Below are positions 1 to 64,000 of a stretch of DNA of 64,000 bases, one piece after another (positions within the stretch are counted from its first letter, which is position 1; every line of letters starts with the position of its first letter). Both the position numbers and the translations under genes were made by a program. The notes under the pieces are model-generated. The model did not search any database. It had not been told where the DNA came from and saw only the letters and a list, made by a program, of their open reading frames with translations. Source of the stretch: Gautieria morchelliformis (taxonomy: Eukaryota; Basidiomycota; Agaricomycetes; Gomphales; Gomphaceae); NCBI GenBank assembly GCA_015179125.1, contig WHVA01000213.1:115353-179352 (forward strand), given 5' to 3'.

Positions 1-67
1 TCAGGACTCAGAATACTCCAGCTCAAGTCGAAAGAGCTCAAGGACAAACACCACTGATGAAACAACG

Positions 68-589
68 GTGACTGTGCAGCTGAACAATCAGCTACACGAA
101 GCAACCCAACCCATCGGCCACGCTGATGCGAGGAACGAGCAGATAGGCCGTGAGCTGGAGAAGGTGGCAGATGGGATTGCTGGCATAGTCACGATGACAC
201 ACAGACTAGCCAGGTCACTTGCGGGCCTGCAAGCATCACTGGCTGAATCCCGCACGGACGTGCGCCAGAGCAACACAGAAATTGCCGGCGCTACAAGCCC
301 TTGAAGACAAGAACAAGCGTCGCCACCACCGAACATCCCATCCGTGCAGGACATATGGTTCAGGAATGAATCGAGAAACCGCGAGACCAACATGGCCCCA
401 GAGAGGGATGGCAAAACCATCCAACAGGCAGTCTGTGAACAGGTGGCCTTGGAGGTCGACTCTGAGGACACGGCCACGAGCCTGGAACTCGAAGTCGAGC
501 ACTGGCAACGGAAAGAGGCGCAAGCTGCCTGTCGCTATATGCGTGCCCTGGAGCTGCGCAGGCAGCATGCCAAAGAGGTGGTGACTTGA
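68..589 (+). pseudogene. G1 gag N-terminal region, frames broken
   Basis: Two open segments, 68-304 and 344-589 (different frames), precede the recognisable gag of gypsy copy G1. The first is polar and rich in Gln, Glu, Arg and Ala with a helical, coiled-coil-like pattern (NEQIGRELEKVADG near codons 23-36). The second is also helical and charged. Fungal gypsy Gag proteins often begin with such a self-association segment, so I read this as the start of Gag broken by frameshifts. The 5' LTR lies outside the window. Function is inferred from position only; no diagnostic motif is present. Confidence 0.4.
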
Positions 590-793
590 GCGCAGACCAC
601 CCAGCTGCTGAACGAGCAGCAGGAGCGTGTCGTTCAGGAGGCCAGACAAGCATGTTCTGCTCTCTTGAGCAGACTATGAGTCCAGAATGTGGGATTGACA
701 GGGGACACCTGACATCAATCCCCATGAAGCAGTGAGCAGTTAGAAACTGCCCCACCACGTGCTGCTGTACAGCCACGCGAAAGGTCTTTTGCC

Positions 794-2050
794 TTGACCT
801 TCAGTCAAGGCATCCTGGACCAAATTGAAGGCCCACAGGAGCCATATGACAGCGTCACATGGATGATCCGTGTAGCGCTTGCAGACGCTGCAGACACGGA
901 CCCTGAAAAGTCCGTGCTCGCGAAAGCTGGCATAAAGCTGGCACACCCCGAGCCATACGCCGGAGGTTCGGACCTCGAAGAATTCGAGGGGTTCGTAGCG
1001 GGCATCTTGAGGTGGCTCAAGATGAACTGCCTACTAGGGCCAACCACCATGCAGATGCAGGTGGATTACCTGGGCACTCACCTAACCGGCAAAGCCCAAG
1101 AATGGTTTGTTCAAAACGTTGAGCGTTTCGATCGTCAGGTCCATGAATGGACCTTGGAAATGGCTATGCAAGGGCTGCAGAAGAGATTCATGCACACCCT
1201 CACATATCACCACGCGTTGAACAAATTTGACACTGTCGTGCAAGGCACGAAGACCATTCAGGAAATACTGAATGAGCTCACGAAGTACTTGGCCTGGATG
1301 ATACAGCCGCCTGATGAATACACACCCCGTAGACGGTTCGTGTCAGCATTGTGCGATACATTGCGCAATGAAGTCCTGAAGAAAGGCTACAATGCCAAAT
1401 TCAGCTTGATCGAGCAGCTCTTTGAAGCTGCCTGAATGATTGAGGAGGCATCCCGGTACAACCAAGGCATGCGTCGGGCAGAAACCGCAGCCGCAATGGC
1501 CATCACGTCACAGCTTGTGACGAGCAAGCTAACTGCACAGTCAGGCTTTAAAAAGCCCACTGCATTCCAGGCAAACAATGCCTTCTGCCAACCCATGGCA
1601 ACAAAGCCGCCACAAACAGGTTGTCCGCCTGAGGCGTTGGGAAACTCAGCAAAGCCGAGATACCCACAAAAGCCATCCGGCCGCCCTCCAGATAGGCCGC
1701 AAAATTCCCATAGCAGCGCAAGCTGCTTTGAATGCGGCCAGGCAGGCCACATTAAGGCGAATTGCCTGCGCCTGAGGCCAAAAGTGCGGCCAGCGGCTGT
1801 ACAGCAGGACGACGATGAGGGTCTGGAGGGTCCCATTGATACCTCTCTTCAAGAGGTCGAAGAGGGGGAGGGTGACCCTCAGGAAACTGCGGATCAAGAA
1901 GGAAATGGTGAGCCAGCAGAAGCCTGGGAGCCTGAACCATCCCAATACTACGATTGGGATGAAGACATGGCAGACAACCAGACTGCCTACAGATCCAGCG
2001 CGATTAGAATCGCGCAGGTAGATGAGACAGCCAAAGTCATGGCTGCTTGA
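794..2050 (+). pseudogene. gag: G1 Ty3/gypsy gag with CCHC zinc knuckle, one internal stop
   Basis: One continuous frame of about 418 codons, interrupted only by TGA at 1433-1435. The N-terminal half has the layout of the retrotransposon_gag domain: AKEWFVQNVERF, then LQKRFMHTL, then the LNKFDTVVQGTKTIQE region. The C-terminal half carries a CX2CX4HX4C knuckle (CFECGQAGHIKANC, 1724-1765) and a long acidic tail. Gag would package element RNA into cytoplasmic particles. The TGA follows GCC and is probably a decayed codon; programmed readthrough is possible but unsupported. Protease follows in another frame. Confidence 0.8.
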
Positions 2051-2110
2051 ACGACGGCCCGAGATAAGGCGGCCAAACCGATGTATCATCATCGGACCAA
2101 ACACCGCACA

Positions 2111-2592
2111 TGACTGGTAGGGCTGTGCTGCGAAAACTGTACCCTGTCAGGGTACTGGGAAATTGGTGGCACAAAGGCCCACTGTCTACTAGACAGTGGG
2201 AGTGAAGGGGTACTGCTATCCCCCCAATTCAATCGTGCCACTGGCATTAAGACATTTGCCTTGGAACAGCCAATTGCCCTGCAATTGGTGTGCATCGGTA
2301 GTCGATCAATGATCAACTACGGGACAAACACGACCATTAGATTTGGTCGCGAAACAGTCGAAGAATACTTCAATGTGGTGAATGTCAAGTACTACGACAT
2401 TATTTGGGGACTCCATGCCTAAGGAAACTAGGGGTGACCCTGGACTTTGCCAGTCCAGGGACAATCCATGTGGGGAATGAAACCATCCCTACAGGAAAAG
2501 TAAGCTTCGACAACGAAAAGTCGTCAAAGAATGGCATGGGCCCAAAGGTGAGTAGAATCACCTCGGGGCTCATACCCCCCCTGGCCAATTGA
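2111..2592 (+). pseudogene. G1 aspartic protease, frameshifted, leading into deleted RT
   Basis: The frame from about 2111 encodes a retropepsin-like domain with the active site LLDSGSEG (GAC-AGT-GGG at 2192-2200) and a C-terminal hydrophobic strand (YYDIIWGLHA near 2391-2420). The frame then shifts and continues as LRKLGVTLDFASPG and VGNETIPTG, the linker that normally leads into RT. It would process Gag-Pol. A perfect 23-bp inverted repeat lies exactly on the catalytic codons. The reading frame stops at 2590 and no RT palm follows, so the polyprotein is dead. Confidence 0.75.
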
Positions 2593-2598
2593 AGCCAG

Positions 2599-2651
2599 GA
2601 GGATGAGTCTCGCAACTCATCCTCACCCTCTCCCTACACCCGTAGGGAGAG
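2599..2651 (+). repeat. Twin 10-bp-stem hairpins at the RT deletion point
   Basis: Two perfect hairpins sit back to back: GAGGATGAGT/ACTCATCCTC (2599-2608 and 2615-2624, loop CTCGCA) and CTCTCCCTAC/GTAGGGAGAG (2628-2637 and 2642-2651, loop ACCC). They lie exactly where sequence corresponding to the RT fingers and palm is missing. Confidence 0.85.
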
Positions 2652-2701
2652 ACGCTGTCATCTCACGATGAAGGCACTAGAAAAAAGGAAAAAGCCGCCG
2701 A

Positions 2702-5010
2702 GTGCCGGGGGTCCAAACAGACGAGGTGGACCTCTACTCCATCCGAATGGAGTGTCTCGGCCATATGATCGATGGCCGAGGGGTACATGCCGACGAGGAC
2801 AAGATGCAACGCATCCGGGAGTGGCGCAGGCCACGGACGTTCAACGACGTCCAGCGTTTCCTCGGGCTGGTACAGTATCTGGCACACTACATGCCGGATG
2901 TTAGCGCATATACCACCCCACTATCGGGCTGTGCGCGTAATAACCGTCCATTCGAATGGACACCACTACTCGACAAATGCTGGCAAAGCATTAAGGCATT
3001 GGCCTGTAAGGCCCCGATCCTGCGTCCAGTAGACGCAAGGTGCCCAGAGCCGATCTGGGTGATCACCGACGGATCAAAAGCCGGCATCAGTGCGGTCTAC
3101 GGCCAAGGTCCTGACTGGAAAACTTGTCAACCAGCCGGCTTCTTGTCAAATAAGTTCAGCGTTGCTCAACAACACTACCGGACTCACGAGCATGAGACGA
3201 TCGCGGTGCTCGAGGCTCTCATGAAATGGGAGGACAAATTGCTGGGGCGAAGGTTCACCCTCATCACAGACCACAAAGGGCTCGAGTACTTCAAGACCCA
3301 GAAGAGCCTATCTGACCAACAGGTCAGATGGTGGGAGTTTCTATCCCGGTTCAATTTCAACACCGTTCATGTTGACGGTGTAGAGAACAAGGTAGCGGAC
3401 TGCCTGTCGCGCTACTACGAGAGCGACACGAGTGATGACAATCACCCGGACCATGTCTTCGTGAACGTGGATGCGCGTTTGGACCCGGATGGCGAGTTAT
3501 TGCCCACCGACCGGTATGTCGAGTTGCGAACAGCAGTGACAAGACGCTCTAAATGCCTCGCTGAGAAGACAGAGGCGAGAGTAACGGAAGCCGCCGCATT
3601 AAACGAGGGCTCGCCAGAGCCTGCAAACGTCGCCGCGTCCCGCGATGACGATGATGACGTCAGAGCCATCGCCGCAGGAAATGACGGCGCGCCCCTACGC
3701 CGGGTCGTTGAGCAAGGCGTAGACCTGTCGAAGGTCCTACGAGACATGTACCACAGGGACACCATGTTCACAAAGATCATGGTGCACCCGGACGCGCACC
3801 CGAGATTCGGGATCCAGGACGGGCTGATCTGGACTAAGAATCAGCTCAAAAGAGATGTCATTGCCATCCCCTGCTCTGTTCTTCAAGGGGCAAGGAAGCT
3901 GATCGAAATTATCATCGATTGGGCACATCAGATAGTTGGCCACTATGGCGATCTGAAGACTTCGAACTACGTTCGAAGAGCATATTGGTGGCCGGGCATG
4001 AGCCCAGACATAGAAGCGTTCTGCACATCGTGCGCAAGGTGTCAGATGACGAAAACCGGGCCACAACGGCCCAAAGGCCTACAACACAGCCTACCCATTC
4101 CAGATAGGCCATGGCAGTCGATTGGCATCGACTTCATGGGGCCCCTGCCCAAATCCAACAACTGTGACTACCTGATGGTAGTCATCTACCGACTAACGTC
4201 GCTCATACACCTCGTACCAACCACGACGAGCGTGTCAGCCAAGGGAGTAGCCTGGCTGTTTCTGAAGGAGGTCATTCGACTCCACGGAGTTCCCGACTCC
4301 ATCGTCTCGGACAGAGACTCGAAGTTCACGTCGATCTTCTGGCGTGAACTACAAGGACTCATGGGGACTAAGCTCCTCACGTCAACTGCCTTCCATCCCC
4401 AAATGGATGGAGCCACCGAGTGGGCAAACCGCTCGATCGGCCAGATATTGCGCGCGGTCGTCAGAGACGATCAGAAGGATTGGGCATTGAAATGCCCAAT
4501 GGTAGAGGTCACCCTCAACCCCAACGTCAGCGCGACCACAGGGTTCACACCTTTCGAGCTGAACCGCGGCTATATGCCGCGGATAGACCTCCCCATAGCC
4601 GTGGACACCCGTTCAAGGGGGTAGCCCGGTTCGCACATCAGGCAAAATGGAACCTGATGGCTGCACACGATGCAATCATAGAGCATCGAGTGACGCAAAC
4701 GTTTCATGCAAACAAGAAACGTAGGGCGAGCGACAGGTACGCGGCCAACGACCGCGTCTACCTTTCGACACAACACCTAACTCTCCCGAAAGGAAGAGCC
4801 AGAAAGCTAGTCCCGTGGTACATTGGACCGTACCGCGTTGTCGAGGCTCACAACGACGCCTCGACGGTGACCCTCGATCTTCCCGACGAACTGAAAAGCC
4901 GTCGTATTTCACCGGTCTTCCATTCCAGCCTCGTACGGCGATACGAGGCTAACAACGATGAATTGTTCCCTTGTCGTGAGGCCAAGTCATTTTATGACTT
5001 CGGAGCAAAT
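2702..5010 (+). pseudogene. pol: G1 pol remnant: RT thumb, RNase H, integrase
   Basis: Open from 2702 to 4624, with continuation in another frame (about 4612-5010). Order: RT connection (RRPRTFNDVQRFLGLVQYLA), RNase H (WVITDGSKAGISAVYG, VLEALMKWEDKL, TDHKGLEYF, ADCLSRYYESD), integrase HHCC finger (IVGHYG, then CARCQMTKTG), catalytic core with D in GIDFMGPLP (GAC 4130-4132), D in VSDRDSKF and E in GATEWANRS, then a GPYRVVEAHNDASTVTLDL C-terminal domain. The RT palm with its YxDD motif is deleted, so the copy is non-autonomous. The frameshift near 4612 and the hAT insertion at 5011 split the C-terminus from its chromodomain. Confidence 0.88.
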
Positions 5011-5773
5011 CAGGGCTGTCCACGAGTCCAGGTTCCTGCAGGTGACTCGCAGTTCAACCTGCGATTTTAACCTGCAGATCCAACTCCCACAAGTCCAGGT
5101 GACCCGGCGCCTAAAAACCTGCCAAGTCCAGGTTTGGCCTTTGGAATTCCGCAGGTGACTTGCAGACCTGCAAGCCTTAAATGCCAAGAATTCATGTCAT
5201 TCAACTACTATTACCTCCTTCTGGAGTAGAGAAGTCAGTCATCTCAGGTATCTGCGAGTATGCCGGTTCCTCCACAATGGATTACAGGGTTGACTTCCTT
5301 GACTACTAGACAATTGAATAGAGACCTGAAGCACCGAAAAAAAAACACGAACCGGTAGAGAACTTGCAGCTCTCAGGTGATCTGCGAGTATGCCCGTTCC
5401 TCCACACTGATGTGGCGGCATTGCTGCCCACTGATTGACCTATGTAGGGCCATCAGTTGTGCAGACTTGTGAGTCCAAACAGACCATGTGACTCACTGTC
5501 TGTTCATATGATCTGCACCTGGCCAGGGACCTGGGCCATGTCTTTCCATGGAGGAGGGCCGTCCCCATGGGAGGAGACACATCATGCACTCGCATGGGGT
5601 GAGTCAGCTTGGAATAATCCGGCAAGTCACCGCAAGTCACCCGCAGGTTTAACCTGCGGGTCCAAGTCAACCTGCAGAAAAACTCAGGTCAAGTCCAGGT
5701 TCCACTTCTGGAAGCTGGCAAACCTGCGAGTCCAAGTCCAGGTAACCTGCAGGTTGACTCGTGGACAGCCCTA
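5011..5773. mobile_element. Non-autonomous hAT-type MITE with 8-bp TSD
   Basis: Flanked by a perfect 8-bp direct repeat GAGCAAAT (5003-5010 and 5774-5781). Termini are inverted: the left end starts CAGGGCTGTCCACGAGTC and the right end, reverse-complemented, starts TAGGGCTGTCCACGAGTC, matching the hAT terminal consensus YARNG. Subterminal DNA is packed with short motifs in both orientations (AAGTCCAGGT, AACCTGCAGG/AACCTGCGGG). Internally, about 33 bp is directly repeated (from 5243 and from 5372, around ATCTGCGAGTATGCC). No ORF resembles a transposase, so it must be mobilised in trans. It interrupts G1 between integrase and chromodomain; G2 has the uninterrupted reading at the homologous site. 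Confidence 0.9.
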
Positions 5774-5781
5774 GAGCAAAT

Positions 5782-5979
5782 GACGACGAGGAGTGGCTCG
5801 TCGACGAGATTATCGCACATTGATGGATAAACTCGACGGACCTGGAGCTCCAGGTCCGTTGGACCCTAGGCGACGTGACATGGGAACCCATGTCATCCTG
5901 CAAGGACCTTGAAGCCCTAGATAGCTCTCTAGAGCTTCAGGGGGTGGGCAAGCCATGCGTCCTCCCCAGACGCCGCTAG
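5782..5979 (+). pseudogene. G1 C-terminal chromodomain, separated by MITE
   Basis: Directly after the MITE target repeat, the frame reads EEWLVDEIIAH, stop, then WINSTDLELQVRWTLG, VTWEP and LEALDSSLELQG, ending TAG 5977-5979. This is the chromodomain pattern (E-W-x-V-x-x-I ... L-x-V-x-W-x-L-G ... T-W-E-P) found at the C-terminus of chromovirus integrases, where it steers insertion to modified histones. TGA 5821-5823 is CGA at the matching place in G2 (9676-9678), a CpG transition. A perfect 24-bp palindrome (5836-5859) and a 20-bp inverted repeat (5876-5895) lie within the coding sequence. Confidence 0.75.
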
Positions 5980-6028
5980 ACGCGTCCGTCACGTGCAGAC
6001 CACATGACGCGCCGGCCACGGCGCGGTT

Positions 6029-6099
6029 AAATTTTCGCCTCGGATCTTTCCGAGGGTGCATCGCTTCTTGGAAGCAACCACCATCATCTACCCACGAAG
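6029..6099 (+). promoter_or_regulatory. Putative leader/promoter of the G1 3' ORF
   Basis: Conserved with G2 although it lies between genes: a TTAAATTTT box, then the hairpin CCTCGGA/TCCGAGG (6038-6044 and 6049-6055), then GGGTGC and an A/C-rich stretch up to the ATG at 6100. In G2 the AT box reads TATAAATTTT. Conservation in a spacer suggests a promoter or leader; activity is inferred. Confidence 0.4.
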
Positions 6100-7203
6100 A
6101 TGATGCCCCCCAAAGATGGGATGGACGTTGATCCGTCAATGTCCACAACGCGAACAACGGCCCCGAGGCAGGGGGCCGCAGACATTCTACGTGCTCCAAT
6201 AGACCAGGAGCACTGGATGATCGTGGGATGGGAGGACGCCCTCGCCATCGTCCACCCAGACGATTGCGCAACATGCGCAGACTACGCCGCGCACCTTAGG
6301 GCCGCGACCGGCGCCAAAGAAACGCCACAGCTCACGCGTACATGCGAGATGATCGGCGTATTTAAACGCATCGAGCGCGAACAATGCACTCGCAATCCCA
6401 AAAGGGATTGTCTCCTGATAGCGGGTGGTACCCTGCACGATATCGCGGCCATCCTAAAGGGTTGAATACACAACCCTGAAGGAATCCCATCAGCCATCCG
6501 TGACAATGCGGATGGCACCTTCAACCTAGACGACATGGACGTCTGGATGTGGTTGAAGGCCCTTGCGCCCCGGGTCAAAGGGGTTGCATCACCTCTCAGG
6601 GCGAGGCTACTCAACCTATTCGGCTCGACAGACCAATGGTCGAGCCTCGTTGACGCCAGGGAAGTGCTGACGCCTCAGAGCACCACCCTGCGGCTCTCCA
6701 TCATGGGCCCATTCCCCATGGGGGGCCGAGCCAGCCCCAACATCCCCCTCGCCGAGATCACGAGATGGTTGGCCCGCTATGTGGGGGTCACTCGTGAGCG
6801 AGTGGCATGCATTGAACACTATGTTCAATGCAGCATCACTGGCGCAGCATTCAGTGCTGCCACTCGCGAGGGCCAACAAAAGGTCCTCGAGACCAGCCAT
6901 GTGAGGACTGCAGTGCCATGACCCCTCACTCACGCTCAGCTCGACCAAGAGCTGGCGCGCTTCTGGCCCCCTCCTCAGACTGAGGACCTGGCCGTTGAGG
7001 CCATGCTCCGCGAGGACGCTGGCCTCATCACCCAAGCGGATACCGCCGCTAGTGGTGAGGCCGACCAGCCTCACCCAATCACCACCGATGACGCGGAGGT
7101 GCCCCCAGAGGAGTCACGTGCTCCACCGGCCCCGTACGACAATGACGTCATCGTATTGGCCACTCTAGAGGGCTCCATTATGGATGACCTCTATGAGTTG
7201 TAG
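6100..7203 (+). pseudogene. G1 3' accessory ORF, unknown function
   Basis: A single frame of about 367 codons from ATG 6100 to TAG 7201-7203, broken by TGA 6463 and TGA 6919. Its start (DGMDVDPSMSTTR, then HWMIVGWEDALAIVHPD), middle (GIPSAIRDNADG, LKALAPRVKG) and end (GSIMDDLYEL) match the G2 3' ORF at about half the residues, but G1 lacks some 280 internal codons. No signal peptide, transmembrane segment or enzyme motif is visible, so an env role is unlikely despite the env-like position. It is protein-conserved between diverged copies, so it was probably functional. I do not recognise the family. Confidence 0.6.
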
Positions 7204-7236
7204 TTAACCCCTATAGTTGTATATAGAGGGGGAGGG

Positions 7237-7449
7237 TGTAAATAACCCGTGTATCTACATGTACATTAGTTATTACATAATCCCAGTGGGCCCCTTAGGG
7301 ACCCACTGTATAGTTTATGCGTGGGAACCGGCTAGCGGTCCCCATTGCATCTTACCCTTACACTGTCACTATGTAGCATCAGAATACCACACCTTGGTCA
7401 AGTTCTGTCGTGCTCTTGTAACTTAAGGCTTAAGATAGACATCTTTACA
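7237..7449 (+). repeat. LTR shared between G1 and G2
   Basis: Begins TGTAAATAAC directly after the purine-rich tract GGGGGAGGG (7228-7236) and ends TTTACA. The copy at 11847-12079 has the same start, internal order and end but is clearly diverged. It contains the inverted pair CAGTGGG/CCCACTG (7284-7290 and 7302-7308). The RT-thumb coding sequence of G2 begins within a few bases of its end, so gag, protease and RT of G2 are missing. Confidence 0.8.
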
Positions 7450-7452
7450 AAA

Positions 7453-9741
7453 ATGCAACACATCCGTGAGTGGAGGTGGCCTCACACGTTTAACGATGTG
7501 CAGAGAGTCCTCGCCCTCGTCCAATACCTGGCACACTACATGCCAGATGTCAGCGCATACACCACTCCCTTATCAGGATGTGTGCACAACAACTGTCCAT
7601 TTGAATGGACGCTGTTGCTGGACAAATGCTTCCACAGCATAAGGGCGCTGGCCTGCAAGGCCCCGATCCTGCACCCCATTGATGCATGGAACGCGGACCC
7701 GATATGGGTCATCACTGACGGTTCAAAGTCTGGTGTCAGTGCCGTCTACGGCCAGGGACCAGACTGGAGGACCTGTCGACCAGCTGGCTCCTTGTCAAAG
7801 AAGTTCAGTGTTGCACAGCAACACTACAGAACACACAAGCATGAAACCATTGCCGTGCTTGAAGCCCTCATGAAATGGGAGGACAAACTCCTAGGGAAAA
7901 AGTTCACCCTAGTCACAGACCACAAGAGTCTCGAGTACTTCGAGACCCAAAAGAACCTGTCTGGTAGACAGGTCCGGTGGTGGGTGTTCCTATCCTGCTT
8001 CAATTACAACACCATCCACGTTGATGGCATTGAGAACAAAGTAGTGGAATGCTTATCCTGCTACTATGAGAGCGATATGGGTGACGAGAAGCACCTGGAT
8101 CATGTCTTTGCCAACGCAGATGCACGACTAGACCCGGACGGTGAGCTAATGTCCACCGACCGATACATGGAGCTGCGTACAGCAGCTACAAGGCGATCAA
8201 CTCGCCTCACAGAGAAAACAGAGCTGCGAATATTAGAAGCAGCGGCTATGAATGAAGGCTCTGTCAAGGAGCCTTGCCACGACACGTCATTGCCAGACAA
8301 CGACAACGACAACGACATCCACGTCATTGCCGCAAGCAATGACGGAGCTTCCCTATGCGTAAGCATAGAAGAAAACTTGGACCTGCCAAAGGTCCTACAT
8401 GACTCCTGCCATAAGGAGCCCATGTTTGTGAAGATCATGGTGAACACGGATGCACACCCAAGATTCGGCATCTGGGATGGGCTGATTTGGATGAAGAATC
8501 AGCTCAAGAGGGATGTCATAGCCATCCCTTGGAACGTGTTTCAAGGGGGAAGGAGGCTGATCGAGATCATAATCGATCACACCCACCAGACAATTGGCCA
8601 CTACGGTCAACTGAAAACTTCGAACTACATTCGAAGAACATACTGGTGGCCCAGTATGGCCTCGGACATCGAGGCATTCTGCACTTCATGCACAAAGTGT
8701 CAGACTACCAAGACAGGCACGCAGCGGCCTGCAGGGCTACTACATAGCCTGCCCATACCCGATAGACCATGGCAATCTATTGGGATCAACTTCATGGGCC
8801 CATTGCCAAAGTCGAATGGCTGTGATTACCTCATGGTAATCATAGATAGACTCAGGTCTCACGTACACCTTGTCCCGACAACAACGAGTGTGACAGCCAA
8901 AGAAATAGCCTGGCTATTCCTGAAGGAGGTCATAAGACTTCATGGAGTCCCAGACTCCATAGTCTTGGATCGAGACTCGAAGTTCATGTCCATATTATGG
9001 AGTGAGCTCTGACGACTCATGGGGACGAAACTCCTCATGTCCACCGCGCTCCATCCTCAAACGGATGGTGTGGTGGAACGGGAAAACCATTCAATGGGCC
9101 AGGTCATTCTATCAGTCGTCAACAACGACCAAAAGGACTGGGCCAACAAGTGCCCAATGGTCGAAGTTGCATTAAACAGCAATGTCAGCTCGATGACAGG
9201 GTTTGCACCCTTCGAGCTGAACCACGGATATATGCCGTGGATTGACCTACCAATGGCCACGGACACTCCCTTTAAGGGAGTGATGAAATTCACACATCAG
9301 GCTCAATGGAACCTGATGGCAGCACATGATGCCATCATAGAGCACCGCGTGACACAGACGTTTCACGCTAATAAGAAACATCACGAAGTGGCCATGTATG
9401 TGGTGGGAAACCGCGTCTACCTGTCAACACAAAACCTGACCCTGCCAAAAGGGAGGGCCAGGAAGCTAATACCGCGATATATAGGACCATATCGTGTGAA
9501 GGAGGCCCACAATGACACCTCAATGTGAACCATCACACCGATGTTTCATACCAACCTCATATGAATGTATGTGGCGAACAATGAGGATCTATTCCCTCGT
9601 CGAGAAGCAAAGTCATTTTATGACTTTGGGGAGAATGAAGAGGAAGAGTGGCTCGTTGACGAGATCTTATCCCATCGATGGATAAACTCGAAGGACCTAG
9701 AGTTCCAAATCAGGTGGATTCTAGGAGCCACGGCGCTATAA
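7453..9741 (+). pseudogene. pol: G2 pol remnant: RNase H, integrase, truncated chromodomain
   Basis: One frame runs from the LTR junction to TAA 9739-9741 with stops at 9010, 9526 and shortly after. Order matches G1: MQHIREWRWPHTFND (RT connection), RNase H (WVITDGSKSGVSAVYG), integrase HHCC finger (CTKCQTTKTG), core, then a chromodomain start (EEEWLVDEILSHRW) cut short after WILGA. The first catalytic Asp of integrase is Asn (GINFMGPLP, AAC 8788-8790; GAC in G1), a CpG to CpA change that alone would kill the enzyme. Gag, protease and RT are absent. Perfect inverted repeats are frequent throughout. Confidence 0.85.
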
Positions 9742-9766
9742 ATTTTCACCTCGGATCTCTCCGAGG
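9737..9766 (+). promoter_or_regulatory. TATA box and hairpin before the G2 3' ORF
   Basis: TATAAAT at 9737-9743 overlaps the pol stop. It is followed by the hairpin CCTCGGA/TCCGAGG (9749-9755 and 9760-9766), also present in G1. The ORF start is about 40 bases downstream. This suggests that the accessory ORF has its own transcript; no transcript data are available. Confidence 0.45.
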
Positions 9767-9805
9767 GTGCTTCACTTCTTAAGAAGCAACCACCACCATC
9801 ATCTA

Positions 9806-11824
9806 ATGAAGATGGATGGCATCAAAGAAGTCATAGACATTGAGCCATCAACATCCACGCCACGGCCATTGGTCCCAAAGAAGGGGGCCACCACGATATT
9901 CTCGAAAAAGCTAGCTCCCGAAAACTGGGAGGTAGTGTCGTGGAATGACAGGCTCGCCATTATCCATTCGGATAAGTGCAAATGTTGCGAGTCATACGCA
10001 ACCCACTTAGCGGAGTCGTCAAACTCCAGTAAGATACAGATCGTAGATGAGGACATCGGCTATGCCGTTGAGGACACCTGGCCCTGGATCACCAAAGGGG
10101 CCAGGTGGATGGCAGTTGAGGACACTCAAGCAGAGATTGAGCGCCTCAAGCAGGACCTGATCTCCGAGCGTGAGTGAGTCTCACACCAGGACGACACAAT
10201 CCACGAGTTGAAACAACAACTCGAAGGAGCCAGGCCGATGTGCCCCACCCTGCCGCAGCCAAAGGGTCAGCCTGTGGCCGGTCCATCCTCCCACCCGATG
10301 GCTCCATTGCCATCGCGTGAAAAAGGGGCAACACTAGCCCCAGGGGCCACACCCCTCTCATCAGGCCCGGCTCTGGCCAACCGCATCACGGAGCCCAGCA
10401 AGGCACCCATTGTGGACGCCCGCGTGGCATCCAGGACAGCGACAGTCACGACACTGTTGACTGTGATGGTGCCGTTTGAGTTGTATGACGCCAACATCCC
10501 GGACAGGTGGCTGTCCGACACGTCAATCTGGGACAATTATGACCCAGATCGGCCTTAACATGTTTCCAAATGGAAACACAGAAAATATCTCCCCCCGTCA
10601 GTCATGGAAAACGGACTGGCAGATGAACTAGAATGTGTCAAGGACGTGTATCTAGCAGAGTCGTCAGCGCATGGCGTTGATGATCCCCGGCTACAACAGG
10701 CACTAGCCACAGCTCAGGCCCAATACATTGGGCCTCACGTTGTGCTACCGCCGCCAGGGTCAGGAGTTGTACAATGCTACCTGGGGGCAGGGGAGCCATT
10801 GAGACACGGAGATCCACCCATCTCCGTGATGGGCCACTTGCCGCAGCCCCTAAGCAGATCCGTCCCTCAGGTTGCCGAGTGGTACCACATCTGCCCGATC
10901 ACTGAGCAGAGGTTTTTAGACCTCCTCGCGCTCACCAGGGACACTCCGGTTGACCAGCGCATGCCGGAAATGAACACGGCATTCCAGCACCTCCGCGAGG
11001 AGGGCCCCCATAAACCCCGTCCAAATTACATAAATATTTTGGACGGTACACCTGACGATATCATCACAGTGCTTAATGGGTGGCAGTCCAACACTGAAGG
11101 AGTCCCTCCCGCCATCCGTGATGATGTGGAAGGCGGGTTAAACACAACAGATATCAAGTGGATCTGGATCCTGGCTCCCAAGGGCAAGCCACGATCCCCC
11201 CTCAAGTCACGTTTAAGCGACTTGTTTGGTATGCCAGGCCAGTGGCATGACCTCGTGACCGACATCACAATCCCGTCGCCCGCCGCAGACACCCTGCGGG
11301 CCTCGATCACCAGGATGTTCCCGCTCGGGAACAGACTCGCACACGAGATCCTGCTAAAGGAGCTTGCATCATGGCTAGCCCTTCATGGCGGCGTAAACCA
11401 TGAATGTATCCCTTGGATCGAGGGATACTTTCAGCGACTTCGAGACAAGGAAGTCACGAACACCGCTGCATGTACAGGGCAGTGGCGACATAAACAGGGG
11501 CTGAAGATGTCCCAGCGTGCCTGCGAGAAAGCGGCTGCGAGCACTTCGGAACAGCTCGACAAGGAGCTGCTCGTGTCCGACCCCCCGGATCTGTGACCTG
11601 ATCCGGCCGTGGAGGCCGCCTTCATCCAGGAGATAGGAATCAACCCATCTCTTGAAACGGGCCCGTACCAACCCCGAGCCAGACCCAGCTGATCTACATC
11701 TGCTCACGCAGATGCGATGCACGTGGATCCCTGGCCCCTGCTGGCTCCATATGAGGACGTCCCAATGGATGACGCTCCTTCAGCTGAGGACAAAGACCTC
11801 GATGATGACATCTATGGAGATTAG
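9806..11824 (+). pseudogene. G2 3' accessory ORF, fuller copy
   Basis: A single frame of about 672 codons from ATG 9806 (or 9812) to TAG 11822-11824, with in-frame stops at 10175, 10556, 11594 and about 11690. Visible parts: an N-terminal block with DRLAIIHSDKCKCC, a helical segment (AEIERLKQDLISE), a Pro/Ala/Ser-rich linker, a second globular block (ECVKDVYLAESSAHG to NYINILDGTPDDIITVLNGW), a third block (IRDDVEGG to FPLGNRLAHEIL, WIEGYFQRLRDKE) and an acidic tail ending DDDIYGD. No membrane segment or catalytic motif is seen. Homology to G1 spans both ends. It sits between chromodomain and 3' LTR. Possible nucleic-acid or capsid-associated role, but this is guesswork. Confidence 0.6.
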
Positions 11825-11846
11825 AGTTCTCTATAGTGGGGGAGGG

Positions 11847-12079
11847 TGTAAATATAGATATTTACCTGTGTTGCCATGAGGCAACACATAATAGCTGGTA
11901 GCTTACATAGTGCCAGTGGGTCCTCGCAGATCCACTGTATAGTTCTTGCCTGGGAATCCTCCAGGATTCCCCAAACTTATCTCTACTTGTAAGTGTCACT
12001 ACGTCGTACTAGAATCACCACCGTTTGGTTGAGTTCTGTTACCTTGTGATACCACAAGTAATAAGCCATACATCTTACA
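11847..12079 (+). repeat. G2 3' LTR
   Basis: Starts TGTAAATATA after the polypurine tract GGGGGAGGG and ends CTTACA. It is homologous to 7237-7449. It contains three strong stems: TGTGTTGCC/GGCAACACA (11867-11875, 11880-11888), CAGTGG/CCACTG (11914-11919, 11932-11937) and GGGAATCC/GGATTCCC (11952-11959, 11964-11971). Confidence 0.8.
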
Positions 12080-12330
12080 CACATCATTTGGTCACAGCGT
12101 CCACTATAATGACAGGAGGAGCAGGCCTCAAGGAAAAGGCCTCAAAGAAGGCACTGGTGGCAGCCACTAACACAATGTAGGATCCTTCCACATTCGGTCT
12201 GCACAATCTCCAGCCAGGCTGCCGGTCTTTGAGGAGAAACAGTGGACATCACAGAAGCAACATATGCAACATGGAATTCTATCGTGTTCAGCACACCCAG
12301 TTCAGTCCTCAGGGTGTGACTCTGTTCTAC

Positions 12331-12527
12331 TGTAAGGGCGACCCTACCTGGTGCTCTACTCTCCCTAGAGTGGCTACCTGAAGTAGAAGAGATCCAAAGT
12401 AGTATATAAGCCAACAATGAGCAGATAAATACAAGGACAGCATACCTGATGTGGAGGAGATCCAAAGAGAAGTGTGTGAGGATCTCCTTACCTCAGTGAT
12501 GAACTATATAGCTGCTACACACTGACA
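12331..12527 (+). repeat. Solo LTR-like repeat, family R, copy A
   Basis: Starts TGTAAGGGCGACCC, contains GATCCAAAGTA and GATCCAAAGAGAA, then a GGATCTCCTTACCT block, and ends near CTACACACTGACA. Related copies lie at 26849-27035 (+), 38965-39117 (-) and about 45440-45536 (-). TG...CA ends and size suggest a solo LTR; the 3' boundary is approximate. Confidence 0.55.
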
Positions 12528-13376
12528 TAGGCAAGTCACATAAGCAGCGGTGGCACAGGAAGGAATAAGGGAAGGATGCAACAAAAGATATGTGAGAAGA
12601 GATGCAAGGAAGGGAAATATAAGGAAGAATGGGTGGTCCCCTGACAGCTACATCATAGAAATGACTGGGACTTCACTTGTGAGTCTTCATCTCTCGTCTT
12701 TGACAGATTATGTGAGTTTCAAATAGAATAAAGATGTGGCCTTCAACTTGAGGCCAAGTTTGGTGTGTTATGTGAGAGAAGAAAGTAACTCGAAGCTCGA
12801 CTTAATGGCTCAAAGTCGGGATAGATGTCAAAAGGTTCATGATGATTTTATCTCATACAGGTGTAGATATTTATGCTAACTCAGATAGGGGTCTTGACAT
12901 AGAGGAATGGATGGCAGGAGTGTTATAAATACTTGTACGGTAGGTGCGTGCATGCTGCCAGTACCGTATACCCATGCTACGTGTGGGTACTCGTTTGATT
13001 ACTTGAGGGATGAGGCGGAAGGGTAGGTCCGATCATATAGGGGCGATAGACATGACTTAAGAGTGGCAGAGGGACTATATGATGGGATGTGATCATATGA
13101 TGTGGTGATCCGGCTGTGTGTTTACTCATGCGCATGTAGGTTGTGTGCCTCAACTCGATTCGTTGTATATGCATATAAGGGGCTCGGGTGTAAGCTTGGC
13201 TCCGACTCATTGAGAGACTTGACTCATGTAGGTGTGTATGTGTGTCCTGGGGTGTTCAGAATGGACTTGGATAGGTGTGCATGTGCACCTCGGCTCGGAT
13301 TGGACTTGGATATAGAAAGTGAGTAGAGATATTGAGATAGCTGTGAAATTGTTATAGAGGGTGTTACGAATCGTTA
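12528..13376. other. No gene recognised
   Basis: AT-rich, low-coding DNA between the family R LTR and the gag fragment. ORFs are short and of unnatural composition. I see no tRNA, repeat array or transposase motif. Confidence 0.5.
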
Positions 13377-13589
13377 GACACATGCGTGAAATCTTGAAAT
13401 GGATTGAGTGAAAATTAAGTCCATGGCTGTTAAACCTGTCCTCATGATAATATTCACCACTTTTCCCTTTGGGGCCTCACTGTGCTGTTGCAAAGTCTCC
13501 GAAGGAGAGCCTTCACCGATGAGAGGATCATTCATTACTGAATGGCCTTTCCACGGAGCCTTGCATATTATGCCATTGAGCTACATGAG
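13377..13589 (-). pseudogene. Fragment of a gag-protease linker, cut by the G4 LTR
   Basis: On the minus strand, a segment reads CKAPWKGHSVMNDPLIGEG, SPSETLQQ and PKGKVV. It matches, at protein and DNA level, a segment at 51450-51640 (CKVSRKGC, NPFAGKGTPSEP, KTKVVKV) that lies between gag and protease of the decayed element at 50.3-53.8 kb. It is therefore a piece of the same family. It ends at the G4 LTR boundary at 13590. Confidence 0.5.
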
Positions 13590-13907
13590 TGTGAGGGCAA
13601 CACTGATGATGAAGCCACAACCCAAAGATATAAGAGCCGATACTAGGAATGTGACCAACTGTGCTGTGGTAATCCTTAGTCTATAGGTCCACTAGTGATA
13701 GATACATGGGAAACTTGCCTGTGCAGTGGTAATCCTCAGAGATCAAGCTGAGGAAAATCCACTACACCGGATACAACCTGATCACTGTGCTGGCAGTGAT
13801 TACATAATCAAAAGATGGAAACTCATAGAAGATCATGGAACACCTGGAGACATGGATGAAATAACATGAACAAACTTGGACACACGCTGACTGGGCGAAC
13901 CCTGACA
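13590..13907 (-). repeat. G4 3' LTR
   Basis: On the plus strand it starts TGTGAGGGCAACACTGATG and ends AACCCTGACA. It pairs with 26085-26442, sharing AAGCCACAACC, ATAAGAGCCGATACTAGGA, and CCTCAGAGATCAAGCTGAGG, which contains the stem CCTCAG/CTGAGG. It is about 40 bp shorter than its partner because it lacks the GGAA-type tandem array. Flanking pentamers (ATGAG here, GTTCA at the far end) do not match. Confidence 0.75.
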
Positions 13908-13953
13908 TCACCCCCCTCTCAATGCTTGTCATCCCGACAAGCACAGCTGCCAC

Positions 13954-14536
13954 CTAGCCCCCAACATCCACCAGGACATCGTTTCCAAGCATGCCACAGG
14001 TGAGAGCACCATCTCTCCTGGCCCTTGCAGTTCTCCTCCTGGTAGTGCATGTCAATGATGAGCTCACAGGGATTGGGGTCCATGGGCAAATGTGGCCCTC
14101 AGAACCTTGCTCAACATAGTAGTCACTCTCCTGTCTTGTCATGGAAACACCACCCTACCCAGCCTTTGAAAGTGTAGGGGGTTCCACATGTGGGGGGGGT
14201 GGGGGGGGTTCTATCGTTGAGGAAGACAGGGTCACTGACATAGTATGTGTTCTCTTGTCTGTGTCAGGGCCTGAGGAATGCGAGTGTGGGGCGAGTGGGT
14301 GCCTGACTCTTCGCTGGTGTGAGGTCCTCAGAGCTGACGGACCACTTTGAAGACCATGCGGCATCGAGATCATGGCAGTCAAGCAACCTTTGTAGCTTGG
14401 CTTCACTGGCTGCTCTGGATAACGAGAAGCCGGAGAAGTGCAGGAGGGTGGGATCGACATGTGACATGTTTGGCAGGTCAGAGAGGTTTCTGGTGAAGCT
14501 GGGGAGGGCAACAAGCTCAATGGCGGGTGAAGACAT
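13954..14536 (-). pseudogene. G4 3' accessory ORF, frameshifted
   Basis: Between the G4 chromodomain remnant and the 3' LTR, on the G4 strand. It starts at ATG 14534-14536 (MSSPAIELVALPSFTRN, LLHFSGFSLSRAASEAKLQ) about 60 bases after a TATATA element, and changes frame across G/C homopolymers near 14190-14210. It ends with YYVEQGSEGHICPWTPIPV, ARARRDGALTCGMLG. The alternating frames read as one Ser/Pro-rich protein with a C-terminal globular part. The family is not recognised. Position, strand and promoter-like element suggest an element-encoded accessory protein, analogous in place but not in sequence to the G1/G2 3' ORF. Confidence 0.45.
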
Positions 14537-14596
14537 GGTTGATGGACGTGGTGGGATCAATGCAGTGGAAGTGAGCAGTCACGGGTGGAGAGGGGA

Positions 14597-14602
14597 TATA
14601 TA
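14597..14602 (-). promoter_or_regulatory. TATA element upstream of the G4 accessory ORF
   Basis: TATATA on the minus strand in the context GCTATATATCCCC, about 60 bases upstream of the ORF start at 14536. Putative only. Confidence 0.35.
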
Positions 14603-14689
14603 GCTTATCGGAATGAATTGGTTAGGCAAGGTTCTGTGAAGTTCTGAAATCTCTGGAAGGGGAGAGACATGTATGTGGCTGCTGAGATA

Positions 14690-14846
14690 CGCTGAGGTGC
14701 CTCTGGGTTCTGCCTGTGAAATGGAACATCCTGCTGTCTAGAATCCTTTCAACTTCATATTCTTTGGCTCCATCCCGTATGACAGGGGGAGGTGGTGGAG
14801 GGGCATGACGTTCAAGAATTGGGTCATCTTCATATGGCCGAAGCAG
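14690..14846 (-). pseudogene. G4 integrase C-terminus and chromodomain start, cut off by G3
   Basis: The minus strand from 14846 reads VLLRPYEDDPILERHA, then PPPPPPVI, then EYEVERILDSR, the classic end of a chromovirus integrase followed by the first strand of a chromodomain. The remainder of the chromodomain (LVKWKGY region) is degenerate. The preceding part of the same protein ends at 21404, on the far side of G3, so the two were contiguous before G3 inserted. Confidence 0.8.
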
Positions 14847-15304
14847 TGTAAGAATCCTATGTACTGCGAGTGCAGAAGTAAGGATAAGTAAAGATGCGTG
14901 ACCTTAAGGTCACACTTGCTAGAGGCTTAAGAGCTCGAGTGAAGTGCGGAAAGTAAGATAAGATTCTAGAACTAAGTACAGGCTGGTTTTAAAGGAAAAG
15001 ACATGAACTGTGCGGTGGCATGAGTGGAAGCTATGCAGCTGGTGGACATATGTAAAGATGCAATCAGTGGAAAGTAGGTACGCGCGAGTGGAACGGTGGA
15101 CTGGGTATGTAAGGGTGCAATCAGTGGATGTAAGTACGCGCGAGTGGAACGGTGGACTAGGGTGGACTGATAAGATACGCGTGAGTGGAACAAAAGAGGC
15201 AGTGTCCGGATCTTAATCACTATGAGCCTAAGAATAGAATAACAAGGAAATGTAAAAATAGACTGTGTCAGAAATCACCATACAGGGAGCGTAGCTCCCT
15301 TACA
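14847..15304 (-). repeat. G3 3' LTR
   Basis: 458 bp, TGTAAGAATC ... CCCTTACA on the plus strand, with TG/CA ends. Nearly identical to 20948-21403 with about 20 differences, mostly transitions, plus a 2-bp indel. Next to it lies a polypurine tract on the minus strand (CCCAGGGAGA, ending at 15305). It contains near-tandem GTACGCGCGAGTGGAACGGT units. Confidence 0.9.
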
Positions 15305-15363
15305 TCTCCCTGGGACTAAAATTTTGACCATCCTGGGGAATTGAAAGGCCCGACCATGAGAGG

Positions 15364-16901
15364 TCAACTGGCTATAGAAGCGTCAGCCAGGACGTCGCCG
15401 CTATCCATGAGGGAAGTAACGGAAATGATCGTCCGTGAGTGGGGGTAGTATGGGATGAGTCGAAACCCGGTGAAAGGCAGTTTGTGAACAGACCCGTCAA
15501 GCTCTGCAAGAATGTATGCATTGTTACGGTTGCGCCTGACGACTAGCAATGGGCCCAGATAACGTGGCTTCGTCTTCCGTGACAGATCGTTCTCAATTCT
15601 TGTGTTGCGGACTAGTATGAGGGAACCTGGCACGAAATCGAAGTCTTTGATGAGGTTCGCGTTGTCCTTTTCAAACTGAGCTATGGATGCATAGCGTGCT
15701 TTCAACACACGATCCCGAACTGCGTCCAAGTCCTCCTCTCTCTTCTCCAGCTGACGGGCGCGAATAGCAATGAGATCGACATAGGTCAAGGGCTTGTCGA
15801 TTTTAGGTACAAGGAAGGTGGCTTCGACAAGGTCAAAGGGAAGAATTGGTTCTATGCCATGAGCCATGTAGAAGGGGGAAAACCCCGTGTCCTTTCGTAC
15901 CATAACGCGATCGGCCCAAAACACATGGGGGGCAACCATAGGCCAGCGGGAAATGTCGCCATTGCACGCCTTAACGATGGACTCCCTGATGCTGCGGTGG
16001 CTTCGCTCCACCACGCCGTTGGCTTGCTTGTTGTAAGGCGAAATGCGGATGTGGGTTATGTGATACTTCTTCGCTAGCCACTTGAGCCCTGCCACAATTG
16101 GCGCTCCATTATCCATCACTATCTCCTCAATCGCTCCCCATCGACACAGCAGGTCCTCAAACACGAACCTCCCACACCTGTCTCCTTGGCCAACAAACGA
16201 AACTCCGGGTATGATATCAAGGAACAGCGCCCCTGGAGAATGTAGGACAGCCCCGCGACCTTCGGCATGTGCATCGTATCGACATGGACCCTGCAGAAAA
16301 GAGGGGTGGGAGCGGCTACAACGGGGGGAATGTGCACGTGCTGGGTGGAATGGATCTGACACTCATGGCACGTCTTCAGGAACCAGGCGATGTCTCGGTC
16401 AATGCCCAGCCACCAAAAAAGATCGGTCAGGGTTTGGCGTGTCGAGTAGAAACCCCTGTGCCTGAGCTGGTCATGTGCCTGTAGCATAAAAGACAGATGC
16501 TCCACAGCAAGGAGGACGACGAGCTGATGAATCTTAGTAGGACTGTGGCGCCAGAGCTGATTATTGCACACGAAAAACCGAGAGGCGTGTTTGAGGAACT
16601 TCCTGAATTGATTGTCATCAAGAGCAGACGGCCTCTGCGCAGTGTCCAAGAGCGCCTTGATCTGGGGCAACTCCAAGTCTGCAGCAACATCAGCCTCTGA
16701 GTGGGGGATAGCATCCTGCGTCTGGCCTTCTGGACTGGGACCCATGGCAAAACAAAGGAAGGGAAAGGAATGTGCCGCCGCCTGGCCCGAAGAACCCACA
16801 CCCCTGGTCGGATAACCGACACTTCGTTGGAAGTGCGGTAGCGTTGACCCGGCCTTCTCTAATGCCTGTCCCTCAACCCATGAATTAACCCAAACACCCA
16901 A
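15364..16901 (-). pseudogene. G3 integrase, frameshifted
   Basis: Two overlapping minus-strand frames, 16901-16119 and 16362-15364, make one integrase. The first holds the zinc finger (HDQLRHRGFYSTRQTL ... CHECQIHST) and the first catalytic Asp (VHVDTMHMP). The second holds the second Asp (VMDNGAPIV) and Glu (NGVVERSHRS), then the C-terminal domain with KPRYLGPLLVVRR and a strand-rich tail. Integrase would insert the cDNA into the nucleus-located genome. The frame changes near 16210. No chromodomain is seen. Its neighbour upstream on the same strand is RNase H. Confidence 0.85.
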
Positions 16902-17398
16902 ACCTCATCCACCCAATCGTCCCGCGGCTCTTCCTCGTCCTCCTGGGTTGTCCTTCGCCGCAAAAGACCATCTGGTCCCGTATGGTCCCTTCCTGGCACG
17001 TGCACCAGTTCGAAGTTAAAAAGTAACACCCCTGCAATCCAACGGTTCAGAGTATTATTCAGCTGCATATCTGGATTATTTAGCATCCCTTTAATATACT
17101 TCGCATCCACTTCCAGGTTGAATGTTGGTAGGCCCACGAGATGGAGCTGAAGAGCCTTGAGCGCGCGATAGACACCATGCAACTCCTGCTTTGACTGCGA
17201 GTACCTGGCCTCTCGTTCCGTCCACGATATCGAGCCGTATCTAGATGGCTTGCGGCGACCCTGCTCATACAGCTGGTAAACAATCCAACCCACCGCGACG
17301 AAAGACGAATATATAGCCACAATGACCAGACGCCGGCTGGGGTAGTCAATAGCCACCAAGGCTGGCACTGAGACAACCTTCTGCTTCAAGACATCCAT
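16859..17398 (-). pseudogene. G3 RNase H domain
   Basis: Starts VPALVAIDYPSRRLVIVAIYSSFVAVGWIVYQ and continues TEREARYSQSKQELHGVYRALK, then VHVPGRDHTGPDGLLRRR, the order of a gypsy RNase H/reverse-transcriptase-like domain. The catalytic Asp usually found in the VAVDSS motif is Tyr here (VAIYSS). The preceding RT is out of frame across a 19-20 base C run on the plus strand (about 17413-17432). Confidence 0.8.
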
Positions 17399-18492
17399 CG
17401 CCGCTTGCTGTTCCCCCCCCCCCCCCCCCCCACAAACTCCACACCCTTCCTAGTCAACTGTACCAATGGCCGAGAAATTTCAGCAAAATTTTTGATAAAG
17501 ATCTGCACTACACCACATGTGCACAAAAAAACCCGTACTTCGGTCAGGTCCCTGCATGCCGGCCAATTTACAATCTTGGACACCCTAGCCTGATCTGGAA
17601 TGCGGCCCTCATAGTTGCAGGTATGTCCAACAATATTCACCTCTGGGACTCCAAGGTAGAGTTTGTGCGCTGAAAAAGTCCCTCCCACGTGTTTCATCCA
17701 ATGGAAGATGTGATTGATGTCGTTACAGTGCTCCCACACAAACCGCCGGATGCCCTTATTCTCAGGCAAGGTCTCGCAACTTCCGTCAGGCAGTTCGTAC
17801 CGTGTCTTAGGACCGAGGATGGGAACATCATCCACAAAGGGCGGCGCCGTATCTAGCTCATCCTGGAGAATGAAGGTAACGTGCCCCTGAAAATTGGAGA
17901 CCGAGTTTGACCAGCCCATAGGTAGCACCGTAAGCAGATGTGGTCCTAGTGGCGTCTGAAACGTGGTAAGATCATGGGACTCCAGGGCAATAGGAGTGTG
18001 ATTGTAGCCGACATAAAGGTCCCCCATCGAGTAGATTGAATGCCCTGCACAATGCTCCGCATAGGGCTTGATGTTGGGCGGCAAACCTGCATCCTTGATG
18101 ATGACCGCGTTCAACGGCTGCAAGTCATGGACGATGCGAAACTTCCCATTCTTCTTTGGCACACAAAACCATCGTGATCGATAGGAAGACCCTGATGGCT
18201 TGTAAGTCCCGCACGCAATCTTATCCTTGATGAATTTGACAACCTCTTCACGAAGACCGTGTGGGATGGGGATGTTCTTCAACGCCCACGGCTCGTGCTC
18301 CACTGTCGGAATGACCACCGGGTCGAAATAGTCCTCTCGGAACCTTCCCCTCTCTGCATCCTCCCACGCTAACGCCCCTTCATTCCTCATCAACACTTCA
18401 AACACCAAATTCTCCTCCTCCTTCCACAGGAACCCCTTCTTTCTCCATTCAAACGCCTCCCACCTCTCCTTCGTCAATCGAGTTCCAAACAC
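17386..18492 (-). pseudogene. G3 reverse transcriptase
   Basis: About 368 codons. RT landmarks in order: IPHGLREEVVKFIKDKI, YRSRWFCVPKKNGKFRIVHD, PLNAVIIKDAG, SMGDLYVGYNHTPI (palm), LPMGWSNSVSNFQ, FVDDVPILGP (catalytic FVDD), GVPEVNIVGHTC, TEVRVFLCTCGVV. The last part loses frame in a poly-G tract. It makes cDNA from element RNA. The domain looks largely intact, but upstream and downstream domains are in other frames. Confidence 0.9.
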
Positions 18493-18515
18493 AAGCGGTG
18501 GAAGCTTTGGAAGAG

Positions 18516-20752
18516 TCAGCGCGGATCCTCAGGAAATCGACAGTTTGGGCGCGCTGCTTCCGGAAGTGTTGTCGCCACGGGGCGAACTTTCCGAGCCACA
18601 GGCTTGTATTTGAGGCCGAGCCCCAGGGTGGTAAAATTGTAGACCGCGCGCAGGTAATGAGACACCATTGGCAGTGCCGCAGACATGAGGGCTGGAACGT
18701 GCAGGCCATAGGAAGGTGACGGCTCTGTTAGGATAAGATATGCCTGGTGGCTGTTGCCTGCGCGGTGAGGTGACATTGGGACCCGCATTCTCCTTCCCGG
18801 TTTTCGTGGATCGAAGATGATAAGCGTTTCACGGACATCCTCCGTGTCACATTGTGCCGCGAGCTGGAACGGTCTCCCCAACAGTAGCCGGTAAGGCGCT
18901 TTCTCAATGATCCATGCATGGACAAATACGCTAATACCCACAATTGTAAGCTCCAAATTCTCCACCACCCCCGTATTCATTTTAGTACCGCCATTAGCAT
19001 CCCTCATGTTCAGCTTCAAGTCAGGGTTCCATGGTAAGTTTAACTCTCTTACTGCATCCTTGCTGATACAAATGAGTTCAGCGCCCGAGTTGTAGAGTCC
19101 CACCTTGTCAAACTGTCCCACGACTTTGACCTTCAGCTCCATAATGGGGGCAGAGTAGACCGGGGCGGCGGTACTGAGAAAACTTGTGGCCGTCGGGAGA
19201 GAGGGCGGAAGCTGCGGGGAAAGGGAATAGGCGACGGTCCTGTTGACTTTGCAGAAGTCCACATTGTATTTGCAATAATCAGGTGACAATGACAAAAGTT
19301 CTCCGACAGAGATGTTAGCCGGCGCAGCGAGAGTCCGCTCGAAGACACGCTGGACCACGCTGGGGTCATCGCACTTGGAAGAATACTGGTACTGGGGCGA
19401 TTTTTTGCCAGGCTCCGCTTGCGACTTCGCCGTTTCTGTTGCGGCCGACACCATCGCTGGGTATGCCCCCTTTTCTTCCTCACAATCTTCCTCCCTGCCC
19501 CCACTCCCAAGCCCATCCTCCTCCTCCCTACCCATCATCTCTTCCACCGGCTCCACCCTGTAATATGTAGCTGTCCCTTCGCGGACATTTTGAGTCGTGG
19601 CCCGAGACTGTAATGCCAGATCCACCGACACCGTGAGTCCCTGCGGGTGGCCCTGGACGCGAACACCATTCGGCCATCTGTAACAGCCCATATCGAAGAC
19701 TACCTTGCCTTCCCTAACGTATTCTTGCCCGATAGGACATTCACGGGGCCCAATCCCCGAACAGTTAGATGTATTGCAAAAGGCGCATGGCTGAGACACT
19801 GGAAGAGAGCGTGCCTGTGGCGCAGGCTGCGAGGCGGGCACTCTGGCCGGGAGAGCAGGGATAAAGGCTTTTGCAGGTTGCAGCATATTCATACAGGCAG
19901 GGTCTTTTGCCAGAATCTGAAAGTACGTGGTCATATAAGCCGCATCATCAATTTCAAAATCACGAAGATGCTTTAGGAGGTCCTGCACGTCACCGGGCTG
20001 CTCCCTTGGAAACTGGACCGTCTTTTTCACAACTCTAGATACTTCCTCAACTCCCTGGGACTGGAGAAATGAATCTTCCGGGGAAGGAGTCGGTAGGGGA
20101 GGGGCACGAGTGAATGTGTTGCTGTTGAGCACATAGCAGCCTGCCTGGTATACATCGCTGATGGCGTAGGGGTCTTCGTGCGGGTGGTCTGGCTTAATAA
20201 CACTAAGGCGACGCTCCAGCGGCTCTTGCGTATCTGGATGGAGACCGAACCAGAAGTATCGTGCGGTGTCCTTTCAGACAGCTGCTTGCTGTTGATGAGG
20301 TACGCGGCAGTACCTTGGAAGCAACGGTGATAAACCCGGAACTCGGTATCAGTAATGATAGCTTTAGCAGCAGAAGTCTGAATGAAGGAGTCTAAGGTGG
20401 AATGCGTACACTTCTTTGATTGAAAGGCCCCTCCGAAAGCTTCTTTAATTGATGCGCTAAACACGTCCCAATCTTCAGCTGCATAACCATCGAAAGCCTC
20501 AAAAATGAGACGCTGGGACCGCTCAAGGTATCTAAACATAACCTTCACCCATTCAGCTTTCAGGAGCTGAGCATCGCCAGCGCAGGTCTCATAAACTTTG
20601 AGGAATTCGGCAATGTCCTCGTCATCCCCGTAAAACATCTTCGGGGCCTTTGTGGATCTTGGGGCTGGCATAGCCGCTTTACCGGTGAGGTGTGACATGG
20701 GCACAGGTGGTGGTTGGCGAGGAGGTGCAGAAGGAGAATAAGAATGGGGCAA
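18516..20752 (-). pseudogene. gag: G3 gag and protease, frameshifted, catalytic Asp lost
   Basis: Gag begins at ATG 20750-20752 (a frame to about 20140) and continues in the frame 20132-18516. Gag landmarks: FYGDDEDIAEFLKVYE, WVKVMFRYLERSQRLI, EEVSRVVKK, LLKHLRDFEIDDAAYMTTY. A cysteine cluster (CAFCNTSNCSGIGPREC) takes the nucleocapsid position. Acidic linker follows. The protease is near codons 345-440 of the second frame: KVGLYNSGAELICISKDAV and LLLGRPFQL. The active-site DSG is NSG (AAC, complement of 19089-19091), a CpG to CpA type loss. The frameshift near 20140 also breaks Gag. Confidence 0.8.
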
Positions 20753-20947
20753 GGAGGTCAGTTGAGGGATCCGGGATGGTACCGAGGGAGTACTTCGAAG
20801 AACTCGATCTGTGGGGGGAGGGAGCTTATGTGAACGTTTCGGAATGATGGAGGACAGGGAAAGAGGAAAAAAAAGGCAAGGTGTAGCTCAAGAGTGAGAC
20901 TCTTAATCTCAAGGTTGGAAGATTCGACGATGCGTGAGGCTTCAGTA

Positions 20948-21403
20948 TGTAAAAATGCTTTGTACTGCGAGTGCAGAAGTAAGGATAAGTAAAGATGCAT
21001 GACCTTAAGGTCACACTTGCTAGAGGCTTAAGAGCTCGAGTGAAGTGCAGAAAGTAAGATAAGATTCTAGAACTAAGTACAGGCTGGTTTTATAGGAAAA
21101 GACACGAACCGTGTGGTGGCACAAGTGGAAGCTACGCAGCTGGTGGACATATGTAAAGATGCAATCAGTGGAAAGTAGGTACGCGCGAGTGGAATGGTGG
21201 ACTGGGTATGTAAGGGTGCAATCAGTGGATGTAAGTACGCGCGAGTGGAACGGTGGACTAGGGTAGACTGATAAGATACGCGAGTGGAACAAAAGAGGCA
21301 GTGTCCGGATCTTAACCACTACGAGCCTAAGAATAGAATAACAAGGAAATGTAAAAATAGACTGTGTCAGAAATCACCGTACAGGGGGCGTAGCTCCCTT
21401 ACA
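20948..21403 (-). repeat. G3 5' LTR
   Basis: 456 bp, TGTAAAAATG ... CCCTTACA on the plus strand. Partner of 14847-15304. The transcription direction of G3 is minus, so this is the upstream LTR. Flanking sequence at 21404 is G4 integrase. No 5-bp target repeat is seen. Confidence 0.9.
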
Positions 21404-22454
21404 GGACGACAGAGAACACTGGATGTGTGCAACTGAAGAATGCAGGAAGATTTACACCATAGGCATTTCATGAGACCACCTTATTAACAGTGTTGCAGCC
21501 TAGCCACTTGTGGTCTAGCTTCTTCATTGGGCAAGTGGTTGTGATGTTTTGTGCATTGAGCCAGATCTTGTTGCCGAGCTTAGAAACTGGGGCTGCTTTA
21601 TGGTGCACGTCATAGAAGTGTGCCATGTCCTCTGCTGCCTTGGACAGGGCTGAATGAGTTTCCCTTGTGGCCGCTTCCATGCATGTCGTGAACTCATCCA
21701 GGGCCTCGAGTCGAGTTTCCTGGACTGGTTTCAGTCCCAGCCTTGGATGTTGGCCACTGTCCAACATGAAGGGTGTAGTCTGGGTTGAGGCATGGATTCG
21801 GTTGTTATAGGCAAACTCGGCCAAGGATATCCATTCAAACCAATCATCCTGACGCTGGTTGACGAATAGTTGAAGGTATTGCTCAATCTCCTGATTAACC
21901 CTTTCAGTCTGTCCATCAGTTTGGGGGTGATAAGCAGTAGAGGCAGCGACTTTGACACCAAGAAGTTTGTTCAGTTCACGCATGAACTGGGAGATGAACT
22001 GTGTGCCTCGATCACTGATGATTTCTTCAGGGAGCCCATGAAGTTTCCAAACATGATCACGGAAGAGTTGGGCAACTCCCACCGAAGTTACATCTGAAGT
22101 GGTGGGAATGACATGTGCACTCTTTGAGAGGTGATCGACGACAACAAGGAGAGCATTATAGCCATGACTGGTAGGCAGTTCTACGATCAAGTCAACAGAC
22201 ATAACCTGCCATCTACGGTCTGGGATACGGTTTGGTAGAAGCTTGCCAATGGGAGAAGCAGGGAAGGTTTTTGTCAGGTTGCACAGGTCACAGGCCTTCA
22301 CGTATTTTGCAATGTAACGTCCCATCCCAGGCCACCAGTAACTCCGAGCAACTAGTTCAGTGGTTCTCCAACGACCAGGGTGACCGGTGAGAGGCATGTC
22401 ATGGTGCGCTTTCACTATGTCATGTTGTAGTTTTGCATCAAGTGGCACATACAC
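21404..22454 (-). pseudogene. G4 integrase, interrupted by G3
   Basis: Minus-strand ORF 22454-21468 plus decayed sequence to 21404. Zinc finger HHDMPLTGHPGRWRTTE ... CDLCNLTK; catalytic residues in VDLIVELPTS, ISDRGTQFIS and DGQTERVNQ, so DDE is complete; then FAYNNRIHAST and a C-terminal domain (KLGNKIWLNAQNI, LDHKWLGCNTVNKVVS). The domain continues at 14846 beyond G3. It is in the same frame as the upstream RT-RNase H ORF; only TGA 22503-22505 separates them, followed by readable GEEWSEQDGLVLYHNKVYV, so the original protein was fused Pol. Confidence 0.9.
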
Positions 22455-22502
22455 TTTGTTGTGATAGAGGACAAGCCCATCCTGTTCAGACCACTCTTCT
22501 CC

Positions 22503-24176
22503 TCATAAATTTCCAGAGGAGCCCAGTTCTTTGAGAGCCTTGACAACTTTTTCATCCCGGTCTACACAGTTCCTTACTCGATTGAGGAAAGCATCACCTT
22601 CACCTGGGACTAACTGCGCACCAGCCTCTGGAGGATTCGCCTTGATGTGGAACAAGTCAGGGGTAAGTAAGACTTGATTTTGGTTGTCTTCCTCCCCCCG
22701 CTTATGATCCACGCGTCGTGAGAGTGCATCAGGCTTGGCTGAATGACGACCAGGACGATGGATCAGCTCAAAATCAAAGCGAGAGAGGTAGAGTGACCAG
22801 CGTGCTTGATGATGGTTCAGGTTTTGTGCAGTGCGGAAGTAGGTGAGATTCTGATGGTCATTGAGAATCTCAATCTTGTGCTTTGTTCCCTGTAAGATGT
22901 GGTGCCATTCCTCTAATCCCCGAATCACAGAAAGAAGCTCCTTGTCATGGATGGCATAGTTGCGTTCAGCATCATTGAGGCTTTTGGAGACAAACCCCAC
23001 AGGCCGCCATTTGCCATCATCACATATCTGGGACAGTACTGCTCCTGTGGCATAGGCTGAGGCATCTGTTTCAATATGGAAATGTTTGTCTTGATCAGGG
23101 AGGACAAGGATCGGTGTTGAGGTGATGAGGAGTTTGAGCTTGTCGAAGGACATTTGCTCTGGGCCATTTGGATCCCAAGACCATTGGGCATCCTGTTTTT
23201 TCAACTGGTTGAGGGGCTTTGCAATGTGTGAGAAGTCTTCCACAAATCTATGGTAGAAGTTGATGAAACCAAGGAATGATTTGACTTCAGTGACGTTACG
23301 TGGTATTGGCCAGTCCCGCACCCCTGCAACCTTGACTGGGTCCATGGCAACCTGTCCTTGAGAGAGGATGAGGCCGAGATACTCCACCTCTAGTTGCTCA
23401 AATAGGCATTTTTCAGGTTTGAGGTACAGGTTGTTGGCCCGGAGGATTTCAAGGACATGTCGTACAATCCTACGATGTTCTTCAAGCGACTCTGTGAAGA
23501 TGAGAATGTCGTCCATGAACACCACCACAACCCCTTCATCGATGAGACTCTTGAAAATGTCATTCATCATCATCTGGAAGGTTGCTGGGATGTTCGTGAG
23601 TCCAAAGAACATGACTAGAGGTTCATACAGGCCCCTATTTGTCCGAAAGGCTGGCTTCCACTCATCTCCCTCTTTTATGCGTACATTATTATATCCCCAG
23701 TGAATGTCAAGCTTTGTGAAGTATTTAGCCCTTCCAGCAGCAATCTTATTCATGATGTCTGGAACAAGGGGCAAAGGATAGGCATTCTTGATTGTTATAT
23801 CATTGAGCTTCCGGTAGTCTTGCACAAATCTAAGACTGCCGTCATTTTTCTTCACAAAGAAGACTGGAGATGCCATAGGTGACTTGGAAGGACGGATACG
23901 ATGGCTCTTCAGGTTCTCCTCAAGGAAGTTATCCAGTTCCCTTTGCTCAACCAGTGACATTGGGTAAACCTTTGTGCTGAAGGGTTGTGCACCTGGAGTG
24001 AGCTCAATTGCATGGTCCCAGGGCTTTCGAGGAGGCAGTTGGTCAAATGACTCCTTAGAAAACACATCCTTGAACTCCTGGTATGGTTTGGGGACAAGGT
24101 CCTCGAAGGATCTGACTGGTGCAGACTTGCTGGCCCCATTCAGCAAGCTGTTGGGAGACAGTCCAGCCTGCGCCAA
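22503..24176 (-). pseudogene. pol: G4 reverse transcriptase and RNase H
   Basis: About 557 codons, one of the best preserved ORFs here. RT: DHAIELTPGAQPFSTKVYP, FVKKNDGSLRFVQDYRKLN, TKLDIHWGYNNVRI, VVVFMDDILIFT (catalytic MDD), EVEYLGLILSQG, EVKSFLGFINFYHRFVEDF. RNase H: FHIETDASAYATGAVLSQ, NYAIHDKELLSVIRGLEEW, LNDHQNLTYFRTAQ, PDALSRR. It performs cDNA synthesis and removes the RNA template. It overlaps the upstream protease frame (24055-24906) because of an indel. It ends in a single TGA before integrase. Confidence 0.92.
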
Positions 24177-24906
24177 TCATTTCAGGACTCTCATTCACAA
24201 AGATGACAAAGGTCCTGTCTCCTTCCTCAAGTAGGGAGCGGGTGTGCTGTATGGGAACCTCCTCTTGATCTACACTCTCTTCTGGAACAGTTTCGACTGT
24301 GGGCCCTCTGACAACAGGTCTGCCCCCACATGACTTGGGACAGCATGTCATCTTCACATCTCCTGTACGCCAGTCAACTTCTGGGTTGTGTTCAACAAGC
24401 CATGTGTGACCAAGCATGATGGCAAGTCGTCCAAGGCTCGTGACAGAGAATGTGGCATGTTCCGTATGATCCCCAAAGGTGCAAATGAGGTCAACTTCTT
24501 CCTTGATTGAGCCAGCCTCATTTGGGGTACCATCAATATTGTAGATGGGGATGGCACGGGGTAGGGGACGGGTCCGAAGTCTGTGTTCCCTTACAAACTC
24601 CACATCGATGAACATCCCTGTAGCACCACTGTCAAGGAGGGAGTCAATTGCAAGTGGATTCCCTGTGTCAACGGAGTGGACCTTGAGAGGTACTTTGGTG
24701 CATCGGCGGAGGTCAGCAGTACGGACATATAGAGGGACTGGAAGGTTTGCATTAGCAACTGGAGCGATGGGTTGGGTTTTTGGCATGGCTGGTTTGGTTT
24801 CAGTTCGATCAGGGATAGGAGAAGGATGCATTATATCGCCTGTGATCCCTATTGTACATGTTTCGAGAACTGAAAACCGATTCGTCGAGCGGGGCATGTC
24901 TTTCAC
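24055..24906 (-). pseudogene. G4 aspartic protease
   Basis: Minus-strand ORF of 283 codons. Retropepsin-like core: KVHSVDTGNPLAIDSLLDSGATGMFID, then VDLICTFGDHTEHATFSVTSLG and IMLGHTWLVEHNPEVDW (GHTWL = the flap-distal strand). The DSGA active site is intact. It sits between gag (stop at 24918) and RT, whose frame it overlaps near 24150 through a frameshift. It would cleave the Gag-Pol polyprotein inside particles. Confidence 0.88.
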
Positions 24907-24917
24907 CGCTGACTGGC

Positions 24918-26024
24918 CTAAAAACCCTTTCCTTCATCTTGGACAGGGGCTTCCACCTTCTGTTTGCGTTCCTCCATCGCCGCTGCCACAGATTTAGAGA
25001 CAATTGCTGCAATGTCCGCCTCCGTGAGGTTTGCGCGGATTCGTGGCTTGTGAGGTTCAGGACAGTCTGGTGAAATGTGACCAGGTCTCTTACAGTTGTA
25101 GCAGGTCCGTGTTTTGGTGCGGCGGCGGGATGAGTCAATGTCCATAGGTGTCGCATTACTGGGTGGTGCTGTGACAACAGGAGCCGTAGCAGGAGTGTGG
25201 AGTGGACGGGCAGGAGGAGGGCGATTAGGGATATGAGGTGTCTGTGCCTTCCTGACCTCTAACAGACGGCGATGATTGCGGTCAATCTGACAGGCTGCTT
25301 CCTTCCAGGCTTTGAGGTTGGATGGAAGAAAGGGCTGGGCATGGATCTTATCAAGGATACCTGCTGGAAGGCCACGAGCATAGGCATCCTCGAGTGCCTC
25401 ATCATTAAAGCCTGTCCTGCCTGCCAGGATCTCAAATTGAGCCATGTATTCATCTGCCGACATTCCTGACGCCATCCTAAGGTCATGCAGTTTAGTGCGA
25501 GCCGTTCTGGCACGATCTGGGTCACCAAAGGCCTCCTCCACACGTTTAATGAACCCCTCCAGAGTGGATATAGAGGAGGTGCCATCAATGACAGCCTGTG
25601 TCTCGTTGTGTGCCCATATCTCCGCAGAGCCTCCTGTCATGAAGGAAAGAGCATATAGGATCTTTGTGCGCTCATCTGGGAAGGATGCCGGCTGGACAGC
25701 GATGGACAATCTGATAGACCTGATAAACCCTTCAGTCTCTGCACGGTCTCCATTGAACTTCTCCGGTTCCGCTGCTTTGATAGAGCGAGTAGATGGAGGG
25801 ACACTGTGAGGTACTGAGGGCGCAAGGGCTTGAGCAGCAGCAACAGCAGCGCTGGCGGCAGCATTGGCTAAGTGGTCGTGAACATTAACAATCTGACTGT
25901 GCAGTTCCTGATTCTGCAGTTGAAGTTGCGGCAGCTGCTGTGCTTGGCTGGAAAGGAGGCCTCAAAGAAATGGCCCATGGTTACCCAGGGAGTCCCAGTA
26001 TGCGTCTGGGAGTTGGTCTGCCAT
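24918..26024 (-). pseudogene. gag: G4 gag with CCHC knuckle, one premature stop
   Basis: A frame of about 368 codons from ATG 26022-26024 (MADQLPDAYWDSLGNHG) to 24918, broken by TGA at 25962-25964. After the stop, a Gln-rich helix (SQAQQLPQLQLQNQELHSQ) leads to the capsid-like domain (FNGDRAETEGFIRSIRL, ILYALSFMTGGSAEIWA, EEAFGDPDRARTARTKLHDLR, MSADEYMAQFEIL). CX2CX4HX4C knuckle: CYNCKRPGHISPDC. The start was chosen because it is the first Met after the LTR in this frame, about 60 bases downstream of the 5' LTR end. This is the standard chromovirus Gag layout. Confidence 0.88.
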
Positions 26025-26084
26025 AGGCTGAGATGAAGGCTGGTTAAGAAAAGTGTGTGGGGTCGTCCTATGAGCTTGATCTTC

Positions 26085-26442
26085 TGTGAGGGCAACACTA
26101 ATGACGAAGCCACAACCAAAGATACTCAAGGAGATAAGAGCCGATACTAGGACAATGACCAACTGTGTAGTGGGTATCCTCAGTTTATAACTCTACCAAC
26201 GATAGATACATGGGGACTTGCCTGTGTAGTGGGTATCCTCAGAGATCAAGCTGAGGAAACGCCACCACACGGGCTACAGTCTTATAGCGCTGGCAAGGCT
26301 TACATAATAGGGGAGACGGAAACTTGTAGAAGGTTATGGAAGGTGACGGAATGTGACGGAAGGTTATGGAAACTGACGGAAGGTAACGGAAACTCATGGA
26401 AGGAAATAGAAACTTGTGGAAGGAAATGCGTGAACCCTGACA
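26085..26442 (-). repeat. G4 5' LTR with internal tandem array
   Basis: 358 bp, plus-strand TGTGAGGGCAACACTAATG ... AACCCTGACA. Partner of 13590-13907. About 26322-26428 is a degenerate tandem array of GGAAACTnnn/GGAAGGTnAC units (roughly 10-20 bp period) that the other LTR lacks, so the array expanded or contracted after insertion. Confidence 0.78.
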
Positions 26443-26848
26443 GTTCAGCATCATTGAGGCTTTTGGAGACAAAGCCCACAGGCCGCCATTTGCCATCGTC
26501 ACATAGCTGGGACAGTACTGCTCGTGTGGCATAAACCGAGGCATCTGTTTCAAGATGGAAATGTTTGCCTTGATCAGGGAGGACAAGGATCGGTGTTGAG
26601 GTGATGAGGAGTTTGAGCTTGTCAAAGGATGCTTGCTCTGGGCCATTTGGATCCCAAGACCATTGGGCATCCTGTTTTGTCAACTTGTTTAGGGGCTTTG
26701 CAATGTGTGAAAAGTCTTCCACAAATTGACGGTAGAAGTTGATGAAACCAAGGAATGATTTGACTTCCGTGACATTACGTGGTACTGGGCAGTCCCGCAC
26801 TCCTGCAACCTTGACTGGGTCCATGGCAACCTGTCCTTGAGAGAGCAT
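26443..26848 (-). pseudogene. RT-RNase H fragment related to G4
   Basis: Minus-strand reading LSQGQVAMDPVKVAGVRD ... FHLETDASVYATRAVLSQ ... FVSKSLNDAE is nearly identical to the G4 region at about 22960-23370. It begins abruptly at the family R LTR and ends exactly at the G4 5' LTR. It is a scrap of a second G4-family copy, either the insertion target of G4 or a recombination product. Confidence 0.85.
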
Positions 26849-27035
26849 ATAAGGGAAACCTAGGCAGACACTCTACACTCAAGCAGCAAACTGGTGAAGG
26901 GGGATCCAAAGTAAGATAGGGAACTATATACATACACAGACATACCTGGCAAAGGGGGATCCAAAGAGAAAAGTCTAAGGAACCCTTTCGCCACCTAGAT
27001 ACAACTATAAGTAAGCTGTGGGCATACAGTGCTTA
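26849..27035 (+). repeat. Family R LTR, copy B, 5' end truncated
   Basis: Begins ATAAGGGAAACCTAGGC (the TGTAAGGGCAACC start is eroded) and holds GGGGGATCCAAAGTAAG and GGGGGATCCAAAGAGAAA, then AAGGAACCCTTTCGCC. Same order as copy A at 12331. Copy end is approximate. Confidence 0.5.
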
Positions 27036-27346
27036 ACGCTTAAAACCGACAACTTGGTCATAGGGGAGACACAGATTGAATCTCGTCCCGGGGAAATTTT
27101 TTTCTAGCAAAATAAAGTAGTGGAATTGGTTCTTTGGGGCCATAGCTTCATGCTCATCTTGTTACTTTGTCCTAATTCGACCGAAATCTGAGAACTCCCC
27201 TGCATATCTGGATTTCAAGCGGAGATGTCGGAGTTTAAACCGGACCGGTACTTCGGCAACCTCCTGACCAGTCGTTCAGAGCAAACCAAAGCCATGGGGC
27301 GCAGAAAAACATGTTTATGCAGGATTATCAAGTACATTGAGACTCA

Positions 27347-30271
27347 TCATGATCCCTGTCCCAACTCTTCGGTGAGATCAATACTTTTGACTGCAAACTC
27401 GGCTTGCTTAGCATTTAATCCTTTCCAGTAATCAATTAATGAGTTGTCAGACTGCAAAAGCTTGAAAACCGACTGGTAAGCATCCATATATCTCCAAGTC
27501 TTTTGGAAGAAGGATCGGATAGTTTTTGTGGAACAGGAGTCCAAAATTTGAGGAACAAGCCGCTTTGCTGTTGGAACTGTGCCATCCATGGCCGCATGAA
27601 GACCTATTAAAGCAAACTTAATGAGAACTTATTTGGAATGCAAGCAGTCCTTACGAAATTTTGTCCAACCCCAATACATTTCTATGGGATTCAATTCACA
27701 GTGAAACTTTGGGAGAAAGTAACACTTGTGACCAGCTTCTTCAATTACAATCTGAAGCAGCGGCTTTTCATCCATAAAGTCCTGCTGCATAGAGAGGAAT
27801 TTTGACATGCAACATGTAGTGGAAGTCCCTGGCTGTACCACATCATTGGTAGTGCTATCTGGCTCATCCTCACCAGCAGTGGCAGCTTGTGCCTCGTGTA
27901 AAAGCTGTTCCTGGGTTACTCGGGAGGCCTTGCAAAACTGGCACTCACCAATGGGCGGTTTCCCACCATTAGCTGCTGTCAGCATTGGCATTAAGCCACA
28001 TTCCTCAAGAACAATGCGCATTCCTTTGGATTGACCCCGGAACTGATAATGGGGATCATCAACAGTAAGATTTTCAGGGAATACCATTTGCTGTGGTTGA
28101 CCACGTAGTTCAGGGGTTGGGTTGTCATTTGGGATGAATGTAGCATGCATTTTATGCTGTTTTCCTCCTGGTTTCACATTCATTTCCTTGGCATTCAATG
28201 CATATAGTGCAAATGCACCATGAGCCGATGACTGATCAAAAAAGAACTCGCCAATGACTCCAGGAAACATGCGCTCAAAAATTGGCAGCATGGGCTTAAC
28301 CTATGTGTATTATAATTTGTGAGCTTGGCTTGATAAGTATGAACACATGCTACCTGTGAGATCAGTCGATCCATGTTTCCATGTTCTACCAGCCATCATG
28401 GTTTTTCCCTGTGTATATAATCTCACGGGCATCGGTGTGCTGTAGTTGATGTCCTGGTGGTAGGGCCATATTATCCTTCACCTCCTCTTCTGAGAGTACA
28501 ATCCTCCCAGTGTGCTCAACAATAAAATCTGATATATGGATTGCTCTGCCCTCACCCTTTTTCTGCAGCGGCATCGTTCCATTCTGGATCCATACCCGAC
28601 GTCGGAGGTCATTTGCATGGCAAATGGACTTATCATGGAATACTGGAACATGTAGTTTCACATCCGGGCCCAGAACTGGCTCAACAGGTTCAAGTGAATC
28701 ATCATCATAAGTTCGGGGCAGTCTACAAGATCTATGAGCACAACTGTTATCAAATAGTTATTTCACTGGCCTTGCATTCTTTGACACTTCGGCCAAGAAT
28801 GTTTTCCGATATTCAACAACATCCTCACGTTCATGCCCATCAACATACATGCCCTTCCTAACCTCCTTCAGCTCATACCCTAATTTCATGAGCCATCTTC
28901 TTGCACAATTCTCAGGGATCTTTTGACCTCCAAGCTCTAGGCCAAGTGCTGGTATAATTACCGTACTAACTTGCCTCTGAAGTTTCAATGGTGTAATCTA
29001 CGCAAAGGTGTGTTATACTCGATGTATATTTGACAGAATGACTCATACCTCTCCATTAGCAAGAACAGTGAGGTAACGACGAACTGCTTGTGCAATTCTT
29101 TCATTATTCAACAATGATGGGTGTGCATGGTGTTTCCCTGCATTAGTTGGTGGGAGTGTTTGGAAATTCTGGATATATTTGTGTAACGTTCCGATCTTTC
29201 TCGCAAAGTAAGGTCCCTTCCCGATAGAGACAGCCACTGTGTAACTGGCACGCATAACCAGATTCGTGATCTGGGATGGGTTATGATACTTCTCTTGCAG
29301 TTCCAGAAATGATTTTACCGCATAAAGATGAACCAGCGATGTGAAAGATTTGTACCGTTTGGCCTCAGAAATGAGTTTCTGCACAGTTTTGTAAGTGTCT
29401 TGCATCTCTGGCTCATCCTCATCATCAGCAGTTGGATCAGCCCAAATGCTTGCCATCTCTGAAGTTGCTTGAGCGCCCTCTTCAAGTTTTTGGACCGGTC
29501 ACTGTTGTGGAATGTCACCCACATTCAATCGGTTTGTTACTGGAGCCGGCAATGACATGGGCAGCTCTTCCAAGCTCATGGATACCAAATTATCTCGTGA
29601 GTAACTTGTGGTATGTGGGGATGTACTGCGAGAAGAGATGTATTCCGGTTCAGGACTTGGACTAGGTGCGTTTGCACGATGTAGTTGTTTGGGGCCGAAG
29701 AATGAGGTAATCTTCGCAGAACCTGCAGCGGCCTCACTGAGTACCTTCTGTTTGGCATAGCGACTTGACCGTGACATTCCACTGTAAGTTGCAGGTAACT
29801 TTTTACTGAGTTTCTTCGAATTTCCAGGGCTCTCAGTCTCAAATCTCCTTGTCAGTGGATCTCTTTTGATGCTTTGAGGTTTGACTCACTGATGCAAATA
29901 CTTTGTTCCAGAATTCGCAGCTTTCTCGCTGCAGCCTCTGCACATTCAGCTTCGAGATCCATGCCTCCGGTCTCATCTTTGGAATGCTCTTCTTCGAATC
30001 TGTCCACATTTCTTTTGGACCCAACTTGAACAAGCTCCACTGGTCCTTCCTCATCTGTTCCAGCCTCCTCAGTTGGCTCAAGGAGGCTGAAAGCCCATGG
30101 AAAATCTGCGTCGAATTCAACGTTGTCAGCTTCTTCTGGACCACCTTTTGGGGAATATGGGGGGTCCATCTCTACATCCAGCAGCACATCTGCAAGGCCT
30201 GCATCGAAGCATTTACCTCCTGAGACTCTTTGTTGCTTCGCTTGTCTTGATCGTTTCTTTAGGGGAGGCAT
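27347..30271 (-). pseudogene. Tc1/mariner-like DDE transposase, multi-exon, decayed
   Basis: Start ATG 30269-30271 (MPPLKKRSRQAKQQ). Exon pieces in order: acidic N-terminal region to about 29852; KITSFFGPK region (29777-29499); helical DNA-binding region 29456-29043 (NLVMRASYTVAVSIGKG, LLNNERIAQAVRRY); HTH-like 28988-28758 (CARRWLMKLGYELKEVRKGMYVDGH); first catalytic Asp in VFHDKSICHAN (28661-28386); second in FFFDQSSAHGAF and Glu in HCELNPIEMYWGWTK (28291-27629); C-terminal tail 27589-27347. A clear GT-AG intron is 28301-28353 (53 bp). A TAG in HDGW-stop-NMETW and probable frame breaks show decay. No terminal inverted repeats were found. Confidence 0.75.
28301..28353 (-). other. Predicted 53-bp intron in the Tc1-like transposase
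   Basis: Minus-strand donor CACAG/GTAGCATG and acceptor ACACATAG/GTTAAG. Removal joins the reading ...DRLISQ to VKPMLPIFERMFPG in frame. The size is typical for basidiomycete introns. Confidence 0.7.
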
Positions 30272-30601
30272 AGCGCTGAATTTGTAAATGTGGAATGATA
30301 TCTGGATGATTACATAAGGGGCAAAAATTCGGTATTTTAGATTTATGCTCCTTTTGGTGGGTTTCCTTATGAATTTAAATTTTCTAAGCGCTGCGTGCAA
30401 AATTGCATCCAGCCGAGAGTGGTTGCCTCTGAGTTGTGGGCACTGTACTAGCCTGATCACCAAATGCCTGAGTTACATAAGCAATCACGCTAGTGATAAC
30501 AGGGCCATACAGATAAGGAGGAATGATGTCGGAAGGGGTCAGAACAGGAAGGGAAATAAACAGAACACAAGACAGAAGGATGCCAAAGGCTAGGGGAGGC
30601 T

Positions 30602-30712
30602 CAGGTGCCCCCAATCACACGTCACGATAAAGTGCATGCTGTGGTAATGTGCAAGTTGTGATAATGCACATTGCAATAATGCACGTCACGATAATCCACA
30701 GTAGTGATAATG
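30602..30712. repeat. Left part of a small repeat element hit by the MULE
   Basis: An array of imperfect units around GTGATAATGCACATT (about 14-17 bp), beginning with CAGGTGCCCCCAATCACAC. The matching right part at 37200-37247 continues the same array in the same orientation and ends with the inverted counterpart of the left end (reverse complement CAGGGGAACTCCAATCACAC). Rejoined without the MULE, they give about 150 bp with inverted ends, resembling a miniature hAT-like element. No outer target repeat was found. Confidence 0.5.
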
Positions 30713-30749
30713 GGATAATTCTGTGTGGCAACCCCCCGTGGGAAAAACA
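30713..30749 (+). repeat. MULE left terminal inverted repeat
   Basis: Starts GGATAATTCTGTGTGGCAAC and ends GTGGGAAAAACA. One mismatch to the reverse complement of 37163-37199. Confidence 0.9.
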
Positions 30750-31233
30750 ACCCGGGTTTTCTGCTAAATCATCCGCAAAGATGAACTTTGTGAGGGGTTG
30801 CTACCGAATTCTCGGAATTCTCGGATGCCGCTTATATCATCATTGTAATTGAGGGATAAGAAGGGAGATAGAGACAGATGGAACGGGACACGAAGCGCAA
30901 CACGTGAGAGAATAGACACTAGCGAGGACACTGTCAACTCGCTCGACCGGACTCCTCATGGGAGTGAAGGGCTAAAACCATTGGATTGTTTGTAACTAAT
31001 GATCTAGTACTTGTATATGACAGTCATAGGGGTGGAAACCGGTAGAACGTTGTGGAACACTGGAATGGCAATCACCGGTGTTAGCAATGGTGACAGGTGA
31101 CACAAGCGTAACAAGCAGAAGAATACTACCTAGAAGGCTAGGAAAAATGGTAGAAATAACAGGAAAAATGCCGGATGATCCTCACTTCATAACAATCATA
31201 CCTCCAGGGCCAAATAGGTATGGGTCACGGTTG

Positions 31234-31274
31234 CAGTGCTCATCGGGTCTTTCTGAATGACCCGATGAGCACTG
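31234..31274. repeat. 16-bp perfect hairpin in the MULE 5' region
   Basis: Arms CAGTGCTCATCGGGTC (31234-31249) and GACCCGATGAGCACTG (31259-31274) around a 9-base spacer that can itself pair TTC with GAA. No coding role is seen. Confidence 0.85.
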
Positions 31275-31474
31275 GTACTGCAATACGTCGGTGTTCTAGC
31301 AACCCAACATACGGTACGGATGAGGTGGCCGTAATGCCACCATACCATGTACGGCTGTACACGTATATGGTGCGGCGCCGAGCCCTAGTCTTTCACCACC
31401 TTCTCACTAGGTCAGTTTGCACTTGGGATGCTCAGACCATGGAATGACACTGGGATGATGCGATATCTTTCTCA

Positions 31475-31765
31475 GCAGCTAAGGGTGGCTGCGGCCTTAC
31501 CTGACCGACATATCAAAATTCTTGTGCGTGTGCCATTAACACACTCGTGTCCTCGTTTTTTTTCTCCTTCTTCGCTATTAGGTGAGCTATGAAGTGAATT
31601 CGCACCTGGTAATACGCTGACCGTGAAATGTCCTTCAGTACAGTCTCTCTCTCAGGCTGAGTAGGGCTGCGGCCTTACCTGACCGATGTATCAAACCGTA
31701 TTGCCGTTAATACACGTATTTTCCTTTTTTTTCCCTCTTCTTTGCTGCCTCGTGAGCTATAAATA
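31475..31765 (+). promoter_or_regulatory. Duplicated promoter-like block upstream of the MULE ORFs
   Basis: Two diverged direct copies of about 120 bp (about 31475-31605 and 31648-31765) share GGCTGCGGCCTTACCTGACC, ATCAAA, TTAACACAC/TTAATACAC, a pyrimidine tract with T8, and GTGAGCTAT. The second ends in TATAAATAC, about 55 bases upstream of the ATG at 31814. The layout suggests a promoter region in duplicate; function is inferred. Confidence 0.5.
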
Positions 31766-31813
31766 CGGTCAATATCATTTCCTTTCATGCTACCACACTC
31801 AGTGCTCTAGGAC

Positions 31814-33840
31814 ATGTCTGGTCTCTTCGCTAATGCTTCCTCTTCATATGTGCTGTTTTCTGAGCAATTTTTCAGAACTGTGACTTTCCAAGAAGCTAAG
31901 TCTCTGGCGTTACCCACCATCTTATCTGCCGATGCTCTCCACAAATGGACATATCTCCTGTCGCTGCCATCTTCCGCCAAATTGTCCACCACAGTCACCA
32001 TTGACGAGTTCATACCGAACATTGTTTCTCTACAAAATATTCTACCCGGCCTGGAGCAGGCATCCGCTGGTGGCATCAGTGGTGTTGAACTGGTTATGAA
32101 TACACCAAGAGGACCAAAGATGGTTCAGGTGCATCTCTCGAAAGTGCGTCCCGCTGCCTACTAGTTTTTTTCTTTGTTGTTTTCTGATATGTGTGGGTAG
32201 GTATGACTCTATGTTTCAATTAACAACCACACACCACATGTGATGTTTGCGCATGCCCTTGTACATCGTATTACAGAGGCCAAGCTAATTACACCTGCTA
32301 ACTTCATCAAGTTCGAAAATGAGTGGATCACGACTATGGTGTCAGGTTTCTCAACCGCCTCAGGCATGCCCTTGTGGCAACTCGGTACACTAGTTGGAGA
32401 ACGTTGGCTTTACGATGATGTTGTCAATGCGATCTCAGAGATGATCTATTGGTGAACCATTGCAGCAGATCCCCTTCGCGAAGCTCATCACTTGGTATTT
32501 CCCACCTTATTCTTCGAGGATGCAAAGGTACTATACCACCAAAACCCTCGTCTATACAGTAAAAACATCATCGGCATCCATAAATGACTTGCAACTGCAC
32601 GCATCCGCGGTTTTAGCTTCGAAATCATTGAACAGGGACATGCGTCTGCGTATCTATATACATATAGTCGTCTGAGCACTATACAGCACCGGGACTCTAT
32701 GGGGAAGGCCCCTCACATAGATGTACTCCCAGTCATGAATTAGGCTTTGTCAGGCTTAAGGTTTCCTGAAATTATGGCAGTGGTTGTCGAGAGTGGGCCA
32801 ATGCAGCCTGCCGGCAGTGGCAGCTGTACCTTGATCACCCTCAATGCGATTGAACAATGCATGGATGCCACAGTTCCTACCTGGACGCCGGCTCGATCAA
32901 CAGTGGTTCCTGATCAATGGATATATGATTTGATCACGTACCACCTTTGTTCGCAGCATCATGGGGTATGTATTCCAGTTTGAGACTGAGATCTATTATT
33001 TCTCACTAATTTGTTGTAGCTACCCTCTGAATGGACACAGGCTTGTCGCGTCGACGAAAAATTATGCCACAATCCTATAAACCATACCCTTCCTGATGTG
33101 ACTATTCCCTATCAGGACTACAATGTGTTAGACATTGAGGTACGTGCCGTAAAGCCTTGATTCTGAGAGGTATATGATGATATAGTGGTGGATTATGTAG
33201 TTTGCACATCCCATTTTCAGGTTCAGTGACCAGGTTGTGAAGCGCATTGACGCTAAGGCAAGTGTGTCAGCACCACTTCTAGTAAGTTCATGTCCGTCTA
33301 TGTGTTAACTTTCCGTAATGAGTATTTCAGCCAGCATTGCACATAAAACCACCACCTATAGCTTTTGTCTCACTGGATAAACTCCAAGGTTGTGATCCCC
33401 AATTAGATGCGATAATAGTACCTTCAGTGAAGCAAGCTAAAATGGAACCCGGTCCAGCAGATCTCACACTCAACTTGCCAGTGGCTCCAGACTCCCCCAT
33501 TTCTGTAATAGACTTGACAGGCATGCAATCATCGCCAGGATTGCATGAAATGTCAGTTATAGAGGTTTCTGACTCGGACTCGGATTTGGATTGGAGCCCG
33601 GAGACTCGGTCATATGATACTTCAGATAGCGAGAGCACATCAAGGCTGGTCAAGAAGCACCATCACATGAATGTACTTTCACCGCAGACGCCACAGAAAC
33701 AGTCTTCTTATGTAAAAGTTCAGCTCAATGACAGTCCAATTGACTTAACAGACTCCCCACTGGCCTTTCCTATTCCCAAATCATCACACTCGAAATTGTT
33801 GGCTCTAACCGTTCACTCGCAGCCATATGCCAAAAGGTAA
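31814..33840 (+). pseudogene. MULE Ulp1-like (C48) protease region and SUMO-interaction-like motifs
   Basis: Segments 31814-32164, 32240-32455, up to 32983 and 33337-33840. The second reads WQLGTLVGERWLYDDVVNAISEMI, like the W-L-x-D-x-x-[IV]-N entry motif of Ulp1/SENP proteases. The next has GSGSCTLITLNAIEQC, matching the catalytic-Cys block (G-x-x-S-C-G-x-x-x-x-N-A). The catalytic His block is not recognisable, and stops at 32453, about 32595 and about 32742 break the frame. Then come three motifs typical of SUMO interaction: VIDLTG, VIEVSDSDSD and PIDLTDS (33502-33770). Short introns probably separate pieces. It could be the N-terminal part of the transposase polyprotein or a separate gene. 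Confidence 0.6.
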
Positions 33841-34169
33841 GGCTACCCAGTAACTGAAGCGGTCCCATCTGGTGCCCCACGTATTGGCACAACATATTCC
33901 AATCTGCATGAGGCCAAGGTGGAGATTATCCGCTATGAGGAGAAACGAGGATATAAGATGCGCATTGGTCAGAGCAAGAGGATGGAAGGTGATGAGGACG
34001 GGCTTCCCAAAAAAATAACGATGCGGTGTCACAGCTATCGGACTCACCAGCCAATGCACAACCCAGCTATTGACCCGAGTGACCACCGGCAAGGCAAGAC
34101 AATCAAAACAGACTGTAAAGCACACTATAATATTAACCGTTGTGTCGGTGTATTTTCTCAGTATAAATA

Positions 34170-34505
34170 ATAATTAAATTAGGGGGGAATATGGATAAAA
34201 CCAATCATCAGAAATGTATACGACCTATAGAGGAGACATTAAAACAAAACAAAAAACCTCTATAATTTATTCGCGGAGCAGAGTGGTAGTATATCTTTTG
34301 GGTAACAGTTCCTACTATACTTGAATTTTCAAGGTATTATTTAAGGAATTGTCTAGGTTCGAGTCCTGGTAAGATAACATGAAATTAAGAAATTATATTA
34401 ATATTCATTTATTGGTAAATGTTCCAGTAATAAATGTCTTAGAACGGTTTTTATTTAAAACTCAAATTACTCCAATTTTGTTTGTTATTTTGAATTTTAA
34501 GTAAA
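34170..34505 (+). other. AT-rich insertion, probably mitochondrial DNA (NUMT), in the FAR1 domain
   Basis: Composition changes sharply to about 70-75% AT here, and the FAR1 domain is cut exactly between NINR and WIATVYTLTW. The block holds a tRNA-like stretch (34265-34377) and otherwise no ORF. Fungal mitochondrial DNA has this composition. Exact ends and any target repeat are unresolved. Confidence 0.5.
34265..34377 (+). other. tRNA-like sequence, isotype uncertain, non-functional
   Basis: It has a B-box GGTTCGAGTCC (34356-34366) inside a complete T-arm (CTAGG, loop TTCGAGT, CCTGG) and an A-box-like GAGCAGAGTGGTAG (34277-34290). An anticodon-loop-like TTTTGGGT (UGG, Pro, or UUG, Gln) follows. 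The anticodon stem does not pair, the acceptor stem is weak, and a 50-base hairpin (CAGTTCC ... GGAATTG enclosing ATACTTGAA/TTCAAGGTAT) fills the variable-arm position. Pseudogene, possibly with an inserted hairpin. Confidence 0.4.
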
Positions 34506-37162
34506 TCAGCAGCTTTTTGAGAAAGCAATGGATAGCAACTGTCTATACTCTGACCTGGGCCGAGTACACACATAACCATAACCGTAATTTGGCAGTGGGT
34601 GCCTCAGCTCCATGTCCAGCCACAGATGCACAGCGTGCCCTCATACAGACCTATGCCAACAACCCATCCTTCTCTCGGCGCCAGATTCAGGCCATCCTTT
34701 CACAGTCCTTTCCCGAGCATGACCTCAAACCATGTCAAGTATCCAATCTGATCAACGATGCACGAGCACAGAGTCGCAATGACATAGATGAACTAGGTGG
34801 GGACTTTGCTGCCATTATTCATAGTCTCCAGGAAAAATGTGCAACAGGAGAGGGTTGGCACTATTATTTGAATCTTGACGACATTGGGAAAGTTACAGGG
34901 CTCTGGTGGCAGTCGCCTGAACAGGCCGCATTGGCACGAAGGTTCTCAGATATCCTTATAACGGACAATGCAGCAAACCGTAATCAATATCGTTATCCTC
35001 TGAACATTGGGATAATTATTGACAATTTTACCAACTCACGCAACATCTGGTAAGCGCTTCAAGCTCCTGAAGACATACAAACTCATCGATGGGTTATTTG
35101 GAACCATCTCCTCACTGCACGGCTCCCGCCAGAAGTGCTTGGATCCGACCGTGACCCCGCTCTACTTCAAGCAGTAGCTCAAGAACTGCCAAGCACATTT
35201 TATGTGCTCTCTCTCCATCACCTTGATGGCAATGTCACACTTAACCTGCGCAGAACACTTGGAGTGCACTGGGATAGGTTCACTCAAGGATTTTGGAAAG
35301 TGTATCGAGCTGTGTCACCCGAAGCGTTCGAACAAGCCTGGGAGTCTCTTCTAGATCGCTTTCCATATAGCCGAAGATATCTTGAAAAAGAGCTATACCC
35401 TATCCGAGAGAAGTGGTCCCATGCCTGGGTTGCACCTAGGTTTACGGCAGGTCTCAGAACTAACGGACGTTGCAAGTCTGAGAACCGGGTGAACAAGGTC
35501 TTCGGGGGGCCAAAGGTGTCAGCCAAAATGCTTTTTGATTCCCTGAATGAGCGTACCATAAGTCAGAGTCTTAAGGAACAGGAACGGGTGTGACAGGTCA
35601 GTCATCTTGTCTCTATTACCGTTAACAATCTGAAACATGCAGTAGTCATCATGCAAACAACACGGATCCAATCTCGAACGGCTCTTTGCAAAAGTACTCA
35701 CGCTTCTACGCCAGTATGCAGGGCCGTTTGCATTGCAAACTTGTTACCGTGAGATGGGACTATCTATGTATTACAGAGTTGAGGTTCTGCAACTCCCTGA
35801 CGGTGTTACATCATGGGTGAGACAAACTATTTATATCATTTCTTTGTAAGTGATATAGTGTATGGCCTAGACACAATATGCAGTGCATGTTGAGAACGAG
35901 ATGGTATACGAGTGGCAAGGCAATGAAGAGAAGGTATGTGATTACGCTATATTCGCCACGTTGTATTCATTCAGAAAATAGCACATGCATGACCCATTCA
36001 CCAATGATACACGTCTCATCTTGACAGAATGGTTTATGATGTTGATTCGGAAGCAAGCCTTGCCGGTCACCCATCTCCTTCGAGTGATACACCTAAGCTC
36101 AGGCGCTAGTCATCTTGTGGTGATTATGGATGCAGGACGGTACGTATGTGACTGCAGTAATTTAGGCATCCCGTGCCGCCATTACTTTACTGTTTTATCC
36201 CGAGTGCAAGGGATGCTTTTTCACATAGCGCTTGTGCGTCAAAGGTGAGTCATACCTCTCTCCACAGTAACAGCATCTGAAATATGGTGTAGGTGGTGGC
36301 AGGACCCTAGTCTAGATGCTGGCTCAATCCCGCCCATAACACTGACCCATGCTGTTCCAGAAAAACGGCTTAGTCTTCGTGCACGCCCGCTACCTGTTGC
36401 ACAAGTCTCAAACCCACTGGATAGAGCACACACGAGAAATTGTACCCCCCCGCCATCCACACAGTCAATCAACGCCCGTACCATCTTCCAGGAAGCACAA
36501 GCTGCTCTTAAACCTCTCTTGAACAATGTCCAGGCTCAAGAACAGCTGGACACATTAATCCGTGGACTCGGCATGATCAGGTATGGTGATGAGACCAAAG
36601 TAGATTTAACCTATTTAATTTCATGTAGTGCATCGCAAGCCAACCCGGCTCCAGTTCTCCATGACCCACCAGTCATCTCTCATAAAGGCCGTCCCCGCAC
36701 CACACGCCTCACCTCTGCAATAGAAGGACCTCCAAGAGGAGGTGGTGGGACGAAGCGGCCCAACCCTAGTGTGACAGAAAAGCCAATCCCTCTACATCCT
36801 TCTGTTGATCCTAACCCTGTCACTGAATCACCACCAAAGCAACGCTGACGCCCCGTGTGGTGTGGACTGTGCCATCGCAAAGGACATGATCGCCGCCGTT
36901 GCTATGATATTCAGGTTGAACGCGAGAACGAATTACGAAGGGGGGCGCGAAAGTAGAAAGTAGACTAGGCCAGAGAATGGTGTATAATTCATAGAGACAA
37001 CTACGGTATATACAGCGAAGTAGACCTATGAATGTGACCTTTAGCTACCTCGCAGGGACCTGTACAGTAGCGGTGGTCACCGATATTCGGCTTGTGTCCT
37101 AGAATTTGGCGGTACCTGGTGGTGCTGATGCTGCACCGGGGTTGCTGGATAAGCCATGGGGG

Positions 37163-37199
37163 TGTTTTTCCCACAGGGGGTTGCCACACAGAATTATCC
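37163..37199 (-). repeat. MULE right terminal inverted repeat
   Basis: TGTTTTTCCCACAGGGGGTT ... AGAATTATCC. Reverse complement of the left TIR with one mismatch. Confidence 0.9.
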
Positions 37200-37247
37200 G
37201 CGATAATGCACATTGTGATAATGCAGTGTGTGATTGGAGTTCCCCTG
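37200..37247. repeat. Right part of the small repeat element split by the MULE
   Basis: GCGATAATGCACATTGTG then ATAATGCAGTGTGTGATTGG, ending AGTTCCCCTG. It continues the array seen at 30602-30712. Confidence 0.5.
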
Positions 37248-38964
37248 ACAGCCTTCTTGCCAGGGCAGGCACCCCTTTGCCATTCAAGTGCCTCGGTTGC
37301 ATGACCGAGGCCCTATCCCATGGTGTTTCACCTCTTGCCAAGACATGACATCATCCACATCATCTGGTGGCTACATGCACTGATGCTTGTATGCATCAAA
37401 TGTCCTTTCCAGTGAGCAAAGTCATTTTAGCTGTATGTTTAAACCATAGAATAGATTGAATATATTTATCCATTTATTCTAATAGTCCCCAGCAGTAATA
37501 CCATATCTGTATATAATTTTCAACTTGAAACAATTTTATTCCTAGCTGCAAATATCTGTTGTCTTCCTCTCTGAACTGATAGCATCATATATAAAAAATT
37601 CTATTCATCCAGCCTGAACATACATGAACCGATGAAAGTGATTGCAAAACTAGGATCCAGCATGATCAGACTGGGACCATGGTTTTCACTGATCTGAACT
37701 GCTCGGACCCAGATCAAATCTCACTGGGGTTGAGAGTTCACTATTACTGTTTACTCTAACTGTTCCAAAAGCAAAGGCTTGGGAACCTTCATTCCTCTAA
37801 GTTGACCCAGTCACATGATGAACAGACAGGAATGTTGCCAGACACACCAGGCCAAGCTTAGGGGGATGGTTGTAACCGTCATATATATGTATATATAACT
37901 TAGCTCATCTATATTTCATAAAATATATCACAATCGAGGCAGTTGCCAGCACCTGTAAGACATGCTTAATCCTAGCCCCAAAGTTCTTTCTCACAGTCTG
38001 CTGCTCCCCCAGGAAAGGGTGTATACCCTATTGTCTAAACATCAATGGTTGCATATCTTTGTACTATACATGCATATTATTTTAAACATACCTTCTAATC
38101 AGATCTCTCAACCATATATAATAATATAGTACAGGTATTGTCCATACTTGTTTCTATATTCTGTGATTGTACATCTAACATGTTTCATATATACTTCAAA
38201 CATGTACTCATATGGTCCATACTTGCCTCTACATTCTATCATCATACATGTAACAAGCTTCATATATACTTATAATATATATTCATCCAAATCCTATCTA
38301 AAATTGCTCTGTTATCTGAATACACACCATGCTTTAGCACATACAACCATATTTTTAAAATATCAGAACATTCAAAAAAATTTAGGATATCCACAATATA
38401 CGAGTTGCTCAAAATGATGGACTATGAATTGGGTTAGGGTTGATATTTTAAAATATATCTAATATATCCTAGAAGAATGTACATTGTTGTCAATGTGAAC
38501 ATCCTCCTTAGTCAGCCCATACAGGTACCACACATTGGGACAACTATAATCACCCCAGTCCCTGAACATAGAAGAATATTATCTATTCTTTTTAACCTAA
38601 CGATTACACTAAAATTGGATCCCTCTCTGCCAGGCTGCATGATTTCTGCTGTCTCAGGGATTTTCCCTCACAGCAGGAAAAGCTCTCTCATAGGACCGGT
38701 GGTCGGGCTGTGCAGTATCACCATAGGCAATTTCAGTATCAGTGATATGAGTCTGTGTTGCCAAAACTGCTGTTCGAGCAAACTGGCAGTTACCCCAGCA
38801 TTGCTCACTGCTGCCTTGTCAAGGGACAGCCCAGTGGTTTTTCTTATTTCCTTTATCTTCTGCCTTCCTCACCTGCTTGTCCTCACCTGTTTCTCCCTTC
38901 TCTTAAATTTGAGTTCCATGCTCCCTCACCCATGTTCACATCTGGTAGTCTGGCCTGCTCAGTA
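37248..38964. other. AT-rich intergenic DNA, no gene recognised
   Basis: Many TATATA runs (for example 37880-37930 and 38110-38300) and short ORFs of low-complexity composition. No transposase, tRNA or repeat array is identified. Confidence 0.5.
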
Positions 38965-39117
38965 GCTGTATAGTTAGTTGCTTAGGTAAGGGGATCCTCA
39001 CCCTATTCTCTTTGGACCAGTGTGTAGGTTGCCTATGTAGTTACTGAGTATATATCTTTGGATCCCCCTTATCAGTACTCCGTGTGACTTTCCATGAGTG
39101 GTAAGGTTGCCCTTACA
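38965..39117 (-). repeat. Family R LTR, copy C
   Basis: On the minus strand it starts TGTAAGGGCAACCTTACC at 39117, contains GGGGGATCCAAAGATATATA and GTCCAAAGAGAA, then GGATCCCCTTACCT. Same order as copies A and B. The 3' end is approximate. Confidence 0.6.
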
Positions 39118-42100
39118 TGCCTCAGGGCCTCCCACACCTTCAGTGCCTTCTGGCTCAGGTTCTATTCCTATTCTTTCTTGTGCTGACCATCTCCAATGCT
39201 GTTCCTTGCTTATCCATTTGCTCACTGTTATTTCCAGTATGATTGCTTATGTCATTTGGGGTTCAGGTGATCAGGGTAGCATGCCTATAGGTTGCCCTTA
39301 TAGTCACACAAAAGCCAACTCTGATGTTCCACCCACTCCACCTCCACCCTTGGGAAATATGCGTCCCAAAATACTATGTCATAGCAGCTGCCCCCGGCCT
39401 CAAGTCCCAGGTCATCAAGGTTGAGATCCAAGCAACATACACTTTGCTTAATCTAAACAATTACTAGCAATTTATATGTCATAAAGCATGAGCCTTGGTG
39501 GTGAGAAATCCTTGTGAACCACATCCAGAGCTGAGCCACATCCAGTTCGGAGATGGTATACATAGAGACTGGCTCGAGTGTAATATGGGAGTATGTTGGA
39601 GGGAAATCACATGCACGGGGGTAAGGCATTTTTTCTTTTTTGACACTTGGGCATGGGTGCTGTATAATTATTGTGCAAACTGAATGCCATAGCTTACGGG
39701 ATCACTTTGAGTTGCTGATGTGTACTCTCTCGCCACTTGTTGAAGCATGCTGAGAAGCAGGCGGCTGCCCATAGTGCAAAGTACTGCATACGTCCACCTT
39801 GAAACAATGTCAGTGTCATCTGTTCTCTCAACAATTTCAATGACCTACCCAAATCCAATTTGCCTAAGAAATGGAGGGGAAAAGATAGTGACCAGGCAAT
39901 TCAAGAGCAGAGTAACAAAGATGCCGTGAAGTAAATGTTATTTGGGCATCGGAGTGAGCAATCTAGCCATTGGCCTGGAAAAGTACAGTACACTGCCGCC
40001 TATACGTTAGAGCTGCCAGGCTGATAATTAGCCCAGACAAACAAGGATGCTGACCTGTCCCGAATGAGTATATTCAGTAACCGTGAGCAATAATTGTTCT
40101 TATATGTTATCCATGCTTGGTAAAGCATGAAGAGGCATAGGATTACTTCGGTCAAAATTGCTGGAACGAAAGAAAGGCCAAAGAGATTCGACGTAGTAGT
40201 AGCAAAGCACCCAGCTATGCTGTCAGTTCATAGGCCTGTTCAGTTCATGAGCATGTACTGGGAAGAATATTGATATCAGGAGCTTTACCAGTGAAACCCC
40301 AAAGGATGCCAGTTGTGATTAGCGATTGCAGAAAGAAACTAGCCAAGCCATAGAGAACGTGTTTGTTGCGATCATAAACAGCATAAACCTGTAACAATTT
40401 TACATCTCAACGCTTTATACGAGGAGAAAGGGAGCGTACACGGATAATTAGGGTGACTATGGTACTTCTCAGTATTACTTTACAGACCTTTGATGAGGTG
40501 TTCCTTTACCTTCAACGATAATGATTATCAATGCAATACTGTACTTCTCAATTGGAGTTGAGAAACACATCTAATAGGGACATACGATATAGCCTCCGAC
40601 CAAACGAAGAATTTGCAGCTGCACGATAATATGAAATCAATGTTATGGTCTAGCACTGACACGAAGGTTGCATTTACATCTGTGAAAATAAAATTCAATT
40701 GGCTGTATATAGCAGTGATCCCAGAGAAATGCAAACCTCATTCGAGGGAGAGCTGTGAATTAGGACTTGGACTTCAGTGCGCCCCCTTTAATATTTCCTT
40801 GGCGTGAACGAAGCAAGATACATGCATACCTGTGACCGCCATAGTGAGTGAGGCAAGTCCGAAGTAGCAAGTCTACAGTGGTTGCTAAGATTATTCTAAG
40901 TGAATGGGTGCAGTCTTTGTTGGAGACTGACTCATATAAACAGCCACTTGCTCAGTGAGCGTGGGTGATTCCAAACATTGACCACCTGACGTACGTCAAG
41001 GAAACATACGGCAATATGAAATTGTGCAACTAACCTCGACAGCGAGGGTGATCACTGAATCAAAGTCAGCATGTGGTTGGTATTTGTAGTGTTGCTCTCA
41101 CCATGGTCATATAGCATGAACGCCAAAGATGCAACCCATGAGTACTTGACAGCGGTTACTGCATTAAAAGAGGTAGTTAGCTATGTAGCCATCGTTTCTA
41201 CACGTCAGCACTTGCGTGATTCCGCCATTGTAACGACTGTTTGAGGGTTAACACACATTCTGCGCACAAAAGAAACAGGGTGTTTAATTAGAATGTGCAG
41301 ATGATCTGGCTGTTATACTTCGACTCGACCACTTACTCTAATGGCTTCATCTGAGGTGCCAGCTCGGAGGCATGGGAGTTCAAGACTATATTCCTGCAGG
41401 GGATCAGTTACTTGAGCCGCGGCGGTAGACTAACTTTAGCTAACTTATGAATATTATAAATAATCCCCAAGTTTTGAGTGAGGCAACCGCGCAAGAGCAC
41501 ATTCAATGTATTCAACTCAAGTCTAACGCAAGAGATTCGTCATTTTGTCAACTGGCAAATTTTAAGAGGGTAAGTCATGCGTACTGAAGCGTTCAGCCTT
41601 CCTATATCTGACTCGTTTCCTATCCAACTCCACTACTTTGCAGTGATTACTGATCTAGATTGACATCAATTCTGATATCGACACCTGATGTCGGCCCCAG
41701 GTTGCACACAGCCACTGCTGCCGGGAGTCTGCTGGTGGCCACCTATCCTCAGCGTACAGGTCGAGATGGATCATGCATCTACGATTGCCGTGTCAATTGT
41801 CCAGGACCCCGGTAGAGCGAGAGATGAAAAGGCGCAGGGTCTGCTTACTTGTAATACGTCGCAGCGCTGTTTGTGCTAATTAGAAAGAAATTACTGATCA
41901 TGAACATCATATTCTCTGAGTTCCGAGCTCTCTCAAGATCTCACATACTCCAAGTCGGACTCTGACATGCGGTTACTTGTGATTCTGGCCCCTGGGGCTA
42001 TCACCTGGATGATACTGTCTGAGACCTGACAGCCTCCATTAATGGCAACTTTGGGAGACCTCAGAGGAATGACACGCAGCTTTGGTGCGCAATACACAGA

Positions 42101-42350
42101 GTCACAGACCTTTGGCGCGGCAGCTATCTCCGGACGGCAGTTCCCTCATCTACCAAACCAAACCCTCGGATTTCATAGGCCATCCCGTCCGCAGGCGTCT
42201 TCATCGACGAGGAACAGGCAGGCCATTACTGTGGTATCGAACCACGATTCCCTCCAGCAGTCTGGGTATACGACCTGCGCTCGAGAAAGCTCCTCCGTAC
42301 AGTTACATTGTACGGTGAGCTTTCATCTTGGCTGCTACAGTATCATTCCG
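39118..42350. other. No gene recognised
   Basis: Short ORFs only (longest about 100 codons, 42042-42356), none with a recognisable motif or domain. No structured repeat seen. Confidence 0.45.
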
Positions 42351-42601
42351 TGTTGAAAAACCGGTCATACTTGACCGATCACCGAGATCACCGACCCTTT
42401 GTCCACTTAGCGCGTTGTCCCTTGCCGCAGCCCCTTTTGTAGTTTCACCCCATTGTTTTACTCCATTGTTCTATTCCTATTTTAGAGTACAAAAGGTCTC
42501 TCTAGCTAGTATAAGTAGAGCCCCGATTGTACAATGACCTCTCAGCTTCTCCTGACGTCGTCTTAGCCTTAGAGCTCTTATCTCAGACCTCTGCAACTAC
42601 A
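42351..42601 (+). repeat. Copia-1 5' LTR
   Basis: 251 bp starting TGTTGAAAAACCGGTC and ending CTGCAACTACA, directly followed by a primer-binding site. A TATA-like AGTATAAGTAGAG lies near 42510-42525. The partner 3' LTR was not found because the element is truncated. Confidence 0.7.
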
Positions 42602-42613
42602 GGTTATGGGCCC
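42602..42613 (+). promoter_or_regulatory. Copia-1 primer-binding site matching the initiator-tRNA anticodon arm
   Basis: GGTTATGGGCCC abuts the LTR end. Its complement, GGGCCCATAACC, resembles the anticodon stem-loop of initiator tRNA-Met (GGGCTCATAACCC) with one difference. Copia-type elements are known to use a half-tRNA made by cleavage in that arm. Confidence 0.6.
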
Positions 42614-42699
42614 TGCGCTCTAAATCGCCCTACCCAATATTACGCACTCTGGCTGCCTTGACTATGCACACAATCTTGCTTATTGTCTGATCCCTATCC

Positions 42700-43743
42700 A
42701 TGACCGACCTCGCCATCTCGTGACCTTCCATAACGGTCGAAAAATTCGACGGTACAAACTGGAGCACCTGGTCTTTCGGTATCCGTGCCAGTCTCCTATT
42801 TACCAATGCACTCGGTATTGCTGACGGCACTGAGACCACCCCAACGAAGTCATCACCGCCGACCGATGAAGAGCTTGCAAAACTCGAGGATTTTCACAAG
42901 CGCTCTCGTCAGGGCCTATCTATAGTTCTGTCGATGTGCCACCCCTCAATTTACCAATCTCTCGACCTTGCTAAATCCCTACGCAAAAACTGGGTTTCGC
43001 TCTCTGACAGATATGGCACCACCACCGGTCTCAACACTTGGGTCGATTTCAACAAATATATTTCGACCAAGTTCACTAACAACACTCCTCTTACCAAACA
43101 GATCGACGGCATGTCAGAACTCCACACTCGCATCGTCGCATCTGGACTTGCCATCAGGGACTCTTTCCACGCCCTCTTCGTCATCCAAGCCCTTCCCACC
43201 TCATATGAAGTTGTCCAGCAAACTATTCTCGCCACTGTCACCGACTTCAAGAACATCTCGTGGTCTGACATACGCACTCAGATCCTATCCGAAGAGCTTC
43301 GTCAGGGCTCACAGGTCGAAGTCAGCGCAATCGCTGTAGGTGGCAAAAAGAAAAAGGACACTTGCAATTCCTGCAAGGGAGCTGGAAATTGGGAAAAGGA
43401 TTGCAGACGCAAGGCTTGCGGCCTCTCACGAGAGGAGGCCCAGTCTGAGGCACGAAAAGGAAAAGGAAAGAAAAAGGAGAAAAAGGATAAGGGGACGGCG
43501 CCCTCTGTGAGCGCCGTTATATCAGACAACCCTGGCTCAGTTGTTCAGGCAGCACCTGTATCTATCACCGTGAGCCCAAACGACGCTGTTTGCTTCTATA
43601 TTGCATGTGAACATGAGTGGATGTTGGACTCAGTTGCACTGACCACATCACCAACAACATTTCGGATTTCTCGGAATACCGCTCACTACCCACACCCAAA
43701 TGCGCATACCTCGCCAATAAGATCACCTTTGTCTCTTTCATAG
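42700..43743 (+). pseudogene. gag: Copia-1 gag
   Basis: Frame from ATG 42700-42702, broken by TGA 42721-42723, then VEKFDGTNWSTWSFGIRASL (the UBN2/copia Gag opening), SLRKNWVSLSDRYGTTTG, LTKQIDGMSELHTRIVASG and ALFVIQALPTSYE. The CCHC knuckle position reads CNSCKGAGNWEKDC, with the zinc-binding His replaced by Asn. A Lys/Glu-rich tail follows. The frame runs past the protease start (WMLDSVAL) and ends at 43743 because of a frameshift. Confidence 0.82.
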
Positions 43744-44756
43744 GCATAGGCACTGTCACTGGATCATCGAGAGTCAACGGCCAAGAACGAAAAATTACGC
43801 TCCATGATGTGCTGCACGCACCTAAGATTGGAGGAAGGTTTTTCAGTGTGCGAAAAATCAGTTTAAAAGGTTTTACAACGGCCTTTTCGGGCTCTAAAGC
43901 TACGATATCTAAGGACGGGACAGTCATTGCGGAAGGACAGGCAAACCGACAGCACTACTGGCTCTCCTTGCATACCAATGCCCTATCCGTGTCACATATC
44001 CGTGCCACGCCACTTGACATTCTCCACGCTCGACTCAGACATCTATCTTGGTCATCTTTGTGGCACATCCATGACAAAATCGAGTCAAGTACAAGGCGTG
44101 CACTAGCTACATGTGAAGGCTGTCTACTAGGAAATTCTACCCGTCGAAAATTCATTCCCTCCACTCATCGCTGCACTGAACCTTTTGTGCTCATCCACAT
44201 GGACCTAGCAGGCCCCATGCATACCCGCTCAATCCAAGGCCACTACTACCACTTTATATTAGTTGATGACTATACACGCCACAAATGGATCTACTTCTTA
44301 ATGGCAAAGAGTGATACCTTTACGCAGTTCAAGAATTTCCACGTGTTAGTCGGAAACCATTATAACGGATCGCTCAGAGCTATACGCACTGATTGCGGGG
44401 GGGAGTTCCTATCACAGGAATTTACTCAGTACCTGGAAAAACAAGGTATACATCATATTCTCACTGCGCCGAACACACCTCAGCAGAACAGAGCTGCCAA
44501 ACGGGCAAACTGAACAATAGCTGAGGCGGCCCGAGCAATGATGTACAGTGCAGGCATATCACAAGGGTTCTGGGAATTCGCAGTGGGTGCTGCGGTACAT
44601 GTTCGAAACCGAGCCCCATCTCGCATTACCTCAAATATCTCCCCATATGAATTTTTGACAGGACACAAACCCGACCTCTCCTATCTCCGTGTCTTTGGAT
44701 GTCTCGCGTATGCCCACATAACGACAAATCGAACAAAATACGATCCTAGTAATTAA
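43617..44756 (+). pseudogene. pol: Copia-1 protease-integrase, truncated, catalytic Glu lost
   Basis: ORF 43617-44513, continuing after TGA to 44756. It holds the protease-integrase linker (ITLHDVLHAPKIGGRFFSV), integrase HHCC finger (LHARLRHLSWSSL ... CEGCLLGNS), Asp in IHMDLAGPM, Asp in IRTDCGGEFLS, and the Glu position in TPQQNRAAKRAN, where Lys (AAA 44499-44501) replaces Glu. Then EAARAMMYSAGIS, FWEFAVGAAVHVRNRAP and RVFGCLAYAH. RT and RNase H are missing; AT-rich unrelated DNA begins at 44757. Confidence 0.85.
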
Positions 44757-45439
44757 TATGTTAATATTGTGTTCTTCAATACTTTCAACAGAAATAACTT
44801 TATATTTCATACTCAGTCACACTTTGATAGTTTCTACCATAAACCTGTTCCAGAAATATCTAATACATTCATTATTTATCATCCAAGGAAACAATATGTA
44901 TAATCTTAGCATTGTCATTGTATGTCAAAGTTTGTTATCGTGAAAGTTTGTTATCTTGTCACCCTTTTATGCCCAATGAAATATTAATTTTTTTTCTGTT
45001 TGTTGTGAATTGTTATTGTATTATTTACGTGATTTTAATTTGCTGACTTGCCATCAGCAAGACCACTAGCCCCAGGGAGATGCAGTCAGTATTCCTGGTA
45101 GCACAGGGAGACTTGTGCCCACTATGTCAGGGGACACCCTGTTTTCCAGTTCTGGCTGCATGCCAAGTTCCGACTCCATTTCCAACTCCACCTCCAGTTC
45201 CGCTTCAATTTCCGACTCTGCTTTTGGAAATGGTTCCACTTCTGGGGGAACTTCCACCAGTTCTGTTCGCTTTGCCAACTCCACTCCACTTTCTGACTTC
45301 CGCTCTCGGAACAATTTCGGAAGTCAAGCGACTTGCGTAGTGGGTGCCATCAATGGTCAATCAAGGGTCAGGGAGATGCAGGGTTGATGGCGAGTGCCAA
45401 GTGTTGTCCCTGGATGTGGAGCATAGTATAATACGGGCT
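44757..45439. other. AT-rich spacer and Ser/acidic low-complexity tract
   Basis: 44757-45060 is very AT-rich with no ORF of substance. 45130-45320 is a degenerate hexamer-like tract (TTCCGACTC, TTCCAACTCC). Its frames give Ser-rich (+) or Glu-rich (-) peptides typical of simple sequence, not a protein family. Confidence 0.5.
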
Positions 45440-45536
45440 CACTGACATTGGGGGTCCTTAGACTTTTCTCTTTGGATTTCCCCTTGCCAGCTGTGTGGTA
45501 GTGTGACCTCCACAGCCAGCTAGGGTTGCCCTTACA
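45440..45536 (-). repeat. Family R LTR, copy D
   Basis: Minus strand from 45536: TGTAAGGGCAACCCTAGC, then GGCAAGGGGAAATCCAAAG, AGAAAAGTCTAAGGACC. It abuts the tyrosine-recombinase fragment. The far end is unclear. Confidence 0.5.
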
Positions 45537-45539
45537 CAC

Positions 45540-45870
45540 TACAAGTGCTGCAAAACATTGCCGCCATAGTGCTGGCCGCCTCAAACAACCCACTGTTCTC
45601 TTTGAGAGACTCCAAAGGGGATGTTAGGTCCAGGATCAAAGCAAGAGCGCTGGAGCGCATCAACAGCATCCTCAGTGCATGGGGCTGGGGAAAAACGTTC
45701 AGACACTCATTCAGAATAGGAGGCACTTCTTTCTATCTAGCGCAAGGAGTGTTTCCAGAGGTAGTGTGCCTGGCCGGGCAATGGAGTCGCTGGCATATGA
45801 AGCCTACATCAGGGCATTTGAGGAGATAGCATCAAGACATATGAGTATGCTGGGCGAAGTGCTCGCATAG
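45540..45870 (+). pseudogene. Tyrosine recombinase C-terminal fragment
   Basis: Reads SRIKARALERINSILSAWGWGKTFRHSFRIGG, then TSFYLAQGVFPEVVCLAGQW. After a one-base frame change it continues ESLAYEAYIRAFEEIASRHM to TAG 45868-45870. The H-x-x-R block (HSFR), the GxW block and the YEAYIRAF nucleophile region match the catalytic end of tyrosine recombinases carried by fungal DIRS/Crypton-type elements. The N-terminal half with the first catalytic Arg is absent; it begins abruptly after the family R LTR. Confidence 0.7.
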
Positions 45871-48800
45871 CTGCACCGGGTTGGGGAGCATGTTTTGGAG
45901 GTGCCATGGGTAGCACAGCGATGGGTGAGTGGCGACCCTGCTCCGCGCAACCAGTGAGCACAACTCACCTCAGCCCAACCCTCATAGCTCTCATCCCAGC
46001 CTTGCATAGTCGAACCTGGAAACGGCTTGCAATGCATCGCATGGCTCTCACCGTGCCGCTGTCACATGAGACACCAACTCGCAGCGTGCCAGTGTCACCT
46101 GAGGCAACCCTGATCAAGCCAATCGTCGTAAGTGATTTTCAATACCTTGATATCACATAGCTAAAGTAAAATAGACCTGAGCCCAGTCAGGCACCGTAGC
46201 ATTGAGGTGAACGTGCAGCAATGGGAAATTGGGTTAAAATGGTGGAATGCAGATGTGAGTGTGCACGCAGAGATGGGAAATGGAGTGACAATGAGATGCA
46301 AGTGGGTCCAGAAAAAGTCAAGTGAAGCTGTCAAAGCAGTCAAAGCAGATGTACTGGTATTGGTTGGTGGCAGATCTGAACCGGAAGCAACTAGGTTTTG
46401 TAAACTAGATTAGAGCTATCTCTTCATGCAAAATATGGCGAAGGCATTCAGGTATCGGTTGGTGGTGGTGCTGAACCAGAAGCAACTGAGTTTTGTAAAA
46501 ATAGACTTTCATGCATTGGTGCATCACAGGTACCTGGAGATTTAACCCTGAGTTTCTATTTCAATATTTACAGCTACATGCAGCCCTAATTTGAGCCGAT
46601 TTCCATAATAGCTCACAGTTCACTGACTGCCAGCAGGAAAACATGAACAATATTTTCACAAATCACAGTAATCAATTACAAACACAGTCAAATATGAAAT
46701 GCCACAGAATATATATATATCTACATAGTATGGGTTGGCCAGAGTGCAGACAGCCACATCTTCTATGGTGACCAATTTCCAAGCATTTGCAATAGATTAG
46801 AAAGGTAGGTTGATGTAAGTTGCTGCATGTTGCTCTGCTAGTGGGTTTGTATTGGAATCATGGCTGTGATGCATTAGCTTGGATGCCATCATTAAGCCAC
46901 TGCTGTTATTCCAGATCCTACTGAATCATTAACCACCTGAAGGAGAGACTAACTACTCACTGGAGACAATTGGCCCAGCCATTTCTACATCTCCAGGAGA
47001 TCCGGTTGCCCAAGGAAACACACCCAACTTTATCCCAGCCGACCCAGCCTCTTCAGGTGACTGCTGGCCTTCCTGAACAGCTGTGGTGTCCTCCAAGGTC
47101 TCAGCACTAAAATCCTGACTCAAGTGAGGGTTTCCAAATTCAGCCACTATGGCATTGTGAACACTTTGTCTGGCTGCATGGAAGCTGGTGAATGAAAGAG
47201 TGGGTAACGAGGGGCTGTTAAGTTGACTGTGTCTCTCTTTGAGAGTTAGGTGGAAGCGGCAGATAATCATTATTGACAAGCTGTTAGTAAAATCACATGT
47301 CTTTCTTATTAACTTGCTGAGATGATACCTGTTCTGAAGCAAGACCAAGATGCCAGACACACTTGGCTTTATATCATGAACCAGCTGAAGTTAGCCATTT
47401 CATTGTCATGATTAACACATTACATACCCTCAATACCTGAAATGTAAAAGAAAACCCAGTAAGCTCTCAAAGCTCAATGGATTTATAAGTAACAATACCT
47501 CAGTTGTAATAGTATTAGCCAAACTAATTGTAAGCACAAATCTGAATATGAATCAGATATATGAAATATCATAGGAATAATATTCCATACCCATATCTGA
47601 CAAAGCCTTATGTAGATTAGTGATATATTCATTATAAGCAATATGTTCTATGCGTACCTTGGTAAATCATTAGACTCATGAGAGATTTCTTATCCCAAAT
47701 CCCATCTTTCCGCCAAAGCCTCAGGGTTTGAATTGAGCTCAGAATGGTTACTATAACAACTCCAGTGTCAAAAAGGATTACAGTAACATTACTGATTGTG
47801 GCCACTGTCAAAGGTATTCAGAGACAAATCAGGCAAATACAGACCCCTAGATCTTACACCTGAAGAATTTGTTAGTATAAATATAAGCAGAAGTCCTAGT
47901 CGGTACTGACAAAGTCAATGTATTAACTTGTGAAGTAGTCACACTGCAGTTGTCCCAAACAGACTGGTACTATATCCAGTGAAATGAACTTGCTATTTAT
48001 ACCAAGTCTGCACAGGGACATACCACTTGAATGATAATAGCACTTAGAATAAGCAGCCCAAGAATTCCCAAAACTCTTTGATTCTGAAGGGAAATAGCAT
48101 AGGCGTGAGCTAGCAGAAGGCCTAGATAATAAAATTTGTTGATCCTTCTGCCTGAGAAATGTATGAGTATAATCACTCACCCTGTACACCAATCACAGAA
48201 GGAACTTGTAAACCAGAAACTAGGTGACTGATAGTATTACATTTCCTTTGAATATATGAGTCTCTAGGTTGCTTCTTCATAATGAATGCAAGTCATACTA
48301 GATACACATTGCAATCAGTAGGGGTGTTACACATGAGAACCATAAATGTAATATACCTCAAGGGACATATTAGATAAATCACCATATGTGTTAACAAGAA
48401 AGAAACCCAAGGGCAGGTAACGAGCCAGTATATAGAGAATGGTGCCAATTTTGATGGTCTTGCACCAAATGTGCTTGATCTCTGATGGCAGAGTGAGAAG
48501 CGTGTCATAGATGAGCAGTGCTATATAAGAAGCTATGGAAATCGTGGAATTATATAGGGGTCATGCACGCATACCAAGCACTGCGAAGGTGGCAAAGTTG
48601 ATTGCATAGCTAGTTCCGTTAAGTTCTTCTGCATCTCACCCAATGTGGTAAGTACATACTAGTCTGATAGTGCCTGGATTTCAGCCGAGGGGTCTGCCTG
48701 AGACATGATAGAGGAATGAAAAACTGGAATGCTGCCGAAGGACTAAGTTTTGCGTAGCGATGTGGAGTTGGAGTAGTAGGCCGCTAGTGTATAAGGTTTT

Positions 48801-50281
48801 AGCTATGGGTGCTGCCAGGTCAACAGATATTCACACCATCTTATATCTGATTTGCCTGGGCGGAATGGTCTCCAGAAGGCATTTAAAACTCACTGATGGT
48901 ATTAAGATGCCGCATCTCCGATGTGTTACTTATAAAGCGGGGAACACGAGGAAGCGAGATGATATGGGAGATCCCAACTCAATCGCCAGAGTTGGCATGT
49001 GTCTGTAATTCTAAAGCGATGTTGGGTGTTCTCTGCAGACATACAAGCTCGTGTCAATGTTGCTGGATATGGAGACACGAGAAATTGTGCCAGTTTGGTG
49101 GCATATCCTGATGTGGGAAGAAGTCGTATGAAGAGGCCTCGAATTTCGACATCAGGCACAACGACATGGTAATCACGATATTGTGCACTCGGTGTATCGG
49201 CTGTGACGGTGATGCAGAGCTGTGCCCAGGTGGCTGGGAAAGCCCAAGGTGATCTGCGACATGTTTGCTGTTTCTGCCTGGATCCAGAGTTAACATAAAC
49301 AACATTATCATACATCGCCATCGAATTTCAAACACCGGATACTGAGAATCCCAAGCGAACAGAGGTTTCGTCGTGCACGGTCACATCAGGAACCCACCAA
49401 ACAAAGACAAACATGCACACCGGCAGTTACAACGAGCAGCATGACACAGGCATGGACACGGACAAACCCTGACGTCGCCGTTGCATGGTGCGCACATGTC
49501 GTCCCTCTACTCCCCCGTCTTTCACGGCATTACCACACATTTTACCCGTCCACTCCCACCGCCAGTTCACCTCCCCTCACATAACACTAACAACCTCCCC
49601 TCCTAAGCTTCTTATCACCCCCTGTCCTCTCCAGCGCATGGACATGAACTTCTTATGATTTTTCCGGCGGGTCTGCCAGTGGTGGGGTGTGTGTATGTGC
49701 TGGGTGTAGATAAGGCCAGCAAGAGGAACGAGCGGAGTGTATGGTATTTTCCTTTGCATATAAACAGCCCGTCCATCCTGCATGACAGGTTTACTGCCTT
49801 CACCACGTTTTGCCATCCATCCATGCGCCGGCATGGCCCAGACCCAGACACAAACACAGACCCTGAAGACGTGGATGGTACGTCCTGTTGCCCAGTCCCT
49901 CGTGTCGCTTACCGAGCACCACTCGCTGCTCCCTAGACTCCACCCTCTCGCACTTCACGTCCTGCACTGCCCTCCCACCCCACGGCGGGCCCTTCTCGCA
50001 CGACCCGCACACCCACCGCGACACGCAGCTTCCCCGCGGAGGACGCGCGGTGCCCGTGCGAGGCATGTGCATGGGGCAAGCTCCAGAAGAATCGGCACCT
50101 GAATGTAAGCACAGCCGCGGCACGTGGCACGGGACGTGTCTGTCTTTTGTCTGCACCTAGTCTCGTCCCTATGTGCCCTCCCAGTCCACTCTCTTTCCAT
50201 CGCTCCTCTGCTGACATTCCCGCTATCAGCTCTTCCTCTCTCCTGATGCTCCTTTCCAGTTGTTTCCTCTTCTTCTTGCTC
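45871..50281. other. Long stretch without a recognised gene
   Basis: ORFs up to about 135 codons occur (for example minus 46953-47360 and minus 48926-49321), but none shows a family motif, and composition varies from AT-rich (46.5-48.5 kb) to GC-rich (49.8-50.2 kb). A short direct repeat around GGTTGGTGG...GAACCNGAAGCAACT appears at about 46366 and 46458. I cannot tell decayed element from host gene remains. Confidence 0.45.
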
Positions 50282-50735
50282 TCATTCTTCCCATGTCTCC
50301 TTCGCTGTCTCCATGTCCGCCTCTGTCTCCTTGTGTGTCTTCATGTTCATGATTGTGGCTGTCTTCTCATCCTGTCTGACGGCCATCCGGTCTGAGTCAT
50401 ATTCATGCACCGCTCTCACTGCTTGTAGCCACGGTTCTCCTAATGTGATTTCGAAAGCTCTGTTGGATTTGAAGATCTTCAAGGTCTGTCTTCAGGACAT
50501 GTCTGCCACCATGACTGCACTGTCCCATCTCCCTTCCGATTCTATCCTGTGGTTGTCTGCTATGTGTAACATGGTCTCTGAGTCCCACTTCAGTTCCAGC
50601 TTGTGCTCCCATTCTTTCCACTTGGAGCTGCACATGATGTTCCTCATCGTTCCACCATCGATCGCTGCCTTCACTCTCACGAACTGCCCATGTCTTCCTG
50701 CCAGCTTGACCTATTGGTTGTACACATGGCAGGGT
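50282..50735 (-). pseudogene. Retroelement aspartic protease with IDGGT active site
   Basis: Minus strand: LAGRHGQFVRVKAAIDGGTM, CSSKWKEWEHKLE, SETMLHIADNHRIESEG, then TGA 50492-50494, then KIFKSNRAFEITLGEPWLQ and VHEYDSDRM. The single conserved Asp in IDGGT and the ILG-like ITLGEPWL strand mark a retropepsin-like domain in which the usual DSG is DGG. It follows gag (51.6-53.8 kb) on the same strand. Plus-strand Ser/Leu-rich ORFs here are its shadows. Confidence 0.6.
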
Positions 50736-51449
50736 TTCATGTCTCTCTGTCTACCAGTTTGTGTTGCTATCGCAGTGAAGATATTGTCATGACCCGTTTA
50801 TTATTGTATCAAGTTACCCCCATTTTCCCTTTCATCCCTCTATCTCTATGTTCACTCCATTTGCCATTCACCGGATTCGCCGAATGACCATTTGCTACTC
50901 ACATCATTTGCCATAGTCACGACATCAAACACGATCGACATCCTTTAACCAGTGTGATGGTTCATCACTGGCCCCATAACCTTCCTGATTCAAGCCCCTT
51001 TGGGTGTTCCTATGGCCGGCATGCATTCATGGAACATCCTACCCGTAGACCATGCAGGATCAACCTGTTAGAGCAAGAGTCTGTGCAGGGTAAGATGTAT
51101 ACAAGTCTCAAGGCATGTTTTCTTACCTAGGTGTCTTTGTCCGCTTTCATCCCCGTTGTTTCATGCTCGCACTTCTGCTTCATTCTATTGTCTATGTGTT
51201 TCATCTATTTGTATCCTGACTGTGCATCCCCTATCCAACCCTGACTCACGAAGGCCTCTTTCCTATTCACTGATAGCATACAAGCATTTGGTATGTAGTT
51301 TACATTCACATGTATATTCTGAAGTTCAATTATCATACATCTATCTTGTGCAAAACCCAAATACACTGTGACCATCATCTTAAGCCCTCTTCTCTAGACT
51401 GCTACCTTTAAACCAGAGTAGAGCTTAAGCACCACTGGTGAGTTTCTAT

Positions 51450-51640
51450 ATCTCACCTTCACCACCTTTGTCTTCGAACCCTTGTCTGTGCTATTGGCAA
51501 AGGGCTCCGAAGGAGTACCTTTGCCGGCAAAAGGATTGTTACTGCTAGACAACCTTTCCGTGAGACCTTGCACATTACATCATCAAGTGCACGAGCTATT
51601 TCACTCTGACTGTAGACAGGGCGAGCTCCATTCAAGTAGC
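51450..51640 (-). pseudogene. gag-protease linker fragment
   Basis: Minus strand, alternating frames: VYSQSEIARALDDVMCKVSRKG and NPFAGKGTPSEPFANS, KTKVVKV. It matches the fragment at 13377-13589, defining one family at two places in the window. Confidence 0.5.
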
Positions 51641-51644
51641 CCCC

Positions 51645-53791
51645 TTACTTCATAACCTTTATTTGCTTTACATTATTCCCCAAACTACATACCTTATCGC
51701 AAAAGCCCTTTGGGTATTCACCATGTTCACTAATATGCGATATTAATGCCCAAAACCAACCTTGACAGATATTTGCTATTGGGATCGAATAGAGGTCAAT
51801 TGTGTCTTTTCCATCTATCATCACATGTGGCACTGGCTGAGTGTCTACTTGGGGTGTCATCCCCTTTTTGTCATCTTCCTCTGTCGTCTGTGAGGTCCTT
51901 CTTCTCTGAGCCATTCGTGCCTCTTCTACTTGGATGGCTCTGTCCCATTTCCCTGTCCTTCTTCTTCTATGTATGCTATCATCATTGATCTCTGTGATTG
52001 TCATTGCTGGTTCCAGATTGTCATGTAGTCTGCTCTCCACTCTCTCTCTTCTGGTGGTCCTAGCTTCTCTGGTGGCTCTTGGCAGTCCTTCAAGAGGTGT
52101 CCCTTTTACCTGCATTGGAGGCACTCCCTGCCATCTAGGTAAGAGCTGCCCGGTCTCAGTGGGAATGAGTTTTCTAATGTTGCCCTTGTTCCCTTGAACT
52201 TCTTCCTCCATCCTGCAATGGCTCTTTCATATGCCATTTGGCCTGCTAGTGAGGTTGGGAATGGGTGCCAGATGTCATAGAGAGATGCGTTGTAGGTGGG
52301 TTGTGAGACATCACCTTGTGTCTGCCATCATAGTGGTGTCAGGAATGGGTTCAATGGTGAGATTGTTGGACACTGTGCCGATCCTTGTCTGATCAGTGTC
52401 TGTTGCATCCTTGGTGTCTCTGGGGCTGCTCTCATCATCGGCATCCTTGGGCTTGTCTGCTGCTAGTGGTTCATTGGTGTGCTGGGTTGTCTGGGTTGTG
52501 TCAGTGGCAGTAAGTATGGTGTGTAGCTAGTCCATGGTCTCATGAGTTGTGGCGCTGGTGTGTTCATGCTGCTGCTTGAGTTCCTGCCCTCCATCATCTG
52601 TATCAGCTGTGTCACAATGTCAGCATTGTGTTTTGCCTCCATGAGCACTGTCATGTGGATCCCTAGCAAACTGTCATATAATTCCTCCCAATCCCTGTAG
52701 GTCTCGTTAGCAATGAGTCTGTGTATTGTGTCTGGTAGGTGTCTCCTCACATCGTCTATGAGTAGGCCAGATATGTCTCCTATCGCTGGCCCTAGAGCTA
52801 GGACTTCTTCTGCAAATAGAGTGTATTTGTTAGCTAAAAATTATCAGAGTACTAATAAATTATTAGCAAGCTATAATATAAGCATCAGTGGAGATAATAT
52901 TTCACTAATTAAGCTGTTCTAGGACAATGTCGAAAAGCGTGACTGATAGACACATCTGAGCATCATTATCCCTGCACTGTGCCTGAAAAAATGCCCTCTG
53001 GGACTCAAGTAGCTCCCTGTCAGCCTTATTAACCAATGGCCCTATTTTTTCCAACTTCTTCATTCATTATATCACATGAATCAACCTTGTCTTCTTGGTC
53101 CAGGTCAGCGGCTGTGCCCTCAGATGCTTTCGAGGCCCACTCAGCAATCTGAGATCAGCAGAAAGGGTCGGTCAGTGTTTCAAAATAATTTAAGGGTATA
53201 TGACATACCAATTTCATCTTCCTCTCCTTCCTCTCTTCATATGCATTTGGCTTGCTGGGTGACAACTCAACCCATTTTCACTTCAGCATGCCACTGGGTG
53301 TACCACTGTTTGTGGAGTCCAGGACAGATGCTGACAATGGGCTGGTGGGTGTTGTAGAGCAGTCCATGAACACGATGTGTGAGTGGAGGTGTTACAAGAT
53401 TGTGGTGGAGCTTGGGTGGGCAGCAGAGTGAGTGGATGCAATGGATGCAAGTGGTGGATGCAAGTGGATGTGTTCTGACTTAAAATATTTCCACGCTTAC
53501 TTAATAATTTTTATCTGGGTCAGAATATGCCGGGACTAATAATTATCAGCAACAAATACACTCTAATGCATGGTGTGCTGGGACTTTCCTGCCACTGTGT
53601 TCCACCATCATCCCTATGTCTTCCGCTTTGAACCCCAGTTCTGCAAGTTGGAACTTCTTGATATCTCTCTTGTTTCCCATCTTCTTCAGTCTGGGCCATC
53701 TCTTCCTGAAGGCTTGTTCAATCTCTCTTCAGTCGCCCTTGTCAATCGTGTTCCCTAACCCTTCCCACCAGTCACCCACTTTTTTGTCCAG
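51645..53791 (-). pseudogene. gag: Decayed gag of a further LTR element
   Basis: From right to left on the minus strand: VGDWWEGLGNTIDKGD, IEQAFRKRWPRLKKMG, FQLAELGFKAED and KVPAHHALE (53791-53560); a helical part (52750-52463, MRRHLPDTIHRLIANETY); then 52211-51645 with a knuckle CLQCR-stop-KGHLLKDC (52087-52130). The W-x-x-[IL]-x-x-A-F-x-x-R-W-P pattern is typical of Agaricomycete retroelement Gag. Stops, indels and a simple-sequence stretch (53.4 kb) separate the parts. Its 5' end is cut at 53791 by the G5 LTR. Confidence 0.6.
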
Positions 53792-54492
53792 TGTTACGTA
53801 TCGAGATTTCCACTAAGTCGGAACTGGAAAGGACAGCGGCTTCAACTTATAGGTTGCGCCCCCAATGAACTATCGTCCTAGGTATTTCGGAAATGAGCCG
53901 GAAGTCGGAAGGTACTGGACCAGAGGTTTGGTCGGAAATTGAGTCGGAACAGAGGCGGAAGGCGGAAAGCGGAAGACGGAAGGCTGAGAGAGAGACTGAG
54001 ATCTTGCTAGACTCGCTGTGCTAAGAACAGGAGATGGAGCGAAGGAAATCAAGTATCGAAGGTGATTATCTGATTGCAGAATAACAGACATACATGAGGG
54101 GGGTTTTTATACAAAGCGCAGAGCAACAAGTAATGGTGTTGTACTAAGCAAATTCCGGAGGAAGCGGAAGTCGAGTACAATGTGTGGGAACTAACTAATT
54201 GGGAACAATGGGACTACAAGGGGGGTTCAGGGTAAGGTAGAACAATGGCAAAGAACAAGGGGTCGGAAGAACATATCTGACAACGAACTACAAGGGTGAC
54301 CGGATATATGGTTTTGATGGATGGCGAGGTGGGTCCGGTGGGTCCGAGTAATAGAGTCGAAAGAACAAGGGAAATGTACAAGGGGCGGAATGTCGGAAAT
54401 GTCGGAGGGGCGGAACGTTGTGCGGAACTATTGGAGGGGCGGAAGGAGTGGCGGAACTGAGGGTCGGAAGTCGGAAATGAACGGTCGTAACA
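53792..54492 (-). repeat. G5 3' LTR
   Basis: 701 bp. Ends are mutually inverted: TGTTACG at one end and CGTAACA at the other. Twenty CGGAA pentamers on the plus strand versus one TTCCG. Confidence 0.92.
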
Positions 54493-54614
54493 GTATCTCC
54501 CTTCTAAGGTCGAGCCCCGCGAGACCACAAGTCGGAATCACGTGACTTGTGAACAAACGCGTCGGAGTTTGAAATATAGACGGGAAACAAGACGCGTCTT
54601 CTGTTTACTCCATC

Positions 54615-55820
54615 ATGAGCTCTTCAGTCGATTTCTCTAAAATGTCCAGTGCCGAGATGAAGCAGCACTTTGCTGATATTCTTGCGCAGAAGGAACTGGC
54701 CGAGAAGCGCGAGGCCGAGGAAGCCGCGCGGAAAGAGAGGGAGCGGCTGGAGGAGGAGCGCAAGGAACTGGAGCGTCGGGAGCAGGAACGGAAGGAGAAG
54801 GAGGAGCGTGACCGTAAGCGTCGCGAGGAGGAGTCGCGCGCCCGTGAAGAACAACGGAAACGGAATGCGGCCGAAAAGGCTGCGGAAGAAAAGGCCGTGG
54901 CGGAAAAGGCAGGGAAGTTCCGGGTGAGTCGGAAATGTCGTGGGGAGGTTCCGGAGCTCACAGAGAACTGCCAGAGAGTTGCCGATTCCGAGGGGGAGTC
55001 GGAAGCGGAAAGCACGCCGACTCCAGAGGGCAAGGGGAAGCAAAAAGAAAGTGCTCCCATGCCGAACGTAGTTGAGGAGCGGAAACGGAGGGCGGACGAG
55101 TTCCAGCAGGCTCGGAAAGAGAAGCTGGCTCGGATGCTGGAGTTGCGAGAGCTGGGGCCGGAAAATCCTGCGACCCGGAAAAGGAAGACCAGGGACGGTG
55201 AGGAGGAGAAGGCTCCTTGCGATACGTGCGAGGTCAAGGGCCTGGAGTGCGTGTGGTCGGAAAATCCGCGGGAGACGGCCTGCGAACGGTGCCGGGACAA
55301 GAAGTGCCGTTGCGTGGTGGATGGGTGTGCCGCTAGGGTGGAGCGGAAACGGCGCAGGGTTGAGACCGAGGGGCCTGAAACCCCCAAGTCAAAACCAGGA
55401 CCAAGCGGGAAGAAGGCGGAAGGGTTTCCGGTGACCGGAACATCGGAGACAGCTGTGCTTAACCGCTTCAGCATGGCGTCTCCGCTGCTTGACATCGCTG
55501 AGTCGCTGAGGGGGATCCGGAAAAACCAACGCGGGATCCGGAACCTGCTTGCGGGTATGGCGGCGGTTCAGGAACAGCAGCTGCTGTCATTCCAGAACCA
55601 GATGACCGTCATGTCGGCGGTCTTGGAGCAGTTCAAGCGCGAGTACCGGTGGCGGAACGAGATGGTCCGGGAAAGGATGGAACCGCGGGTGCAGGAGGAG
55701 AACGGGGCGGAAACGAGGGAACGGGTAGACACGGAGTTGGTGATCGCCGAGGTAGGAGGGTCGGAGAAAGATCCGGAAGCGGAAAGGGAGGTCGAGGCGG
55801 AGACCATGAGGGAGGAGTAG
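54615..55820 (+). CDS. G5 opposite-strand ORF: coiled coil plus Zn2Cys6-like cluster
   Basis: Intact 401-codon ORF, the longest undamaged plus-strand frame here. It begins at ATG 54615, about 120 bp inside the 3' LTR, and converges on the integrase gene. Residues about 20-100: charged coiled coil (ERERLEEERKELERREQ). Residues 202-233: cysteine cluster CX2CX6CX10CX2CX4CXC (C202, 205, 212, 223, 226, 231, 233), whose second half CERCRDKKCRC resembles the first half of a Gal4-type Zn2Cys6 finger. Residues 241-250: basic RVERKRRRVE, a possible nuclear signal. The C-terminal helical part (LLDIAESLRGIRKNQRGIRNLL) could oligomerise. Likely a nuclear DNA-binding or regulatory protein; function is inferred. 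Confidence 0.75.
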   Translation: MSSSVDFSKMSSAEMKQHFADILAQKELAEKREAEEAARKERERLEEERKELERREQERKEKEERDRKRREEESRAREEQRKRNAAEKAAEEKAVAEKAGKFRVSRKCRGEVPELTENCQRVADSEGESEAESTPTPEGKGKQKESAPMPNVVEERKRRADEFQQARKEKLARMLELRELGPENPATRKRKTRDGEEEKAPCDTCEVKGLECVWSENPRETACERCRDKKCRCVVDGCAARVERKRRRVETEGPETPKSKPGPSGKKAEGFPVTGTSETAVLNRFSMASPLLDIAESLRGIRKNQRGIRNLLAGMAAVQEQQLLSFQNQMTVMSAVLEQFKREYRWRNEMVRERMEPRVQEENGAETRERVDTELVIAEVGGSEKDPEAEREVEAETMREE

Positions 55821-55964
55821 ATGTCGAAAAACCTGTAGATAATTTCTTGAAGTGTCGGAAAATAGGATATCGGAAGATTAATCGTTTTTTTTTTTTGATA
55901 AATGTCCTGAGAACTGTGAAAGCAATGGTGTCGGAAATGAGGTCGGAAATGAGGTCGGAAATGA

Positions 55965-58640
55965 CTAGGGCGCGGGAATGGGGCCAGGCTTGTCAGGATA
56001 TGACTTGTGGAAATCAGAGACGAGGTCAGAGGCGTGGTCAAGTTCCGTGGCGGAAATCCACGAAGTCTCTTCATCAGTGTTTTCATAGCCTGCCCACTTG
56101 ACTAGGTACTGGAGTTGGCAGCGGTATCTTCTGTCGAGCTTGGAGTTGAGAATTTCCGAAATCTCATATTCCGGTTCTCCGTCGATGACGACTGGCGGAG
56201 GCGGAGGTTGTTCTCGATTCGGAATTGTATTCGGAACTGCGGGTTCAAGCATGGAGACATGGAATACCGGATGTACTGCGCGCATATTGTCAGGAAGTCT
56301 GAGGGTGAAAGAACGACTGCCGGCCTTAGCGATGATCTCGTAAGGACCAAGGTATTTCTCAGAGAGCTTCTTCGAGGGGCGAGTGGTGCGGAAGTTTTCC
56401 GCTTTGACAAAGGCTTTGTCGCCTATCTCGAATGCCGGTTGCGGAAGGCGTTTCCGATCGGCGGAAGTTTGGTATCTCTTCTGGGCAGCGGTAATGTTCT
56501 CTCGGAGGTGCTGGTGAAGGTCGTCAAGTTCCACAACGAAATCTCGGGCTCTTGCAGAGGCGAGGTCGCGTTCAGGGTGGATGGCGAGATTCGGGTGGTA
56601 GCCCTTGTTGGCATAAAAGGGTGAAATTCCGGTGGTAGCGGAAGGCGCGTTGTTGTAGGCAAATTCCGCGAGCGGAAGAAGGTCGGACCAATTGCTATGT
56701 TGGTAGTTGCAATAGACGCGGAGATACTGCTCGAGGGTCTGATTAGTACGTTCCGTCTGTCCGTCTCCTTCGGGGTGATAACCGGAGGTGAAGTGGAGTT
56801 TCATGTCGAGAGCCTTGCCGAGTGTGCGGAAAAAGGAGGACACAAATTCGGATCCACGGTCGGAAGTGACATGGGAAGGTATTCCGTGCTTGGAAAAGAC
56901 GTGGAGCACAAAGAGCTGTGCGAGCTGTGCGAGCTGGGCGGAAGTTATGGTGTCGTAGGTCGGAATAAAGATGGACTGCTTTGTGAGGCGGTCAACGATC
57001 ACTAGAATGGTATCATAGCCGGATGACTTAGGAAGTTTCTCAATGAAATCCATGGATATTGAATTCCACGGTTGGTCCGGGATCGGAAGTTGTTTCAGGA
57101 GGCCGTAGGGTTTGTGACGTTGAGGCTTGGCTCGCATACAGGTGGTGCATGACTTGCAGTAGTCTTGGACCATCGTGCGGAGGAGAGGCCAAGTATAGGT
57201 ACGTCGAATTATATCGAGGGTCTTGTTCTGGCCTTGGTGTCCTGAGAGCGGATGATCGTGGCTTTGCTGGAGCACGCGAAGTCGTAGATCGTTGGTGTCC
57301 GGAACGTAAATCCGGGACTTGTACCGGAGAAATCCGTCGGAATCGAGGGACCATCCAGGACTGGTGGGGTTATCGAGGTGGGCTGCGGAGGTGGGGTCGG
57401 AACGGAGTGCGGAACGGATGTCGGAATGGAGAGACTCGGTGTCCATAATCATTGAGGCGCGGAGTAGTGGAAACTGCAATGCTGTGGCACGCAGGGACGA
57501 TGCCAGTTGCTCAGTGGAGAATACCGGGCGGAAATTGTGCGGATTAACGCTGGCATAGTCGCTACATCCCTCTTTTGGGTAGACGTCCCAACGTCTAGTG
57601 AGCGCGTCGGGTTTTGCTCCGAGCTTTCCGGGGCGGAAACGGATCACCATGTTGAACTGTGAGAGATATTCAGACCAGCGGACTTGACGGCGAGTCAAAA
57701 TCTTAGTGGTTGCAAAATACTCAAGGTTCTTATGATCTGTTACAACGTCGATGGGATAAGTTGGACCTTCGAGGTAATGTCTCCAGATTTTGAAGGCTTC
57801 GAAAATCGCAAGTAGTTCCTTATCGTGGACGTCGTAGTTGAGTTCCGGGGCGGAAAAGGTGCGGGAATGAAAGGCGATCGGATGAATTTCTCCGTCGTCG
57901 GGTGAAATGATGGAAAGAATGGCGGCTAGCGCGTAGTCAGAAGCGTCGGTTTCGAGTACAAGTTGGGCATCAGGAATCCAGAAACCGAGTATGGGAGCCG
58001 TGGTGAAGGCCGATTTGAGGGCTTCAAATGCGGAGCGGCATTCCGGTGTGAAATTCCAAGGGGCACCCTTCCTGGTGAGACGCGTGAGCGGAACAGTAAT
58101 GTCGGAAAAATTATAAATGAAACGTCGGTAAAAGTTGGCGAAGCCGAGGAAAGACTGCACATCCTTAACACGTCGGGGTTCCGGCCATTCTTGAAATGCC
58201 TTGACCTTGTCCTCTGCCATGGTAAGACCTGTTGGAGAGAGGATGTAGCCGAGGTATTCGACCGTGTCGCGATGCCATTCGCATTTCTCTGCTTTTGCGT
58301 AGAGATGGTGTTTGCGTAGACGGCGGAGTACTTCGCGGACATGTTCTCGATGTTTTTCCGGTGTGTCGGAATAGATGAGGATGTCGTCAATGTAGACTAG
58401 AACGCATACGTCGAGGAGGTCGGAAAATACGTCGTTCATGAATCGCTGAAAAGCGGCGGGAGCATTGGTTAGACCAAAAGGCATGACAGTCCACTCAAAG
58501 GCACCGTAGCGGGTGCGGAAGGTGGTTTTCCACTCGTCACCTTCCCGGATGCGGACAAGGTGATAAGCGTGCCGGTAGGTCAATTTTGGTGTAGATCTTC
58601 GCTCTGCGGGGAGTGTCGAGTAAATCGGAAATGCGCGGAA
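55965..58640 (-). pseudogene. pol: G5 RT palm, RNase H, integrase, chromodomain
   Basis: Within minus ORF 58787-55965, the genuine reading starts near codon 69. [53 protein letters not shown] (YIDD near 58390). RNase H: LVLETDASDYALAAILS, YDVHDKELLAIFEAF. Integrase: HPLSGHQGQNKTLDIIRR ... CTTCMRAKP, core residues in SMDFIEKLP, TSDRGSEFVS and DGQTERTNQ (complete DDE). C-terminus: KLSEKYLGPYEIIAKAG, VFHVSMLEP, then the chromodomain EYEISEILNSKLDRR, LQYLVKWAGYENTDEETSW. It appears catalytically intact apart from the upstream frameshift, so it is a recent insertion relative to its neighbours. Confidence 0.92.
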
Positions 58641-59253
58641 GCGGATATTTGTCCTTTTTAGTGAGGGCATTGAGTCCGCGGAAATCGACGCAGAGGCGGA
58701 GAGATCCATCCTTCTTCTTGACGAAGAGGACCGGAGCGCCGTGCGGAGACAGCGAAGGGCGGATAAAGCCCATGTTGAGATGTTCATCGACGAACTCTCG
58801 GAGAGTTAGGAGTTCACTTTGCGAAAGAGAGTAGATCGGGCCAAGGGGCGGAGATGCTCCTTCTTCCAAATCTATCTTCAGATCGTAAGGTCGATGTTCA
58901 GCAGGTTTGTCGGCTTTGGCCTTATTGAACACGTCCGGGAAGTCACGATATTCTTCCGGAACTGAGCTCATGTCGACCGGAGCGGAAGTCGAGGCGGAAC
59001 GAGCCTTGACTGAAGCCGAATCGGAAAGGTGAAGCTGGAAAACGGTCGTATCATCTTGCCGTTGCAATACGCGGAAAGCGGTGGCGGAAACGAGCGCAAT
59101 TCGAGGAGCTTCAAGGGGCGGAGGTGCTAAAGCGGGACCGGAGTGCGGAACTGAATCCACGAGCGGAGTTGCAGAAGAGGCCTGAACCATCTTTGCAGAA
59201 GACGTCGGAATAGACGGAAGTTGATCCGGGGTACGGAACTGTATTTGACCCAA
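58537..59253 (-). pseudogene. pol: G5 protease end and RT fingers
   Basis: ORF of 238 codons. It starts in the linker after the protease ([12 protein letters not shown]) and enters RT at [62 protein letters not shown] and IYTKIDL. A one-base change near 58580 moves the palm into the frame of the 58787-55965 ORF. Confidence 0.88.
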
Positions 59254-59255
59254 TG

Positions 59256-59522
59256 CCCAGTTAATCGACGGATTATATCGGGTGAGCCAATTGTGTCCTA
59301 GTACAACGGAACAGCTAGCATCTAGGGAGTAACGTAAAACGTAACTTCATGGTTGTCCCCAGTAGCGAAACGGATAGACAGATCCACAACTTGGGAAATT
59401 CCCGTGTTGGAAGACCCGTCGAAAAGGCGGAGCGGAATAGTCGGAATGTTGCGGGTCGGAAGTTTATGTTTCAAAACAAAGTCGGAATCGAGGAAACAAT
59501 GAGTCGAACCGGAGTCGACCAA
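59256..59522 (-). pseudogene. G5 aspartic protease
   Basis: MVDSGSTHCFLDSDFVLKH (active-site DSG), [30 protein letters not shown] single-base deletion then shifts the frame, after which [23 protein letters not shown] follows in the next frame (GHNWL motif). Confidence 0.85.
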
Positions 59523-59676
59523 TGCTGTAAACGGGGGTGCGGAAATTGCGTCGGAAGTGAGCGGAACAGAGAGAGAGTCGGAGGACGAAAGAGCGGATGC
59601 GTTGAGTTTAACCTCGTTTGTCGCACGAATGGGGTCAACACAGCCCTCAGCTCGTGCGGAGGCGGAGGACTGCTGA

Positions 59677-61079
59677 CTATTTTTTTGAATCCGCAGCGGG
59701 AACCGCTTCGGATTTCTCTTCCGTCTTTGCTGCGCGGCCCTTGGCCTTAGCAGCGGAGGCGGAAGCGCGAGTGCAGTCGCGAGCGACGTGACCTCCTTTG
59801 CCGCAGAAGAGGCAAAGGTTGTTGTCCATGCGACGCTGGCGTTCTACAGGGGTTAGTTTTCCGTCTTTCCCAAGTTTGTCGGAAAGATCCGGGGTGCTCT
59901 TCCGGGCGTTGGTGTTAGAACCAGAGGCCTGGTTGTTCCGAGGGGTGTTGTTGTTGTTCCGGTTGCCGGAGTTGGATCCGGAACTGTTGTTGTTGTTGTT
60001 TCCGGAGTTGGTGTTTCCGGAATTGGTCTTCTTCTTGTCTTTATCAGACTTCTTGTCGGAAGACTTGTCGTTCTTGCTCTGGGCGGAGGTTTCACGAGCA
60101 ATCTCGGAGTGTCTTTCCCAGTAGCGCGAATCGATGGATTGGGCGAGGTTGCGGAGGTCGGTAAGGGTGGCGGGTTTTCCGACGCGGGCAATTTCATCCT
60201 TGATGCGGGATGGCAAGCCCATGTAAAACTGGCGTCGGAGTGCGGCTTCTCCCCATTGGACTCGAGGAGCGAGCTGCTGAAACGTGACGATATATTTAGC
60301 TATCTTATGAGTGTCTTTCATGCGAAGCTTATCGAGTTCATTTTCCGCATCGGCTTCCATATCAAATGGTCCGAAGTTGCTGCGGAGTTCGGAAATGAAA
60401 TTGGGGTAATCGTCGGCCCAGTCGACGAGAGCGAACGGATCCATGAGGGCGGGTTCGAAATAGTCGAGCGCCGTGCCTCGGAGATAGGAAAGGGCATAAT
60501 TGACCTTTCGTTCGTCGTCGGGAAAGGCGTCGGGACGATCACGGAAATTGAGTTGAAGCTGAACCAGAAATGGCTGGAGCTTCTTGGGTCGGAACCGTCG
60601 AACTGATCTGGTTCGCGGACCTTTGTCTTGGGGCGTGGTGGTGCTTGGGCCGGGCGCTGGAGTTGTCCGGCTAGCATGGCGATGGCTTGTGCAAGATCCG
60701 GAACTGGCGCGGGCGGAACTGGGTTGGCGGGAATCTGAGGTGGAATTGGAGGTGGAGGACCGCCATGAGGGTCGCCTGGAGGGCCGCCTGGAGGTGGTCC
60801 TGGTGGAGGTGGTGGTGGTGGAGCTGGGCGTCGGAATGACGCTGCTGTTTGTTCGCCGCTGCTACTCGTTGAATTCCCGTCGTAGTCGGGATTTTCGTCG
60901 GGATTAGCGTCGGGAACTTCTTCGAATCGTTGCGGAAAAGCATCGGAAAGCTCATCGTCGGCACGAGAGCTGCTGGAGGGTTCCGCGTGCCTTGGTGCTG
61001 CGGATCTAAGACTGCCAAAATAAGAGAGAGCTTCGACAGCTCCTGCTCGAGCTGAAGTAGCTGTGGTACGAGGAGGCAT
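59677..61079 (-). pseudogene. gag: G5 gag with CCHC knuckle, one frameshift
   Basis: Starts at ATG 61077-61079 (MPPRTTATSARAGAVEALSY), 34 bases inside the 5' LTR edge. Pro/Gly-rich linker (about codons 86-120), KVREPDQFDGSDPR, then a frameshift near 60560 to NYALSYLRGTALDYFEP-type sequence, FISELRSNFGPFDMEADAENEL, HKIAKYIVTFQQLAPRV, LRRQFYMGLPSRIKDEIA. The Asn/Ser-rich linker is followed by CLFCGKGGHVARDC and a Lys/Ala tail ending 59677. Typical Tf1/sushi-group Gag. Confidence 0.88.
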
Positions 61080-61112
61080 AGTGATAGTTATCGGGTGGGA
61101 ATCAGATAATAC

Positions 61113-61796
61113 TGTTACGTATCGAGATTTCCACTAAGTCGGAACTGGAAAGGACAGCGGCTTCAACTTATAGGTTGCACCCCCGATGAACTATCGTCCT
61201 AGGTATTTGGAAATGGGTCGGAAGTTGGAAAGTACTGAGCCAAAGGTTTGGTCGGAACTTGAGGCGGAACTGAGGCGGAAAGCGGAAAACGGAGAGACTG
61301 AGATCTTGCTAGACTCGCTGTGCTAAGAACAGGAGATGGAGCGAAGGAAATCAAGTATCGAAGGTGATTATCTGATTGCAGAATAACAGACATACATGAG
61401 GGGGTTTTTATACAAAGCGCAGAGCAACAAGTAATGGTGTTGTACTAAGCAAATTCCGGAGGAAGCGGAAGTCGAGTACAATGTGTGGGAACTAACTAAT
61501 TGGGAACAATGGGACTACAAGGGGGTTCAGGGTAAGGTAGAACAATAGCAAAGAACAAGGGGTCGGGAAAACATATCTGACAACGAACTACAAGGGTGAC
61601 CGGATATATGGTTTTGATGGATGGCGAGGTGGGTCCGGTGGGTCCGAGTAATAGAGTCGAAAGAACAAGGGAAATGTCAAGGGGCGGAATGGGAATGTCG
61701 GAAATGTCGGAGGGGCGGAACGTTTGCGGAACTATTGGAGGGGCGGAAGGAGTGGCGGAACTGAGGGTCGGAAGTCGGAAATGAACGGTCGTAACA
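61113..61796 (-). repeat. G5 5' LTR
   Basis: 684 bp, partner of 53792-54492. Same inverted tips TGTTACG/CGTAACA. Shorter in the CGGAA-rich stretch. Gag starts 34 bases beyond its inner edge. Confidence 0.92.
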
Positions 61797-64000
61797 GGTG
61801 GCGGCAAAGAAGGTCAAGTGCCGAAGTGGTTAAATCAGGGAACAAAGAAACAGTTAAACAGCAGAAGAAAAGACTTCGCATTTGTATCCAAGGAGGTAGC
61901 ATACAGTGCTATATCTGCATCCGACTGGCTACTGATTCAGCAGCAACAACACACATAGCTGAAGCCGAAATGATTTCGCTAGCTATGCCAAGAACCGTTG
62001 GAAATTGAAGGAATTTCACCCAGTGCGGTACTACATACACAAGGCCGAGGCACTATCTACATGGAATTCAAAGTCGGCGCCAAAACGAACACGATCGAGC
62101 TACGTGACGTCAAGCATGCACTGGATGCGCCGAACAAACTTATCAGTGTAGGGTGTCTAACTGATAAGGGCAACACGGCCACATTTACAGGCACCGGCGT
62201 TGAATTCAAATCACGCGCCGGCGTTATTTTTGCACAGGGACAGAAGCGTGGGAGGCTATTCTGTATGAAGGCATGGGTCACTTGATCAGTCGAGGCATGG
62301 GATTTTGCCGCAGCGGCAAAGGACCGTCATGGGACAAATGGCACAGGATACTCGGGCACGTCAACATAAACTCTATAAAAATGTTGAAATCTAACAATCT
62401 AGTTACTGGACTCGAGATTGACGAGTCAAAGAGCCAAGTCAGTGCAAAGCTTGCATACAAGGCAAACGGCATGTGGAACCGTTCCCCAAAAGAGCCGAGG
62501 ACACTGTGATCAGGTCGGTGACCTAACAGTATCCGATGTATGGGGCCTGCCCAGACCGAGGGACTGTCGCATGGGGATACTTTATTCTTTCATGGACATC
62601 AAATTGAGGTACACGTAATCTATTTCGGGAGCGCCAAAGATGAAGCACTCAAGCACTTCGAGACGTACAAAGCATTCCTCGAGACCCAAACAGGTCAGAA
62701 ACTGAAGAGGTTTCGCTCGGATAATGGAGGGGAATATGTCAATAAAAGCTTCAAGGAATTTTGTGCAAAACATGGAATTATCATGGAGACCACAGCTCCA
62801 TACTCCCCAGCCCAGAATGGAATTGCAGAACGACTCAATCGGACCTTACTCGAGCACGCACGGTGATGATATTCACCAAGAACCTGCCAAAAATACTTGG
62901 CCCAAGGCCGTGGCTTATGCGTGTTATATCAAAAATCGATCACCCACGCCAGCGCTTGGAGATGATGCAACGCTGTTCCAGGCACTATTCGGCAAGAAGC
63001 CGAACATAGCACGTCTAGAGGAATTCGGACGAACTGCTGGGTCATGGTACCAGAAATGCCAAGCTAAACTTGATCCAAAGGCAGAAGAACACATATTCGT
63101 CGGTGTAGCTGAACATGCAAAAGCCTGGAGGTATTACAATAAAGCCTCAAGCACGTTCAAATTCTAGAAACATACATTTGACGAAAACGACAATGACTCT
63201 ATCCTATCCCAGATAACGACGATGACGACACAGCACCGCTCGAGGGGAGCACTCACGCGCAAGCATGTGCCGGACCTATCCCATCTACCCCACAGACGTC
63301 ATCACCCCAGACGACGCCTGTCCCTATCCACCTGAACAAGCACCAGCTCCACAGATTCGACGGAGCGTGCGTATCACCAAAGGCCAGATATACATAACAA
63401 AAGAAATCATTACAGAACCTGAGAATACAGAGCGGCGATATCACGTGATGATGCGCCAATCTGGGAGAAAGTGATAGAAATTGAAATGGATCAACATAAG
63501 ACACTAGGAACATGGGAATTAACAGAACTACCACCCGGATAAGTAGCTATCGGTTGCCGATGGGTATACGCTGTCAAAACCCAACCGGATGGACAATTTG
63601 ATAAAGCTAAAGTGAGGGTCGTGGCTCAAGGATTCACACAGAGGCAGGGATGGATTACTACAAAATAACTTCACATGTGGCAAGTTCGATTCACTACGTG
63701 TTTTATTAGCCATCGCAACACACTCGATTGGGAAATTGAAATGATGGATGTCAAAGGCGCCTATCTCAATTCAACCATAGATGAGGAGATCTACATGCGT
63801 CAGCCCGACGGTTTTGATGACGGATCTGGACGTGTTCTAAGAATACACAGAGTGCTCTATGGACTCAAGCAATAGGGACGAGCTGGCATCAGTGCTTATG
63901 CAAATTACTACTCAACTTAGCTTCCATCAAAGCACAGCCGATGAATGCGTCTATATCAGAAAAAGATAAGGATTCAATCGAAGTCATACAGTATACGTAG
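61797..64000 (+). pseudogene. pol: Copia-2 pol remnant, runs off the window
   Basis: Degenerate Ty1/copia coding sequence. Protease active site ATDSAATTHIAEAE (about 61924-61965) then VKHALDAPNKLISVGCLTDKG; integrase zinc finger WHRILGHVNINSIKML; core SDNGGEYVNKSF and Glu in AQNGIAERLNRTLLEHAR (62815-62866); KAVAYACYIKNRSPTPA; RT opening (VAIGCRWVYAVKTQPDGQFDKAKVRVVAQGFTQ), EIEMMDVKGAYLNSTIDEEIYMRQPDGF, RVLYGLKQ. Frames change at least six times and several stops occur. No gag or LTR is visible to its left, where the G5 LTR abuts. Confidence 0.85.

Follow-up and report, generated by a model that had tools for sequence, protein, structure and literature searches.

Dense perfect hairpins in two related Ty3/gypsy families of Gautieria morchelliformis and loop inversions between their arms

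Two related Ty3/gypsy families, here called A and B, are rich in short perfect inverted repeats, and in some of these hairpins the arms are intact while the loop has been swapped for its exact reverse complement. Such an inversion is what template switching from one arm of a hairpin to the other leaves behind; thus, template switching acting on the A and B hairpins is directly supported. We infer that switching is also the maker of the stems. The reading that we put first, at roughly even chances, is that the stems arose and stay perfect through repeated template switching during copying of the element, with protein constraint as a filter. Its main rival is selection for single-strand structure.

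Stem density and paired changes are often taken as proof of functional RNA structure. If copying error, and not selection, fills coding sequence with stems, both can arise without function. With their many copies, A and B offer a natural tally of how often each hairpin switched templates, sorted by the lengths of arm and loop, which makes the origin of perfect stems, an old question, directly testable. If selection is responsible instead, this is a retrotransposon with denser local perfect stems than RNA phages, which bears on packaging and silencing.

Hairpin density and element anatomy

A sequence-only reading of the window (the whole stretch of 64,000 nucleotides analysed here) had described two retroelements, G1 and G2, as saturated with perfect stems, exons included, over positions 2100-11980. 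All 22 stems that it listed are perfect at their coordinates (Table 1). We counted non-overlapping inverted repeats with perfect arms of at least 7 bases and loops of at most 12, and the hairpin excess is confirmed as real: there are 78 in 2100-11980, whereas 60 dinucleotide shuffles give an expectation of 6.7 (z 29). With arms of at least 8 the count is 41 vs 1.7 expected, and with arms of at least 9 it is 19 vs 0.6. The reading had named synonymous-codon shuffles and the other gypsy elements of the window, G3, G4 and G5, as comparisons that could refute it, and the density exceeds both. Across 11 ORFs, 62 stems were observed, whereas the codon shuffles (n=300) had a mean of 8.7 and a maximum of 22; for arms of at least 8, 33 stems compare to a mean of 2.3 and a maximum of 11. 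In G3, G4 and G5, where no such density had been noticed, counts are at chance level (0 vs 3.6, 4 vs 4.2 and 6 vs 3.4 expected).

Folding energies and other genomic copies, which the reading had suggested examining, agree with its claim. The mean folding z in 150-nt windows of the plus strand is -2.2 in 1-2721, -2.3 in 2722-7236 and -2.6 in G2, compared to 0.0, +0.5 and -0.8 in G3, G4 and G5. Each of 33 further A and B copies (33/33) has at least one kilobase holding at least 5 stems, and the densest kilobase of an A copy holds up to 18. The extent that had been claimed has 7.9 stems per kb, and the density also takes in 1-2100, ahead of its start (4, 5 and 10 stems in kilobases 1, 2 and 3 of the window). 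Among seven sequences, arm lengths range from 7 to 13, the commonest loop has 4 bases and the excess lies mostly at loops up to about 10; for spacers above 25 there is no consistent excess.

Chance, base composition or codon usage would be a very improbable source of the stems, being contradicted by both kinds of shuffle, and we found no supporting evidence for these or for the insertion of small palindromic elements, which we rate equally low. Stems specific to one lineage align, nearly always gap-free in the examples listed, to stemless sequence of the other family and are therefore not insertions.

The stems are a property of the two families. G1 and G2 do not have the appearance of a pair of complete elements; the anatomy is one of alternating family-A and family-B stretches (Table 1). 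In the window ORFs, Pfam matches follow the order Ty3-type capsid, aspartic protease, RNase H, integrase. The reverse transcriptase is absent from the window copy, where about 820 bases present in copy L020 are missing. At that place L020 has a reverse transcriptase-like ORF with YMDD, a motif recognised by eye, and homologous proteins carry PF00078. The ends of L020 form a 207-bp direct repeat, 94% identical, representing long terminal repeats; for most other copy stretches compared, no such clean terminal pair was found.

Table 1. Element stretches and perfect stems in the window (L numbers are individual copies)
Feature	Position	Strand	Remark
5' part of family-B Ty3/gypsy element (gag, protease), stem-rich	1..2721	+	85-90% identity to L020, L025, L027; Pfam Ty3_capsid, aspartyl protease
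Family-A stretch: RT end, RNase H, integrase, SH3 domain, 3' ORF; stem-rich	2722..7236	+	Main matches 90-96% identity to L029-L034; Pfam RT_RNaseH, Integrase_H2C2, SH3_Tf2-1
Family-A LTR-like stretch	7237..7449	+	98% identity to L029 843-1055, upstream of L029 coding part; LTR by position only
Family-B stretch: RNase H, integrase, 3' ORF, LTR start; stem-rich	7450..11992	+	Main matches 86-91% identity to L020, L025, L027
Stem, arm 8 loop 1	2139..2155		Coordinates checked
Stem over protease active-site codons, arm 11 loop 1	2178..2200		In 15/17 B copies, 0/6 A copies
Stem, arm 8 loop 3	2270..2288		Loop CCT to AGG (inverted) in copy L016
Stem, arm 9 loop 5	2438..2460		Coordinates checked
Stem, arm 9 loop 7	2756..2780		Same position in A and B, C-G to T-A pair change
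Palindrome, arm 8 loop 0	2946..2961		Coordinates checked
Stem, arm 8 loop 4, A-specific	3310..3329		B has a different stem, shifted centre, same codons
Stem, arm 7 loop 8	3360..3381		Coordinates checked
Stem, arm 8 loop 3	3960..3978		Loop TAC inverted in three A copies, reading GTA or ATA
Stem TGACTACC-TGAT-GGTAGTCA	4165..4184		Loop to ATCA (inverted) in one A copy; coordinates read from sequence
Stem, arm 9 loop 6	4927..4950		Coordinates checked
24-bp palindrome	5836..5859		Coordinates checked
Stem, arm 9 loop 2	5876..5895		Coordinates checked
Stem, arm 7 loop 4	6393..6410		Coordinates checked
Stem, arm 7 loop 6	6458..6477		Coordinates checked
Stem, arm 8 loop 8	6493..6516		Coordinates checked
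Stem, arm 8 loop 9	6622..6646		Coordinates checked
Stem, arm 11 loop 3	6808..6832		Coordinates checked
Stem, arm 9 loop 2	10716..10735		Coordinates checked
Stem, arm 9 loop 6	10805..10828		Coordinates checked
Stem, arm 9 loop 12	11017..11046		Coordinates checked
Stem, arm 8 loop 2	11316..11333		Coordinates checked
Stem at the element's 3' end, arm 9 loop 4	11867..11888		Coordinates checked

Loop inversions and template switching

In family B, loops changed to their exact reverse complement with arms intact at 5 sites, compared to 0.32 expected by chance. Distinct replacements of several loop bases between intact arms number 958, and 5 of them are such inversions (Poisson p 2e-5); the control categories, reversed-only and complement-only, both number 0. 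A sixth site (GCAA/TTGC), seen in one scan but not in a second and accompanied by arm differences, is left out of the five. An apparent 5:5 flip arose from the orientation in which near-palindromic flanks were matched and is excluded from the counts. In family A, inversions in four copies were checked in the alignment. The gag loop occurs in both orientations across 43 places. At the A-specific stem 3310-3329 the loop is inverted in 0 of 100 copies among the matches listed. Pooled over three A stems, 4 of 300 copies have inversions, whereas two control stems have 0 of 100 each, again among the matches listed. The control arms have 7 bases, and there is little variation among the G5 copies. The contrast is no proof that flips are absent from other elements.

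The sequence-only reading had offered template switching as one explanation of the stems. The loop inversions bear out switching on hairpins, whereas the origin of the stems by switching is inferred, and flips can follow from perfect hairpins of any origin. In our preferred reading, the nascent strand would fold back at a quasi-palindrome and one arm would be copied from the other, giving a perfect stem; the loop would sometimes be flipped during this copying, and protein constraint would then select the surviving stems. The switching would be performed by the element's own reverse transcriptase, because G3-G5, copied by the same host polymerases, are without stems. Also in favour of this reading are the short loops, the similar stem density of coding and non-coding parts, the low number of private changes in the arms, the stem differences between A and B and the lack of a G.U excess (see below). 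A more far-reaching version, which we entertain only tentatively, is a palindrome drive, in which reverse transcriptase fold-back on nascent cDNA would outpace point mutation, so that the whole element, genes included, would converge on perfect hairpins within the limits of protein tolerance.

Alternatively, host DNA polymerases could switch templates after insertion, flipping loops and keeping arms matched, while the stem-rich origin had some other cause. Chromosomal genes of yeast bear this kind of footprint as well (PMC8604942), some flips are confined to single copies (e.g. L016, L054 and L056), and copies with a within-family identity of 0.86-0.95 are old enough for post-insertion change. 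However, host polymerases leave unexplained why only A and B are stem-rich in the window, and the control stems show no flips, with the limits given above. We consider this explanation improbable.

Several known systems share features with the A and B stems. For yeast genes, homogenization of arms and inversion of spacers of 2-5 bases by template switching between inverted repeats have been described (PMC8604942). Of these hotspot features, exact inversion of short spacers between intact arms in coding sequence is present in A and B. Multi-base rewriting of one arm toward the other is known here from single examples; differences confined to one arm show no excess within or between families and are fewer than in controls. 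The yeast account gives ten spacer inversions in coding sequence, whereas here the flips lie within one stem-saturated element lineage, and some flipped stems have arms below the yeast minimum of >9 bp. In RNA genes, a single switch event is described as making or repairing a perfect stem, with paired changes that need no selection on intermediates (PMC8794818). Our reading resembles that model in that one event creates or restores a perfect stem; those genes are under structure selection, whereas the stems here lie in protein-coding sequence. Mitochondrial genes of Nematomorpha likewise contain many perfect inverted repeats, gained and lost between species and with both arms coding; the account cited weighs repeat conversion or template switching and leaves the mechanism open (PMC6649704). 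There the arms measure 15 bp or more (mean 43, longest 142) and belong to mitochondrial DNA, compared to 7-13 in a nuclear retrotransposon here; no arm of 15 bp or more was found in our seven sequences. A and B also differ from the palindromes described there by loop inversions among their own copies.

Several results speak against the making of stems by switching. Besides the lack of a one-arm excess and the uninverted loop of 3310-3329, a scan of clustered differences yielded 15 reverse-complement matches (6 in 6010 and 9 in 6458 clusters) vs 8 reversed, 8 direct and 2 complement, i.e. little beyond loop flips. In lineage-specific stems the changed arm was the 5' arm at 20 sites and the 3' arm at 16 (p 0.31), without consistent bias; switching in minus-strand synthesis only, which predicts a changed 5' arm, finds no support in this count. 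Arm base composition was dropped since AT skew and GC skew conflict.

Arm conservation and selection for structure

The stems could instead have been selected because they keep the single-stranded genome strongly folded (as RNA, possibly also as cDNA or antisense RNA), comparable to RNA phages or to viruses whose structure is ordered across the genome. Hairpins formed locally would aid packaging, stability or the pacing of reverse transcription, or prevent long sense/antisense duplex, and template switching would be a by-product of perfect hairpins. We regard this explanation as possible, if on the doubtful side. Folding z is about -2 on both strands of the stem-rich stretches, in line with it. 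Arms are also conserved: in a leave-one-out count, private non-CpG changes affect 30/4397 arm positions vs 253/21172 elsewhere in family A (p 0.0025) and 75/4898 vs 501/21287 in family B (p 0.0003), and in A the deficit extends to third codon positions (4/642 vs 57/3327, p 0.036). This count replaces an earlier, lower stem divergence that was confounded by scoring stems only where intact. The private changes retain codon-position constraint and are thus not purely post-insertion; they cannot separate selection from conversion.

Also in favour of structure selection, 14/34 A stems and 12/28 B stems have a counterpart with an identical centre in the other family. However, 36 of 62 stems are not shared between A and B, non-coding parts are about as stem-rich as coding ones (6.3 and 7.7 stems per kb), and structure selection does not predict exact loop inversions. 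Within families, stem pairs co-change no more often than control pairs of columns, which counts against an origin of the stems by switching and overturned a first count that had looked strong (457 compensatory changes vs 157 not). Co-changed cells are Watson-Crick in 60-78% of cases at stems vs 27-29% at controls; a paired site that undergoes two transitions would yield the same surplus.

Codon choice for a structured RNA had been the other explanation offered. Wobble pairs lend no support to pairing selection on the plus strand: among family-level stems with one mismatch, G.U accounts for 2 of 42, A.C for 17 and others for 23. Since there is no G.U excess, simple plus-strand pairing selection seems less likely. 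The apparent surplus of A.C over G.U is not robust, as both are nearly equal in single-copy counts of the window at looser settings. Ribosomal RNA had too few stems to serve as a wobble control. The RNA phages MS2 and Qbeta show a local perfect-stem excess in coding sequence, as here, and by the same count no G.U excess either, so selection acting on both strands stays compatible with the data. Their densities are 2.0 and 4.3 stems per kb, below those of A and B. A protein search of phage records gave no match. Persistent RNA viruses with genome-scale ordered RNA structure are comparable by description, as a whole-genome folding-energy excess and not as stem counts.

The stems bring no additional amino-acid change, which structure selection would accommodate and which counts against their making by switching: derived residues occur in 18 of 104 stem codons vs 118 of 590 other codons.

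As a side observation, given as raw counts, the comparison of G1 with G2 has replacements in 16/40 A-stem codons vs 121/423, and fewer in B-stem codons (12/64).

Excess of perfect stems in two gypsy families

The sequence-only reading had described the retroelement stretches G1 and G2 as saturated with perfect inverted repeats (stems), and all 22 repeats that it located are perfect where it placed them. Counting non-overlapping stems with arms of at least 7 and loops of at most 12 bases, we found 78 in 2100–11980 compared to 6.7 in dinucleotide shuffles (arms of at least 8: 41 compared to 1.7). The other gypsy elements of the window have 0 (G3), 4 (G4) and 6 (G5) stems, where 3.6, 4.2 and 3.4 are expected. 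Furthermore, 11 ORFs contain 62 stems, compared to a mean of 8.7 and a maximum of 22 in 300 synonymous-codon shuffles. Since the density exceeds both the codon shuffles and G3–G5, the claimed saturation holds. At least one kilobase with five or more stems occurs in each of 33 further copies (three sets: 20 of family B, 6 and 7 of family A); many of their fetched ends are stem-poor, and the densest kilobase among A copies has 18 stems. The same count gives 7 stems in 3.57 kb of the RNA phage MS2 and 18 in 4.2 kb of the RNA phage Qbeta.

Pfam assigns the ORFs to Ty3/gypsy (Ty3 capsid, aspartyl protease, RNase H, H2C2 integrase and an SH3 domain of Tf2 type), with no match at E 0.001 for the ORFs scanned 3' of pol (6031–6465, 9725–10177 and 10559–11596). 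Few of the 120 homologous proteins listed have a named source (Phanerochaete, Trametes and Rhizoctonia), which makes an agaricomycete host probable. In the assembly that contains the window (122 Mb, 1113 contigs), the two families are 71–78% identical to each other. Matches to the B copies L020, L025 and L027 cover part of window 1–2721 as well as 7450–11992, and those to the A copies L029–L034 cover 2722–7236. In L020, 823 bases, which include an RT-like ORF, separate the matches of window 2718 and 7450. On the simplest reading, the window would hold a single B element that seemingly lost its RT core (~820 bases) and carries the 3' part of an A element in its place; G1 and G2 would thus not be two whole elements. 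Searching this genome with the family-A protein gave 7139 candidates; 68 of them were scored, and since every match among the 69 listed is strong, family A is abundant.

Features of the A and B elements and of the window
Feature	Window position	Detail
Mosaic junctions	2721/2722 and 7449/7450	B/A/B arrangement
ORFs 3' of pol, both families	6031–6921 and 9725–11596	
Stretch inside the SH3/chromodomain region	about 5011–5774	~764 bases
Isolated perfect inverted repeat outside retroelements	31234–31274	16-bp arms, 9-base loop
Inverted loop, protease (B copies)		CCT/AGG
Inverted loop, gag (B copies)		CTTCA/TGAAG
Other inverted loops (B copies)		TTTTC/GAAAA, GCAA/TTGC, GCA/TGC

The stretch inside the SH3/chromodomain region is missing from L029–L032, its ends have ~8 bases in common, and it is full of CCTGCAGG-like and GTCCAGGT-like motifs; it is perhaps a separate small insertion. 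The plus strands of A and B contain more A (0.26–0.28) than T (0.18–0.20), and the stem loops are still more A-rich (0.34–0.35).

Loop inversions and the origin of the stems

To explain the stems, the sequence-only reading had offered codon choice for a structured RNA or template-switch correction of quasi-palindromes. A report on yeast genes describes a reverse-complement spacer between intact arms as the mark of template switching (PMC8604942). Among clustered differences, we observed 15 reverse-complement matches compared to 8 each of the reversed and direct kinds and 2 of the complement kind, and several of the 15 are exact hairpin-loop flips. A systematic scan yielded 958 distinct loop replacements of at least three bases, with up to two differences tolerated in the arms; exact inversion occurred at 5 sites (0.32 expected by chance), all among B copies, and none of the 958 was reversed only or complemented only. 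In genome-wide searches with fixed arms and an open loop, the gag stem was found at 43 places: 19 with TGAAG and 9 near it, 8 with CTTCA (two of which, C148 and C242, recur in alignments) and 5 near it, and 2 unclear. The protease stem, at 59 places, has 30 CCT, 14 ACT, 9 GCT, 1 AGG and 5 other loops.

Flips also occur in family A. The stem at 3960 (100 of 219 places listed) has 81 TAC, 14 TAT, 1 TAA, 1 TAG, 2 GTA and 1 ATA, the flip of the TAT variant; that at 4165 (100 of 446 listed) has 93 TGAT, 5 TAAT, 1 TTAT and 1 ATCA. No inversion was found among the listed places of the stem at 3310 (100 of 413) or of control stems from G4 (100 of 267) and G5 (100 of 266, where only one loop varied). 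The resulting 4 flips in 300 listed A places of three stems are about as frequent as loop transversions at the stems at 3960 and 4165 (3 in 200 listed). In alignment, each of the four A copies concerned has the flipped loop, intact arms and otherwise scattered changes. An apparent 5:5 loop flip was dropped as an orientation artefact.

Because three to five bases become their exact reverse complement at once while the arms stay intact, we conclude that switching acts on the A and B hairpins, and this part of the template-switch explanation stands. The further part, that switching also made the stems, draws on their anatomy. In seven sequences (1–7330, 7331–11992 and parts of five copies), arms are 7 to 13 long, and loop lengths peak at 4 and thin out past 10. 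Across five element sequences, enrichment is 8–13 fold at spacers of 0–12, 2.2–4.4 fold at 13–25, 0.9–1.6 fold at 26–60 and 0.8–1.5 fold at 61–150. In the window, coding and non-coding sequence have similar densities (7.7 and 6.3 stems per kb), with no more than a mild bias of codon phase (26, 19 and 17). That the stems have short loops, pair perfectly, occur both inside and outside coding sequence and are restricted to A and B within the window suggests that template switching may have made them, a proposal that we consider evenly poised between right and wrong. Selection for local structure in both strands would account for most of the same facts and agrees with the lack of excess amino-acid change; we regard it as possible but rather doubtful. 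Mean folding z is −2.2 to −2.6 on the plus strand and −1.9 to −2.4 on the minus strand.

A Nematomorpha study argued similarly from perfect coding palindromes and left the mechanism open (PMC6649704); quasi-palindrome mutations are described in yeast without RNase H2 (PMC3820800), and genome-scale ordered RNA structure is a topic of published papers. Among the matches listed from titles and abstract openings of the open-access literature, no hairpin-saturated retroelement was found.

Maintenance of arms and wobble pairs

With a cutoff of at least 40% of copies, there are 34 stems in A and 28 in B (one B site twice, in overlapping segments). Common to the other family (at least 15% of its copies) are 14 of the A and 12 of the B stems, and 20 and 16 are family-restricted. 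At 3310–3329, A and B have different stems, which span the same codons but have their centres shifted. Weighted paired differences in common stems are more often compensatory (11.8) than non-compensatory (2.8), but by eye most fall at CpG, a site of ready mutation in both arms. Stem pairs show no commoner co-change within families than control pairs (1.39, 1.14 and 1.63 times expectation; controls 1.27, 1.31 and 1.58), and one-arm-only differences are rarer than in controls (e.g. three differences in A: 5% of sites compared to 24%).

Private non-CpG changes, counted by leave-one-out, are fewer in arms than outside stems, both in A (30/4397 compared to 253/21172, p 0.0025) and in B (75/4898 compared to 501/21287, p 0.0003; with another segmentation, 69/4194 compared to 593/26449). 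They are not reduced in the loops, and at CpG sites the contrast between arms and outside is weak. The fewer changes in arms indicate that these are maintained, whether through selection or conversion. When pol is split by codon position, the difference is significant at third positions of A alone (p 0.036), the other three comparisons having the same direction. The stem ACGTCGTACC-CAAT-GGTACGACGT and its variants (in L044–L052 and L032) divide A copies into two sets by one base pair, C.A or T.G, a pattern that would fit decay of a C-G pair at CpG in one arm or the other.

Selection on plus-strand RNA is expected to favour G.U pairs. Family-level stems with one internal mismatch include 2 G.U, 17 A.C and 23 others. 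The A.C excess is uncertain, since single-copy counts in the seven sequences are 15 G.U, 29 A.C and 52 others and since G.U and A.C are about equal in the window at looser settings; unlike it, the missing G.U excess stands. As a wobble control, rRNA gave too few cases. MS2 and Qbeta together have 5 G.U, 5 A.C and 10 others by the same count, and thus a genome folded in both strands would likewise show no G.U excess.
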